From a virus: a stretch of 41,187 bases of DNA. The stretch is taken from the IMG/VR virus record IMGVR_UViG_3300025778_000034, positions 1 through 41,187 of that record. One strand, given 5' to 3'. The notes below the pieces were generated by a model that saw only the letters and a program-made list of their open reading frames with translations, made no database searches and was not told where the DNA came from. This document shows positions 1 to 41,187 of the stretch, piece by piece. The stretch's first letter is position 1, and every line of letters begins with the position of its first letter. A program made the translations under genes and the position numbers.

Positions 1-49
1 CTGATTTCTCCAGATGTTTCATTATCCGCCTGTCTATTTATTGACACAG
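1..49 (-). ncRNA. Repeated small RNA, copy 1 (3' end cut by window edge)
   Basis: First of eleven copies of a small RNA element. On the minus strand a promoter (-33 TTTG at 78-81, -7 TATCTTTG at 50-57) is followed by a GTC..GAC hairpin, then a hairpin with stem CGGAT/ATCTG, then GGAGAAATCAG at the window edge. The stem bases differ from other copies but still pair (CGGCT/AGCTG, CGCAC/GTGTG elsewhere), which supports a structured RNA. It diverges from the plus-strand gene that follows. Confidence 0.7.
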
Positions 50-101
50 CAAAGATACACCTTTTTAAGTTACCCACCAAATATATTTTTAGAAAAAAGT
101 A

Positions 102-133
102 TTTGTTTATTAACTTCAAAACCCTTATCTTTG
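102..133 (+). promoter_or_regulatory. Bacteroidota-type promoter (representative)
   Basis: TTTG at 102-105, 20 bases, then TATCTTTG at 126-133, with ATG only four bases later at 138. This is the -33/-7 pattern of Bacteroidota sigma factors. The same pattern, with the same spacing and often the same 3-5 base distance to ATG, stands before about 50 genes here. Transcripts from these promoters would be leaderless or nearly so. Confidence 0.85.
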
Positions 134-137
134 CAGT

Positions 138-485
138 ATGAATATAAAGAATATATTAATAGGGATTATATTATGTACATTTGGTCAAATAGCATCTTTT
201 ATGCAATTACAAGCGAGTGTAAAGTTTGGATGGGATAAAAAATATATTTTAATTTTATTAATATGTAGTGTGCCTATATCGTGGATATATATTAAGTCAG
301 TTCATTTTTTTATAGATGGATTTGATGGATTGATTTGGCCCTCAAGACTTTTGGGATTTGGTGTAGGGATAATTGTATTTACTACAATGAGTTATTTTAT
401 ATTCAAAGAACCATTTACCTTAAAAAATAGTTTATGTTTATCTTTGGCAGCTATAATAATTTTAATTCAATTATATATGAAATAA
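138..485 (+). CDS. Small multi-pass membrane protein
   Basis: 115 aa with about four hydrophobic segments (near residues 3-22, 33-52, 68-88 and 95-113). The two-pair layout resembles small multidrug/EamA-like transporters, but no diagnostic residues are visible, so function is not assigned. ATG at 138 is chosen because it lies four bases after the -7 box at 126-133. It is the first gene of a small-gene cluster and diverges from the minus-strand small RNA at 1-49. Confidence 0.75.
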   Translation: MNIKNILIGIILCTFGQIASFMQLQASVKFGWDKKYILILLICSVPISWIYIKSVHFFIDGFDGLIWPSRLLGFGVGIIVFTTMSYFIFKEPFTLKNSLCLSLAAIIILIQLYMK

Positions 486-539
486 AATTTGGTGAATAAC
501 TTATTTATCTGTATATTTGCAGTATAAAAATAACACATT

Positions 540-776
540 ATGATTTCAGTAGCAGTACAAATGCAGTTTGATTTATTTGAAGTATCAAAAATTAATAATC
601 TTAATTCAAAAGATTTTATTAATTTTTTATTATCAAAAAATAAAAAAGTAGTTAGAATAACAGAAGGTTCAAATGGATTACCTGTATTTAAAATAAATGC
701 AGAAAATATTAAACCTTCTATTAAGGCTTATAAAAATAGTAAAAAGAATTTAATTCAAAAATTATTAAATATATAA
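540..776 (+). CDS. Hypothetical basic protein
   Basis: 78 aa, Lys/Asn-rich, no membrane segment or recognisable motif. The promoter is TTTG at 488-491 and TATATTTG at 512-519, with a 20-base A-rich leader. It is followed after three bases by the gene at 780, which has no promoter of its own, so the two are probably co-transcribed. Family not recognised. Confidence 0.7.
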   Translation: MISVAVQMQFDLFEVSKINNLNSKDFINFLLSKNKKVVRITEGSNGLPVFKINAENIKPSIKAYKNSKKNLIQKLLNI

Positions 777-779
777 GTA

Positions 780-1211
780 ATGACTTACGAACAATTTAAA
801 GATAAATACTATCAAGAAATATTACCTAATAGACACGAAGATATTAGGAAAGGTCAAGCACTTATGAACTTCTTAGGGGATATTTGGTTTGCTGAATATA
901 AAAGAATGTCATCAAAGTTTGCCCCAAATGTAGATTGTTTTTATAATGATAATCTTATCCCTGCTGCTTTATACCATTTACAAAATAATTGGCATAAGTT
1001 TTATGAGGATATAAAAAAAATTTATTATGTCAATCATAATCTTTTTGATATTGATGATTATAGTACAGTAGTTTGTTATTATATTAATAATAATGAAATT
1101 GTATTTTTATTTAATTTATCTGTAAATGCTATGGATAGTACAGAAGATAAAGTTAAACAAGAATTAATTTGTTTAGGTTTTTCAGAAAATATTTCTTTAG
1201 TAAAATTATAA
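780..1211 (+). CDS. Hypothetical protein
   Basis: 143 aa, soluble, rich in aromatic residues. It starts three bases after the preceding stop and lacks a TTTG promoter, so it is the second gene of a two-gene unit. The N-terminus reads like a helical domain (EQFKDKYYQEILPNRHEDIR). No catalytic motif or known family was recognised. Confidence 0.7.
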   Translation: MTYEQFKDKYYQEILPNRHEDIRKGQALMNFLGDIWFAEYKRMSSKFAPNVDCFYNDNLIPAALYHLQNNWHKFYEDIKKIYYVNHNLFDIDDYSTVVCYYINNNEIVFLFNLSVNAMDSTEDKVKQELICLGFSENISLVKL

Positions 1212-1227
1212 GTCGTATATTTGCTCT

Positions 1228-1527
1228 ATGACAAAGAGAATATTTAAGAGTTTAAGTATTAGGTTAAAAGAAAGAGAATTAATCAAAGGTGTTATTAATG
1301 CGAAATATGGTCATGCTATTTTGTCTTTATCGGCAGAAAAGTATTTTCCAACAAAACATAAACCTTCACCTAGAAGAAGTAATGAAACTGAAATTTTTAT
1401 TACTTTTCATAATTTTTCTATTGAAGAAAATTTGATTACTTTTCAACTAAGGGAGCATTTTACAAGTCCTAATAAAATGTATAAAGTAACTATACCTTTT
1501 AATCATATTAAACAAATTGATTATTAA
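1228..1527 (+). CDS. Hypothetical basic protein
   Basis: 99 aa, basic, no membrane segment. A -7 box TATATTTG at 1216-1223 lies five bases before ATG. The -33 element upstream is poor, so expression may partly come from readthrough of the previous gene. The next gene (1538) begins ten bases after this stop. Function unknown. Confidence 0.65.
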   Translation: MTKRIFKSLSIRLKERELIKGVINAKYGHAILSLSAEKYFPTKHKPSPRRSNETEIFITFHNFSIEENLITFQLREHFTSPNKMYKVTIPFNHIKQIDY

Positions 1528-1537
1528 AATAAAAATT

Positions 1538-1864
1538 ATGAAAAATAAAATACTTTGGTTTCTTTACCCTTATGTAATGGCATTTGCAGGATTTTTAGAT
1601 AAAATAAATATCTTAAAAATCCTTAACATAATTGTTAATATTGCTTTAGTTATTTCTTTTGTGATACTTGGTTTTGTTATTGGTAATAAATATTCTAATA
1701 CAAATTATTATAACTATGGTTATAATAAGGCAGTAGATACAATGTGTAAAATGTTGGATAAAGAAAGTAGATTGGATAAAATTGCTGAATCAAAAAACAA
1801 TAGGCATATTATGAAAGTTGTTTTTTCTGATACAGAAGTTTTTTATATGAGTAGAAAAAATTAA
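1538..1864 (+). CDS. Single-pass membrane protein
   Basis: 108 aa from ATG at 1538; an earlier in-frame ATT start was rejected. There are hydrophobic stretches near residues 4-18 and 25-50 (LNIIVNIALVISFVILGFVI), then a soluble Asn/Lys-rich C-terminal half of about 55 residues. No promoter is visible in the ten-base gap to the gene upstream, so it is probably co-transcribed. It ends at the bidirectional terminator at 1871-1898. Function unknown. Confidence 0.65.
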   Translation: MKNKILWFLYPYVMAFAGFLDKINILKILNIIVNIALVISFVILGFVIGNKYSNTNYYNYGYNKAVDTMCKMLDKESRLDKIAESKNNRHIMKVVFSDTEVFYMSRKN

Positions 1865-1870
1865 GTATAA

Positions 1871-1898
1871 AAGAAGTGTTCCACGTGGAACACTTCTT
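1871..1898. terminator. Bidirectional terminator with parS-like palindrome (copy 1)
   Basis: AAGAAG/CTTCTT flanks the 16-bp palindrome TGTTCCACGTGGAACA at 1877-1892. It sits between convergent genes ending at 1864 (+) and 1897 (-) and overlaps the last bases of the HNH gene. The palindrome resembles the chromosomal parS consensus TGTTNCACGTGAAACA. Confidence 0.7.
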
Positions 1899-2541
1899 AA
1901 TCTATATTATCTTTTTTAATCCATCTATTATTATAACTACAAAGAGGTTGTAAATTAGTATAATGATTTAATTTAATAACTTCTTCTTCTGTTGTAGCAA
2001 CTGATACAGGTATGATGTGGTCTATATCCCATGTTTTATTTAATTCAAATAAACCGTCTTTTGGATTACCATAATTATCCCATGACATCCATTCGGTAAA
2101 TTGATTTTCTAAATGTATTTTAAAATCTTCATAAGAACAACCTAAAATTTTATAAGTTTTAGTTTTTTTGGAATAACCTTTATTTATCATACATAATTGT
2201 ATATTTGTACTTATATTACATCTTAATTTGAATAAAGGGTTATTTTGTTTATATTCTCTTTGCCTTTTATTTATTTTTTCTTTATTATTTTTTCTATATT
2301 TTCTTGAATATGAAATATCATATTCTTTATTTAATTCATAATTCTTTTTTCTTTTTTCTGAATCATAAGAGTTTCTTCTTTTTTCATTTAATTCATTTTT
2401 ATTTTTTTCATATTTAAGTCGCCTTTGTTCTTTGATGATTTCTTTATTTTTTTCATATTTAAGTCGTCTTTGTTCATTACGTTTTTCTTTTCTTTTCTCC
2501 CAACGTATTTTTTCTTTTAATTTCTTTTCTTCTTCTGTCAT
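1897..2541 (-). CDS. HNH homing-type endonuclease
   Basis: 214 aa. Residues 1-105 are Lys/Glu-rich repeats (KYEKNKE.. units), probably a helical DNA-contacting or spacer region. The C-terminal third carries the HNH signature WDIDHIIPVS followed by LNHYTNLQPLCSYNNRW, with the DH pair and the later N/H residues expected for a beta-beta-alpha metal finger. Close relatives lie at 38342-39049 and 40499-41187. All three are on the minus strand against the general gene direction, lack the TTTG promoter and sit at cluster boundaries, as expected for mobile free-standing endonuclease genes. Confidence 0.9.
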   Translation of the reverse strand: MTEEEKKLKEKIRWEKRKEKRNEQRRLKYEKNKEIIKEQRRLKYEKNKNELNEKRRNSYDSEKRKKNYELNKEYDISYSRKYRKNNKEKINKRQREYKQNNPLFKLRCNISTNIQLCMINKGYSKKTKTYKILGCSYEDFKIHLENQFTEWMSWDNYGNPKDGLFELNKTWDIDHIIPVSVATTEEEVIKLNHYTNLQPLCSYNNRWIKKDNID

Positions 2542-2610
2542 AATTAAAATTATTTTTGTTTATTAAGTTTTTTTATTGTATATTTGCTTTAATAAAAATA
2601 TATATTAATT

Positions 2611-2955
2611 ATGAAAAGTCTAAAAGTTGTTGTAGTTGCCCCTTTCAATACTCCAGATGTAGAATTGAAAAAGAAAAGAGTTCATACAATCGGTGTATAT
2701 TGTGGTGAATTGTTTAAGCAAGGTATCGTTCCTGTTAGTGCATTATTACTTGGTTTGGCTATTGCTGAACACAATCAATTACCTACTGATACTGCTACTT
2801 GGATTAAGTTCAATAAAGGACAAGTAAGAAGTTGTGACGAAATGCACGTTTTGATGTTGGAAGGTTATTTGGATTCTATTGGTGTTCAAACTGAAATTGC
2901 AGAAGCAATGGAATTGGGGATTAAAATTGTGTATGTGCCTTACGAATTAAAATAA
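2611..2955 (+). CDS. DUF4406/DUF1937-like Rossmann-type protein
   Basis: 114 aa. It begins with a beta-strand and loop (LKVVVVAPF), then CGELFKQGIVPVSALLLGL, and ends with ETEIAEAMELGIKIVYV. This is the layout of the DUF4406/DUF1937 proteins, which share the nucleoside 2-deoxyribosyltransferase fold: a V-x-P/G-F loop, P-V-S and a Glu-rich last helix (AEAMELG). Phages often encode such proteins near nucleotide metabolism genes. The promoter is at 2555-2586 with a 24-base leader. Assignment is by visual pattern only and the substrate is unknown. Confidence 0.6.
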   Translation: MKSLKVVVVAPFNTPDVELKKKRVHTIGVYCGELFKQGIVPVSALLLGLAIAEHNQLPTDTATWIKFNKGQVRSCDEMHVLMLEGYLDSIGVQTEIAEAMELGIKIVYVPYELK

Positions 2956-2978
2956 ATTTTGGAAAATTAAAATATTTT

Positions 2979-3200
2979 CCGTATATTTGTAATATAAAAA
3001 TATACTCCGAAAAAAAGATGTAGTCTATTTCATAGACTCTTGCGAAGCAAGTAGTCGTTGAAAAATGATATTTAGTTGCTAAGAACTAAAATGCTTTTAA
3101 TAGGATATTGACAAGATTACTCCGAGATAGCGTGTAGGATAGCCGTAAAAAGCGTAATTGTTATCTGTAATCTTTTATGGACTGAACTACCACCCATAAA
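2979..3200 (+). ncRNA. Multi-hairpin noncoding RNA
   Basis: A promoter (TTTG at about 2956, TATATTTG at about 2980) is followed by about 210 bases with no ORF. Clear helices are AGTCTAT/ATAGACT at 3022-3038, a CTTGC-GAA-GCAAG hairpin at 3039-3051 (also present at 4904-4916), TTTAGTT/AACTAAA near 3072-3092, and a longer-range AGATTAC/GTAATCT pair around 3113-3174. The heptamer ACTCCGA occurs twice. No T-arm was found, so it is not called a tRNA. It lies directly upstream of the tRNA-Leu promoter. Confidence 0.55.
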
Positions 3201-3276
3201 TAAATATTTCACTTAGAAATGAAAGTATATTTTTTTATTAAAAAACTTTTTCGTATATTTACATTATAAATAAAAA

Positions 3277-3363
3277 GTCGGTATGGTGAAACTGGATAAA
3301 CACAAAAGACTTAAAATCTTTCGGGCAGAAATGCCTTTGTCGGTTCAACTCCGACTACCGACA
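3277..3363 (+). tRNA. tRNA-Leu(UAA)
   Basis: An essentially canonical class II tRNA. The acceptor GTCGGTA pairs with TACCGAC, the D-stem is GTG/CAC, the anticodon stem AAAGA/TCTTT encloses CTTAAAA (anticodon TAA), and there is a GGGC/GCCT variable arm and a GTCGG/CCGAC T-stem with TTCAACT. CCA is not encoded. Its own promoter is at about 3246-3276. It is the best-formed tRNA here and a reference for the abnormal ones. Confidence 0.95.
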
Positions 3364-3419
3364 CAAAAAAGATTTGGTAATTAACTTTAATTACCTTATC
3401 TTTGATAAAAATAAAGTAT

Positions 3420-3578
3420 ATGACAAATTTAGAACGTTGGTTAGTGTATGGTGTTTTAGTATTATTTTTTGGAGTATTATTAATACCATTTGTACAAAAC
3501 TTCTATCAAGATATTTGTGGTGCATTAGGAATTGGATGGTTTGCCCTTATGCTTTGTTTAATTAGAATAAAAAAATAA
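3420..3578 (+). CDS. Small membrane protein
   Basis: 52 aa, two hydrophobic segments (WLVYGVLVLFFGVLLIPFV and about residues 33-49). The promoter is TTTG at 3373-3376 and TATCTTTG at 3397-3404, with a short A-rich leader. It is followed after eight bases by another small membrane gene. Function unknown. Confidence 0.65.
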   Translation: MTNLERWLVYGVLVLFFGVLLIPFVQNFYQDICGALGIGWFALMLCLIRIKK

Positions 3579-3586
3579 AAAAGTTT

Positions 3587-3742
3587 ATGTTAGCATTAGC
3601 AGTAGCCATTTTATGTGGCATTTGGGGATATAAAGTTTTAGAACAAAAAGGTTATAATACCCCAATAATAGGGGCTTGTTTAGGTGGATTACTTGGAATA
3701 TTTGGGGTTTTGATTTGTTATCTTTTTTTTAATGAAGATTAA
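3587..3742 (+). CDS. Small membrane protein
   Basis: 51 aa, two hydrophobic segments (LALAVAILCGIWGY and IIGACLGGLLGIFGVLICYL) with glycine zipper-like spacing. It begins eight bases after the stop of the gene at 3420 and has no promoter of its own, so the two form one transcript. Function unknown. Confidence 0.65.
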   Translation: MLALAVAILCGIWGYKVLEQKGYNTPIIGACLGGLLGIFGVLICYLFFNED

Positions 3743-3792
3743 ATAAATTTGGTTATTAAAAATAATATTCGTATATTTGTAAAAAATAAATC

Positions 3793-4143
3793 ATGGTAGC
3801 AGAAGAATTTTTAAAAGATAATCAAAAAATTGAAATTAGCTATAATGGTAAAATAAAACCTAAAAAAGATGGATTTATTATCCATACCACAGGTTATGAT
3901 TATGGGATAGGGAATGAAATTATTGGGTTTTTCGATTTAGGTAAATATAAAAATCTTAGTAAGAAAAAAGTTAAGAAAATAACACAACCATATAAAAATG
4001 CTATAACTTCGGGTTTTTATTATTTTAATGCTTTAGAAGTTATTGATTTTTACAAAAAATGTGTTTTAGAGATGAATATATCTATGATTGAAGAATATAA
4101 TAAAAGAATAAATAAATTTGATTTTTTTATTACCATTAAATAA
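3793..4143 (+). CDS. Hypothetical soluble protein
   Basis: 116 aa, Lys-rich. A short beta-rich stretch (GKIKPKKDGFIIHTTGYDYGIG) is followed by helices. The promoter is TTTG at about 3748 and TATATTTG at about 3772, with a 14-base leader. The promoter region is nearly identical to that of the next gene (4189), suggesting local duplication of promoter units. Function unknown. Confidence 0.7.
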   Translation: MVAEEFLKDNQKIEISYNGKIKPKKDGFIIHTTGYDYGIGNEIIGFFDLGKYKNLSKKKVKKITQPYKNAITSGFYYFNALEVIDFYKKCVLEMNISMIEEYNKRINKFDFFITIK

Positions 4144-4188
4144 ATTTGGTTATTAAAAATAATATTCGTATATTTGTAAAAAGAAATT

Positions 4189-4500
4189 ATGACAGCAAAT
4201 GAATTTTTATTTAAACATGGTTCTGATATTCATACTATGGGTGACAATGATGAAGAAGTTTGTTATTGTGTAATACAACCTAAAGATTTAATTGCTTTTG
4301 CTAAACTAAAAGTTGATGAAACTTCAAATGAAGCAAATGATTTAATTGCTGAATTAACAGCAAAGGCAAATAAATATGATGAATTAGTAGCAAAAGTATC
4401 TAAGTTCTATGAAGTAGATGAAAATGGTGAAGATGTTATGAAAGGTTGTGACCTTTGTGATATTGGCGAAGTAGTTGCATCTGAATTAGGATTTATTTAA
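4189..4500 (+). CDS. Hypothetical acidic protein
   Basis: 103 aa, acidic, with a probable coiled-coil in the middle (about residues 47-70, NDLIAELTAKANKYDELVAK). The C-terminal part holds a CDLCDIG pair of cysteines. The promoter repeats the sequence ahead of 3793. Function unknown. Confidence 0.7.
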   Translation: MTANEFLFKHGSDIHTMGDNDEEVCYCVIQPKDLIAFAKLKVDETSNEANDLIAELTAKANKYDELVAKVSKFYEVDENGEDVMKGCDLCDIGEVVASELGFI

Positions 4501-4562
4501 AAAAAATAAATTTGGTTATTAACTTTTTTAATCGTATATTTGTAATATAAAAAATAATAGTT

Positions 4563-4658
4563 ATGTTTAAAATTAAACAATTCATTAAAAAAGGGTTTAA
4601 CTTTTGGAGTGAAAAAAATATCTATAATTTAGTTTTTAATACAGATTACTTTAAATAA
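4563..4658 (+). CDS. Very small basic protein
   Basis: 31 codons (MFKIKQFIKKGFNFWSEKN..). It is supported mainly by a good promoter (TTTG at about 4512, TATATTTG at about 4536) and an ATG after a short A-rich leader, as for neighbouring genes. It could be a small peptide or a gene remnant. Confidence 0.45.
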   Translation: MFKIKQFIKKGFNFWSEKNIYNLVFNTDYFK

Positions 4659-4707
4659 ATTTGGTAATTAAAAAACTTTTTCGTATCTTTGACATATAAA
4701 TAAAAAG

Positions 4708-4842
4708 CGGGAGGTGACAGAGTGGCTGAATGTGTTAGTGTGAACCCTAAAAATGAAATTTCTATTCATGGGCTGAAACTGATAAGTTGCGTTGTAGGGA
4801 GTTTTACTTGCATCTTCGGAGGTTCGAATCCTTCCTTCCCGA
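4708..4842 (+). tRNA. tRNA-Ser-like with hairpin insert in the anticodon loop
   Basis: The acceptor CGGGAGG pairs with CTTCCCG, the D-stem is ACA/TGT around GAGTGGCTGAA, and the T-stem GGAGG/CCTTC carries TTCGAAT. These are class II serine features. The anticodon stem TTAGT/ACTGA (or GTTAG/CTGAT) encloses about 34 bases instead of 7. The insert is a hairpin with CCC/GGG and ATGAA/TTCAT. The variable region is about 35 bases, roughly double the usual. If the insert is removed, TGA (Ser) or CTG can be read, depending on the junction, so the anticodon is left open. Its promoter is at about 4663-4695. Confidence 0.65.
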
Positions 4843-4887
4843 CAAAAAAATAAATTTGTTTATTAAAATATTTTTTCGTATATTTGT

Positions 4888-4938
4888 AGTGTCTTATGAC
4901 ACTCTTGCGAAGCAAGTATAAATAAAAAGAGTTCTTTA
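4888..4938 (+). promoter_or_regulatory. 5'-terminal hairpins and boxA-like leader
   Basis: Right after the -7 box TATATTTG (4880-4886 region) come the hairpin AGTGTC-TTAT-GACACT at 4888-4903 and the hairpin CTTGC-GAA-GCAAG at 4904-4916. A boxA-like AGTTCTTTAA follows at 4930-4939, resembling the antitermination leader of Bacteroidota rRNA operons. They head the transcript of the interrupted tRNA-Leu at 4943. Confidence 0.45.
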
Positions 4939-4942
4939 ATAT

Positions 4943-5161
4943 TACCTTGTGGTGGAACTGGTAGACACGATGGGCGAGATTCTAATGATTGTATTAAGTT
5001 AAACACTTAATAAAGTTGCTCACGAATACTTTAATAGAGTATTCACGAATCAAACCCATTAAATTGTTAGTAATGACCTATAATGTATGTATAGCAATTA
5101 TTATTAACCCCTTAGCAACAAAAGGGCGGAGGTTGTACAGGTTCGAGTCCTGTCTTGGTAG
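4943..5161 (+). tRNA. tRNA-Leu-like gene with two structured insertions
   Basis: Leucine class II body: D-arm GTGGTGGAACTGGTAGACAC, T-stem ACAGG/CCTGT with TTCGAGT, acceptor TACCTTG/CTTGGTA containing two U-U mismatches. The anticodon stem GATGG/CCATT would give loop GTCAAAC (anticodon CAA) if about 75 bases (4975-5049) are removed. That insert holds the hairpins TATTAAG/CTTAATA and GAATACT/AGTATTC. A second insert in the variable region forms GTTAGTAAT/ATTATTAAC with inner CTATA/TATAG. Total length is about 219 nt against about 87 for a normal tRNA-Leu. Both inserts are too small for an ordinary group I intron. Confidence 0.6.
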
Positions 5162-5220
5162 CGAGAAAAAAAAAAGATTTGGAAAATTGAAAAAAATTCC
5201 TTACTTTTGTGAAACGAAAG

Positions 5221-5265
5221 AGTGCCAAAAAGCACTATCTTTGTTAAAACAAAAAAAGTTCTTTA
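5221..5265 (+). promoter_or_regulatory. 5' hairpin (AGTGCC type) and boxA-like motif
   Basis: After the promoter at about 5178-5211 stands AGTGCCAAAAAGCACT (5221-5236), then a second -7-like TATCTTTG and AGTTCTTTATA (5257-5267). The same hairpin plus TATCTTTG is found at 6927-6950 and 38009-38031, and the hairpin alone at 16863-16878. Confidence 0.45.
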
Positions 5266-5268
5266 TAT

Positions 5269-5533
5269 AGGTTATTCATTTCCAAAGAAATAATCTAAGT
5301 TGTGCTAACTCTCTATTGGTATAATCGTAGATGCTGCAATAAGAATTAGTGATTAACAAATAGGCTTTGACATTTATATTTTGAAGTATATACCGATTAC
5401 GAAGGTTGTGTATGCTAAAAGGAAGTTGTCGTGTCAAATGAAGTTTGTTTATTAAGGTTTTTTGCTAAACTTACAACTCGGATTAAGGATTGTTACAAAG
5501 GTAACGGTGCTGTTGCGAATACAGCATAACCTA
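5269..5533 (+). tRNA. Interrupted tRNA-Ser(GCU)-like gene with a roughly 161-nt insert
   Basis: The outer helix AGGTTAT/ATAACCT (5269-5275 with 5526-5532) acts as the acceptor and GCTGT/ACAGC encloses a T-loop-like TGCGAAT. TAAGT (5296-5300) pairs with ACTTA (5469-5473), and the loop reads TTGCTAA (anticodon GCT, with U33 and A37) if about 5302-5462 is removed. Within the insert TTGGTATA pairs with TATACCGA and TTTGACA with TGTCAAA in a-b-a'-b' order, the topology of P3/P7 in group I introns. The D-arm ATT/AAT lacks the usual GG and the variable region is long (GTTAC/GTAAC hairpin). Assignment is by hand folding. Confidence 0.5.
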
Positions 5534-5540
5534 CAATTTT

Positions 5541-5640
5541 TAAGTCTAAATATGTAGAACCTAATACAAAAGTATATAAGACTGCTCTTTCAGATATGAA
5601 GGGTCACTGCTGAAAACAGATATATACGCTTAGATTTTTA
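5541..5640 (+). ncRNA. Hairpin RNA downstream of the tRNA-Ser-like gene
   Basis: TCTAA plus ATATGT (5545-5555) pairs with ATATAT and TTAGA (5620-5634). Inside is the hairpin CTTTCA-GATA-TGAAGG (5587-5602). It is probably part of the same transcript as the element at 5269-5533. No ORF and no T-arm are seen. Confidence 0.35.
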
Positions 5641-5700
5641 AATTAAATTTGTTTATTAAAATATTTTTTCGTATATTTGTATAAATAAGTCGTTACAAAT

Positions 5701-5804
5701 GGTGAGTTCGTCTAACGGAAAAATGAAGATGTTTAATTACATTTTTATTAGGACTAATTTCCTTTCAGAAATTAATGTTGGTTCGAATCCAGCACTCACT
5801 ACCA
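5701..5804 (+). tRNA. tRNA-Glu-like with hairpin insert in the D-loop
   Basis: The acceptor GGTGAGT pairs with ACTCACT, followed by an A and an encoded CCA. The T-stem GTTGG/CCAGC carries TTCGAAT. The D-arm TCGTCTAACGG..TAGGACT is that of Bacteroidota tRNA-Glu but is split by about 29 bases after the GG, and this insert forms AAAAATG/CATTTTT. The anticodon arm AATTT-CCTTTCAG-AAATT contains TTC but has an 8-nt loop (or a 6-nt loop with a 6-bp stem). Promoter at about 5648-5680. Confidence 0.7.
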
Positions 5805-5822
5805 ATACTTGAAAAAGTAGAT

Positions 5823-5833
5823 AGTTCTTTGAA
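5823..5833 (+). promoter_or_regulatory. boxA-like motif
   Basis: AGTTCTTTGAA between the tRNA-Glu-like gene and the endonuclease gene at 5919. It matches the motif ahead of other structured RNAs here (4930, 5257, 34060) and resembles boxA of Bacteroidota rRNA leaders. Confidence 0.35.
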
Positions 5834-5885
5834 TGATAAAAAATATTATATTATAGTAGGTTCAATTTTAAAACGGACTATAAGA

Positions 5886-5901
5886 TTTTTAATATATAAA
5901 T
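5886..5901 (+). promoter_or_regulatory. Possible second promoter class (TTTAATATATA)
   Basis: TTTTTAATATATAAATA precedes the endonuclease gene at 5919. TTTAATATATA also precedes the endonuclease genes at 7984 (7958-7968) and 26297 (26282-26292). None of these three has the TTTG/-7 promoter used by other genes. Confidence 0.35.
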
Positions 5902-5918
5902 AAAATTATGTGTTAAAA

Positions 5919-6743
5919 ATGGAAAAAGTTTGTAAATGGTGTAATGAAAGTATTATTGTTGAAAAACATATTTATTTTGCTCAACATGTTGCTACTTGTA
6001 AAAGTAATCCTTCATTTGAAGATAGAAAACAAATGTATAAAGATTTGTTTACAGGAAAACAACTTGTAGAAAGATTTTCTTTGAAAAAAGAATGTCCTCG
6101 ATGTAAAAATGAATTTGAGTTATATGGAACATATAAGGAATTGTATGACCGTGATTCAAAAAAATATTGTTCAGATAAGTGTGCAAGAGCAAGAAAGTTA
6201 TCACAAGAAACTAAAGATAAAATTTCAAAAAAAATATCAGAATATAGTAATTCTGATAATCCTAAAACAAAAAATCCTTTTAATGGAAAGTTTAAAACAG
6301 GATGGTATAAAGGACATTATTGTGATTCAAGTTGGGAATTAGCATTTATTATTTACCATCTGGAAAATAATATTCCATTTGAAAGAAATAAAGAAGGATT
6401 TGAATATTTTCATGAAGGAGAAAAACATACATACTATCCTGACTTTATTATTGATAATGTTTATTATGAAATAAAAGGATTTCATACTGAAATAGTTGAT
6501 TCTAAAATATCACATTTTCCTTTTAAGTTAAAAATGCTTTATAAAAAAGATGTTGATGTATATTTAGATTATGTTATTTCTAAGTATGGAAAAGATTTTA
6601 CTTCATTATATGATGAAAAAACTTTTGAAGAAAAAGTAAATCATTGTTTATATTGTGGTAAAAAGTGTAAAATACAAAACAAATACTGTAATAAAAAATG
6701 TTTTGGTAAGTCTTACTCAAAAAAAGATTTGGTTATTAAATAA
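5919..6743 (+). CDS. PD-(D/E)XK homing-type endonuclease with zinc fingers
   Basis: 274 aa from ATG at 5919 (an earlier in-frame GTG was rejected). The N-terminus holds a CKWC..H..C finger, then CPRC..CSDKC near residues 58-90. After a basic linker comes the nuclease core: SSWELAF (Glu), YYPDF and YYEIKG, giving the E..PD..E-x-K set. Another zinc ribbon ends the protein (CLYCGKKC..YCNKKC). This fits phage homing nucleases that cut near tRNA or intron sites, like the PD-(D/E)XK enzyme I-Ssp6803I of a tRNA intron. It lies between two D-loop-interrupted tRNA genes and its end overlaps the next tRNA promoter. Confidence 0.8.
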   Translation: MEKVCKWCNESIIVEKHIYFAQHVATCKSNPSFEDRKQMYKDLFTGKQLVERFSLKKECPRCKNEFELYGTYKELYDRDSKKYCSDKCARARKLSQETKDKISKKISEYSNSDNPKTKNPFNGKFKTGWYKGHYCDSSWELAFIIYHLENNIPFERNKEGFEYFHEGEKHTYYPDFIIDNVYYEIKGFHTEIVDSKISHFPFKLKMLYKKDVDVYLDYVISKYGKDFTSLYDEKTFEEKVNHCLYCGKKCKIQNKYCNKKCFGKSYSKKDLVIK

Positions 6744-6772
6744 TTTTTTAGTATATTTGTATAAATAAAAAT

Positions 6773-6874
6773 GGTAGATTAGTTTAGTGGAAGTGTTAAT
6801 ATTTAAGTATGTTAATACGAGAACCATAAGACGTTCATCTTATGACGAAAGTTCGAATCTTTCATCTACTACCA
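6773..6874 (+). tRNA. tRNA with D-loop hairpin insert, identity uncertain
   Basis: The acceptor GGTAGAT pairs with ATCTACT, then A and an encoded CCA. The T-stem GAAAG/CTTTC carries TTCGAAT. The D-arm GTTTAGTGG..GAGAAC resembles Gly/His tRNAs but is split after GG by about 28 bases forming GTGTTAA/TTAATAC. The anticodon arm ATAAG-ACGTTCAT-CTTAT has an 8-nt loop without a proper U33. Counting from the 3' side gives TTC. The identity is left open. It shares both oddities with the tRNA at 5701. Confidence 0.65.
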
Positions 6875-7487
6875 AAAAAATTATTTGTTTATTAACAAAA
6901 ATATTCGTACTTTCGTTCCACGAAAGAGTGCTAAAAAGCACTATCTTTGTTAAAACAAATGAGGCAAGTACACTTTGTCTTTAAATTTCATTCTTTTTTA
7001 GGAATGTTACAAAAAGTGTAAAATTGAACAACTACTAAAATTAATCGTGGTTCAATTTACCATTGGTGAATGGTAGAAAGAAAATAGCCATTGTCACGAA
7101 ATAATCTTATTACTCACAGGGTGTAATTTGATAGGCAGTAGAAGCTGCTTAATGTAGCGTTGTTTTTCTTTACGAAAGTAATAGCCATTAGATTTATTCT
7201 AATCCCTTTTATTTTCCTTAAAGAAAGTTTTGAAAACTGATTTTTCGGTATTCTTAACTAATCAAGAACAGATATTAGATTTATTTCTATTTATCTAATA
7301 TTTGTTCTTTTCCATTAATTGACTTGTTTTAAAGTGCTGTATCCACCGGCAAATGCGAACCGCTTTTTAACAATTTAATATATCCACAATGACTAGCTAT
7401 CGGAGTGGGTTGTCTTGCAAGACAAATATGTAGTTTAGTTTAGCGAATGGAATTGCTACCCTAAAGAACATTATCATTATTTCATGG

Positions 7488-7558
7488 GGCTACGTAGTTC
7501 AGTTGGTAGAACGCCCCCATAGAGGGGGAGGTCGTTGGTTCGAGTCCAAAAGTGGTTG
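7488..7558 (+). tRNA. tRNA-like module with collapsed anticodon arm
   Basis: The D-arm GTTC..GAAC and the T-arm (TTGG/CCAA with TTCGAGT) are tRNA-like. The acceptor GGCTACG/AGTGGTT has mostly wobble pairs and ends in a G-A mismatch, but stacks on a 15-bp helix formed by its flanks (7471-7485 with 7563-7577), so its ends are not free. The anticodon region is CCCCC-ATAGA-GGGGG, two bases short of a normal arm. Read as a 4-bp stem it gives CATAGAG. It is more likely a structural domain of the large RNA than a translating tRNA. Confidence 0.5.
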
Positions 7559-7668
7559 TAAAATGAAATTATGATAAAGGCGATAGTATCTATCTAATCG
7601 AGAGTGATTTTATAGAGAACCTATCAACTACATATTCTTTTAGCGTGTTCTTGAATTAGAGCATATTG

Positions 7669-7753
7669 TGTGCGGTGTACGAGTGGTTTATGTAGCCGCC
7701 CCGAAAGGGTGGTTAGGGTAACTCCTTCATGGGTTCGAATCCCATTCGCACAG
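7669..7753 (+). tRNA. Class II tRNA (Ser-like), anticodon loop CCGAAAG
   Basis: Acceptor TGTGCGG/TCGCACA, D-stem TAC/GTA around GAGTGGTTTAT, T-stem ATGGG/CCCAT with TTCGAAT, and a short variable arm. The anticodon stem CCGCC/GGTGG leaves the loop CCGAAAG. The formal anticodon is GAA with C at position 33; a shift by one would give CGA (Ser). Universal U33 is absent. It is enclosed by a 13-bp helix (7640-7652 with 7796-7808) of the large RNA. Confidence 0.65.
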
Positions 7754-7840
7754 TTGTCACACTATCGCAAATGGTGTTCCAATAAGTTCTTAACTAAGGA
7801 CACGCTAATTTTTTATATATACAATTTAATAACCATACAT

Positions 7841-7926
7841 GGTGCGGTCGACTAATTGGTTAGGTCGCCACCCTTTCAAGGTGGTGGGGAGAAGTCCCCG
7901 TGCGAGTTCGAGCCTCGTCCGCACTA
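7841..7926 (+). tRNA. tRNA-Glu(UUC) with a long, class II-like variable arm
   Basis: Acceptor GGTGCGG/CCGCACT then A, D-stem GACT/GGTC, anticodon stem CCACC/GGTGG with the normal loop CTTTCAA (anticodon TTC), T-stem GCGAG/CTCGT with TTCGAGC. The variable region is 17 bases and forms a GGGG/CCCC hairpin, where Glu tRNAs normally have four or five bases. CTA follows instead of CCA. No TTTG promoter is seen directly upstream; it may be co-transcribed with the large RNA. Confidence 0.75.
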
Positions 7927-7983
7927 CTAAAAAATCGCTTAGAGCAATTAGATACAATTTAATATATAGGAATAAAAACTTAT

Positions 7984-8664
7984 ATGTTAAATTGTAAATT
8001 TTGTGATAAAGAATGTAAGAATAAAAACTCATTAGCCCAACATGAAATCAGATGTTCTGAAAATGATAATAGAATTGTTGTAACTTCTAATTTTAAGGAA
8101 CATAACGAAAAATTAAAGAGTGGGGAAAAAGAAGGAACTAATCAATTTTTAAAAGCTAAAAAATTAGGTTTAGAAAAACCTAAAGTTTCAGAAGAAACAA
8201 AACAAAAAATGAAAAGTTCTAAAAGACCTAAATGGAGTGAAGAACAAAAGAAAAAACATTCTGAAATAATGCTTGAGGTTGTTAGAAAAAATCCTAAAAG
8301 TTATTCAAGCAACAATGTTTGTGGTAGGACAAAATTAAAAGAGATAAAAGATTCTTTTGGTAATGATACCAAAGTAAATGGTTCATGGGAACTAATAGTT
8401 GCTAATTACTTAAATATTAATAATATCAAATGGACTAATATAATTAATGATAATTTTACTTATTTTTATGAAAATAAAATAAGAAATTATTATCCTGATT
8501 TTTATCTACCTGAATATAATTTTTATTTAGAAATTAAAGGGTATGAAAGACCAAGAGATTTAATCAAATGGGCTTCATTTAGTAACAAACTTTTAATTCT
8601 TAAAAAGAATGAAATTAATCTAATTAAAAACAGTAAATATAATATATTTAATTTTATAAATTAA
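7984..8664 (+). CDS. PD-(D/E)XK homing-type endonuclease
   Basis: 226 aa. The N-terminal finger is CKFCDKECKNKNSLAQHEIRC (C2HC spacing), followed by a Lys-rich middle with SEETKQKMKSSKRPKWSEEQKKKHSE, a repeat type common in DNA-binding parts of homing enzymes. The C-terminal nuclease core has SWELIV, YYPDFYLPEYNFYLEIKG (E..PD..E-x-K). The architecture matches the gene at 5919. It sits between two tRNA genes and has the TTTAATATATA motif upstream (7958-7968) rather than a TTTG promoter. Confidence 0.8.
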   Translation: MLNCKFCDKECKNKNSLAQHEIRCSENDNRIVVTSNFKEHNEKLKSGEKEGTNQFLKAKKLGLEKPKVSEETKQKMKSSKRPKWSEEQKKKHSEIMLEVVRKNPKSYSSNNVCGRTKLKEIKDSFGNDTKVNGSWELIVANYLNINNIKWTNIINDNFTYFYENKIRNYYPDFYLPEYNFYLEIKGYERPRDLIKWASFSNKLLILKKNEINLIKNSKYNIFNFIN

Positions 8665-8704
8665 TACTAAAAAAATTTTTTTAGTTGAAAAAATTTTTTT
8701 TTTT

Positions 8705-8777
8705 GGATGTGTAACTCAGTTGGTAGAGTAGCAAACTCATAATTTGAAGGTCGAAAGTTCAATTCTTTCCTCATCCA
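8705..8777 (+). tRNA. tRNA-Met(CAU) or tRNA-Ile2
   Basis: Acceptor GGATGTG/CTCATCC with one U-U mismatch, D-stem ACTC/GAGT, anticodon arm GCAAA-CTCATAA-TTTGA (anticodon CAT; 27-43 unpaired), T-stem GAAAG/CTTTC with TTCAATT, then A and CTA. Size and arms are normal, so this and tRNA-Leu(UAA) are the two near-canonical tRNAs here. CAT may mean elongator Met or lysidine-modified Ile. Confidence 0.85.
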
Positions 8778-8822
8778 CTAGATATAGTATAGTTTTTTTT
8801 GTTCGGGCTTATGACCTCTTTT

Positions 8823-8856
8823 AAGGTAAGTAATTAATTTTACTTATCTTTTTTTT
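8823..8856 (+). terminator. Intrinsic terminator of the tRNA cluster
   Basis: AAGGTAAGTA pairs with TACTTATCTT (one G-T) around an 8-base loop and is followed by eight T. It ends the transcript containing tRNA-Met. Confidence 0.75.
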
Positions 8857-8932
8857 GTTGATGCAAGAATATAAGAAAAAAAGTTATAAAACAAAATTTG
8901 TTTATTAAGTTTCAATCCCTTATATTTGCAGT

Positions 8933-9130
8933 ATGAATTATAAGAAAATAATTATTGTAGCAAAAGCAAAAGCATCTTTTATTAAAGATTTGGATAATAA
9001 TAACATACCTTATGAGTATTTAAAGGGGTTTCATACACTTAAAATAAAAGATTCTCCTAAACTTCAAATGGCTATTAAAATGGTTAGAGAAAGATTTGGT
9101 AGTATATCAATTAAAGTTGATGATATTTAA
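8933..9130 (+). CDS. Hypothetical small protein
   Basis: 65 aa, basic, alpha/beta-like (YKKIIIVAKAKASFIKDL..). The promoter (TTTG at 8897, TATATTTG at about 8921) puts ATG four bases after the -7 box. It is followed after two bases by the gene at 9133. Function unknown. Confidence 0.7.
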   Translation: MNYKKIIIVAKAKASFIKDLDNNNIPYEYLKGFHTLKIKDSPKLQMAIKMVRERFGSISIKVDDI

Positions 9131-9132
9131 TT

Positions 9133-9309
9133 ATGGCAAAGGATAAAAAAGTAGAATTAGAATATAAGATGGAAGGTCTTAAACGAATGTTTAAGAGAAA
9201 GAAAAATCGTTTGAAAAAATTTACTAAAAATGTAGAAGAACGAAAAACAAAAAAATGTGATTGTGGTTATTATTGCTATTGTGGTAATGGCACACCTTAT
9301 TCATATTAA
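9133..9309 (+). CDS. Small basic protein with Cys-rich tail
   Basis: 58 aa. The N-terminal 40 residues are Lys/Arg-rich and helical. The C-terminus CDCGYYCYCGNG holds four cysteines that could bind one zinc ion. It starts two bases after the preceding stop (same transcript) and ends three bases before the arm-less tRNA-like gene at 9313. Confidence 0.65.
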   Translation: MAKDKKVELEYKMEGLKRMFKRKKNRLKKFTKNVEERKTKKCDCGYYCYCGNGTPYSY

Positions 9310-9312
9310 AAC

Positions 9313-9368
9313 GTGGTATTAGCTTAGTGGTAGAGCTTTTTGCAGGGGTTCGATTCCTTTATACTACA
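9313..9368 (+). tRNA. tRNA-like gene lacking the anticodon arm
   Basis: Acceptor GTGGTAT/ATACTAC with A at position 73, a normal D-arm (GCTTAGTGGTAGAGC) and a T-arm AGGGG/CCTTT with TTCGATT are all present. Only seven bases (TTTTTGC) separate D-arm and T-arm, so the anticodon arm and variable loop are absent. At 56 nt it cannot decode. It may be a decayed tRNA, a tRNA mimic, or one part of a split gene. A terminator follows at once. Confidence 0.6.
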
Positions 9369-9372
9369 TAAG

Positions 9373-9398
9373 AAAAAATCCCTTTAGGGGATTTTTTT
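9373..9398. terminator. Intrinsic terminator
   Basis: AAAATCCC-TTTA-GGGGATTTT with A and T runs on the two sides. It can end both the plus-strand transcript with the arm-less tRNA and the minus-strand small RNA at 9418-9477. Confidence 0.8.
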
Positions 9399-9417
9399 GT
9401 TTATACTATTTTTTTTA

Positions 9418-9477
9418 ATAAACAACCTACCTCTGATTCCTCCAGCTATTTAATAAGCCGCCTGTCTAACTTGACGA
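9418..9477 (-). ncRNA. Repeated small RNA, copy 2
   Basis: Minus strand: -33 TTTG at 9508-9511, -7 TATCTTTG at 9480-9487, GTC..GAC hairpin (9464-9475), hairpin CGGCT-TATTAAAT-AGCTG, then GGAGGAATCAGAGGTAGG. It probably ends at the terminator at 9373-9398. Divergent from the gene at 9557. Confidence 0.75.
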
Positions 9478-9556
9478 TACAAAGATAAGGGATTTATATT
9501 TAATAAACAAATCTTTTTTATTTGGTTAATAACTTTTAATCCCTTATATTTGCATT

Positions 9557-9793
9557 ATGAAAATGATTTATACACATAATATACAAAGGGATATTTTTTT
9601 TAGTTGCGAACCTAATACAACTAATAATACTCATGATGAATATATTGAGTATGAAGAAGTACCTGTACTAACAGTAAGACAAGAATTAGCAAAAAGATTT
9701 CTTGAAAAAATAATGTTTCCATTCCTAAAAATTGTAGGAATAATAATATTATTAGGAATATTATTTTCTATATTAAGTTTATTTTGTAGATAA
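9557..9793 (+). CDS. C-terminally anchored membrane protein
   Basis: 78 aa. A polar N-terminal part of about 50 residues is followed by one strong hydrophobic segment (IVGIIILLGILFSILSLF) at the C-terminus. The promoter is TTTG at about 9519 and TATATTTG at 9545-9552, with ATG four bases later. A second ATG two codons downstream is possible. Function unknown. Confidence 0.7.
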   Translation: MKMIYTHNIQRDIFFSCEPNTTNNTHDEYIEYEEVPVLTVRQELAKRFLEKIMFPFLKIVGIIILLGILFSILSLFCR

Positions 9794-9817
9794 CTTTTAA
9801 TACAATATATTTGCAGT

Positions 9818-10006
9818 ATGGAATTTAATAATAAAGTAGTTAATACATCAAGTGAACCTTATTATGATTTATTTGATGGTGGTTATCTTAAACCCGAAGA
9901 AATGTTAGTTAATCCTAATGAGGTTTCTATGGTTAAAAATGCAATAAAAATTGTAAAACAATTTTTAGATGAAGCAGAAGAAAAAGAATTATTAATAGTA
10001 ATTTGA
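9818..10006 (+). CDS. Hypothetical acidic protein
   Basis: 62 aa, acidic, helical C-terminal half. The -7 box TATATTTG ends four bases before ATG and the -33 TTTG lies inside the end of the previous gene. It is one of few genes here that stop with TGA, and the TGA overlaps the TTTG of the next promoter. Function unknown. Confidence 0.65.
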   Translation: MEFNNKVVNTSSEPYYDLFDGGYLKPEEMLVNPNEVSMVKNAIKIVKQFLDEAEEKELLIVI

Positions 10007-10054
10007 TTATTAAATACAAACCCCTTATATTTGCATCAACAAAAAATAAATAAA

Positions 10055-10552
10055 ATGAAAAAATTAGTATTATTCTTAACACTTATCATAGTTAATTTAT
10101 CCCTATTTGCCAGAGGTGGTGGCGGTCATAGTTCTTGTGGTCATTCATCAAGTAGTCATAGTTCATTTGGTGGTAGTCATTCATCAAGTAGTCATAGTTC
10201 ATTTGGTGGTAGCCATTCTAGTAGTAGTCATTCTAGTATGGGTGAACATTCTAGTATGAGTGAACATTCAAGCCATTCAAGTATGAGTGAACATTCCACA
10301 TCAAGGTCAAGACCTTACAGAAGTTTTAGAAGCTACTCACCTAGTCATATTTATTTTCATAATAATTTTTATTATTATACAATATTTAATGAGAATACAA
10401 ATGTATATGATACAATAAGTGATAATTCAGAACAAGGCTTAAAAACAAAATTAGATAATCTTAATCAAGAAGAAGATTACGGAGAGAATGTAGGTATAGT
10501 GATAATAATATTAATAATAATAGGATTATTTCTTTGGTTAATATTTGCTTAA
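10055..10552 (+). CDS. Secreted or membrane protein with His/Ser repeats
   Basis: 165 aa from ATG at 10055 (an in-frame TTG at 10031 was rejected because it lies in the -7 box). Residues 1-20 form a signal peptide. Residues about 22-90 are HSS/GGSHSSSSHSSFG-type repeats, encoded by near-identical 36-bp DNA repeats at 10142-10215. A Tyr/Arg-rich part and a C-terminal hydrophobic segment (VGIVIIILIIIGLFLWLIF) follow. The many histidines could bind metal; this is inference. Envelope location is likely. Confidence 0.7.
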   Translation: MKKLVLFLTLIIVNLSLFARGGGGHSSCGHSSSSHSSFGGSHSSSSHSSFGGSHSSSSHSSMGEHSSMSEHSSHSSMSEHSTSRSRPYRSFRSYSPSHIYFHNNFYYYTIFNENTNVYDTISDNSEQGLKTKLDNLNQEEDYGENVGIVIIILIIIGLFLWLIFA

Positions 10553-10593
10553 TAACTTTTTATCCCTTATATTTGCAGTATAAATAAAAAATT

Positions 10594-10995
10594 ATGAAAA
10601 GAAGTATTTTAATTTGGAATATTATTGCTATTGCGTTGAATCTATTTTTTTCATATTATATTATTCAATATAGTATTATAGATTATAAATTCAATTATTT
10701 CTTACTACATATAGGAGAGCCACATATATTCACTATTAGTGAAATATTAAGCCATTTATTTACTTATTCACTTGGTAGATTTATACAAACAATGATGTTT
10801 TTCTATATTATAGTAATGGGTTATAATTTGGTAAATAATCCAAAAATAGAAACAGAAAAAATTATTAAAAATAATTTTTGGTTATATACTCACCCTATTA
10901 CTTATATTGTGTTATTTATATGGTATATTACTAAATATAGTATGAAGGCAATATATTTTATACCAAAACTAAATAATTTTTTGGATGGTAAATAA
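10594..10995 (+). CDS. Multi-pass membrane protein
   Basis: 133 aa with about three hydrophobic segments (residues 5-25, 60-83 and 100-120). Promoter TTTG at about 10545 and TATATTTG at about 10570. No family recognised. It follows the His-rich secreted protein gene and precedes the oxygenase gene, each with its own promoter. Confidence 0.7.
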   Translation: MKRSILIWNIIAIALNLFFSYYIIQYSIIDYKFNYFLLHIGEPHIFTISEILSHLFTYSLGRFIQTMMFFYIIVMGYNLVNNPKIETEKIIKNNFWLYTHPITYIVLFIWYITKYSMKAIYFIPKLNNFLDGK

Positions 10996-11035
10996 TTTTC
11001 CCTTATATTTGCAGTATAAATAAAACATACACACT

Positions 11036-11728
11036 ATGGGTGCATCAACAGAAAAAAAGTTTTTATCTACATTCAAAGAAGTAGGTACATTTGCAAATGA
11101 GATTTCAAATGAAGCAATTAAAAACGAACCAATGTTTTTTAATTCTGATTTTAATTTTGCAATGGAAAAAGGTGGCGAAATTACAAAATCTTTTTTAAGT
11201 AGTTTGCCAGAAGATTGGAAAAATCAACCCCTCGCTTTTGATAGTAGGGTACACATGCTTATGCCGGGATGGTATCCAGCAATCCCCGGATTTCATCATG
11301 ACGATGTTCCTAGAGCAGATATTCCAGCAGGACAACATTTTATCACAGCAGGACAACCCGACTATGATAATCCTCGTTATTTATCTGAACATATTTTAGG
11401 TTTAGTAAATGCAGATGTTTGTCCGACTAATTTTGCAGTAGGTGAATGTGTAATGCCACAAATCCCAGAGGGGGAATTAATTTATAGAAGATGGCATGAA
11501 GAAGTAGTTTCTTTAATTAAAAAAGGAGAATTGAAAGAAGTTGCTGCAAAAGATAGAACTTTAGTTTATTTTGATTGGCAAAGTTTTCATAGTGGTACAA
11601 AATGTATTTCTAATGGTTGGCGTTGGTTTGGTAGAGTTTCAAGAAATAGCGATAGAGTAAAAAAAGTAACTAACGAAATTAGAGTAAATGCACAAGTTTA
11701 TTTGGAATTTCCGATGGAAGGTTGGTAA
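11036..11728 (+). CDS. 2OG-Fe(II) oxygenase-like protein
   Basis: 230 aa. The central part reads GFHHDDVPRAD, with an HxD-type metal pair, and the C-terminal part reads YFDWQSFHSGT (distal His) followed by GWRWFGRVSRNS, where the Arg could bind 2-oxoglutarate. This HxD..H..R order is that of non-haem Fe(II)/2-oxoglutarate dioxygenases. Phages use such enzymes on nucleic acids, nucleotides or proteins; the substrate cannot be told. A second, divergent member is encoded at 19282. Terminated by the palindrome hairpin at 11741-11766. Confidence 0.6.
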   Translation: MGASTEKKFLSTFKEVGTFANEISNEAIKNEPMFFNSDFNFAMEKGGEITKSFLSSLPEDWKNQPLAFDSRVHMLMPGWYPAIPGFHHDDVPRADIPAGQHFITAGQPDYDNPRYLSEHILGLVNADVCPTNFAVGECVMPQIPEGELIYRRWHEEVVSLIKKGELKEVAAKDRTLVYFDWQSFHSGTKCISNGWRWFGRVSRNSDRVKKVTNEIRVNAQVYLEFPMEGW

Positions 11729-11740
11729 TTTATACAATAA

Positions 11741-11766
11741 AAAGTGTTCCACGTGGAACACTTTTT
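11741..11766. terminator. Terminator with parS-like palindrome (copy 2)
   Basis: AAAG + TGTTCCACGTGGAACA (11745-11760) + CTTTTT. The stem is extended by A/T pairs and followed by a T-run, so it works as an intrinsic terminator after the oxygenase gene. Confidence 0.75.
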
Positions 11767-11820
11767 AATTTGGTTATTAACTATAAAACCCTTAACTTTG
11801 TATAAATAAAAAAACATATT

Positions 11821-12027
11821 ATGACAATTAAAGGGAAAGTAGTTTTTATTGAACAAGTTGATTTTAACCCCGAAAATAAAAGGTCAACTTATGAGTTATT
11901 AACCGATAATAGTTCTTCGGGTAGATTATATTTGGATGCTGACGATAGAGTACCAAAAGAAGGGGATAGTATTTTTGCAATTACTGATAGTGATGGAAAT
12001 GCTATCAATTACACAATAAATGATTAA
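11821..12027 (+). CDS. Hypothetical small protein
   Basis: 68 aa, acidic, beta-rich (GKVVFIEQVDF.., GRLYLDADDRVPKEGDSIFAI), compatible with a small OB or SH3-like barrel. Promoter TTTG at about 11770 and TAACTTTG at about 11793. The gene at 12034 starts six bases after its stop. Function unknown. Confidence 0.7.
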   Translation: MTIKGKVVFIEQVDFNPENKRSTYELLTDNSSSGRLYLDADDRVPKEGDSIFAITDSDGNAINYTIND

Positions 12028-12033
12028 TTTTTT

Positions 12034-12249
12034 ATGGCATTAGCAATTAGTTTCGTTTCAGAAGATAAAAATACATTCGTAGTTACTTTTGATGGCAAAC
12101 CACAAATCAATGACGTTGTGGATGCTATTCAAGACAAAATGACACAAGAAGGTGTTATGAGTATAATTAATTGGCACGTTGGCTTAAATTATGCTGTAAG
12201 TGATGATTTTAGTAAAGAATTAACAAAAGCAATTAATCAAATAGATTAG
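12034..12249 (+). CDS. Hypothetical small protein
   Basis: 71 aa, mixed alpha/beta, no motif recognised. It has no promoter of its own and follows 11821 closely, so it is the second gene of a pair. Ends with TAG. Confidence 0.65.
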   Translation: MALAISFVSEDKNTFVVTFDGKPQINDVVDAIQDKMTQEGVMSIINWHVGLNYAVSDDFSKELTKAINQID

Positions 12250-12281
12250 GTTAGTAACTTTATTTCCCTTATATTTGCAGT

Positions 12282-12785
12282 ATGAACAAGGCACATCAAA
12301 TAGTAGCAGACTTTATAATTAAGTATCTAAGAGAAAATAACTTAGATAAACTTACTAAAGTTATCGCAGGTGGAGTATATGTTCCTCGTGGCGAAACTTA
12401 TGTATTAAATGTTGAAGAACAAATTGCTGAAATTAAAGAAGATGTTTATATCGCTGTTTGGTATTTATGTGAATTTTTAAATTCGTATGAAGATGATATT
12501 TTTTCTAAAATATTCATTGGTAGATACGATTATGATAAAGAAGATGCAGAAGAATTTTATGTTTTTTGTATTGATAATCAATATATCAAATGTATTTACA
12601 ATCATAATACAGACGATTTAATTTTAGTTGAACCAAAATTAAAACATTTTGGTAAAATTAATATGAATTGGTTTAACGAACAACTTGAACGTAATTTTCA
12701 ATCTGATATTTCAGAAGTTCTACAAGACATAAAAAATCATATCGAACCCCTTGAAACAAATCAAGATTGGGTTGAAATAAAATAA
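12282..12785 (+). CDS. Hypothetical acidic protein
   Basis: 167 aa, acidic, mostly helical. No membrane segment or catalytic motif recognised. -7 box TATATTTG at about 12270, ATG four bases after it; the -33 region (TTAGTAAC) is less typical. The gene at 12795 follows after nine bases. Function unknown. Confidence 0.7.
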   Translation: MNKAHQIVADFIIKYLRENNLDKLTKVIAGGVYVPRGETYVLNVEEQIAEIKEDVYIAVWYLCEFLNSYEDDIFSKIFIGRYDYDKEDAEEFYVFCIDNQYIKCIYNHNTDDLILVEPKLKHFGKINMNWFNEQLERNFQSDISEVLQDIKNHIEPLETNQDWVEIK

Positions 12786-12794
12786 TTTTTTTAT

Positions 12795-13097
12795 ATGGAT
12801 GTGTTATATCGTGGTTTATTTACAGCAGCAGCAATTATTGTTCCTATGATTACATGGCTAGTTTGGGAAGTAATAAAAGAAGAAAAGCATAAAGAAGAAA
12901 CTAAAAAAAGAGTTTATGAATATGCTAGAAAAATAAATGGGGCTTACACAGAAGAAAAAGCTAGATTGTTATTTAAAGAAATATTTAACGATAAAAATGA
13001 TAATCATAAGGCATATTCAGAAGATATTAGTAGATTGTTATTAATTTTAAGCACTCGAATAGATTTATATAACTTCTTAAAAGAAAATCCCCTTTAG
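12795..13097 (+). CDS. N-terminally anchored membrane protein
   Basis: 100 aa. One hydrophobic segment at residues 6-24 (LFTAAAIIVPMITWLVWEV) and then a charged helical region (KEEKHKEETKKRVYEYARK). Same transcript as 12282. Followed by the strong terminator at 13103-13139. Function unknown. Confidence 0.7.
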   Translation: MDVLYRGLFTAAAIIVPMITWLVWEVIKEEKHKEETKKRVYEYARKINGAYTEEKARLLFKEIFNDKNDNHKAYSEDISRLLLILSTRIDLYNFLKENPL

Positions 13098-13102
13098 TAG
13101 AA

Positions 13103-13139
13103 AACATTATCCCCTCTTCGGAGGGGATAATGTTTTTTT
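13103..13139 (+). terminator. Strong intrinsic terminator
   Basis: AACATTATCCCCTC pairs with GAGGGGATAATGTT around TTCG, then seven T. Confidence 0.9.
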
Positions 13140-13164
13140 AATACCTTTATATTTTTTAATAAAT

Positions 13165-13252
13165 AACCTATTCCCTTTGGGAATGGTTGTCTTTTAGACA
13201 ACCTACCTCTGATTCCTCCAGCTATTTAATAAGCCGCCCGTCTTAAATTGAC
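13165..13252 (-). ncRNA. Repeated small RNA, copy 3, with terminator hairpins
   Basis: Minus strand: TATCTTTA -7 box (13257-13264), GTC..GAC hairpin, CGGCT-TATTAAAT-AGCTG hairpin, GGAGGAATCAGAGGTAGG, then GGTTGTC-TAAA-AGACAACC (13185-13203) and ATTCCC-TTT-GGGAAT (13170-13184). This copy has the clearest 3' hairpins. Divergent from the gene at 13360. Confidence 0.75.
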
Positions 13253-13359
13253 AGTATAAAGATACACCTTTTATACTTACCCACCAAATATATTTTTAGA
13301 AAAAAGATTTGTTTAATAACTTTAATACCTGTATATTTGTAGTATAAAAATAATTAAAT

Positions 13360-13824
13360 ATGTATCTACTTTATTTTATACTTTATGTTTTTGTTTGTGG
13401 TTGTGTAAGTTGTATTTTCAAGTTTTTTAACTTAGGTATAAAGTATAAAAAAATACCCAAAAAATATGTTGGTAAAAAAACACCAATATATAAGATAATT
13501 CAAAACGAATATTATCCTCAATATTGTACTGTTATAAAATATCAATTATTATTTAGTGATAATGATTCTTTTCTTAGTTTAATAATACCCTTTCATATAA
13601 CTTGCTCAAAACTTGGATATGTTGAAAATTTTAGAGCAAATCCAATTAATCTTTATTATGATTATAAAAATAATAAAGAATTAGGTAAAAAATCTTACGA
13701 AGAATTAGTAAGTGATTGTGAAGACCAATTAAGAAAGTATAAAGATAGACAAATTATAGAATATAGAGAGAAAAAATCTTTAGACGATTTAAACAAAGTA
13801 TTTAATGATAATTATGTAAAATAA
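13360..13824 (+). CDS. Membrane-anchored hypothetical protein
   Basis: 154 aa. N-terminal hydrophobic segment (YLLYFILYVFVCGCVSCIF), then a soluble domain of about 130 residues ending in a charged helix. Promoter TTTG at about 13309 and TATATTTG at about 13332. It directly precedes the TPM-domain gene but has a separate promoter. Function unknown. Confidence 0.7.
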   Translation: MYLLYFILYVFVCGCVSCIFKFFNLGIKYKKIPKKYVGKKTPIYKIIQNEYYPQYCTVIKYQLLFSDNDSFLSLIIPFHITCSKLGYVENFRANPINLYYDYKNNKELGKKSYEELVSDCEDQLRKYKDRQIIEYREKKSLDDLNKVFNDNYVK

Positions 13825-13887
13825 TTTGTTTAATAACTTTAATACCTGTATATTTGCACTATCAATTAACAATTAAAAATTACACAA

Positions 13888-15654
13888 ATGAAAAAATTGG
13901 TTCTTAGTTTAGTAGGTTTATTCCTATTCTTTGTTGGGTATTGTTACGATTTGCCACAATCTAACAACACAGCCGTAAATGACTTTTCAAATGTCATTAA
14001 AAGTTCTTCGGATTTAAGTACTTTTATTACAGATGCTAATAAAAGAAGTGGTGCAGATATTGTAGTAGTTAGTATTTCAAAAATTCCAGATGGCATTCCT
14101 ATTGATGATTATGCAAGAAATTTAAGTGATTTTTGGCGTATTGGTAGCGTTAATAAAAACGGTATATTAATATTGTTTTCACTTGGAGATAGAAAATCAA
14201 GAATTGTTATTGGTAAAAATTTATCTAATATAATTACTAATGATATTGCCACCGATGCAGCTAAACAAATGAACCCTTATTTTAAGCAAGGAGATTTTGA
14301 TGGGGGTGTAAAAGCAGCAATTAATTTTTTAGCAGATAATATTATATCTTATAATACACTTAATTCTACCCCACAAGCAAATGTTCCACGTGGAACAACT
14401 GAAAAAGAAAGTAGTGGGCATCCTATTTTATATACTTTATTGATATTGATTATATGTACTTGGGGTTATTTTATGTATAACTCTTATAAAGAAAAACAAG
14501 CAGAAAAAATTGCTAACTATAAAAAAATAATTGAAGGTAGAATAGAATTACTTAATAAGTATATTCAAAAATTGAATAGATGTTTACCAAATGATAATGT
14601 ATTACCACCTACTAAAGCAGGATATAAAGTAAGTGATTTATTATTATCTATACAAAAGCATATTGATTATTTTAATTTACTTAATATAGGTAAAGATAGA
14701 AACTACACAGAACCACAATACAATTATTTTGATAAAATTGATATGAAAAGTATTGAAAATGATGTAGAATTATTTGTAAGTAATAATAATACTTATTCAA
14801 ATAATTGTAGTAAAAAGAATCAAGACTATATTAATAAAATTGACGAACAAATAAGGTCTGCTAACTTATGGCATATTAGTAGTGTTAAAGGAGAGTTTTT
14901 AGATAGTGATGCAGTTGTTAAGTTTGAAGAAAATGTTGATTTTTATAAGAAAGAAATTAACAATGTAGTTATTGATAAGACTAACTTTGCAGCATTACAA
15001 AAAGCAGTTGATACTTTAGAAAATTGTGTAAAGTATTTCAAAAAGAACGCTGTTGATGTGTTGGCTGAAAAATTAGAAGATGGTAAAGAAAAAACATCTT
15101 TTATTAATACAATAAGAAATAATTTTTATCTTTTGTTAGACCTAAAAGATAATATGACTTCTGAAAAATGGTGTTCTCTTTCTACAAAAAATGCTGTTCG
15201 TGCTGCAATAAGCAACTACAAACATAGATTTGAAGTAATTACAATTTCTTATACAAATTCTTCTTATCGTGTATTAAATAGTATTTTTAGAGAATTAAAA
15301 AATGATTCTGTATTTAATTTACTAGATACTGAAAAAGCAGAATACGATAGAGAAGAAAGAAGAAAAGTTGAAGAACAATTGGCAGAAGAAAGAAGAAAAA
15401 GAAATAGTTATTCTCGCAGTTCTTCACATACAACCGTTGTAAGGGGAGGTGGTTATAGAAGTGGTTATGGCGGTGGCTATGGTAGCACTATTATAATTGA
15501 TAATAGTTCAGATAATTATAGTAGTGGTTCAAGTTGGGGTTCAAGTGATAGTGGTTCAAGTGGTGGTTCTGATTGGGGTTCAAGTGATAGCAGTTCTAGT
15601 AGCTATGATAGTGGTTCAAGTGATAGCGGTTCAAGTGGTGGTTCTGATTGGTAA
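13888..15654 (+). CDS. TPM-domain (YgcG-like) membrane protein with Ser/Gly/Trp tail
   Basis: 588 aa. Signal peptide (residues 1-19), then a TPM domain (about 25-160) with the family features NDFSNVI near the start, SGADIVVVSISKIP, and NKNGILILFSLGDRKSRIVIG. A transmembrane segment follows at about 178-197, then a long helical region to about 510, and a low-complexity tail of Gly/Ser/Tyr and GSSDSGSSGGSDW repeats. Bacterial YgcG-type proteins share this TPM-TM-glycine/serine tail order. They are linked to envelope processes; the phage role is unknown. A parS-like palindrome lies inside the coding sequence at 14382-14397. Confidence 0.75.
   Translation: MKKLVLSLVGLFLFFVGYCYDLPQSNNTAVNDFSNVIKSSSDLSTFITDANKRSGADIVVVSISKIPDGIPIDDYARNLSDFWRIGSVNKNGILILFSLGDRKSRIVIGKNLSNIITNDIATDAAKQMNPYFKQGDFDGGVKAAINFLADNIISYNTLNSTPQANVPRGTTEKESSGHPILYTLLILIICTWGYFMYNSYKEKQAEKIANYKKIIEGRIELLNKYIQKLNRCLPNDNVLPPTKAGYKVSDLLLSIQKHIDYFNLLNIGKDRNYTEPQYNYFDKIDMKSIENDVELFVSNNNTYSNNCSKKNQDYINKIDEQIRSANLWHISSVKGEFLDSDAVVKFEENVDFYKKEINNVVIDKTNFAALQKAVDTLENCVKYFKKNAVDVLAEKLEDGKEKTSFINTIRNNFYLLLDLKDNMTSEKWCSLSTKNAVRAAISNYKHRFEVITISYTNSSYRVLNSIFRELKNDSVFNLLDTEKAEYDREERRKVEEQLAEERRKRNSYSRSSSHTTVVRGGGYRSGYGGGYGSTIIIDNSSDNYSSGSSWGSSDSGSSGGSDWGSSDSSSSSYDSGSSDSGSSGGSDW
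14382..14397. repeat. parS-like palindrome inside a coding sequence (copy 3)
   Basis: An exact TGTTCCACGTGGAACA in the linker between the TPM domain and the transmembrane segment (encoding NVPRGT). There is no flanking A/T stem and no T-run, so it cannot be a terminator. It argues that the palindrome has a DNA-level role. Confidence 0.8.
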
Positions 15655-15661
15655 TATTAAT

Positions 15662-15692
15662 AAAAAATCCCTCTTAATGAGGGATTTTTTTG
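15662..15692. terminator. Intrinsic terminator
   Basis: AAAAATCCCTC-TTAAT-GAGGGATTTTTT, right after the TPM gene. Its T-run runs into the TTTG of the next promoter. Confidence 0.85.
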
Positions 15693-15724
15693 TTTAATAA
15701 CTTTTAATTACTTATATTTGCAGT

Positions 15725-15910
15725 ATGATGGATAAGAAAGAATTAATAAGATGGACAGCAGTATTTATTAGTTTTTTTATTGGTTATATAATAGGTTACT
15801 TAAATGGTAATGATTCTGGATATAAAGATGGAAAAATTGCTGGTAAAATGTATTATCAAGATAAAAAACAAGATTCTTTAATAAAAGTTTTGGTTAGTAA
15901 ATCAAAATAG
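15725..15910 (+). CDS. Small membrane protein
   Basis: 61 aa with one hydrophobic segment (WTAVFISFFIGYIIGYLNG), then a short charged tail. ATG stands four bases after the -7 box. Function unknown. Confidence 0.65.
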   Translation: MMDKKELIRWTAVFISFFIGYIIGYLNGNDSGYKDGKIAGKMYYQDKKQDSLIKVLVSKSK

Positions 15911-15940
15911 CTTATATTTGCACTACAAAATAAACATATT

Positions 15941-16378
15941 ATGATAGTAGAATTTGTATCAAAAAAAGTAATTTACGAGGATATTAAGACTGAAAGAGAT
16001 TTACCTATTTTAGATAAGGTTAAGTATCTTCATTATGAATATTCGGGTGGATATGATTACTTTGTTAAGTTTATACCTTCAAGACAAAAAGTTCAAGACA
16101 AAAATGTTTTTATTTTGAATTTTATTTTTATGGGGGATAAAAAAATCAACAAAGGTAGATTATCTTTAAGCCCTTTTGATAGATTTCCAGATATTGTTTA
16201 TAAAGAAGAAAAAAATGAGTTTGATTATGTAGGACAAAGAAACCCTACTGATTTACAAACAACTTTTTTAGACATTATTGCTAACTATTGGCTTTTGAAA
16301 AAAAGAATAGGGGATTGTTTCTTTTCTGAAATAACAGAAGAACAATTTAACGAAGAAAAAGATAAATTTTTTGGTTAG
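15941..16378 (+). CDS. Hypothetical soluble protein
   Basis: 145 aa, basic and aromatic, no recognised motif. The -33 TTTG lies inside the end of the gene at 15725 and the -7 TATATTTG is just after its stop. Ends with TAG inside the TTTG-TTAGTAAC promoter of the next gene. Function unknown. Confidence 0.7.
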   Translation: MIVEFVSKKVIYEDIKTERDLPILDKVKYLHYEYSGGYDYFVKFIPSRQKVQDKNVFILNFIFMGDKKINKGRLSLSPFDRFPDIVYKEEKNEFDYVGQRNPTDLQTTFLDIIANYWLLKKRIGDCFFSEITEEQFNEEKDKFFG

Positions 16379-16418
16379 TAACTTAAAAACACTTACCTTT
16401 ACATAAATAAAAAAAGAA

Positions 16419-16826
16419 ATGGGAAAACAAGATATTTATATTAGGACAAAAAATCTTTTAGATGAATCTAGGGGCGAAGAAGGACAAGCACTTAAAAATT
16501 ATTTCAATGTTCCAGATGAAGATGATGAACAAGATTGGAATGATATAATTGAAGTAAAAGGTAATTATAATTATCCTGTTTGTAAAATTGATGATGCTAT
16601 CAAAGTTCTTCAAGAAGCAAAAGAAAAAGGTTGTAATTTTGTTCATATATACGAACATGGCGATCATGGGGAAATTAACTTTGAAGGTTATCTTATTGAG
16701 AAACTTACAGATGAAGAAGTTGCTGAATATAAGGCAGAGTTGCATAAAAAAGAATTAGAAAAGCAACAAAAAGTTTTAGATAAAGAAAGAGCAGAATTTG
16801 AAAGGTTGAAAAATAAGTTTGGTTAG
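16419..16826 (+). CDS. Hypothetical acidic protein with C-terminal coiled coil
   Basis: 135 aa. Acidic N-terminal part (NVPDEDDEQDWNDIIEVKG), a middle part with VHIYEHGDHGEINFEGYLI, and a coiled-coil tail from about residue 100 (AEYKAELHKKELEKQQKVL..). Promoter at about 16371-16403. Function unknown. Confidence 0.7.
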   Translation: MGKQDIYIRTKNLLDESRGEEGQALKNYFNVPDEDDEQDWNDIIEVKGNYNYPVCKIDDAIKVLQEAKEKGCNFVHIYEHGDHGEINFEGYLIEKLTDEEVAEYKAELHKKELEKQQKVLDKERAEFERLKNKFG

Positions 16827-16862
16827 TAAGTTAAAAAGCATTATCTTTACTCTCGAAGAGAG

Positions 16863-16878
16863 AGTGCCAAAAGGCACT
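16863..16878 (+). repeat. AGTGCC-type leader hairpin
   Basis: AGTGCC-AAAA-GGCACT in the leader of the gene at 16898, just after a second hairpin CTCTC-GAA-GAGAG. The same hairpin occurs at 5221, 6927 and 38009, and a relative at 4888. Confidence 0.5.
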
Positions 16879-16897
16879 ACAACGTAAATAAATAACA

Positions 16898-17353
16898 ATG
16901 AGTTCAAAAATATTAATAATAATTGGTTCGGCTGCAACACTTACATCTTGTGTAAGCCATCTACATAATCACAGAATACTTGAATGTAAAAATGTGGTTA
17001 TTGCGGTGGAAAAAGAAAAGCCTACTGCTTTGAGTATTGAAACACTTGTTCAAGCAGTTGATTTTGAAAAAATAAAAGAACTTACTGATAAAATTCTTGC
17101 AGAAAAAGAAATAAGTTATTCTACATACAAAATTAAAAGTTATGTAGTTTACAGAAAAGAAAAATCTTTATTAAGGTTTAACGAGAAAAATTTATATGTA
17201 TCTAAATCTCCGGCACGAAACAAAAATGATAGTGTTTCTAATAGAAAATTAAATATAATAGTGCCGTATGGCACTCCCGTAAAACGGGTAGTATGCGCTT
17301 TATTGGTTAATCACGAAAGACCGCACATAAGAAGTCCCGGCTATTCTATTTAA
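16898..17353 (+). CDS. Putative lipoprotein
   Basis: 151 aa. The N-terminus SSKILIIIGSAATLTSC is a lipoprotein-type signal with Cys at residue 17. The rest is basic and Lys-rich. Two small hairpins (AGTGCC/GGCACT at 17260-17275 and CCCGT/ACGGG just after) lie inside the 3' part of the gene (..NIIVPYGTPVKRVV), where codon use also becomes richer in G+C than around it, as if a small element had been inserted. Function unknown. Confidence 0.6.
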   Translation: MSSKILIIIGSAATLTSCVSHLHNHRILECKNVVIAVEKEKPTALSIETLVQAVDFEKIKELTDKILAEKEISYSTYKIKSYVVYRKEKSLLRFNEKNLYVSKSPARNKNDSVSNRKLNIIVPYGTPVKRVVCALLVNHERPHIRSPGYSI

Positions 17354-17410
17354 TAACAGTAATATTAAGATATAAGATAAAAATAAATTGCATTTCGTAA
17401 CAATTAAAAG

Positions 17411-17445
17411 AAACTCACTTTCAAAAAGAAAGTGAGTTTTTTTTG
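17411..17445. terminator. Intrinsic terminator
   Basis: AAACTCACTTTC pairs with GAAAGTGAGTTT around AAAAA, followed by T8. Confidence 0.9.
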
Positions 17446-17495
17446 TTTAATAACTTTTTTATCCGTATATTTGCAGTAACAAAATAATACACACA

Positions 17496-17696
17496 ATGAC
17501 TAAACAAGAAGCATACGAAGCAATGTTAGAAGGTAAGAAAGTTGCTCATAACTATTATAGTAATGACGAATATCTTATGATAAATAAAGATGGCGATTTT
17601 CAAACAGAAGATGGCTTTACTCATGGTGGTATATTTGACGAATTTTGGACAAAGTATCAAAAGTGGGAAGATGGTTGGGAATTATTTGGTGAATAA
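17496..17696 (+). CDS. Small acidic protein, possibly Tad2/DUF2829-like
   Basis: 66 aa: TKQEAYEAMLEGKKVAHN.., with the end KWEDGWELFGE. The start (EA..ML.GKKV.H....EY) and the Trp-rich end resemble short phage proteins of the DUF2829/Tad2 type, some of which sequester the Thoeris signal molecule. It is shorter than typical members. The call is based on pattern memory only. Promoter at about 17444-17476. Confidence 0.4.
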   Translation: MTKQEAYEAMLEGKKVAHNYYSNDEYLMINKDGDFQTEDGFTHGGIFDEFWTKYQKWEDGWELFGE

Positions 17697-17720
17697 CTTT
17701 TTTATCCGTATATTTGCACT

Positions 17721-18032
17721 ATGAAAGTAGGTGATACAGTAACATACTCAAACAGAAATAGACACCCTCATGGCAAAACTGCTTATGGTGGTTATACAGG
17801 CAAATGTACTCAAATATTATCTGATAATTCATTTATGATTGAGTCTGAAACATCTGTTTTATGTTGTGGCACAAAGGGGTATTTTGATAGAGACCTTAAA
17901 ATGTTAGTTATTGTAAATGGCGAATATGAGTTGGTAACTAAGGATAAAATAATAAATAAGGATAATGCAAATTTCTTTCAAAAGATTTGGTTGGTAATTA
18001 CAAAACACTTATATTTGCATAAAGAAAATTAA
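17721..18032 (+). CDS. Hypothetical small protein with SH3-like start
   Basis: 103 aa. MKVGDTVTYSNRNR.. with GGYTGKCTQILSDNSFMIES looks like a small SH3/KOW-like barrel. ATG stands four bases after the -7 box TATATTTG. The next gene's promoter lies inside its 3' end. Function unknown. Confidence 0.7.
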   Translation: MKVGDTVTYSNRNRHPHGKTAYGGYTGKCTQILSDNSFMIESETSVLCCGTKGYFDRDLKMLVIVNGEYELVTKDKIINKDNANFFQKIWLVITKHLYLHKEN

Positions 18033-18034
18033 TA

Positions 18035-18682
18035 ATGGTATTATCACATAAACTTATTACAAGCGATTATCATAGAGTATTAGAAGATAGAAATACTATT
18101 CTTTTAATAATCATTCATTTGCATATTGAGAAAAAAATCAATGATGCTAAATTAAAAGCACTTTTCAAAAATTATCGTAATGGTACTTTAACAAGACATA
18201 TCAATACTTATTATAGTAAAGTCAATGACAGATGGTATAATGACGAACCTATGAGAAATATTTATTTGGATATTTACGAATTTATGCCAAAAAAAGATTT
18301 GTCATTAGAACAAGTTTTACCTTACCTTAATTTGTTATTAAATAGAAATAAAAACTATTGTATAGATTTTATTTATAAACAATATGTAGAACCTGTTACT
18401 AGAAATATAGATTTGTTTAATAATAATACTATTGAACTTTTCAATTCTTTTCAACTTAATAGCGGTTTAGTATCTTTAACACCTTATCATCAAGTAGTAG
18501 GATTAGGTAGTGGATATTGTTGCGAAGACCACGATGGAGATTATGAGGAGTATAAACGTAGAAATTATGAATATTCTATGGGGCGTGAATTTAAGGATAA
18601 ATTAATTGAAAAGGCAAAATCTTTTTTACAAAGTAAAAAGACTTGGGGAAGTTATAAAAATCCAAATAATATTTTGTTATAA
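18035..18682 (+). CDS. Hypothetical protein
   Basis: 215 aa, mainly helical, soluble, with a Cys-Cys-Glu-Asp-His segment (GSGYCCEDHDGDYEEY) near residue 160. It starts two bases after the previous stop but has its own TTTG/TATATTTG promoter inside that gene. No family recognised. Confidence 0.7.
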   Translation: MVLSHKLITSDYHRVLEDRNTILLIIIHLHIEKKINDAKLKALFKNYRNGTLTRHINTYYSKVNDRWYNDEPMRNIYLDIYEFMPKKDLSLEQVLPYLNLLLNRNKNYCIDFIYKQYVEPVTRNIDLFNNNTIELFNSFQLNSGLVSLTPYHQVVGLGSGYCCEDHDGDYEEYKRRNYEYSMGREFKDKLIEKAKSFLQSKKTWGSYKNPNNILL

Positions 18683-18707
18683 ACTTTTTTATTCGTATAT
18701 TTGTAGT

Positions 18708-18938
18708 ATGAAACACTTAATTATATATTCTTTACGACTTTTATGGGCAACATTTATGTTTTTTGTAGCTACTATATGTAATATAATAACCTTTATTTGG
18801 GAATTTAAGTGGGAAAATTTTTACTATAATAAAGAGGGGGAATATTTTGAAAATGTGTTTGTGACTTGGTATGAAAAAGGTACATGGAAAAGTTTATATC
18901 ATTGGGCTTTAAAAATACCTTATAAAGTTGGTAAATAA
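18708..18938 (+). CDS. Small membrane protein
   Basis: 76 aa from ATG at 18708, four bases after the -7 box (a longer in-frame start was rejected). Hydrophobic segment at residues 4-30 (IYSLRLLWATFMFFVATICNIITFIW), then an aromatic C-terminal part. Function unknown. Confidence 0.65.
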   Translation: MKHLIIYSLRLLWATFMFFVATICNIITFIWEFKWENFYYNKEGEYFENVFVTWYEKGTWKSLYHWALKIPYKVGK

Positions 18939-18975
18939 CTTTTTTATTCGTATATTTGCATAAATAAATAATCAC

Positions 18976-19239
18976 ATGGAAAGAATTAAAGTTTTATTAG
19001 GTATCTTAGTATTTATTATACTAATTTCATTTGGGTTTGTTTTTTTAGTAAAAAATACTAAAAAGTCTTATCATTATACAATAAGACAAGATTCACACAC
19101 CTATCAAACTGATTACTTTACTAAAGATACAAATGGTTGTATCAATTTTCTAGGGGGTTGTGGTTGTAGTGGTAAAAAAGATAATGTAACTATTTGTGGT
19201 AATTATTCTATAATTACAAATAATAATTTTGGTAATTAA
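18976..19239 (+). CDS. Membrane-anchored protein with Cys motif
   Basis: 87 aa. One N-terminal hydrophobic segment (VLLGILVFIILISFGFVFLV), then a soluble part with CINFLGGCGCSGKK and a further Cys, possibly a disulphide or metal site. Promoter at about 18930-18958. Function unknown. Confidence 0.65.
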   Translation: MERIKVLLGILVFIILISFGFVFLVKNTKKSYHYTIRQDSHTYQTDYFTKDTNGCINFLGGCGCSGKKDNVTICGNYSIITNNNFGN

Positions 19240-19281
19240 CTTTAATTACCTTATATTTGCAGTAACAAAATAACACACACA

Positions 19282-19971
19282 ATGAACACAATAGGTAAGA
19301 GAGCAGAAAAAATACTAAACTTAAAACAATTTAGTAAAAAAAATAAGGCAGAATTAGTTTCAAAACATTTTTTAGAAACACCTACCGAAAGGCAGTATGT
19401 TCTTAGAATGTTAATTAAAAAACCTTTCACAGATTTTTTAATTCCAGATAATTTAAGATGGTGCGAACAACTTATCAATGATGCTTACGATTATCAATTA
19501 CAAAATGATATTCGCCAACCTTTTTGTTATCTAACTGTTAGAAGTGGTATAGTAAATTCATCTAAAGATGATGAATGGCACGCTGACGGATTTAGTATGA
19601 ATGTTACACATATTCCCGAACAAAATTATATTTGGGCGGATTGTTTTCCAACAGAGTTTTGTTATACAAAAACTAAAATACCTAACGACTTTAACCCTTT
19701 TAGGCATAATATACATTTGTTTTTTCAAGATAACATAGGACAAGAAGATAAAATTAAGTTAGCAAAACCTAATACACTTTATTGTTTAGACCCTTATGTA
19801 ATACATAGGAGACCTCCGATTGCAGAAGGAACACAAAGAACATTTGTAAGAGTAAGTTTTACTCCGATGGAGATAGACGATTTTAACAATACGATTAATC
19901 CACTTTTACCTACATTTTATGTAAGGGATGGGGTGGCGTATAGAAATACTTTAAGTCGTTATGGTATTTAA
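19282..19971 (+). CDS. 2OG-Fe(II) oxygenase-like protein (second copy)
   Basis: 229 aa. DDEWHADGFS supplies an HxD pair near residue 95; YVIHRRPPIAEGTQRTFVRVSFTP supplies the distal His and an Arg that could bind 2-oxoglutarate. The order and spacing match the Fe(II)/2OG dioxygenase double-stranded beta-helix. Similarity to the protein at 11036 is limited to these motifs, so the two may act on different substrates. Promoter at about 19229-19260. Confidence 0.55.
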   Translation: MNTIGKRAEKILNLKQFSKKNKAELVSKHFLETPTERQYVLRMLIKKPFTDFLIPDNLRWCEQLINDAYDYQLQNDIRQPFCYLTVRSGIVNSSKDDEWHADGFSMNVTHIPEQNYIWADCFPTEFCYTKTKIPNDFNPFRHNIHLFFQDNIGQEDKIKLAKPNTLYCLDPYVIHRRPPIAEGTQRTFVRVSFTPMEIDDFNNTINPLLPTFYVRDGVAYRNTLSRYGI

Positions 19972-20007
19972 TTTGTTTAGTAATATTATTTAATGTATAT
20001 TTGCAGT

Positions 20008-20352
20008 ATGGAAAAAACATTAGTACATGATAAGGAATTAATATTAGTTGCGGTAAATTTGGATGGTATATGGGATGATGATGAACAACTTTTTTTTGAA
20101 AGTATTTTCAAGAGAATTAAAAAAGAAAATAAAAAAGTATCTTTTAAAAGAGATATGGTATTCTTTTTTAGAGTTTATACTTTAGATGGGGGTGGTGCTA
20201 ACCTATATTCAGTTAAAAAGAAAGGCAAAATTAAAGATGTTACTGATGATTATTGGGAAGATATAAACGCAATACTTAATTCAGAAAAACTTTTTAGTTT
20301 TAAACAAATTAAAAAGAATAAAAAGTTTGAAACTTATCATTTTTCTTTGTAG
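20008..20352 (+). CDS. Hypothetical protein
   Basis: 114 aa from ATG at 20008, four bases after the -7 box. Alpha/beta pattern (KELILVAVNLDGIWDDDEQLFFESIFKRI); no family recognised. Confidence 0.65.
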   Translation: MEKTLVHDKELILVAVNLDGIWDDDEQLFFESIFKRIKKENKKVSFKRDMVFFFRVYTLDGGGANLYSVKKKGKIKDVTDDYWEDINAILNSEKLFSFKQIKKNKKFETYHFSL

Positions 20353-20380
20353 ATAACTTAAAATAGCTTATATTTGCAGT

Positions 20381-20608
20381 ATGAAAAAATTACTTTTTAT
20401 TTTACCAATTTTATTGGTTTCGTGTTGGAGTAAAACTCCAGATGGTAGAGAATATAGAATTGGGTGTGATTGTTTATCTGGACATTACCAAACAACGGTT
20501 GTGCCTGTAACTACGATTGTAAATAATCAACCAATGGTTACAACACAGGTTCAAAATACTTGGATATGTGATGAAAGGGTATGCGATACAGTTTGGAGAA
20601 AAAAATAA
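20381..20608 (+). CDS. Small lipoprotein
   Basis: 75 aa. KKLLFILPILLVSC is a lipobox-like signal with Cys at residue 15. The mature part has further cysteines (GCDC, ICDERVCD) and a beta-rich middle. ATG stands right after the -7 box. Function unknown. Confidence 0.7.
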   Translation: MKKLLFILPILLVSCWSKTPDGREYRIGCDCLSGHYQTTVVPVTTIVNNQPMVTTQVQNTWICDERVCDTVWRKK

Positions 20609-20644
20609 TTTGTTTAATAACTTTTTTATTAGTATCTTTGATTT

Positions 20645-20887
20645 ATGAAATATACAGACAATTTAATAGAGGGAGTAAAAAAGTTATTTCCCGAACAAAC
20701 AGAAATGATTGAATTAGCAGAAAAGGGAGACCCTTATTTACTAACGTATTTGAAAGATTCTTCACAACAAATTAGTCATAAAGAAATACTTTCGGCTACT
20801 TCTTTAGAAGAATTAAAAGAAAAAGCAAAAGTAATTCAACAAAAAGAAGAATTGTACAATCTTTGTATAGAACAAAATTATAATTAA
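20645..20887 (+). CDS. Hypothetical helical protein
   Basis: 80 aa, helical, Glu/Lys-rich. TTTG/TATCTTTG promoter directly upstream. Followed by the terminator at 20907-20937. Function unknown. Confidence 0.65.
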   Translation: MKYTDNLIEGVKKLFPEQTEMIELAEKGDPYLLTYLKDSSQQISHKEILSATSLEELKEKAKVIQQKEELYNLCIEQNYN

Positions 20888-20906
20888 AATTTTCATAGTG
20901 TGTGAT

Positions 20907-20937
20907 AGACCTTTCCGTTTCTACGGAAAGGTCTTTA
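20907..20937. terminator. Bidirectional intrinsic terminator
   Basis: AGACCTTTCCGT pairs with ACGGAAAGGTCT around TTCT. It serves the gene at 20645 (+) and the small RNA at 20966-21022 (-). Confidence 0.85.
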
Positions 20938-20965
20938 AACATATTAATATATTTTTTTAATAAAT

Positions 20966-21022
20966 AACCTACCTCTGATTTCTCCACACATTTAATAGTG
21001 CGCCTGTCTATATATTGACACA
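20966..21022 (-). ncRNA. Repeated small RNA, copy 4
   Basis: Minus strand: -7 TATCTTTG (21024-21031), GTC..GAC hairpin, hairpin CGCAC-TATTAAAT-GTGTG, GGAGAAATCAGAGGTAGG. The stem differs at three positions on both sides from copies 2 and 3 and keeps pairing. Confidence 0.75.
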
Positions 21023-21111
21023 GCAAAGATACACCTTTTTAAGTTACTAAACAAATTTAATTTTATAAAAAAAGATTTGTTTAATAACTTATATACTCGT
21101 ATATTTGCACT

Positions 21112-21672
21112 ATGATAGTTAATAATATCTCTAAAAAAAGAGAATGGAAAAAAGAAGTTTTATCAGATGGTAGAATATATTATGACCATTACTTTATTTA
21201 TGACTTAAAGAAAAAAGAATTAGGTAATTATCTTAATACTTGGTTTGTAGATGGGTTTAATATTACTAATGATATAATATATCGGGATAGTTTAGCAACT
21301 TTGAAAAAAGTTGATATTGATACTGCGGCACACCTTTATAACAGACCTTTTAATCCATTATCAATATTTATTATGCCTAATTATAAATCGGCAAATGAAT
21401 ATTTAAAGGTAAAAAAAGAAAATGAAAAGAAAAAGTTAAATAAAAAACTACCACCTCTTTTATATACTATGAAGTGTCATTTACATAGTATAGATGATTC
21501 AAGTTATGGTATATGGTGGGATAATTATTCAATTGAAGATTTGAGAAATAAAAGATTTGAATTAATGAGTTGGATTAATAAATTTGATACTAAAAATCTT
21601 TTGAATGGGGAAAACTTATTAGATAAATGTATTGAATTAGGTGCAACTCCCGATTCAAAAGATTATAATTAA
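21112..21672 (+). CDS. Hypothetical protein
   Basis: 186 aa, basic, aromatic-rich, no membrane segment or motif recognised. TATATTTG ends four bases before ATG. Function unknown. Confidence 0.7.
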   Translation: MIVNNISKKREWKKEVLSDGRIYYDHYFIYDLKKKELGNYLNTWFVDGFNITNDIIYRDSLATLKKVDIDTAAHLYNRPFNPLSIFIMPNYKSANEYLKVKKENEKKKLNKKLPPLLYTMKCHLHSIDDSSYGIWWDNYSIEDLRNKRFELMSWINKFDTKNLLNGENLLDKCIELGATPDSKDYN

Positions 21673-21719
21673 ATTTGGATAATAACTTATTTACTCGTAT
21701 ATTTGTAAAACAAAAATAA

Positions 21720-21950
21720 ATGATTATGACACCTTTCTCTTTTACTATTACATTTTGTATTGTTTTTTGTAGTATATTTGCAGCATATATGATAAAAGAT
21801 GCTGTTGGTATAAAAACAATGTGGGCGAAAATCTTACTATTAATTCCCCCTTTTGGATTATTGTATGCGATTTATTTATTACTACGCAATTTCGTAGATT
21901 TCTACTTCTTTGATAAAAAAGAAAAACAAGAAACATTCAAAGAACTTTAA
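21720..21950 (+). CDS. Small membrane protein
   Basis: 76 aa (or 74 from the second ATG). Two hydrophobic segments (ITFCIVFCSIFAAYMI and ILLLIPPFGLLYAIYLLL), then a charged tail. Promoter at about 21674-21706. Function unknown. Confidence 0.65.
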   Translation: MIMTPFSFTITFCIVFCSIFAAYMIKDAVGIKTMWAKILLLIPPFGLLYAIYLLLRNFVDFYFFDKKEKQETFKEL

Positions 21951-21977
21951 TTTGGTGAATACTAAAGATTCACCAAA
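21951..21977 (+). repeat. Inverted repeat at a promoter
   Basis: TTTGGTGAAT and ATTCACCAAA form a 10-bp stem. The TTTGGTGAAT half is repeated just after as the -33 region of the gene at 22030. It may be a weak terminator or a regulatory hairpin. Confidence 0.4.
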
Positions 21978-22029
21978 CAAAGTTTGGTGAATAACTTAAA
22001 AAGTATTATCTTTGTATAAATAAAAAAGT

Positions 22030-22368
22030 ATGACATCATATAATGTTAATCAAATAGTTAGTATAGACTTTACAAGTGAAAATGTAGATACTAATTTTTA
22101 TATTTCAGAAGAACGTTCTTTTGTTGATTGGTTATTAAAAAGACCTAAAAAAACATTTATTAGACCTTATTATTATGTTCCTAATTCTGTTATACCAATT
22201 GAAAAAATACCAAATAGTATTTTTATTAAGGATAATAAAATCATTAATAAAGCAAGTCTTACTTTTGGGTTTTCTAATAGAACTTGGAAAACAAAGTATT
22301 TTGAATCTAATGATGCAGCAAAAATGTTTAAAGAAAGAATAGAAAATAATAGTTTTATTAATCTTTAA
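22030..22368 (+). CDS. Hypothetical basic protein
   Basis: 112 aa, Lys/Asn-rich, no motif recognised. TATCTTTG -7 box about 15 bases before ATG. Function unknown. Confidence 0.65.
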   Translation: MTSYNVNQIVSIDFTSENVDTNFYISEERSFVDWLLKRPKKTFIRPYYYVPNSVIPIEKIPNSIFIKDNKIINKASLTFGFSNRTWKTKYFESNDAAKMFKERIENNSFINL

Positions 22369-22482
22369 AAAAGATTTGGTTATTAAAAAAATATTTCGTA
22401 TATTTGTAAAACAAAAATAAAGAAAATGAAAAAGACATAAAAAAATAAATTTGGTAATTAAAAAAATTATTCGTATATTTGT

Positions 22483-22943
22483 TAAAGATTATTAAAGCAT
22501 ATTGAGTTCCTTTAAAACATAAATTAAAGAAAAAACATACTCACCGCTTTATAACAAATTATAAACTTTTTAATTTAATTATCATATAAAAGTATTGAAA
22601 ATAGTTAGCATAAAACGTTCCTTCAAAAAACTCAACTTTTATGAAAAAATACGTTTCGCTAATCTTTTGCACAAGTAGTTCCTTTTAAAATTTAGTGGGC
22701 GCAAGTCCTCTGCCAAAAAATACTACTCGCAATTTATTTTAATACTAAACTCTTTAAGGCATAGGGTGTTCCTTTTAAAAACAATTTTTAGCAGTTCTTA
22801 CACCTCGCCTTTTTACCTTATTGTGGCACAAATAGTTCCTCTACTTTTATTTAGGAAAAATTTACTATTCGCTACAACAAAAAGAAAGACATAAATAGTT
22901 CCTCTTTAATTATTGGAAATTTTACTATTCGTCTTTCTTTTTT
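22483..22943 (+). ncRNA. Tandem array of six structured RNA hairpins
   Basis: From the promoter (TTTG at about 22450, TATATTTG at about 22474) to a T-run, six units repeat one architecture: outer stem ending in C, AYAA, 5-bp inner stem ending in T, TCC, 18-40 variable bases, inner stem complement, YC, G and the outer complement. Units are 22494-22550, 22605-22662, 22667-22732, 22756-22811, 22821-22877 and 22884-22937. Inner stems differ (TGAGT/ACTCA, AACGT/ACGTT, GTAGT/ACTAC, GGTGT/ACACC, ATAGT/ACTAT twice), as do outer stems, while the loop bases stay, which is strong covariation. The last unit plus T6 doubles as terminator. No known family recognised. Confidence 0.75.
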
Positions 22944-23047
22944 AATTTTAATTTGTTTATTACTTGCAAAGCAAGAATAAAAAAAATATATTTTTGTTTA
23001 TTAAGTCAAATAGTTGTATATTTGCAACACAGAAAAAAACACATAGT

Positions 23048-24853
23048 ATGAATCATTTAGTTATCGCCCTTTTTAATAAGGCAATCCCATCAACTGAAAA
23101 AATTAATTTCAGTGAAGTTAATAAAGTAGCTACAAAGCTAGGGTACATTGTACACCCCGACATTTGTAATCGTGAAGTTTTGAATTGGTTAAACACTCAA
23201 AAGGTTAATCTAAATTCAACCTTCTACAAAAGTTGGAACGATGTTATCGTAAAAAGTCGTTGGGAATTATACCTTGACCAAATTAAGCACTATGCTTCAA
23301 CGTATGGTACTAATTTTGAAGGTGAAGTGTATTTGCCAGAAGGTGAAGTAGAAATACCTAAATTTACAGACTTTAAAGTTATCACTCCGATAACTGCACA
23401 AGAAGTAATTTCTCGTTGCGAAGGTATGTTATTTAGTGGTATCGCTCTAAAAGAAGATACTATGAAAAATCTTTTGGACATTCTTACTTGGTTAAACCAT
23501 AAGATTGATGTTGATAAAGTAAGGAACAAAGAAGCTAAAATGATTTTATGCAAAACATATAATCTTTTGCCTTCCGATGCTGCTGAATTGGTAAGATACT
23601 TAGTGTATTTACATACTGATTCTACTTTATTAATTAAGAGTCCAGAAGTCATTAGGGCTATTGGTGCAAAACACATTGATATTACTAAAATAGTAAAATC
23701 ATTTGGTGAAGAAAAACTTTCCAGCGTGTTCTTCCGATTCAAACCGATTTTCTTGGCTTTCAAGAAAAATCATAAGAATAGAAAACTTATTAACAAACTT
23801 AGACGTTTGGCAAATAAGTTTCATAAGCCTATGGCAGATGGATTTTTTGAAACATTACTTAGCAATAAGGAAAATGTTTATCAATTGGAAGGTCGTTTAA
23901 AAACGATTACTAACTTCAAAAAGATTGGTTTGCTACAAGCAATCAATATAAGATTGAAGGAATTGGGTGATAAAGTTTATTTGGTTCGTAACCAAAAAAT
24001 CTTTATCAAAACAGGACAAGAGTTCAAATATACTGATACTGACTATCTAAAAGTAGTTTATAGTATCATATATGAAGATTTGGTTTCTACTTTGAAAGAA
24101 AAGGCTTGTAAAGTAAGATTACCGCAAGGTATTAACTTAACTTTACCAACTTCTGAAAAATCTTTTATCGGTAACTATCCGATTGGTTCATCATTTGATT
24201 TTGGTGATTCTGATAATATCGTTGGTATTTATTGGAGAGGTGAAGATGGTGCTAGAGATTTGGATTTGAAAAGAATTGATATTGATGGTACTCAATATGG
24301 GTGGAATGCTTCTTATAAAAACTCTGATAACTCAATTGTTTTTAGTGGGGATATGACAAGTGCAAGTCCAGAAGCAACAGAATTATTTTATGCGAAAAAA
24401 GGTGTAAAACCTTCTATCTTTAAGGTAAATTTGTTTAGCGGTGCGATTAATAGCAAGTTTAAGTTCTTTGTTGCAAAAGAAAATGTTACAAACTTACAAA
24501 GAAACTATATGGTTAATCCTAACAATATATTGGTTTCAGTAGATTGTGTAATGGATTCGCAAGAAAAAACTTTGGGTGTTGCCGGAGATAATAAGTTTAT
24601 CTTGGCTCAATTTAGAAGTGGTAAAGGTAGGGTTGCAGGTAATTCTGTTACTAACAAATATACTGACTATGCTATGAACACTTTGGATACTTATGTGGAT
24701 ATGCGTAAAGTTTTAACTGATGCAGGGTTTACATTTGTGGAAAAAGAAAGTGAAGCAGATATTGACTTTACAAAGTTAAGCAAAGATAGTTTGATTGATT
24801 TGTTTGATAAAAACAAAAAGATTGAATTAAAAAAGGTAGCAGAAGTTGCCTAA
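23048..24853 (+). CDS. Large protein with helical N-terminus and TerD-like C-terminus
   Basis: 601 aa from ATG at 23048, after TATATTTG (an earlier in-frame start was rejected). Residues about 120-330 look like helical repeats, with the stretch SVFFRFKPIFLAFKK and KLINKLRRLANKFHKP. Residues about 390-540 (DNIVGIYWRGEDGARDLDL.., NSIVFSGDMTSASPEATE.., KFKFFVAKENV) recall TerD-type domain proteins of tellurite/stress loci (W.....DLDL, SGD.TSAP). The basic helical part could bind RNA. It is the largest gene here, richer in G+C than its neighbours, and lies just downstream of the six-hairpin RNA array. Possible RNP partner of that array; function otherwise unknown. Confidence 0.55.
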   Translation: MNHLVIALFNKAIPSTEKINFSEVNKVATKLGYIVHPDICNREVLNWLNTQKVNLNSTFYKSWNDVIVKSRWELYLDQIKHYASTYGTNFEGEVYLPEGEVEIPKFTDFKVITPITAQEVISRCEGMLFSGIALKEDTMKNLLDILTWLNHKIDVDKVRNKEAKMILCKTYNLLPSDAAELVRYLVYLHTDSTLLIKSPEVIRAIGAKHIDITKIVKSFGEEKLSSVFFRFKPIFLAFKKNHKNRKLINKLRRLANKFHKPMADGFFETLLSNKENVYQLEGRLKTITNFKKIGLLQAINIRLKELGDKVYLVRNQKIFIKTGQEFKYTDTDYLKVVYSIIYEDLVSTLKEKACKVRLPQGINLTLPTSEKSFIGNYPIGSSFDFGDSDNIVGIYWRGEDGARDLDLKRIDIDGTQYGWNASYKNSDNSIVFSGDMTSASPEATELFYAKKGVKPSIFKVNLFSGAINSKFKFFVAKENVTNLQRNYMVNPNNILVSVDCVMDSQEKTLGVAGDNKFILAQFRSGKGRVAGNSVTNKYTDYAMNTLDTYVDMRKVLTDAGFTFVEKESEADIDFTKLSKDSLIDLFDKNKKIELKKVAEVA

Positions 24854-24861
24854 GTTTATTG

Positions 24862-24893
24862 AGAGAGAGTGTTCCACGTGGAACACTCTTTCA
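24862..24893. terminator. Terminator with parS-like palindrome (copy 4)
   Basis: AGAG + TGTTCCACGTGGAACA (24870-24885) + CTCTTT, after the TerD-like gene. Confidence 0.7.
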
Positions 24894-24947
24894 AAATAGA
24901 TTTGGTTAATAACTTAAAAAGTGTTATCTTTGAATAAATAAAAAAAT

Positions 24948-25144
24948 CCGTTGGTAGCTCAGTTGGTTAGAGTGCTATTCTGATGCGCAAACTTTATAAT
25001 GATTGAATGGCAAAAGAATTTGAGTAGGGAAAGGATAGTGATTCGAAGCACTATTTGAGTAGACCAAAAAGTTTGAATAGTTAAGAGAGATTTGTAAAGA
25101 TTCAATAATAGAGGTCGGGGGTTCGAGTCCTTCACAACGGACCA
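24948..25144 (+). tRNA. tRNA-Ile(GAU) interrupted by about 120 nt
   Basis: Acceptor CCGTTGG/ACAACGG (one mismatch) with ACCA encoded, D-arm GCTCAGTTGGTTAGAGT, T-stem GGGGG/CCTTC with TTCGAGT. The anticodon stem CTATT/AATAG encloses CTGAT..AT, giving loop CTGATAT (anticodon GAT) if about 24985-25104 is removed. The insert has CAAACTTT/AAAGTTTG and ATTGAAT/ATTCAAT in interleaved a-b-a'-b' order, an inner ATAGTG/CACTAT hairpin, and a duplicated ATTTGAGTAG. It has the group I-type topology but is too short and lacks a terminal G. Promoter at about 24901-24932. Confidence 0.75.
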
Positions 25145-25278
25145 GTTTTAACTTATAAAAACTTTTATGTTAGATATTTAGTATATACTTTACAGCCCAA
25201 CTCTCCATTGGGATTGGTAAAGAGCAATATAGAAAAATAACTAATATAGAGGTTTTTTGTTTTAAAAAATTACACATT
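25145..25278 (+). other. Leader between tRNA-Ile and methyltransferase gene
   Basis: No ORF. Contains the hairpin CCCAA-CTCTCCA-TTGGG near 25195-25211 and a TTTAGTATATA motif near 25180 like the one ahead of endonuclease genes. No TTTG promoter was found, so the methyltransferase gene may be read from the tRNA promoter or from this AT motif. Confidence 0.35.
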
Positions 25279-25827
25279 ATGAGAGATACTACTGAATTTG
25301 TTGCTGAAAGTTTATTAACATTTAATAGTGTTGAATATAATCCTTTACAGGATTATTTAGTTTTAGAGCCATCTGCCGGCACAGGATTTTTGACAAAGTA
25401 TATTAAATATTTTTTTAATAAAAGAATTATGCAATCAGATAAAAATAGTCTTACTATTGATTGTATTGAATTAAATAAAGATAAGTTTGATATTTTATCA
25501 AAAGATTTTCCTAAAGCAATTCATGGCGATTTTCTTAAATTAGATATTCAAAGAAAATATGATTTAATAATTGCTGCCCCACCATTTAAAGGTAATACAG
25601 ATTTAGAACATATAATGAAAATGTATGATTTGTTAAAAGTTGGTGGTGAAATTATATCATTAACTACGCCTTATTGGTTTACTAATAACGAACCTTTGCA
25701 AGTAAAGTTTCGTGAATGGTTAATAAATAAGCCACACAAAATTAAGATGTTACCCGATATGACTTTTTCGGAAAGGGGAAAAACTGTTCCAACTGCAATA
25801 ATAAATATTTACAAATGGAGACCGTAA
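25279..25827 (+). CDS. Class I SAM-dependent methyltransferase-like protein
   Basis: 182 aa. Motif I VLEPSAGTGFLTKYI near residue 30, an acidic end of the second strand (IDCIELN), and AAPPFKG near residue 96 at the motif IV position. N6-adenine DNA methyltransferases have (N/D)PP(Y/F); here Ala replaces the first residue, so DNA methylation activity is doubtful. The target could be RNA or protein, or the enzyme may be inactive. The cupin gene at 25815 overlaps its end by 13 bases, so both are translated from one mRNA. Confidence 0.7.
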   Translation: MRDTTEFVAESLLTFNSVEYNPLQDYLVLEPSAGTGFLTKYIKYFFNKRIMQSDKNSLTIDCIELNKDKFDILSKDFPKAIHGDFLKLDIQRKYDLIIAAPPFKGNTDLEHIMKMYDLLKVGGEIISLTTPYWFTNNEPLQVKFREWLINKPHKIKMLPDMTFSERGKTVPTAIINIYKWRP

Positions 25828-26255
25828 CAAAATATACACCTAAGCAAAAAACAACTAATTTTCAATTTAGATGGAATGAACCGCTTGGAGTGGCTGAATG
25901 TCCGTATGCTTATAGATATGTATTTATATTTTTTGGTTTTTCAATTCGTATTCATAAATGGTTACGAAGTGAACCAATTTCACATCAACATGACCACGCT
26001 TGGGATTTTTTAACAATTTGCTTAAAAGGTGGTTATATTGATGTTTCAAAAGATGGGATTGATAAGTTTAGAGTAGGTTCAATAAGGTATAGAAAAGCAA
26101 CACATATTCATAATGTAATTTTACCAAAAGGTAAAACTTGTTGGACTTTATTATTTTGTTCTAAACCAAAAAGAAAATGGGGGTTTTGGGTTAATGGAGT
26201 ATTAAAAAGACCTTTAAAATATTTCCATAAATATGGACACCACCCTTGCGATTAA
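25815..26255 (+). CDS. Cupin-like protein
   Basis: 146 aa. HQHDHAWDFLTICLKGGY then RKATHIHNVILPKGKTCWTLLF fits a cupin barrel, with H-x-H-D-H and a later His-x-His as possible metal ligands, and ends KRKWGFWVNG. Overlaps the methyltransferase gene by 13 bases, suggesting coupled function. Substrate unknown. Confidence 0.6.
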   Translation: METVTKYTPKQKTTNFQFRWNEPLGVAECPYAYRYVFIFFGFSIRIHKWLRSEPISHQHDHAWDFLTICLKGGYIDVSKDGIDKFRVGSIRYRKATHIHNVILPKGKTCWTLLFCSKPKRKWGFWVNGVLKRPLKYFHKYGHHPCD

Positions 26256-26283
26256 AAAATAACCATTAATGGTTATTTTTATT
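26254..26283. terminator. Intrinsic terminator
   Basis: AAAAATAACCATTAATGGTTATTTTT: a short palindromic stem with T-run, after the cupin gene. Confidence 0.65.
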
Positions 26284-26296
26284 TAATATATACTTT

Positions 26297-27154
26297 ATGA
26301 AAATAAAATGTATATTAAATTGTCCTATATGTGATAGTCAAGTTGAAAAAACTAAAAGTTATATAGAAAAATCAAAAAATGGGTTATTCTATTGTAGTAG
26401 AAAATGTATGGGTATAGGTCATAAAAAGGCTGAATTATATCCTTGTACTACTTGTGGTACTTTATCTGAACAATTTTTAAGAGTTGTAAAAAGTAATAAA
26501 AATCTTTTTTGTAGTAGAAAATGTTATGATGTTTTTCAAAATAAAAGTATTAAATTAACTTGTATATGTGGTAAAGACTTTTTAAAACAAAAATCACAAT
26601 ATATTTTAAGAAAAAATCATTATTGTTCTAAAAAATGTCAAAGTTTAGAAAATAATAAAATTATTAGAAATTGTGCTGAATGTTCTAATGAATTACAATT
26701 ACATAGTTATCAAATCAAAAAATCAAAAAGTGGTAATTTCTTTTGTTGTAGAAGTTGTATAGGAAAGTTTTACACAAGAAATAAAACTTTCGGAGTTAAT
26801 CGTTCTAAGTTTGAAATGTGGTTAGAAAATAATCTACAAATTGATTTTCCTAATTTAATTTTTGATTTTAATAATAAAACAGAACTTGGTTATGAACTGG
26901 ATATTTTTATACCCTCAATAAAAATTGCAATAGAAATACATGGGCCGACACACTATCAAGCCATTTATGGCGAAGATAGACTAAAAAGAACAAAAGAACT
27001 AGATTTATTAAAAATAGAATTATGTAAGGAAAAAAATATTAATCATTATATAATTGATGTTAGTAATATACGTTCTTGGAGACCTAATAAAACTATTACA
27101 CATTACGAAGATATAAAAGAAATTATTAAAAATAATTTGGTGGCTAAGTTTTAA
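26297..27154 (+). CDS. Endonuclease with four zinc ribbons (Vsr/DUF559-like core)
   Basis: 285 aa. Residues 1-160 hold four CxxC..FxC..KC repeats (CPIC..YCSRKC, CTTC..FCSRKC, CICG..YCSKKC, CAEC..FCCRSC). The C-terminal part is a nuclease core: SKFEMWLENNL, GYELDIFIPSIKIAIEIHGPTHY (D..E-x-H) and later DRLKRTKELD, as in very-short-patch-repair-like and DUF559 enzymes. This fits a homing-type endonuclease. It lacks a TTTG promoter and has TTTAATATATA at 26282-26292 instead. Confidence 0.75.
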   Translation: MKIKCILNCPICDSQVEKTKSYIEKSKNGLFYCSRKCMGIGHKKAELYPCTTCGTLSEQFLRVVKSNKNLFCSRKCYDVFQNKSIKLTCICGKDFLKQKSQYILRKNHYCSKKCQSLENNKIIRNCAECSNELQLHSYQIKKSKSGNFFCCRSCIGKFYTRNKTFGVNRSKFEMWLENNLQIDFPNLIFDFNNKTELGYELDIFIPSIKIAIEIHGPTHYQAIYGEDRLKRTKELDLLKIELCKEKNINHYIIDVSNIRSWRPNKTITHYEDIKEIIKNNLVAKF

Positions 27155-27197
27155 TCCCTTATATTTGCATCATTAAATAACAATTAAATATTACACA

Positions 27198-27734
27198 ATG
27201 AAAAAATGCGTTTTCCTGTTTTTGATGTTTGTCTTTACAAACATTTGTATCTTTGCACAAGATTCTAATCTTAAAAAAGATAGTTCAGCAACCCCTGTTT
27301 TAGATAAAACAGAACACTTAGTTGATAAGTATAGTGCTAAAATTGCCGATGCTTTCATGTCCTCGATTGATAAAGCAACACCTTTTGTTAAATCAACTTT
27401 CACTTCTTTGGTTTATTTACAAATTGGTAAAGGTATTGCTTATTTAGTTCCGACCTTTTTCTTTTTATTGTTTTTATGGATTTTTATTTATCAATATAAT
27501 AAAGTAGAAAAAATATTAAACTCTGATAAAGTTCCTAATAATTTAAGAGCAGGTTATGGAGTTTTTAATAGTTATAATATAAATCCAAAAATAATTATAT
27601 CATTTATTTTATTTATTTTATTTGGAATTGTTTCTATGTGTACAATTGCCGATGGAATAGAACACTTATTCGCCCCCCAATGGTATGCAGTAAAAGATAT
27701 AATTGAATTGTTTAAGGGTACACCACAACAATAA
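27198..27734 (+). CDS. Secreted/membrane protein
   Basis: 178 aa. Signal peptide (residues 1-20, ending CIFAQD), a polar part, then two hydrophobic segments (about 82-100 and 131-151). Promoter TTTG inside the end of the endonuclease gene and TATATTTG at about 27160. Function unknown. Confidence 0.7.
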   Translation: MKKCVFLFLMFVFTNICIFAQDSNLKKDSSATPVLDKTEHLVDKYSAKIADAFMSSIDKATPFVKSTFTSLVYLQIGKGIAYLVPTFFFLLFLWIFIYQYNKVEKILNSDKVPNNLRAGYGVFNSYNINPKIIISFILFILFGIVSMCTIADGIEHLFAPQWYAVKDIIELFKGTPQQ

Positions 27735-27737
27735 TTT

Positions 27738-27771
27738 AAAAAAAGATGGATTTTTAATCCATCTTTTTTTT
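27738..27771. terminator. Intrinsic terminator
   Basis: AAAAAGATGGATT-TTT-AATCCATCTTTTTTTT. The T-run merges with the next promoter's TTTG. Confidence 0.9.
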
Positions 27772-27819
27772 GTTTAATAACTTTTAATCCCTTATATTTG
27801 CAGTACAAAAATACACAGT

Positions 27820-28095
27820 ATGAAACATTACAATTTATTATTTAAGGGAGTTGAAACAAATAAAAGACCTTTAGATTTGACAGATGCAGAATTTGAAAAA
27901 ATTAAAGCAGATTTGGCAGGTTCAGATTTTGAATTAGTATTGCATCCAAAAACTACTGAAATAGAATGGTTTATTAATTTATCTACTGAAACAGCAGAAA
28001 TGTTATGTAATCACCACCAAATAAACCCACATTCTGTTTCAGTTTATTCTATGATATTTTTATATGAAATATATCAAGATAAGTTTGGTAGATAA
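27820..28095 (+). CDS. Hypothetical acidic protein
   Basis: 91 aa, acidic, mostly helical; YNLLFKGVETNKRPLDLTDAE start. Promoter at about 27770-27800. Function unknown. Confidence 0.7.
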   Translation: MKHYNLLFKGVETNKRPLDLTDAEFEKIKADLAGSDFELVLHPKTTEIEWFINLSTETAEMLCNHHQINPHSVSVYSMIFLYEIYQDKFGR

Positions 28096-28137
28096 CTTTT
28101 TTTCCCCTATCTTTGCATCACTAAAAAAGTACATATT

Positions 28138-28596
28138 ATGAGTAGTAACAGCAAATTAACTGCAAAAATTAACCTTCAACAAGTATTTGAAGGTAGTGTA
28201 ACAACCCTTGAAAACGCCTTTAAAGGCGATGTAATGACCGCAAAAAATGGTAAAGATTACATTCCTTTAGAAGTGTTAAAAGGCAAACGTTGGGTGTGTA
28301 TTGACGATTTGGCAGGTGACCATTTCTATCACAAACAAACTGGCGATGTTCAACTTCAAGTGGATATTAACCCAAGACGTGAAGTTGATAAGTTTGATAA
28401 TACACATAGTGTTTCACTACAACAAAGCAAAGCTACTCGTGAAAGTGGTGCTACAAGAAAATACTGCGGTGAAGCAAAAGAAATTATTTTTGGTGTAAGA
28501 GCAGCAGTAGTAACAGCAACATCAACAGCAGAAAAAATGATTGCAGATGCTAACCTTAAAAAACTTGAAGAAGCAGAAGATTTAGATTTCCTTTAA
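28138..28596 (+). CDS. Hypothetical protein, conserved-looking codon use
   Basis: 152 aa with alpha/beta composition and a helical, acidic C-terminus (EEAEDLDFL) as seen in single-strand DNA binding proteins, but no OB-fold signature was established. Codon use is richer in G+C than in neighbours, resembling 23048, 35568 and 40151, which may mark highly expressed gen genes. Promoter at about 28080-28114; strong terminator follows. Confidence 0.65.
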   Translation: MSSNSKLTAKINLQQVFEGSVTTLENAFKGDVMTAKNGKDYIPLEVLKGKRWVCIDDLAGDHFYHKQTGDVQLQVDINPRREVDKFDNTHSVSLQQSKATRESGATRKYCGEAKEIIFGVRAAVVTATSTAEKMIADANLKKLEEAEDLDFL

Positions 28597-28602
28597 TAAA
28601 TT

Positions 28603-28634
28603 AAAAAATGCCCCCTTAAAGGGGCATTTTTATT
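28603..28634. terminator. Intrinsic terminator
   Basis: AAAAATGCCCC-CTTAAA-GGGGCATTTTT. Confidence 0.9.
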
Positions 28635-28679
28635 TGGATATTAACTTATTTAATCGTATATTTGTATAACAAAAAAAAA

Positions 28680-28913
28680 ATGAATATTTTAAAATTTTTA
28701 TTAATCATTTGTCTATTAACTACAAGTTGCGATGGGATTAAAGAAAAACACGTTAAAGGTGTTATAATTGAACACAGCCTAATTATTGATGAATTAGGAG
28801 TAATACACTATACTACTAAAATTAAACAAGATAATGGGACTATTGTAGAAAATAATAGTGTAGATTTTTTTGATATGGTAGTAGGAACAAAAGTTGATTA
28901 TATTTATTATTAA
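28680..28913 (+). CDS. Small lipoprotein
   Basis: 77 aa from ATG at 28680 (an in-frame TTG lies in the -7 box and was rejected). ILKFLLIICLLTTSC is a lipobox signal. The mature part is about 60 residues, beta-rich. Function unknown. Confidence 0.7.
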   Translation: MNILKFLLIICLLTTSCDGIKEKHVKGVIIEHSLIIDELGVIHYTTKIKQDNGTIVENNSVDFFDMVVGTKVDYIYY

Positions 28914-28972
28914 ATATATTTGGTTTTTAACTTAAAATACCTTATCTTTGTTTAACAGAAAATAAGTGAATT

Positions 28973-29221
28973 ATGATTATGCTAGTTTTAATATGGTATT
29001 TTATAGGTGTTGTTTTAGGTTATATTCTTCTAATTGTAGGTAATACAATGTCAGTTAAATGCGGTGAAGAAAAAGCTAAATTAAAATATATATTTTATAG
29101 TTGGTTAAGTTGTATATTATGGATAATATCAATTATTAGTATGTTGTTTAAATACTATGTACCTTTCAATAAAATAGCAAAGTTATTTAATGAAGAACCC
29201 GACTTAACAAATAAAAAATAA
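28973..29221 (+). CDS. Small membrane protein
   Basis: 82 aa with two hydrophobic segments (residues 3-24 and about 38-60). Promoter at about 28919-28950. Followed after six bases by another membrane gene. Function unknown. Confidence 0.65.
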   Translation: MIMLVLIWYFIGVVLGYILLIVGNTMSVKCGEEKAKLKYIFYSWLSCILWIISIISMLFKYYVPFNKIAKLFNEEPDLTNKK

Positions 29222-29227
29222 TTAAAT

Positions 29228-29443
29228 ATGAACTCAACAGAAAAATTTATTATAATATATTCAATAGGTATAGTATTAGCAGTACCTTTAATAATGTATT
29301 ATAATAAGTTATTTAAAAAAGATAAAACACCACTTAAAATTGCCTTATTTAGTTATGTGGCAGTTATAGGATTTTTAATGGCTACCTTTGATAATTTGTT
29401 TGGTAATGATGAAGATGATGAAGATTTTTTTGCAGGACTATAA
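29228..29443 (+). CDS. Small membrane protein with acidic tail
   Basis: 71 aa, two hydrophobic segments (FIIIYSIGIVLAVPLIMYY and IALFSYVAVIGFLMATF) and an acidic tail (GNDEDDEDFFAGL). Co-transcribed with 28973. Function unknown. Confidence 0.65.
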   Translation: MNSTEKFIIIYSIGIVLAVPLIMYYNKLFKKDKTPLKIALFSYVAVIGFLMATFDNLFGNDEDDEDFFAGL

Positions 29444-29690
29444 AAAAAAATTTTTTTTGGTTTGAAAAAATTTTTTTTTCTTAAACAATTTTAATAGTAT
29501 GCCCCGAAAAAAATTTTTTTTTTCATAGAGTTTTGACAAATAATTACCCTAAGAAAAATTTTTTTTTCTTGCTAGTATCAAAAAATTTAGGCAATAAAAT
29601 AGTATTCCAGTAACTTTTAAAGTTGCTAGTAAAGTTGTGGCAAAGCACAGCCATTAAAATAGTTGCCTATTTTTTAGATATTTTTGGTTT
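29444..29690. other. A/T-tract intergenic region with a hairpin RNA candidate
   Basis: Four blocks of A5-7 followed by T8-10 lie at 29444-29570, able to form A/T stems or bent DNA; the one at 29553-29573 is flanked by AAG/CTT. Then TAGGCAA (29588-29594) pairs with TTGCCTA (29663-29669) and is followed by T6. Inside are AACTTTTAAAGTT and TGGC/GCCA hairpins. This 90-nt hairpin could be a small RNA or a complex terminator. A similar A/T block lies at 8668-8704. Confidence 0.4.
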
Positions 29691-29769
29691 TATTTTTTGT
29701 CAAGCAATAATATAGGGAAAAAAGTTAGAAAACAAAAATAATTTTATCCTACTAATTTAGTGGACTATT

Positions 29770-29826
29770 ATGCCAGCCTACCTCTGATTCCTCCAGGTTC
29801 GTCACCCGCCTGCCCCTTTTGGCACT
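29770..29826 (-). ncRNA. Repeated small RNA, copy 5
   Basis: Minus strand: -7 TATCTTTG (29828-29835), hairpin GTGCC..GGCA (in place of GTC..GAC), hairpin CGGGT-GACGA-ACCTG, GGAGGAATCAGAGGTAGG. Both stems differ from other copies and still pair. Divergent from the gene at 29954. Confidence 0.75.
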
Positions 29827-29953
29827 ACAAAGATAAGGGGTTCTAAGTTATTAAACAAATAAAATACAATCTTTTTTAAAAAATAAATATTTTGCTTTTT
29901 TATTTGTTGGTATCAAATAAAACTATATCTTTGCATCAGTTAAATAAAATACT

Positions 29954-30133
29954 ATGACAAAAAAGTTATTCAATACAGAAGTAAATAAGGTTAGAAAAAT
30001 GGCAAGTCTATTCAGTTTCAACCTTAAATTAAATGGTAAGCAAGTCATTCTAAATAATGATAATCAAACCAAATTAAAAGAAGCAACAAGGTTGCTAGAA
30101 GCAGCAGCAAATATTTTAATAGAAATAAAATAA
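29954..30133 (+). CDS. Small basic protein
   Basis: 59 aa. Basic N-terminus (TKKLFNTEVNKVRKMASLF), then VILNNDNQTKLKEATRLLEAAANILIEIK helix. Promoter TTTGTTGGTATCAAATAAAACTA-type with TATCTTTG; the gene at 30217 has almost the same promoter. Function unknown. Confidence 0.6.
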   Translation: MTKKLFNTEVNKVRKMASLFSFNLKLNGKQVILNNDNQTKLKEATRLLEAAANILIEIK

Positions 30134-30216
30134 AAAAAAATAAAAAAATATTTGTTGGTTTCAAATAAAACTATATCTTTGCACTATATTTATTTACACA
30201 CTAAAAAAAGTTAATT

Positions 30217-30702
30217 ATGTTTACAGATTTTGAAGTTGAAGTTTTAGAAAACGAAAGCGATGTTATTAAAAACTTTGAAGTAGAATTGCCTAAAGAAAGT
30301 GCATCAGCCATAAGAAATGCAGCAAAAATGGCTGCAAATAATCTTTTTGATGACATTGATTGGGATAATACTAGCATAGCTATCACAAAAAATGTGCCTA
30401 TTGAAGTTAAACCCGACTTTTCAATGGGTGAAGGACTTACAAAGGGATTAGATTTTAGTAAACTTCATTTAATGAACCCCGAATGGGCTGGCGAAAGTAT
30501 TTATTTAGCCACTTCGGATGATTTGAGAGCGTTTAACTTTTTGGTTATAGGTGACCAAAATCAAGAACGTAGGGAACTAAAAGAAGAAAAAAAGCGTTTA
30601 AAACAAATGGGTATGCTTAACCCTATTTCAGAAATTGAAGATGATTCAGAAATTGAAGATGATTCCGATGATTCCGATGATTCCGATGATTCAGAAGATT
30701 AA
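30217..30702 (+). CDS. Hypothetical protein with acidic repeat tail
   Basis: 161 aa. The last 30 residues are (E/D)IEDDSDDSDDSDD-type repeats encoded by repeated GATTCCGAT units at about 30640-30700, giving a very acidic tail that may mimic nucleic acid or bind basic partners. The N-terminal 125 residues show no known motif. Followed by two palindromic terminators. Confidence 0.7.
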   Translation: MFTDFEVEVLENESDVIKNFEVELPKESASAIRNAAKMAANNLFDDIDWDNTSIAITKNVPIEVKPDFSMGEGLTKGLDFSKLHLMNPEWAGESIYLATSDDLRAFNFLVIGDQNQERRELKEEKKRLKQMGMLNPISEIEDDSEIEDDSDDSDDSDDSED

Positions 30703-30727
30703 TATTGTTCCACGTGGAACAATATTA
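30700..30727. terminator. Terminator with parS-like palindrome (copy 5)
   Basis: AATAT + TGTTCCACGTGGAACA core at 30706-30721 + ATATT. First of two palindromes only 16 bases apart. There is no T-run on the plus strand, so it is perhaps mainly a binding site. Confidence 0.55.
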
Positions 30728-30730
30728 AAA

Positions 30731-30763
30731 AAAAGAGTGTTCCACGTGGAACACTCTTTTTTA
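30731..30763. terminator. Terminator with parS-like palindrome (copy 6)
   Basis: AAAAGAG + TGTTCCACGTGGAACA (30738-30753) + CTCTTTT. Confidence 0.8.
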
Positions 30764-30817
30764 CATTTTTTTTAACAAAATAAATTTGTTTAGTAAATAC
30801 TTTTCCTTATCTTTGTG

Positions 30818-30898
30818 CAGTCAATGTAAGACAGCCGCTTTATAAAATAAGTGAAGGAATCAGAAGTAGGCTGCCCTAAAAGGCAGCCTTACTTTTTT
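30818..30898 (+). ncRNA. Repeated small RNA, copy 6, with terminator competition
   Basis: Promoter TTTG 30785-30788 and TATCTTTG 30808-30815. GTC..GAC hairpin (30820-30832), hairpin CGCTT-TATAAAA-TAAGTG, GAAGGAATCAGAAGTAGG. The 5' CAGCC (30832-30836) can pair with GGCTG (30869-30873), which also forms the terminator stem AGGCTGCC/GGCAGCCT (30868-30889). The two folds exclude each other, like an attenuator. Convergent with copy 7. Confidence 0.75.
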
Positions 30899-30904
30899 AA
30901 AAAA

Positions 30905-30967
30905 TAAATGCCAGCCTACCTTTGATCTCTCCATACATTTTATAGTACGCCTGCCCCCTTTGGCACC
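30905..30967 (-). ncRNA. Repeated small RNA, copy 7
   Basis: Minus strand: -7 TATATTTG (30969-30976), TGCC..GGCA hairpin, hairpin CGTAC-TATAAAAT-GTATG, GGAGAGATCAAAGGTAGGCTGG. Tail to tail with copy 6, with seven bases between them. Confidence 0.75.
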
Positions 30968-31093
30968 ACAAATATACAACTTAATTCAATACAAAGTGTA
31001 AAAAAATAAAAAAAAATAAAAAAAAAGATTTTTGTAAAAATATTTGTTTAGTAACTTTTAAGACCTTATATTTGCACTATAAATATTTACACT

Positions 31094-31801
31094 ATGACTA
31101 AAGGATTAACAGTTTTTGAACCTGCAACAAAAAATCAAACTTGGGCGTTATACGCTTGTTACAAAAAAGACCTTAGAAAATTAGGGTTAAGTAAGGCAGA
31201 AGCATCAATGCTTATTGACGATTTTAATAGGGGGGTTAATAAAGAACTACCTAAAAAGTATCAAACTATGTTAGATAACCTAACTACCGACCCTTATAAA
31301 ATAAGTAGCAAAGTTTATGAAGTTGTAAAAGCAGCAGAAAATACAATTAGCAAAGCTAATAAAGCAGCTAATAAAAAAGCAAAGGTTTCACCCTTATTCG
31401 CTTATATGACATCAAATGAAGTGGCACAAGAATTGATTTCTGTTTTAGGTGCTGAATTTCGTATCGGTGGTGCTATCACTAATGACATTGATAAAACAGA
31501 TAAAAAAGCATATTTGTTTTTAGGTGGTGGTTGTGGCTTTGCACACTTACAATGGGATAAAAGAAACAAAAAAGTTGGCGAAATTATTAGAGAAAGTAAT
31601 TTGATTAAGCAAGACGTTGAAAAGTATTACATTTCTTTAATAGACCCTAACTATATTGCTAAGTTGCAAAAAAGTGGTAATCCTATTCAAGCACACTTTG
31701 GGCAAAACTTATCTTACAATACGTCTTGGAACTATAAAATAATTCATTATCTGAATGACTTGGGTTACAAAAATATTACTACTACAAGTAGATATGATTA
31801 A
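31094..31801 (+). CDS. Hypothetical protein
   Basis: 235 aa, basic. Helical N-terminal half (KNQTWALYACYKKDLRKLGLSKAEASML), a Lys/Ala-rich linker (NTISKANKAANKKAKV) and a C-terminal domain with YLFLGGGCGFAHLQWD. No family recognised. Promoter at about 31044-31076. A parS-like palindrome begins one base after its last base. Confidence 0.7.
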   Translation: MTKGLTVFEPATKNQTWALYACYKKDLRKLGLSKAEASMLIDDFNRGVNKELPKKYQTMLDNLTTDPYKISSKVYEVVKAAENTISKANKAANKKAKVSPLFAYMTSNEVAQELISVLGAEFRIGGAITNDIDKTDKKAYLFLGGGCGFAHLQWDKRNKKVGEIIRESNLIKQDVEKYYISLIDPNYIAKLQKSGNPIQAHFGQNLSYNTSWNYKIIHYLNDLGYKNITTTSRYD

Positions 31802-31817
31802 TGTTCCACGTGGAACA
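31802..31817. repeat. parS-like palindrome (copy 7), not a terminator
   Basis: TGTTCCACGTGGAACA abuts the stop codon of the gene at 31094 and is followed by TAAAAAAT, with no T-run on either strand. It is therefore unlikely to terminate transcription. Confidence 0.75.
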
Positions 31818-31830
31818 TAAAAAATAAATT

Positions 31831-31871
31831 AAGGAAAGTTTTGGTTAATTCAAAACTTTCCTTTATTTTTG
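31831..31871 (+). promoter_or_regulatory. Promoter with overlapping inverted repeat (operator-like)
   Basis: AAGGAAAGTTTTG (31831-31843) and CAAAACTTTCCTT (31851-31863) form a 13-bp inverted repeat that contains the -33 TTTG and abuts the -7 TATTTTTG (31864-31871). Nearly the same repeat overlaps the promoter at 36556-36597, so the two genes (31890 and 36615) may be controlled together. Confidence 0.55.
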
Positions 31872-31889
31872 TATCACAAATAAATAAAT

Positions 31890-32135
31890 ATGGCAAAAGC
31901 AATCACAAGTTTTGAAACAAAAACAGTTTTTAACAAAAAAGACGAAGTTATTGAATTTTTAGAAATTAAGTTTGATAATGTTAGTGCTAAAACTATTATT
32001 GATAAAAAAGTTAATATTTTACATGAGTATTACTCAAATGAAAAGAAAATTGGTTATACACAATATTTGTATGACAAAAAAGACCCCGAAAAAATTAAGT
32101 TTAAGCATAAATTAGTTTTGGTGGATAACATTTAA
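31890..32135 (+). CDS. Hypothetical basic protein
   Basis: 81 aa, beta-rich (TVFNKKDEVIEFLEIKFDNVSAKTI). Expressed from the operator-like promoter at 31831-31871. The next gene's promoter lies in its 3' end. Function unknown. Confidence 0.65.
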   Translation: MAKAITSFETKTVFNKKDEVIEFLEIKFDNVSAKTIIDKKVNILHEYYSNEKKIGYTQYLYDKKDPEKIKFKHKLVLVDNI

Positions 32136-32169
32136 TTCCTTATCTTTGCTACAACAAAAAATAACAAGT

Positions 32170-32517
32170 ATGAAAATAACAGAATTTGATGCTTTGAATG
32201 TAAAGCAATTTAGAATAGAATTAGAAAATACCTTAAATGAACTTGCAACAAAGTATGGTTTGAAAGTTGCTTCTTTAGGCAATATATCGTATGACAAAAA
32301 TATCTTACATACAAGTAAGTTAAGTTTTGCCCCTATATCAAATCAGATTCCTGTTACAGCACCTTTGCAAAATTATGTAGGACATAAGTACAAACATGGT
32401 AATCGTACTTTAACTATTTTGAGTGTTCAAGATGGCAAATTGTTAGCAATAACAAACAGAAATGCACGTTATTTAATAACAAGAGAGCAGATAAAAGAAA
32501 TGGTAAAATTGCCATAA
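32170..32517 (+). CDS. Hypothetical protein
   Basis: 115 aa from ATG at 32170 (an upstream non-ATG start lies in the promoter). FRIELENTLNELATKYGLKVASLGNISYD resembles proteins with an N-terminal helix and a small beta domain ending GHKYKHGNRTLTILSVQDGKLLAITNRN. No family assigned. Confidence 0.65.
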   Translation: MKITEFDALNVKQFRIELENTLNELATKYGLKVASLGNISYDKNILHTSKLSFAPISNQIPVTAPLQNYVGHKYKHGNRTLTILSVQDGKLLAITNRNARYLITREQIKEMVKLP

Positions 32518-32529
32518 AAGAATAATTGA

Positions 32530-32558
32530 AAAAGATGTTCCACGTGGAACATCTTTTT
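32530..32558. terminator. Terminator with parS-like palindrome (copy 8)
   Basis: AAAGA + TGTTCCACGTGGAACA (32536-32551) + TCTTTTTTT. Confidence 0.85.
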
Positions 32559-32583
32559 TTCATACCTATATAAAAAATAATAA

Positions 32584-32640
32584 GTAGCCCACTTCTGATT
32601 TCTCCAGCTATTTGATAAGCCGCCTGTCTAAATTGACGAT
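32584..32640 (-). ncRNA. Repeated small RNA, copy 8
   Basis: Minus strand: -7 TATCTTTG (32642-32649), GTC..GAC hairpin, CGGCT-TATCAAAT-AGCTG, GGAGAAATCAGAAGTGGG. Divergent from the gene at 32730. Confidence 0.75.
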
Positions 32641-32729
32641 ACAAAGATAAGGGTTTATATATTACCAAACAAATTTATTTTAAAAAAAGATTTATTTGTT
32701 TAATAACTTTTTTACCCTATATTTGCAGT

Positions 32730-33017
32730 ATGAATACAGCACAAGCAGTAGTAGAATTACATAAGATACAAAAAAAGATTGATAAGTTAGTAAAACGTAT
32801 TAAGGAATTAGATATTGAAAAAAATCTTTATACCGCTAAGTTTAATAATGGTAAAATTGGTCCAGTTTTATATGGTATGCGAATGACACCTATTTATTTT
32901 GAAAAAGGTGTTGTTATGGCAGAATATAAAACAGAATTAAAATGCTTTAATGATATGGAAACTATTTATGCCATAGCAAAAAGTTTTGAAGGTGCAGAAG
33001 CAGAAGAAGAAATTTAA
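32730..33017 (+). CDS. Hypothetical protein with coiled-coil start
   Basis: 95 aa. Residues 1-32 form a heptad-like helix (AVVELHKIQKKIDKLVKRIKEL), then a small beta region. ATG four bases after TATATTTG. Function unknown. Confidence 0.65.
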   Translation: MNTAQAVVELHKIQKKIDKLVKRIKELDIEKNLYTAKFNNGKIGPVLYGMRMTPIYFEKGVVMAEYKTELKCFNDMETIYAIAKSFEGAEAEEEI

Positions 33018-33074
33018 AAAAGATTTGTTTATTAAGTTTAAATACCTTATCTTTGCATCAGTAAAAAACACATT

Positions 33075-33485
33075 ATGAATGACTTTTTAGAAATGTATTA
33101 CAAACCAATGGATAATGATTTTATGGGTTGGTTTATGCTTATACTTATGTGGATATTAACACTAATAGTATTAGGTATTTTTATCAGTTTAATTCTTTGG
33201 GGGATTGATAGTTTAGGAACTATTCAGTCTGGAGTTGGCACGATAGTTGATAAATCATATACAGCAGGACATTACATATATGTTTATAATGCTGCAACAA
33301 AAACATCTTTACCTACTTGGATTGGACCTTCTTGGGATATTAGTATTAAGATTAATAACTTAATAGGTAGCTTTGGGGTTTCAGAATCTAATTATGATAA
33401 GTTAAATATTGGTAAAATTCTTAATGTAACTTATAGTAAAGGTATATTATTTGAATCTGTGCATATAAAAACAGCAGAGTTTTAA
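33075..33485 (+). CDS. Membrane protein
   Basis: 136 aa with one long hydrophobic region (residues about 16-45, WFMLILMWILTLIVLGIFISLILWG) and a beta-rich soluble domain after it. Promoter at about 33020-33052. Function unknown. Confidence 0.65.
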   Translation: MNDFLEMYYKPMDNDFMGWFMLILMWILTLIVLGIFISLILWGIDSLGTIQSGVGTIVDKSYTAGHYIYVYNAATKTSLPTWIGPSWDISIKINNLIGSFGVSESNYDKLNIGKILNVTYSKGILFESVHIKTAEF

Positions 33486-33527
33486 AAAAGATTTGTTTAG
33501 TAAGTTTAAATACATTATCTTTGCATT

Positions 33528-33701
33528 ATGTATAAAGAAAGAGGTTTTAGTGTCAGAGAATTGATTTTTATATCTAATCCTTTTGAATGTATGCCTCAAA
33601 TAGATAAGGTAGAAATTGAAAAGGAAAAAAGAAAAAAGTGTACGATTCCGTATGTAGGTAAACATTTGCCTAAGAAAAGAAAATATCCTTTACCTAGATA
33701 A
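33528..33701 (+). CDS. Small basic protein
   Basis: 57 aa, very basic at the end (KEKRKKCTIPYVGKHLPKKRKYPLPR). ATG lies four bases after TATCTTTG (33516-33523). Possible nucleic acid binding by charge only. Confidence 0.6.
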   Translation: MYKERGFSVRELIFISNPFECMPQIDKVEIEKEKRKKCTIPYVGKHLPKKRKYPLPR

Positions 33702-33760
33702 AAAGATTTGTTTATTAAGTTTAAATACCTTATCTTTGTGTAACAAATAAAAAAAAGTAT

Positions 33761-34015
33761 ATGAGTTTAAAAATTTTTAGTGTAGTTGAAAGTGTTGATA
33801 GTAACATAATTAACACTAATTCTTTTATCGTAAAAGATACCGAAAAAGAAAAAGAAGTTGAAAAAGAAGCTGAACAACTTTTTATTGTGTTGATTCATGA
33901 ACACACTCACCCTGTTACTTTGGATGACAAAAGTAAAAAGTTTTGGTTAGATAAAAAAGTTTATACTAATCACAATTACAGATTGCAAATTGTTTCGGGA
34001 TATTCCAAAAATTAA
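33761..34015 (+). CDS. Hypothetical small protein
   Basis: 84 aa with a Glu/Lys stretch (EKEKEVEKEAEQ) and HEHTHPVT. Promoter at about 33706-33738. Function unknown. Confidence 0.65.
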   Translation: MSLKIFSVVESVDSNIINTNSFIVKDTEKEKEVEKEAEQLFIVLIHEHTHPVTLDDKSKKFWLDKKVYTNHNYRLQIVSGYSKN

Positions 34016-34044
34016 TTTGGTAGATAAGTTTAAAACACTTATCT

Positions 34045-34560
34045 TTGTTGAAACAAAAAAGTTCTTTGAATAAAAATATTGGAAAGGAAACAAATTGAAG
34101 CGTATCGCTGTATTAATCCTTTCTAATTTGGAATAATTGGGGTGCGGTCTCCCACCTTACTAATAGGCAGTGATTATGCAGCCGAAAAGTATGAGTAGTA
34201 AGTGTAGGGTTTACCACGAATTGCAAATCCATTTGGCAGTCTTTTATTGGCAGTCGTTTATATGTTTGTGGATTTGCACAATGAATATATCGTAGGTTTT
34301 CTGTACCCCCTTTTATTCCTTTGCCGTTCCGAGTTATTGGAACACGCCCGAAAAAAATCCTTAATGGCTATGCAAATGCCTTTAAGGTATAGACTAAGTA
34401 GCATACCTTCGCCGTTTTTGGCTCTTTCTAGCACTTAGTCTATTATGTATGGTTCGGGGGGCTAGATGCTTAAATGCAACCTCCCGAACAATTTTAACCT
34501 GTGTTCGGCCGGACACTTTTATGATCCAGAAAACTGCGGTGCAGCAGAATTAAAGGTTTT
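34045..34560 (+). ncRNA. Large pseudoknotted structured RNA
   Basis: Follows a TTTG/TATCTTTG promoter and a boxA-like AGTTCTTTGAA (34060-34070). Richer in G+C than all neighbours, with no credible ORF. Helices: TTGGAAAGGA/TCCTTTCTAA (34079-34088 with 34117-34126), TGCAAATCCA/TGGATTTGCA (34222-34231 with 34269-34278), AAGGTAT/ATACCTT (34384-34390 with 34403-34409) interleaved with AGACTAAGT/ACTTAGTCT (34391-34399 with 34433-34441) as an H-type pseudoknot, GTTCGGG/CCCGAAC (34452-34458 with 34483-34489), GTGTTC/GGACAC (34501-34516) and CTGC/GCAG near 34535. Not RNase P, tmRNA or rRNA by visible signature. ROOL/GOLLD-type or a new class. Confidence 0.65.
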
Positions 34561-34599
34561 TCTTTGAAAAAAGGTTTTCTTTAATTCAATTATGAATTG

Positions 34600-34630
34600 A
34601 AACAACGTTCCACGTGGAACGTTGTTTTTT
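34600..34630. terminator. Terminator with parS-like palindrome variant (copy 9)
   Basis: AACAA + CGTTCCACGTGGAACG (34606-34621) + TTGTTTTTT. The only copy with C..G in place of T..A at the ends; it terminates the large structured RNA. Confidence 0.8.
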
Positions 34631-34675
34631 ATTTAAAATAAATTTGTTTAGTAATATATAATCCCTTATCTTTGC

Positions 34676-34735
34676 AGTATCAAATAAGATAGGCGCACGA
34701 TAAAAAGTGTGAAGAAATCAGAGGTGGTCTGTTTA
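34676..34735 (+). ncRNA. Repeated small RNA, copy 9
   Basis: Promoter TTTG at 34643 and TATCTTTG at about 34667. First hairpin TATC-AAATAA-GATA (replaces GTC/GAC), second CGCAC-GATAAAA-AGTGTG, then AAGAAATCAGAGGTGGTCTG. Pairing is kept in both stems despite base changes. Confidence 0.7.
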
Positions 34736-34826
34736 TTAAAAAAATAAAAATAATTTTAAAATAATTAAAAAAAGATTTGTTTGTATTGAATTAAACCTTA
34801 TCTTTGCATCAGTAAAATAAAACACT

Positions 34827-35072
34827 ATGTATTCAGTTGAATTTATACAAACTTGCGTAACATCTACACCTTTACTAAAACATTACGAAAATGTCAAAAC
34901 TCGTAGTGCAGGGGTAAAAACAAAAAAAGCAATTATTAAAAATGGTTTATTTACTAAATGGGATTTATTTACAGATTATGCCGTAAAAGTAGTTTTATTT
35001 AGATATATGAAGCAAACTTATGCTTGTGTAGTTCATTCAGCAACCGACCATATTTTTTTATTAAATACTTAA
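34827..35072 (+). CDS. Hypothetical small protein
   Basis: 81 aa, basic. Promoter TTTGTTTGTATTGAATTAAACC-type with TATCTTTG; the same type precedes 35114 and 35568. Function unknown. Confidence 0.6.
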   Translation: MYSVEFIQTCVTSTPLLKHYENVKTRSAGVKTKKAIIKNGLFTKWDLFTDYAVKVVLFRYMKQTYACVVHSATDHIFLLNT

Positions 35073-35113
35073 AAAACATTTGGTAGTATTAAATTAAACC
35101 TTATCTTTGCAGT

Positions 35114-35200
35114 ATGAAAAAAATAACAATAATAGGTAGGGGTATTTTAACACATATTATAAGAGTTAAACGTTCAAGAAAAAATATCTTTCTAATATAA
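35114..35200 (+). CDS. Very small basic peptide
   Basis: 28 aa (KKITIIGRGILTHIIRVKRSRKN..). Supported by the promoter and ATG four bases after TATCTTTG. May be a leader gene for 35212, which starts 11 bases later without a promoter. Confidence 0.4.
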   Translation: MKKITIIGRGILTHIIRVKRSRKNIFLI

Positions 35201-35211
35201 ATATAAACACT

Positions 35212-35517
35212 ATGAGGTATGAGATGTGGGGTACTAATAATGGTATCAAAAACGCAAGAGAAATATTAAACAATCAATTTGTAAAATATAAATTTGTTGT
35301 TATATTAGGTAATCAAGATTGGGGAGAAATGTATAATACAAAAGAAGACCTTATTAAAGGTTGGAAACGTTGTTTAGCTATGAGTTATAGACAAGATTTG
35401 TATTTATATTACAATGGTAATTTAATTCGTTCAGTTCATAATTTTAGTAAAAAAGTTACAAATAAAAATATAGAATATCCTTGTTTTTATAAAAAATATT
35501 TGGTTGAATCAAATTAA
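35212..35517 (+). CDS. Hypothetical basic protein
   Basis: 101 aa, basic, aromatic (KNAREILNNQFVKYKFVVILG start). Probably co-transcribed with 35114. The promoter of 35568 overlaps its end. Function unknown. Confidence 0.65.
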   Translation: MRYEMWGTNNGIKNAREILNNQFVKYKFVVILGNQDWGEMYNTKEDLIKGWKRCLAMSYRQDLYLYYNGNLIRSVHNFSKKVTNKNIEYPCFYKKYLVESN

Positions 35518-35567
35518 ACCTTATCTTTGCACTATCAAATTAATTAATCAGTTAAAAATTTTACACT

Positions 35568-36506
35568 ATGTCAGTATTAAACGTTGCAGAATTAAAAGCT
35601 AACAATTTAGCTAAAGCAAAAAGTATCTTAGCTACAAAAGGTCTAACCTTCGCTAATGTCGGTATTTCCGACAAAATTAAAATCAATACTTTGATAGTTG
35701 ATTACACACCCGACCTTAAAACAAAAGTTGAAGATATTGTAAAAAATATCGGTATTTCCGAAAGGGCTGCAATCACTTTGCTACTTGAAACAGAAATTGC
35801 AAAAATCAAAATTGATACTACTATTCAAGCAGTAGAAAAAACAATTTCAGATGCAAAAGAAACAATCGGCAAATCTCACATTGAGAAAGTAATTGAAGCA
35901 GCTAAAGCAGCAGCACCAAAAGTTGATGCACCAAAAGTTGATGCAGTTGCAGAAACACCAAAAGCAAAGGTAGTAAAACTTGACGAAAAGTTGAAAGATA
36001 CTATCAACGAAACAGCAAAAGACATCCTATCTACTAAAGGGTTAATTTATCCACAAATCACAATTTCAGATATAGCCATAAAGTTTGGAGAGTTTTTTGA
36101 ATTGACAGGTATTTTGGCAGTTGCAGAAGCAAAAACAAAAGCAAAGCAGTTGATGGAAAAAACAGGCATCACTTCCGAGAGAGTTTGTTTAGTGTATATG
36201 TATGAGAAAGAAATTACATTTGTGCCAGTAGTTCGCACAACTGAAAAAACTTTTTCAATCAACTTCGACCCTAGTTCTTTAATTATTGTTCTTGACGAAC
36301 AAGGTAGATTCAACTTTCACCAAAAAGCAGAATATACAGCCGTTACAAAGGTAATGATGGCTTTACAACCTTCTTTGGGTAAAATTGCTAAAATGCCTAA
36401 TCCTATGGAAAAGTTGAAACAACTTGCAGATTACTTAAACTATGTTAAAGTAAAAAACTTCAAGGAGTGTATTACTTATGTAGATAATTTTATTAAATCT
36501 AATTAA
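35568..36506 (+). CDS. Hypothetical protein with internal duplication
   Basis: 312 aa. Two related helical units: residues about 12-45 (LAKAKSILATKGLTFANVGI) and about 147-180 (ETAKDILSTKGLIYPQITI), separated by an Ala/Lys/Pro-rich linker (APKVDAPKVDAVAETPKAK). Codon use is richer in G+C than neighbours, as in 23048 and 28138. No membrane segment. Function unknown. Followed by a palindromic terminator. Confidence 0.7.
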   Translation: MSVLNVAELKANNLAKAKSILATKGLTFANVGISDKIKINTLIVDYTPDLKTKVEDIVKNIGISERAAITLLLETEIAKIKIDTTIQAVEKTISDAKETIGKSHIEKVIEAAKAAAPKVDAPKVDAVAETPKAKVVKLDEKLKDTINETAKDILSTKGLIYPQITISDIAIKFGEFFELTGILAVAEAKTKAKQLMEKTGITSERVCLVYMYEKEITFVPVVRTTEKTFSINFDPSSLIIVLDEQGRFNFHQKAEYTAVTKVMMALQPSLGKIAKMPNPMEKLKQLADYLNYVKVKNFKECITYVDNFIKSN

Positions 36507-36513
36507 TCACAAA

Positions 36514-36546
36514 AAAAAGAGTGTTCCACGTGGAACACTCTTTTTA
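36514..36546. terminator. Terminator with parS-like palindrome (copy 10)
   Basis: AAAAGAG + TGTTCCACGTGGAACA (36522-36537) + CTCTTTTT. Confidence 0.85.
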
Positions 36547-36555
36547 AAATAAAAT

Positions 36556-36597
36556 AAGGAAAAGTTTTGTCTGTATCAAAACTTTTCCTTATCTTTG
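36556..36597 (+). promoter_or_regulatory. Promoter with overlapping 14-bp inverted repeat (operator-like)
   Basis: AAGGAAAAGTTTTG (36556-36569) and CAAAACTTTTCCTT (36577-36590) are perfect complements around seven bases. The -33 TTTG (36566-36569) is the end of the left arm and the -7 TATCTTTG (36590-36597) starts at the end of the right arm. Same element as at 31831-31871. Confidence 0.6.
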
Positions 36598-36614
36598 TGC
36601 TTTAAATATACACT

Positions 36615-37040
36615 ATGGTTAAGCACGAAATTACAGCATCAACTATTCTTGAATTAATACAAACAGAAACCACAGGTAAAGGCGGTATGTTTACAATTAA
36701 GTCATTAAAAACAGGTAAAGAATATACATACAAAATTAATAGAAGTTTTTTCAATAATAAATGGTACTCCCATATTTTCGTTGAAACAGGTTATATGGAC
36801 TTTCTTTATTTAGGTATGTACTCAAATAAACAACTAATAAAAAAAGGACAAGTAAATAATATACCATCAGCAGTTGCAATAGTATATATTTTAAGTTGTC
36901 TTGAAAATGGGTTTATTGATTACATTAACACAAAAACTAAGTTTTATCACTTAGGCAAATGTATCAAATGCAACAGACCTTTGACTGACTCTAATAGTAT
37001 TGAATTAGGTCTGGGACCACATTGTAGAAGTATAGTATAA
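36615..37040 (+). CDS. DUF6011-like protein
   Basis: 141 aa. The C-terminal GKCIKCNRPLTDSNSIELGLGPHC carries the C-x2-C..RPLTD..S...G.GPxC signature of DUF6011 proteins common in phages, probably a zinc-binding unit. The N-terminal about 100 residues have GKGGMFTIKSLKTGKEYTYKI. Function of the family is not established. Controlled from the operator-like promoter at 36556. Confidence 0.75.
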   Translation: MVKHEITASTILELIQTETTGKGGMFTIKSLKTGKEYTYKINRSFFNNKWYSHIFVETGYMDFLYLGMYSNKQLIKKGQVNNIPSAVAIVYILSCLENGFIDYINTKTKFYHLGKCIKCNRPLTDSNSIELGLGPHCRSIV

Positions 37041-37056
37041 TGTTCCACGTGGAACA
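37041..37056. repeat. parS-like palindrome (copy 11)
   Basis: TGTTCCACGTGGAACA right after the stop codon of 36615, followed by TTTTTATC. Weak terminator possible. Confidence 0.7.
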
Positions 37057-37117
37057 TTTTTATCAATTAGTCTACTGATTTAGGAGGCTAATGATACACA
37101 CACATAAAAAATAATAA

Positions 37118-37174
37118 ATAGCCTCCCTCTGATTCCTTCAGCTATTTGATAAGCCGCCCGTCTAACTTGACTGT
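37118..37174 (-). ncRNA. Repeated small RNA, copy 10
   Basis: Minus strand: -7 TATCTTTG (about 37175-37182), GTC..GAC hairpin, CGGCT-TATCAAAT-AGCTG, AAGGAATCAGAGGGAGGCTA. Downstream GGAGGCTA can pair with TAGCCTCC at 37082-37089 as a 3' hairpin. Divergent from the gene at 37263. Confidence 0.75.
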
Positions 37175-37262
37175 ACAAAGATAAGGGCATTTTATTTACT
37201 AAACAAATTCATTTTAAAAATATTTATTTGTTTAATAACTTTTTAGCCCTTATATTTGCAGT

Positions 37263-37640
37263 ATGAAATTATTAAAAGAGTTTCCCGATACAGATATTTT
37301 TTATAGAGGTACTATCATAGTATTAAAAGATATGCAAATTACACCAACAGGTAATTTTGATATAATGTATTGTTTAATAGGTAATACAGGCAATACATTT
37401 AGTATTCTTGACTTATATAGGTCTATTGGCTCATGTATTTTACATGACTTAAAACCTAATGTAAAAGGACACTTTGGAGTAAATAAGCAAGGTATAATTG
37501 AATGGGTTGAGCAATACTTCAAACATTTTTATACAAAAGAAGGACAAGCAGAACATATCCCGAAAATTAATGATTTTCTATATATAGCAGACTTATCCGA
37601 TTATTTTACTCAATCTAATAGAGATTTATTTATGGAATAA
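37263..37640 (+). CDS. Hypothetical protein
   Basis: 125 aa, alpha/beta, no motif recognised. ATG four bases after TATATTTG. Its last codons overlap the promoter of 37695. Function unknown. Confidence 0.65.
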   Translation: MKLLKEFPDTDIFYRGTIIVLKDMQITPTGNFDIMYCLIGNTGNTFSILDLYRSIGSCILHDLKPNVKGHFGVNKQGIIEWVEQYFKHFYTKEGQAEHIPKINDFLYIADLSDYFTQSNRDLFME

Positions 37641-37694
37641 AATTTGTTTAATAACTTATTTTCCCTTATCTTTGCATCAACAAAAATACACACT

Positions 37695-37988
37695 ATGCAC
37701 AAAGTAAAATTATATTACCTTAAAGGTAAATTAGAACTTGTAGGGATAGAATTAGATGGGGTTAAACATTTGACTGGAGATATTCGTGGTTGGAATCCTA
37801 GTGAATTGCTTTTTGTGTTAAGTAGTAAAACTATTGAAGATAAAATACTTAATACTGAAAATACAAAAGAAATGGTAGATTATGGCTACTATATCTTAGT
37901 AGAAAAAGAAATTAAAGTTGATATTCAAAAAGATATTTATACTTATTGTTATATTGACCCAAAATTTTATTTGGTAGATAATCAATAA
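37695..37988 (+). CDS. Hypothetical protein
   Basis: 97 aa from ATG at 37695 (a longer non-ATG start covering the promoter was rejected). Beta-rich start (HKVKLYYLKGKLELVGIELDG). Function unknown. Confidence 0.65.
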   Translation: MHKVKLYYLKGKLELVGIELDGVKHLTGDIRGWNPSELLFVLSSKTIEDKILNTENTKEMVDYGYYILVEKEIKVDIQKDIYTYCYIDPKFYLVDNQ

Positions 37989-38008
37989 TACCTTACCTTC
38001 GCAGAAGG

Positions 38009-38031
38009 AGTGCCAAAAGGCACTATCTTTG
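38009..38031 (+). repeat. AGTGCC-type hairpin overlapping a -7 box
   Basis: AGTGCC-AAAA-GGCACT (38009-38024) merges with TATCTTTG (38024-38031) before the gene at 38052, preceded by a -7-like TACCTTCG. As at 5221 and 6927, the hairpin is paired with a second -7 box. Confidence 0.5.
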
Positions 38032-38051
38032 CATCAACAAAATAACACAAT

Positions 38052-38252
38052 ATGTATATCACATATCATCAACAAATAAAAAAACCTGTTGAAGTGCAAA
38101 ATACTATCCCTCACGAAATTCTTTGTAAAGAATTAAAGGATAAGTTAAAGGAATGGAAAGTTGAACAACCTCGTTATTTTTTTGACGATAATGGTTTCTA
38201 TTGGTTTATCTATTTAGATAATGGCGATAGAATTGATACAAGATTAAATTAA
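38052..38252 (+). CDS. Hypothetical small protein
   Basis: 66 aa, with ILCKELKDKLKEWKVEQPRYFFDDNGFYWFIYLDNGD. Unusual promoter with the AGTGCC hairpin. Function unknown. Confidence 0.65.
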   Translation: MYITYHQQIKKPVEVQNTIPHEILCKELKDKLKEWKVEQPRYFFDDNGFYWFIYLDNGDRIDTRLN

Positions 38253-38287
38253 TTATGTTCAATATAGAACATTAAACTTATAGTGTA

Positions 38288-38346
38288 AAAGTCCGAATGT
38301 TTCTACATTCGGTTTGAATAAAGTGTTCCACGTGGAACACTTTATT
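38288..38346. terminator. Hairpin pair including parS-like palindrome (copy 12)
   Basis: CCGAATGT-TTCT-ACATTCGG at 38292-38312 is followed by AAAG + TGTTCCACGTGGAACA (38324-38339) + CTTT. It lies between the convergent genes at 38052 (+) and 38342 (-). Confidence 0.75.
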
Positions 38347-39049
38347 CTTTATTATTTTTTTTAACCCATCTATTATGATAACTACAAAGGGGTTGTAAAT
38401 TAGTATAGTGATTAAGTTTTAATAATTCTTCTTCATTAGTAGCAGTTGCTATTGGTATAATATGGTCTATATCCCATGTCTTATTAGGCTCTATTAATCC
38501 ATCAACAGGGTTTCCATAATTACTCCAGTTCATCCATGCTTTATCATTAATAAATTGTTTTTCTAAATGTAGTTTAAAATCTTCAAAAGAACAATTTAAA
38601 ATATTAAAAGTTTTTGATTCTTTTTTATATCCTTTACGATTAATAGATTTTGTTATTAAACTTCTTATATTACAACTTAATTTATATAAGGGGTCATTTT
38701 CTTTACGCTCTTTTGCTCTTTTATTGTTTTGCTCTTTGTTTATTTTTTGATAAACTTTTTGATAATCTTTTACAGATTCTATGTTGGTTTTTCTATATTC
38801 TTTATTATATTCTTTCTTTCTTTCATTATTTTCTTTCTTTTCATAATACTTTTTAGAATACATTTTAACTTTTTCTTTATTTTCTTTATTATATTCTTTA
38901 ATCTTTTCTTTATTTTCTTTGTAATAATCTTTATGATAATCCACTCTATTTTTATCATATTCTTTTTTCTTTTCTTTATTATTTTTATACCACTCTTTAA
39001 CTCTCTCACGATTTTTTTGTTTTTGTTCTTCTGATAATTCTTTTGCCAT
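38342..39049 (-). CDS. HNH homing-type endonuclease
   Basis: 235 aa. Residues 1-115 are Lys/Glu/Asn/Tyr repeats (KENKEKIKEYNKENKEK..). The C-terminal part has WDIDHIIPIATATN and LNHYTNLQPLCSYHNRW, as in the HNH gene at 1897. The middle (NILNCSFEDFKLHLEKQF) is shared with both other HNH genes. The long A/T-rich repeats cause many false ORFs on the opposite strand. Confidence 0.9.
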   Translation of the reverse strand: MAKELSEEQKQKNRERVKEWYKNNKEKKKEYDKNRVDYHKDYYKENKEKIKEYNKENKEKVKMYSKKYYEKKENNERKKEYNKEYRKTNIESVKDYQKVYQKINKEQNNKRAKERKENDPLYKLSCNIRSLITKSINRKGYKKESKTFNILNCSFEDFKLHLEKQFINDKAWMNWSNYGNPVDGLIEPNKTWDIDHIIPIATATNEEELLKLNHYTNLQPLCSYHNRWVKKNNKE

Positions 39050-39195
39050 TTTTAAGATTATTTTTGTTTAGTAAGTTTAAATATATTATATTTGCGTCAT
39101 ACTATATTAGTATATATTAATTAATGAAAGTTGATTTTACACTATGTTTTCTTAAAAATAAATTTGTTTATTTTTAAGAAAATACTTATCTTTGT

Positions 39196-39255
39196 AATGT
39201 CAAATTAAGACAGACGCTTTATAAAATAAGTGAAGGAATCAGAAGTAGGCTGCCT
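39196..39255 (+). ncRNA. Repeated small RNA, copy 11
   Basis: Promoter TTTG at 39163, TATCTTTG at about 39187. GTC..GAC hairpin, CGCTT-TATAAAA-TAAGTG, GAAGGAATCAGAAGTAGGCTGCC. Closest to copy 6 but without its terminator stem. Confidence 0.7.
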
Positions 39256-39347
39256 ATTAAAAAATGTTCTATGTGAAAAAAATAATTAAAAAAAGATTTG
39301 TTTAATAACTTTATATCCCTTATATTTGCATCATTAAATAACACACT

Positions 39348-39614
39348 ATGTCTTTGCGCCCTCTTAGAACTTATGTTCGCTTAAATCGTACTATCGGTAA
39401 TACTGATAAAAGAACAGATGACCCTGCTACTTATGAAATGGTAGTACCTATCAAATTAAAAGATGGTAGTTTTGCTGTGCCTAATGATGGCAGACTACAT
39501 TTATTTTATAGGGATGCTCTTAAAGATGGTGAAACTGTGCTTGTTTATAAAGACAAATTGAGTTGGAACACTTTGAGAAAAGACGATAGAATTATAGAAA
39601 TGTATCAAAGTTAA
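39348..39614 (+). CDS. Hypothetical small protein
   Basis: 88 aa, basic, beta-rich (GSFAVPNDGRLHLFYRD). Promoter at about 39297-39329. Function unknown. Confidence 0.7.
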   Translation: MSLRPLRTYVRLNRTIGNTDKRTDDPATYEMVVPIKLKDGSFAVPNDGRLHLFYRDALKDGETVLVYKDKLSWNTLRKDDRIIEMYQS

Positions 39615-39650
39615 TTTGTTTGGTAACTTAAAAACACTTATATTTGCAGT

Positions 39651-39821
39651 ATGAAAAAAATATTTGTTTCTTTACGATTTGATACACCTTTTGGTAATTT
39701 TGTACATACAGGTATTGTAACTGCTAAAATTATAAACAATAAAGCAGTAGTAAGCCCCTCAAAAATATTTGAAAAGGTTTTTGGTTTTACTTTACCAAAT
39801 CACTCAATAATTCATTATTAA
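39651..39821 (+). CDS. Hypothetical small protein
   Basis: 56 aa, basic (KKIFVSLRFDTPFGNFVHTGIV). ATG four bases after TATATTTG. Function unknown. Confidence 0.6.
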   Translation: MKKIFVSLRFDTPFGNFVHTGIVTAKIINNKAVVSPSKIFEKVFGFTLPNHSIIHY

Positions 39822-39874
39822 ATTTGTTTAGTAATTATTTTTACCTTATATTTGCATCAACAAAAAAATATACT

Positions 39875-40084
39875 ATGGCAGATAATAAAAAAATATTCAA
39901 AATTCCTGTAAGTTGGGAAGTTTATGGTCAAGTTATGATTGAAGCAGAATCAATCGAAGAAGCTATTAAGATTTTTAAAGAAACAGAAGATGAAATATCT
40001 TTACCCTTAGAAAGTAATTATGTAGATGGCTCTTTCAAATTAAATGACGAAGAAACAGCATATTTAATTAATTCTGAAAATTAA
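39875..40084 (+). CDS. DpnD/PcfM-like small protein
   Basis: 69 aa from ATG at 39875. FKIPVSWEVYGQVMIEAESIEEAIKIFKE then VDGSFKLNDEE matches the pattern of DpnD/PcfM-like proteins (a strand, V.IEA.S.EEAI helix, and a final strand). Role unclear. Confidence 0.55.
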   Translation: MADNKKIFKIPVSWEVYGQVMIEAESIEEAIKIFKETEDEISLPLESNYVDGSFKLNDEETAYLINSEN

Positions 40085-40150
40085 ATTTGTTTAGTAAATA
40101 AAAAACACATATCTTTACACTTTAATAATTCACACTTAAAATTTACACAC

Positions 40151-40456
40151 ATGGCAAAGAAAGTTGGTAACAAAATTGATTGGAGTTTTATCGTTAAAAC
40201 ATCTAACGAAACAGATGTAGTTGATACAACAGAAGCTGATAAAGCAGGGTTAAAAAAAGTCGCTGATATGTTATACCTTATCGGTGCGGATTCCCTTGAA
40301 GTAGTTAAGTTTAAAAACAAAGAGGACAAAGTTGTATCAACTTTCGGACTTATGAGTTTGTTTAAGGCTGGAACTGCCGAAACAGAGTTGATAAAATACA
40401 TTAAGCAACAAATAAAGGATAATGAGGATATTACTCAAATCCAAATAATAGCTTAA
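40151..40456 (+). CDS. Hypothetical protein
   Basis: 101 aa, mixed charge, helical parts (ETDVVDTTEADKAGLKKVADM). Relatively G+C-rich codons for this region. TTTG/TATCTTTG promoter, leader about 40 bases. Followed by a palindromic terminator. Confidence 0.65.
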   Translation: MAKKVGNKIDWSFIVKTSNETDVVDTTEADKAGLKKVADMLYLIGADSLEVVKFKNKEDKVVSTFGLMSLFKAGTAETELIKYIKQQIKDNEDITQIQIIA

Positions 40457-40468
40457 AATCTATTAATA

Positions 40469-40501
40469 AAAAGAGTGTTCCACGTGGAACACTCTTTTTT
40501 A
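40469..40501. terminator. Bidirectional terminator with parS-like palindrome (copy 13)
   Basis: AAAAGAG + TGTTCCACGTGGAACA (40476-40491) + CTCTTTTTT between convergent genes at 40151 (+) and 40499 (-). Confidence 0.85.
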
Positions 40502-41187
40502 ATTATCTCTTTTAATCCATCTATTTTCATATATACAAAGTGGTTGTAAGTTTGTATAATGATTAAGTTTTAATATATCAACTTCATTTATAGCACTCGA
40601 TAAAGGCATAATATGGTCTATTTCCCAGTTTTTATTGGGTTCTATTAATCCATCAACAGGATTTCCATAATTTTCCCAAGACATCCATTCGGTAAATTGT
40701 TTTTCTATATGATTTTTAAAATCTTCAAAAGAACAGCCTATAATATCAAAAGTTTTTGATTCTTTTTTATATCCATTTCTATAAAATGAGTTACCTATTA
40801 AAGACCTCATATTAGTTTTTAATTTAAAAAAAATATCATTTATTCTTCTTTCTTTATCTCTTTTTCTTCTTAACTCCCTATTAATTTCTTTTTGTTCTTC
40901 ATTTAAAGAAAAATAATATTCTTTCTTTTTATTTAAAATATCTTCTTTATTATCACTATAATAGACTTTCTTTTTTAATGTTAATATTTCTTTATTATCT
41001 TCTCTATATTTTTTCTTTTTAATAGAAATTGAATCTTTATTTTTTTCATGATATTCTTTTTTCTTCAAAAGTATATCTTCTTTATTTTTTTTATTATATT
41101 CATTTTGTCTTTTTAAGTATTTCTCTTTATTTTTTAAATAATATTCTTTTTTCTTTTGTTTTTTTAATTCTTTGCTTATTTCTTTTT
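40499..41187 (-). CDS. HNH homing-type endonuclease, 5' part beyond the window
   Basis: The reading frame is open through the right edge; codons upstream of the first listed TTG continue in frame as Lys-rich repeats (KNKEKYLKRQNEYNKKNKED), so the start lies outside. C-terminal HNH: WEIDHIMPLSSA and LNHYTNLQPLCIYENRW. Compared with the two other copies the D of DID is E. At least 229 codons are visible. Confidence 0.85.
   Translation of the reverse strand, partial: KEISKELKKQKKKEYYLKNKEKYLKRQNEYNKKNKEDILLKKKEYHEKNKDSISIKKKKYREDNKEILTLKKKVYYSDNKEDILNKKKEYYFSLNEEQKEINRELRRKRDKERRINDIFFKLKTNMRSLIGNSFYRNGYKKESKTFDIIGCSFEDFKNHIEKQFTEWMSWENYGNPVDGLIEPNKNWEIDHIMPLSSAINEVDILKLNHYTNLQPLCIYENRWIKRDN

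Follow-up and report, generated by a model that had tools for sequence, protein, structure and literature searches.

Hairpin array and neighbouring gene in the window

The window analysed here is a stretch of 41,187 nucleotides of viral DNA, the IMG/VR record IMGVR_UViG_3300025778_000034. It carries an array of six RNA hairpins, followed on the same strand by the gene of a 601-residue protein, which is the largest open reading frame of the window (Table 1). Both features had been pointed out in a sequence-only reading, and both were confirmed. A scan for a loose form of the unit (outer stem, four nucleotides, five base pairs, TCC, loop, two nucleotides, returning outer strand) finds exactly six units in 22493-22942 on the plus strand; the same form gives seven weak matches elsewhere in the window and two to four in shuffled windows.

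Table 1. Features of the hairpin array and of the gene that follows it, in window positions
Feature	Position	Strand	Basis or remark
Promoter-like sequence of the array, Bacteroidota-type	22450..22481	+	TTTG at 22450-22453, TATATTTG at 22474-22481, read from the sequence
Hairpin unit 1	22493..22551	+	Pattern scan
Hairpin unit 2	22604..22663	+	Pattern scan
Hairpin unit 3	22667..22732	+	Pattern scan; small GGGCGCAAGTCC hairpin within the loop
Hairpin unit 4	22756..22811	+	Pattern scan
Hairpin unit 5	22821..22877	+	Pattern scan
Hairpin unit 6	22879..22942	+	12-bp outer stem, then a T run (terminator-like)
Promoter-like sequence of the protein gene, Bacteroidota-type	22993..23024	+	TTTG at 22993, TATATTTG at 23017, read from the sequence
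Gene of the 601-residue protein, associated family	23048..24853	+	N-terminal part helical; C-terminal part beta-rich with DLDL / SGD / ATE motifs

In all six units the outer stem is closed by C-G; AHA follows as three unpaired bases, then come a helix of 6 bp, whose first pair is usually R-Y (A-U or G-C), and UCC. The loop of each begins with U, another U precedes the returning strand, and one C stays unpaired. The inserts enclosed by the units are 21-39 nt long. The bases AYAA and YC had earlier been taken as unpaired, and most of them are; relatives revealed, however, that an A-U or G-C pair joins the fourth base of AYAA to the Y of YC. Each of the two thus contains one paired base, which lengthens the second stem to 6 bp and leaves an internal loop of AHA facing one C.

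The promoter-like sequences were called with TTTG and TATATTTG, a consensus of Bacteroidota promoters. One of them precedes the array, which closes with a terminator-like unit, and the other precedes the gene; the array in this window therefore looks like a separate noncoding RNA with a predicted start site. A palindrome, GTTCCACGTGGAAC, occurs more than ten times between genes of the window together with flanking arms (for example at 24871, 1878, 11746, 30739, 36523 and 40477); it is a repeat of this phage, of a terminator-like or protein-binding kind.

The protein matches no Pfam or NCBIfam family, and its PHROG matches are weak only. Relatives with 24-61% identity are present in IMG/VR contigs of up to 673 kb and in the phages S-CRM01, S-CBWM1 and Phass-1. 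They are also found in assemblies labelled Bacteroidota, Selenomonadaceae, Fibrobacter, Desulfobacterota, Gammaproteobacteria and Asgard or other archaea, though some of these contigs may be viral. An AlphaFold model built on a 121-sequence alignment is confident (pLDDT 93.7, pTM 0.91) and predicts a helical fold up to about residue 305 and a mostly beta-rich one from about residue 380. Foldseek against the PDB gave no significant match with either the shallow first model or the deep one, a comparison with PDB sequences gave no significant solved relative, and no nuclease or ligase domain was recognised in the protein.

A TerD-like domain had been proposed for this protein, and the profiles do not bear it out. 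Pfam TerD has no match in the 22 family members searched, and the NF041916 profile (the SCO0854/MXAN_6230 family of TerD proteins) matches one 57-residue stretch of the C-terminal part at 2e-07, a short match with 29.6 bits against a cut-off of 600 bits; the rest of the protein is unrelated to that family. Among the invariant residues of the family alignment are D404, D406, S433, G434, D435 and E445; these residues, like the DLDL / SGD / ATE motifs, resemble the metal-binding motifs of TerD. The likeness to TerD, as judged from sequence, is weak.

Covariation, distribution and genomic neighbours of the module

The module can be described as two pairing strands, B (GGC-AHA-R-NNNGU-UCC-UAU) and A (U-ACNNN-Y-C-GCC), with GUUCCU...UAC nearly invariant across the relatives. 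In the 2.11 Mb of loci fetched by that stage, the pattern has 339 matches on the strand of the gene, one on the opposite strand and three in block-shuffled DNA, the latter two being the controls. The compensated variation of the stems, first seen within this one genome, holds across loci. Among 94 trimmed units from different loci, pairing is found in 97.5% of the cells, a percentage inflated because the set was chosen by pairing; the covariation is not inflated, given a background of about 1%. Both partners have changed in 333 cells, where shuffles give 88; the covariation score reaches 0.84 versus 0.24 in the control, and shifting the partner by one column abolishes the signal.

Rfam gave no match to the module at or near the gathering score in the window and ten loci. 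The earlier statement that the motif is undescribed agrees with what was found: Rfam, Pfam and PDB folds hold no description of the system, and the open literature searched holds none of the module (subscription journals and preprints were outside its scope).

The module follows the protein family across phages, bacteria and archaeal metagenome-assembled genomes, as the proposed co-occurrence predicted. Proteins without an array and arrays beside unrelated genes had been named as the findings that would speak against the link, and both were looked for. Enough upstream sequence was available at 137 non-redundant loci. Units stand less than 1.5 kb upstream of the gene at 110 of these, downstream only at six, and on neither side at 21; most huge-phage records among these 21 hold the motif elsewhere, among their tRNA genes. 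The arrays contain one to six units, and the last unit ends at a median of 21 nt before the start codon. The forward motif alone reached 21 viral records, and the protein is encoded in all 12 that are at least 45 kb long; the records without it are fragments of 6-40 kb. In one bacterial family, the protein is present in 38 of 197 sampled genomes, and two to three units accompany it at 30 of the 30 loci fetched. Genuine units were seen nowhere but at the protein locus in 6 of 11 whole bacterial genomes inspected, where other matches are about as many as in the control. Two loci with a shortened or broken protein gene were also seen. In one (L020, 5887-6510), an internal deletion has cut the protein to 207 residues and two hairpin units remain upstream; in the other (L287, G236:C25), the protein gene is broken by stop codons, and a tRNA-like gene, two units and RtcB remain.

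RtcB is the commonest conserved neighbour, adjoining 15 of 80 loci in the cellular collection, and RtcA adjoins one. This ligase is known to join tRNA halves in archaea and animals (PMC7790460). Other chromosomal neighbours are RlaP, WYL regulators, CCA-adding enzyme, band-7 proteins and tRNA arrays; the RtcB, RlaP, RtcA, band-7 and CCA-enzyme domains were confirmed by Pfam. Several loci (L044, L048, L052, L055, L057, L062, L077 and others) are chromosomal islands of Flavobacteria with RtcB, RlaP-type nucleotidyltransferases and a WYL regulator, and some of these islands with RtcB also hold arrays of more than a dozen tRNAs. Among 24 large phages with the system, RtcB is encoded in 8 and a PF09414 ligase in 12, and S-CRM01, S-CBWM1 and Phass-1 have neither. 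Neither ligase is therefore an obligatory phage partner, and a host ligase or another mechanism would be needed in the many phages that lack them.

The module within and around tRNA genes

Within the anticodon arm of unusually long tRNA genes near an array, both strands recur with their order reversed (A...B). A reverse-order scan gave 69 matches, some of which are pairings between neighbouring units, against two on the reverse strand and none in shuffled sequence. Together with a pattern scan of IMG/VR, it yielded 42 usable tRNA genes. Removal of the insert, 36-54 nt in length, leaves exactly 17 nt with a 5-bp stem, U33 and R37 in 27 of the 42, where 2.4 would be expected from controls in which the flanks were shuffled and the stem bases kept. 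The full arm is not restored in the other 15. Sixteen inserts sit within the 5' strand of the anticodon stem, and in these the rest of that strand has to come, correctly spaced, from the second exon.

The restored arms differ in sequence. Excision in a tRNA-Arg gene (L102) joins GTG, which precedes the intron, to CG CT-UCG-AA CGCAC, and in L086 it restores CCG-GC CU-CUU-AA GCCGG. A family of related huge phages reads ACG, intron, CC AU-NNN-AA GGCGU, where NNN is UUC, AUC or UCC, and a CUC member keeps the frame with UC for CC; four anticodons (UUC, CUC, AUC, UCC) are thus found in one frame. Read by eye, excision at L049 (5390-5503) gives a tRNA-Met, and the intron-bearing tRNA of L180 has the form of a tRNA-Glu. 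ARAGORN recognises one of 41 tRNAs before excision and 40 after it; shuffled flanks pass equally (39-40), so that the gain shows intact tRNA bodies only, and it was rejected as a test of splicing.

When longer inserts are allowed, the forward order, B-X-A, is found to surround complete circularly permuted tRNAs, among others in S-CRM01 and in loci of assemblies labelled Fibrobacter. Their order is the anticodon side, T-arm, 3' acceptor strand, a short linker, 5' acceptor strand and D-arm. In seven of the nine cases a canonical anticodon arm is re-formed when the two ends of X are joined, as against 0.37 expected. Elsewhere X is a whole linear tRNA or a single tRNA arm, and some hairpin loops contain a T-arm together with a capped acceptor-like stem.

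In the Weeksellaceae, whose loci combine a tRNA-like RNA with two to three hairpins, it is often impossible to derive a decoding tRNA from the tRNA-like genes that carry the module; these may therefore be tRNA-like noncoding RNAs. Certain huge-phage units (L197:861, L191:274, L181:3375, L180:4747) have inserts made of a D-arm and an anticodon arm, with anticodons GUU, GGU and GCU and without T-arm or acceptor, and separate loci (L228:2971, L224:4668) have an acceptor and T-arm carrying the intron. Trans-splicing of such cassettes into a separate acceptor/T-arm body was set aside, as the L180 barcodes showed no cross-pairing in the one pair checked.

No reverse-order (permuted) module is present in the tRNAs of the window itself. 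Directly 3' of the protein gene lies a tRNA-Ile(GAU)-like gene (24944-25142, plus strand), split after the anticodon by an insert of about 111 nt that has no GUUCC module and is possibly another type of intron. A class II tRNA-like gene of 135 nt at 4707-4842 (plus strand) has an unusual anticodon region.

Interpretation and comparison with known systems

The sequence-only reading had proposed a module that binds a protein or ligand. A real, covarying RNA module tied to a protein is indeed present; since it also occurs in reverse order and around permuted tRNAs, its likely function is now that of a splicing element rather than a binding site. We consider it probable, from comparison of sequences, that the module serves the splicing or circularisation of tRNAs, being cut with the help of the protein and sealed by an RtcB-type ligase. 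In the order A...B it would act as an intron of about 40 nt, whose excision, followed by ligation of the flanks, would give a normal anticodon arm. As removal in this order restores tRNAs, the same reaction in the order B-X-A would circularise X, as in permuted intron-exon genes. The small circular RNA could be a whole circularly permuted tRNA, a tRNA arm or, as in the six window units, a short insert. An A/B duplex formed in both orders is the simplest account of a module that is an insert in one place and a surrounding hairpin in another. The protein would most likely recognise and cut the module, or act as a cofactor, and the ends would be sealed by RtcB where it is encoded next door and by a host or other ligase elsewhere. 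Linear splicing between neighbouring units of this array was rejected, as A and B match within units and only one weak cross-unit pair was seen. The six short inserts of the window would perhaps become small circles, and the units may instead serve as protein-binding or feedback sites.

The alternative with the most standing, although we hold it unlikely, is a ribonucleoprotein resembling Ro60 with Y RNA, in which the protein binds hairpins and tRNA-like RNAs that stay unspliced and serve RNA repair or act as tRNA decoys. It has a precedent in the rsr-yrlBA-rtcBA operon, where Ro60/Rsr and YrlA stand beside rtcBA (PMC7790460). The analogy, already drawn in the sequence-only reading, is retained in part: an RNP candidate lies beside RtcB with tRNA-like RNAs in both systems, the rtcB/rtcA neighbourhood of Ro60/Y RNA recurs at the frequencies given above, and RlaP and band-7 genes adjoin the chromosomal copies. 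The unrestorable Weeksellaceae RNAs with their hairpins, and the T-arms with a capped acceptor-like stem, would also suit it. Membership in that family is not retained, as no TROVE domain was found by Pfam in 22 family members or by PDB sequence or Foldseek fold comparison; the RNA, too, is another one, and a permutable module lies inside decoding tRNAs. What counts against decoys is that arms are restored exactly, far above chance and with varied anticodons in one frame, since a decoy needs no such frame. The two readings could both hold: phages would use the module for splicing, and RNA-repair loci on chromosomes would have put it to a second use on tRNA-like RNAs.

The close spacing of the last unit to the start codon, and the one to six units per array, would also fit a leader whose binding sites let the protein control its own mRNA. 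We regard this as improbable, because units are also found 3' of the gene, far off among tRNA genes and around permuted tRNAs, and in the window a promoter belonging to the gene itself seems to follow the array. The tandem units adjoining the gene had suggested a pair like those of type III toxin-antitoxin systems, with the protein held in check by RNA repeats, and this has to be given up almost entirely. A protein of about 600 residues has no match to the small endoribonuclease ToxN, the repeats differ in sequence and are set by pairing rather than by identity, and whole-tRNA inserts would be left unexplained.

Descriptions of enzymatic tRNA splicing and of permuted tRNA genes are, to our knowledge, confined to archaea and eukaryotes. 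The elements studied here share with them a short intron in the anticodon arm whose excision restores the arm, a short linker between acceptor strands in permuted genes that place the 3' part first, and the ligase RtcB, here beside many chromosomal copies. They differ in the conserved motif, in the associated protein, in their occurrence in bacteria and phages, and in intron sites that lie in the 5' anticodon stem or loop. The bulge-helix-bulge, with two 3-nt bulges and a 4-bp helix, is not what is seen; the module has a 6-bp helix, an AHA/C internal loop and UCC. Group I introns of bacterial and phage tRNAs share the location near the anticodon; no group I catalytic core or Rfam match was found in the window or ten loci, and 36-54 nt is far below any self-splicing group I intron that we know of.

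We lean slightly towards a wider conclusion, namely a new class of minimal introns, served by a dedicated splicing protein, in the tRNAs of phages, bacteria and perhaps archaea. Its permuted copies would make circular RNAs, circular pre-tRNAs among them, and its core is perhaps a catalytic RNA aided by the protein. If this is true, it would be a new and widespread RNA-processing system of bacteria and viruses, with an RNA motif unlike that of archaea and eukaryotes and a protein family without known relative, and it would suggest a substrate for bacterial RtcB. A split anticodon arm might, speculatively, protect phage tRNAs from anticodon nucleases. Being short and permutable, the module could be developed into a means of producing circular RNA. 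It could also explain the unreadable 'pseudo-tRNAs' in the tRNA clusters of phages.
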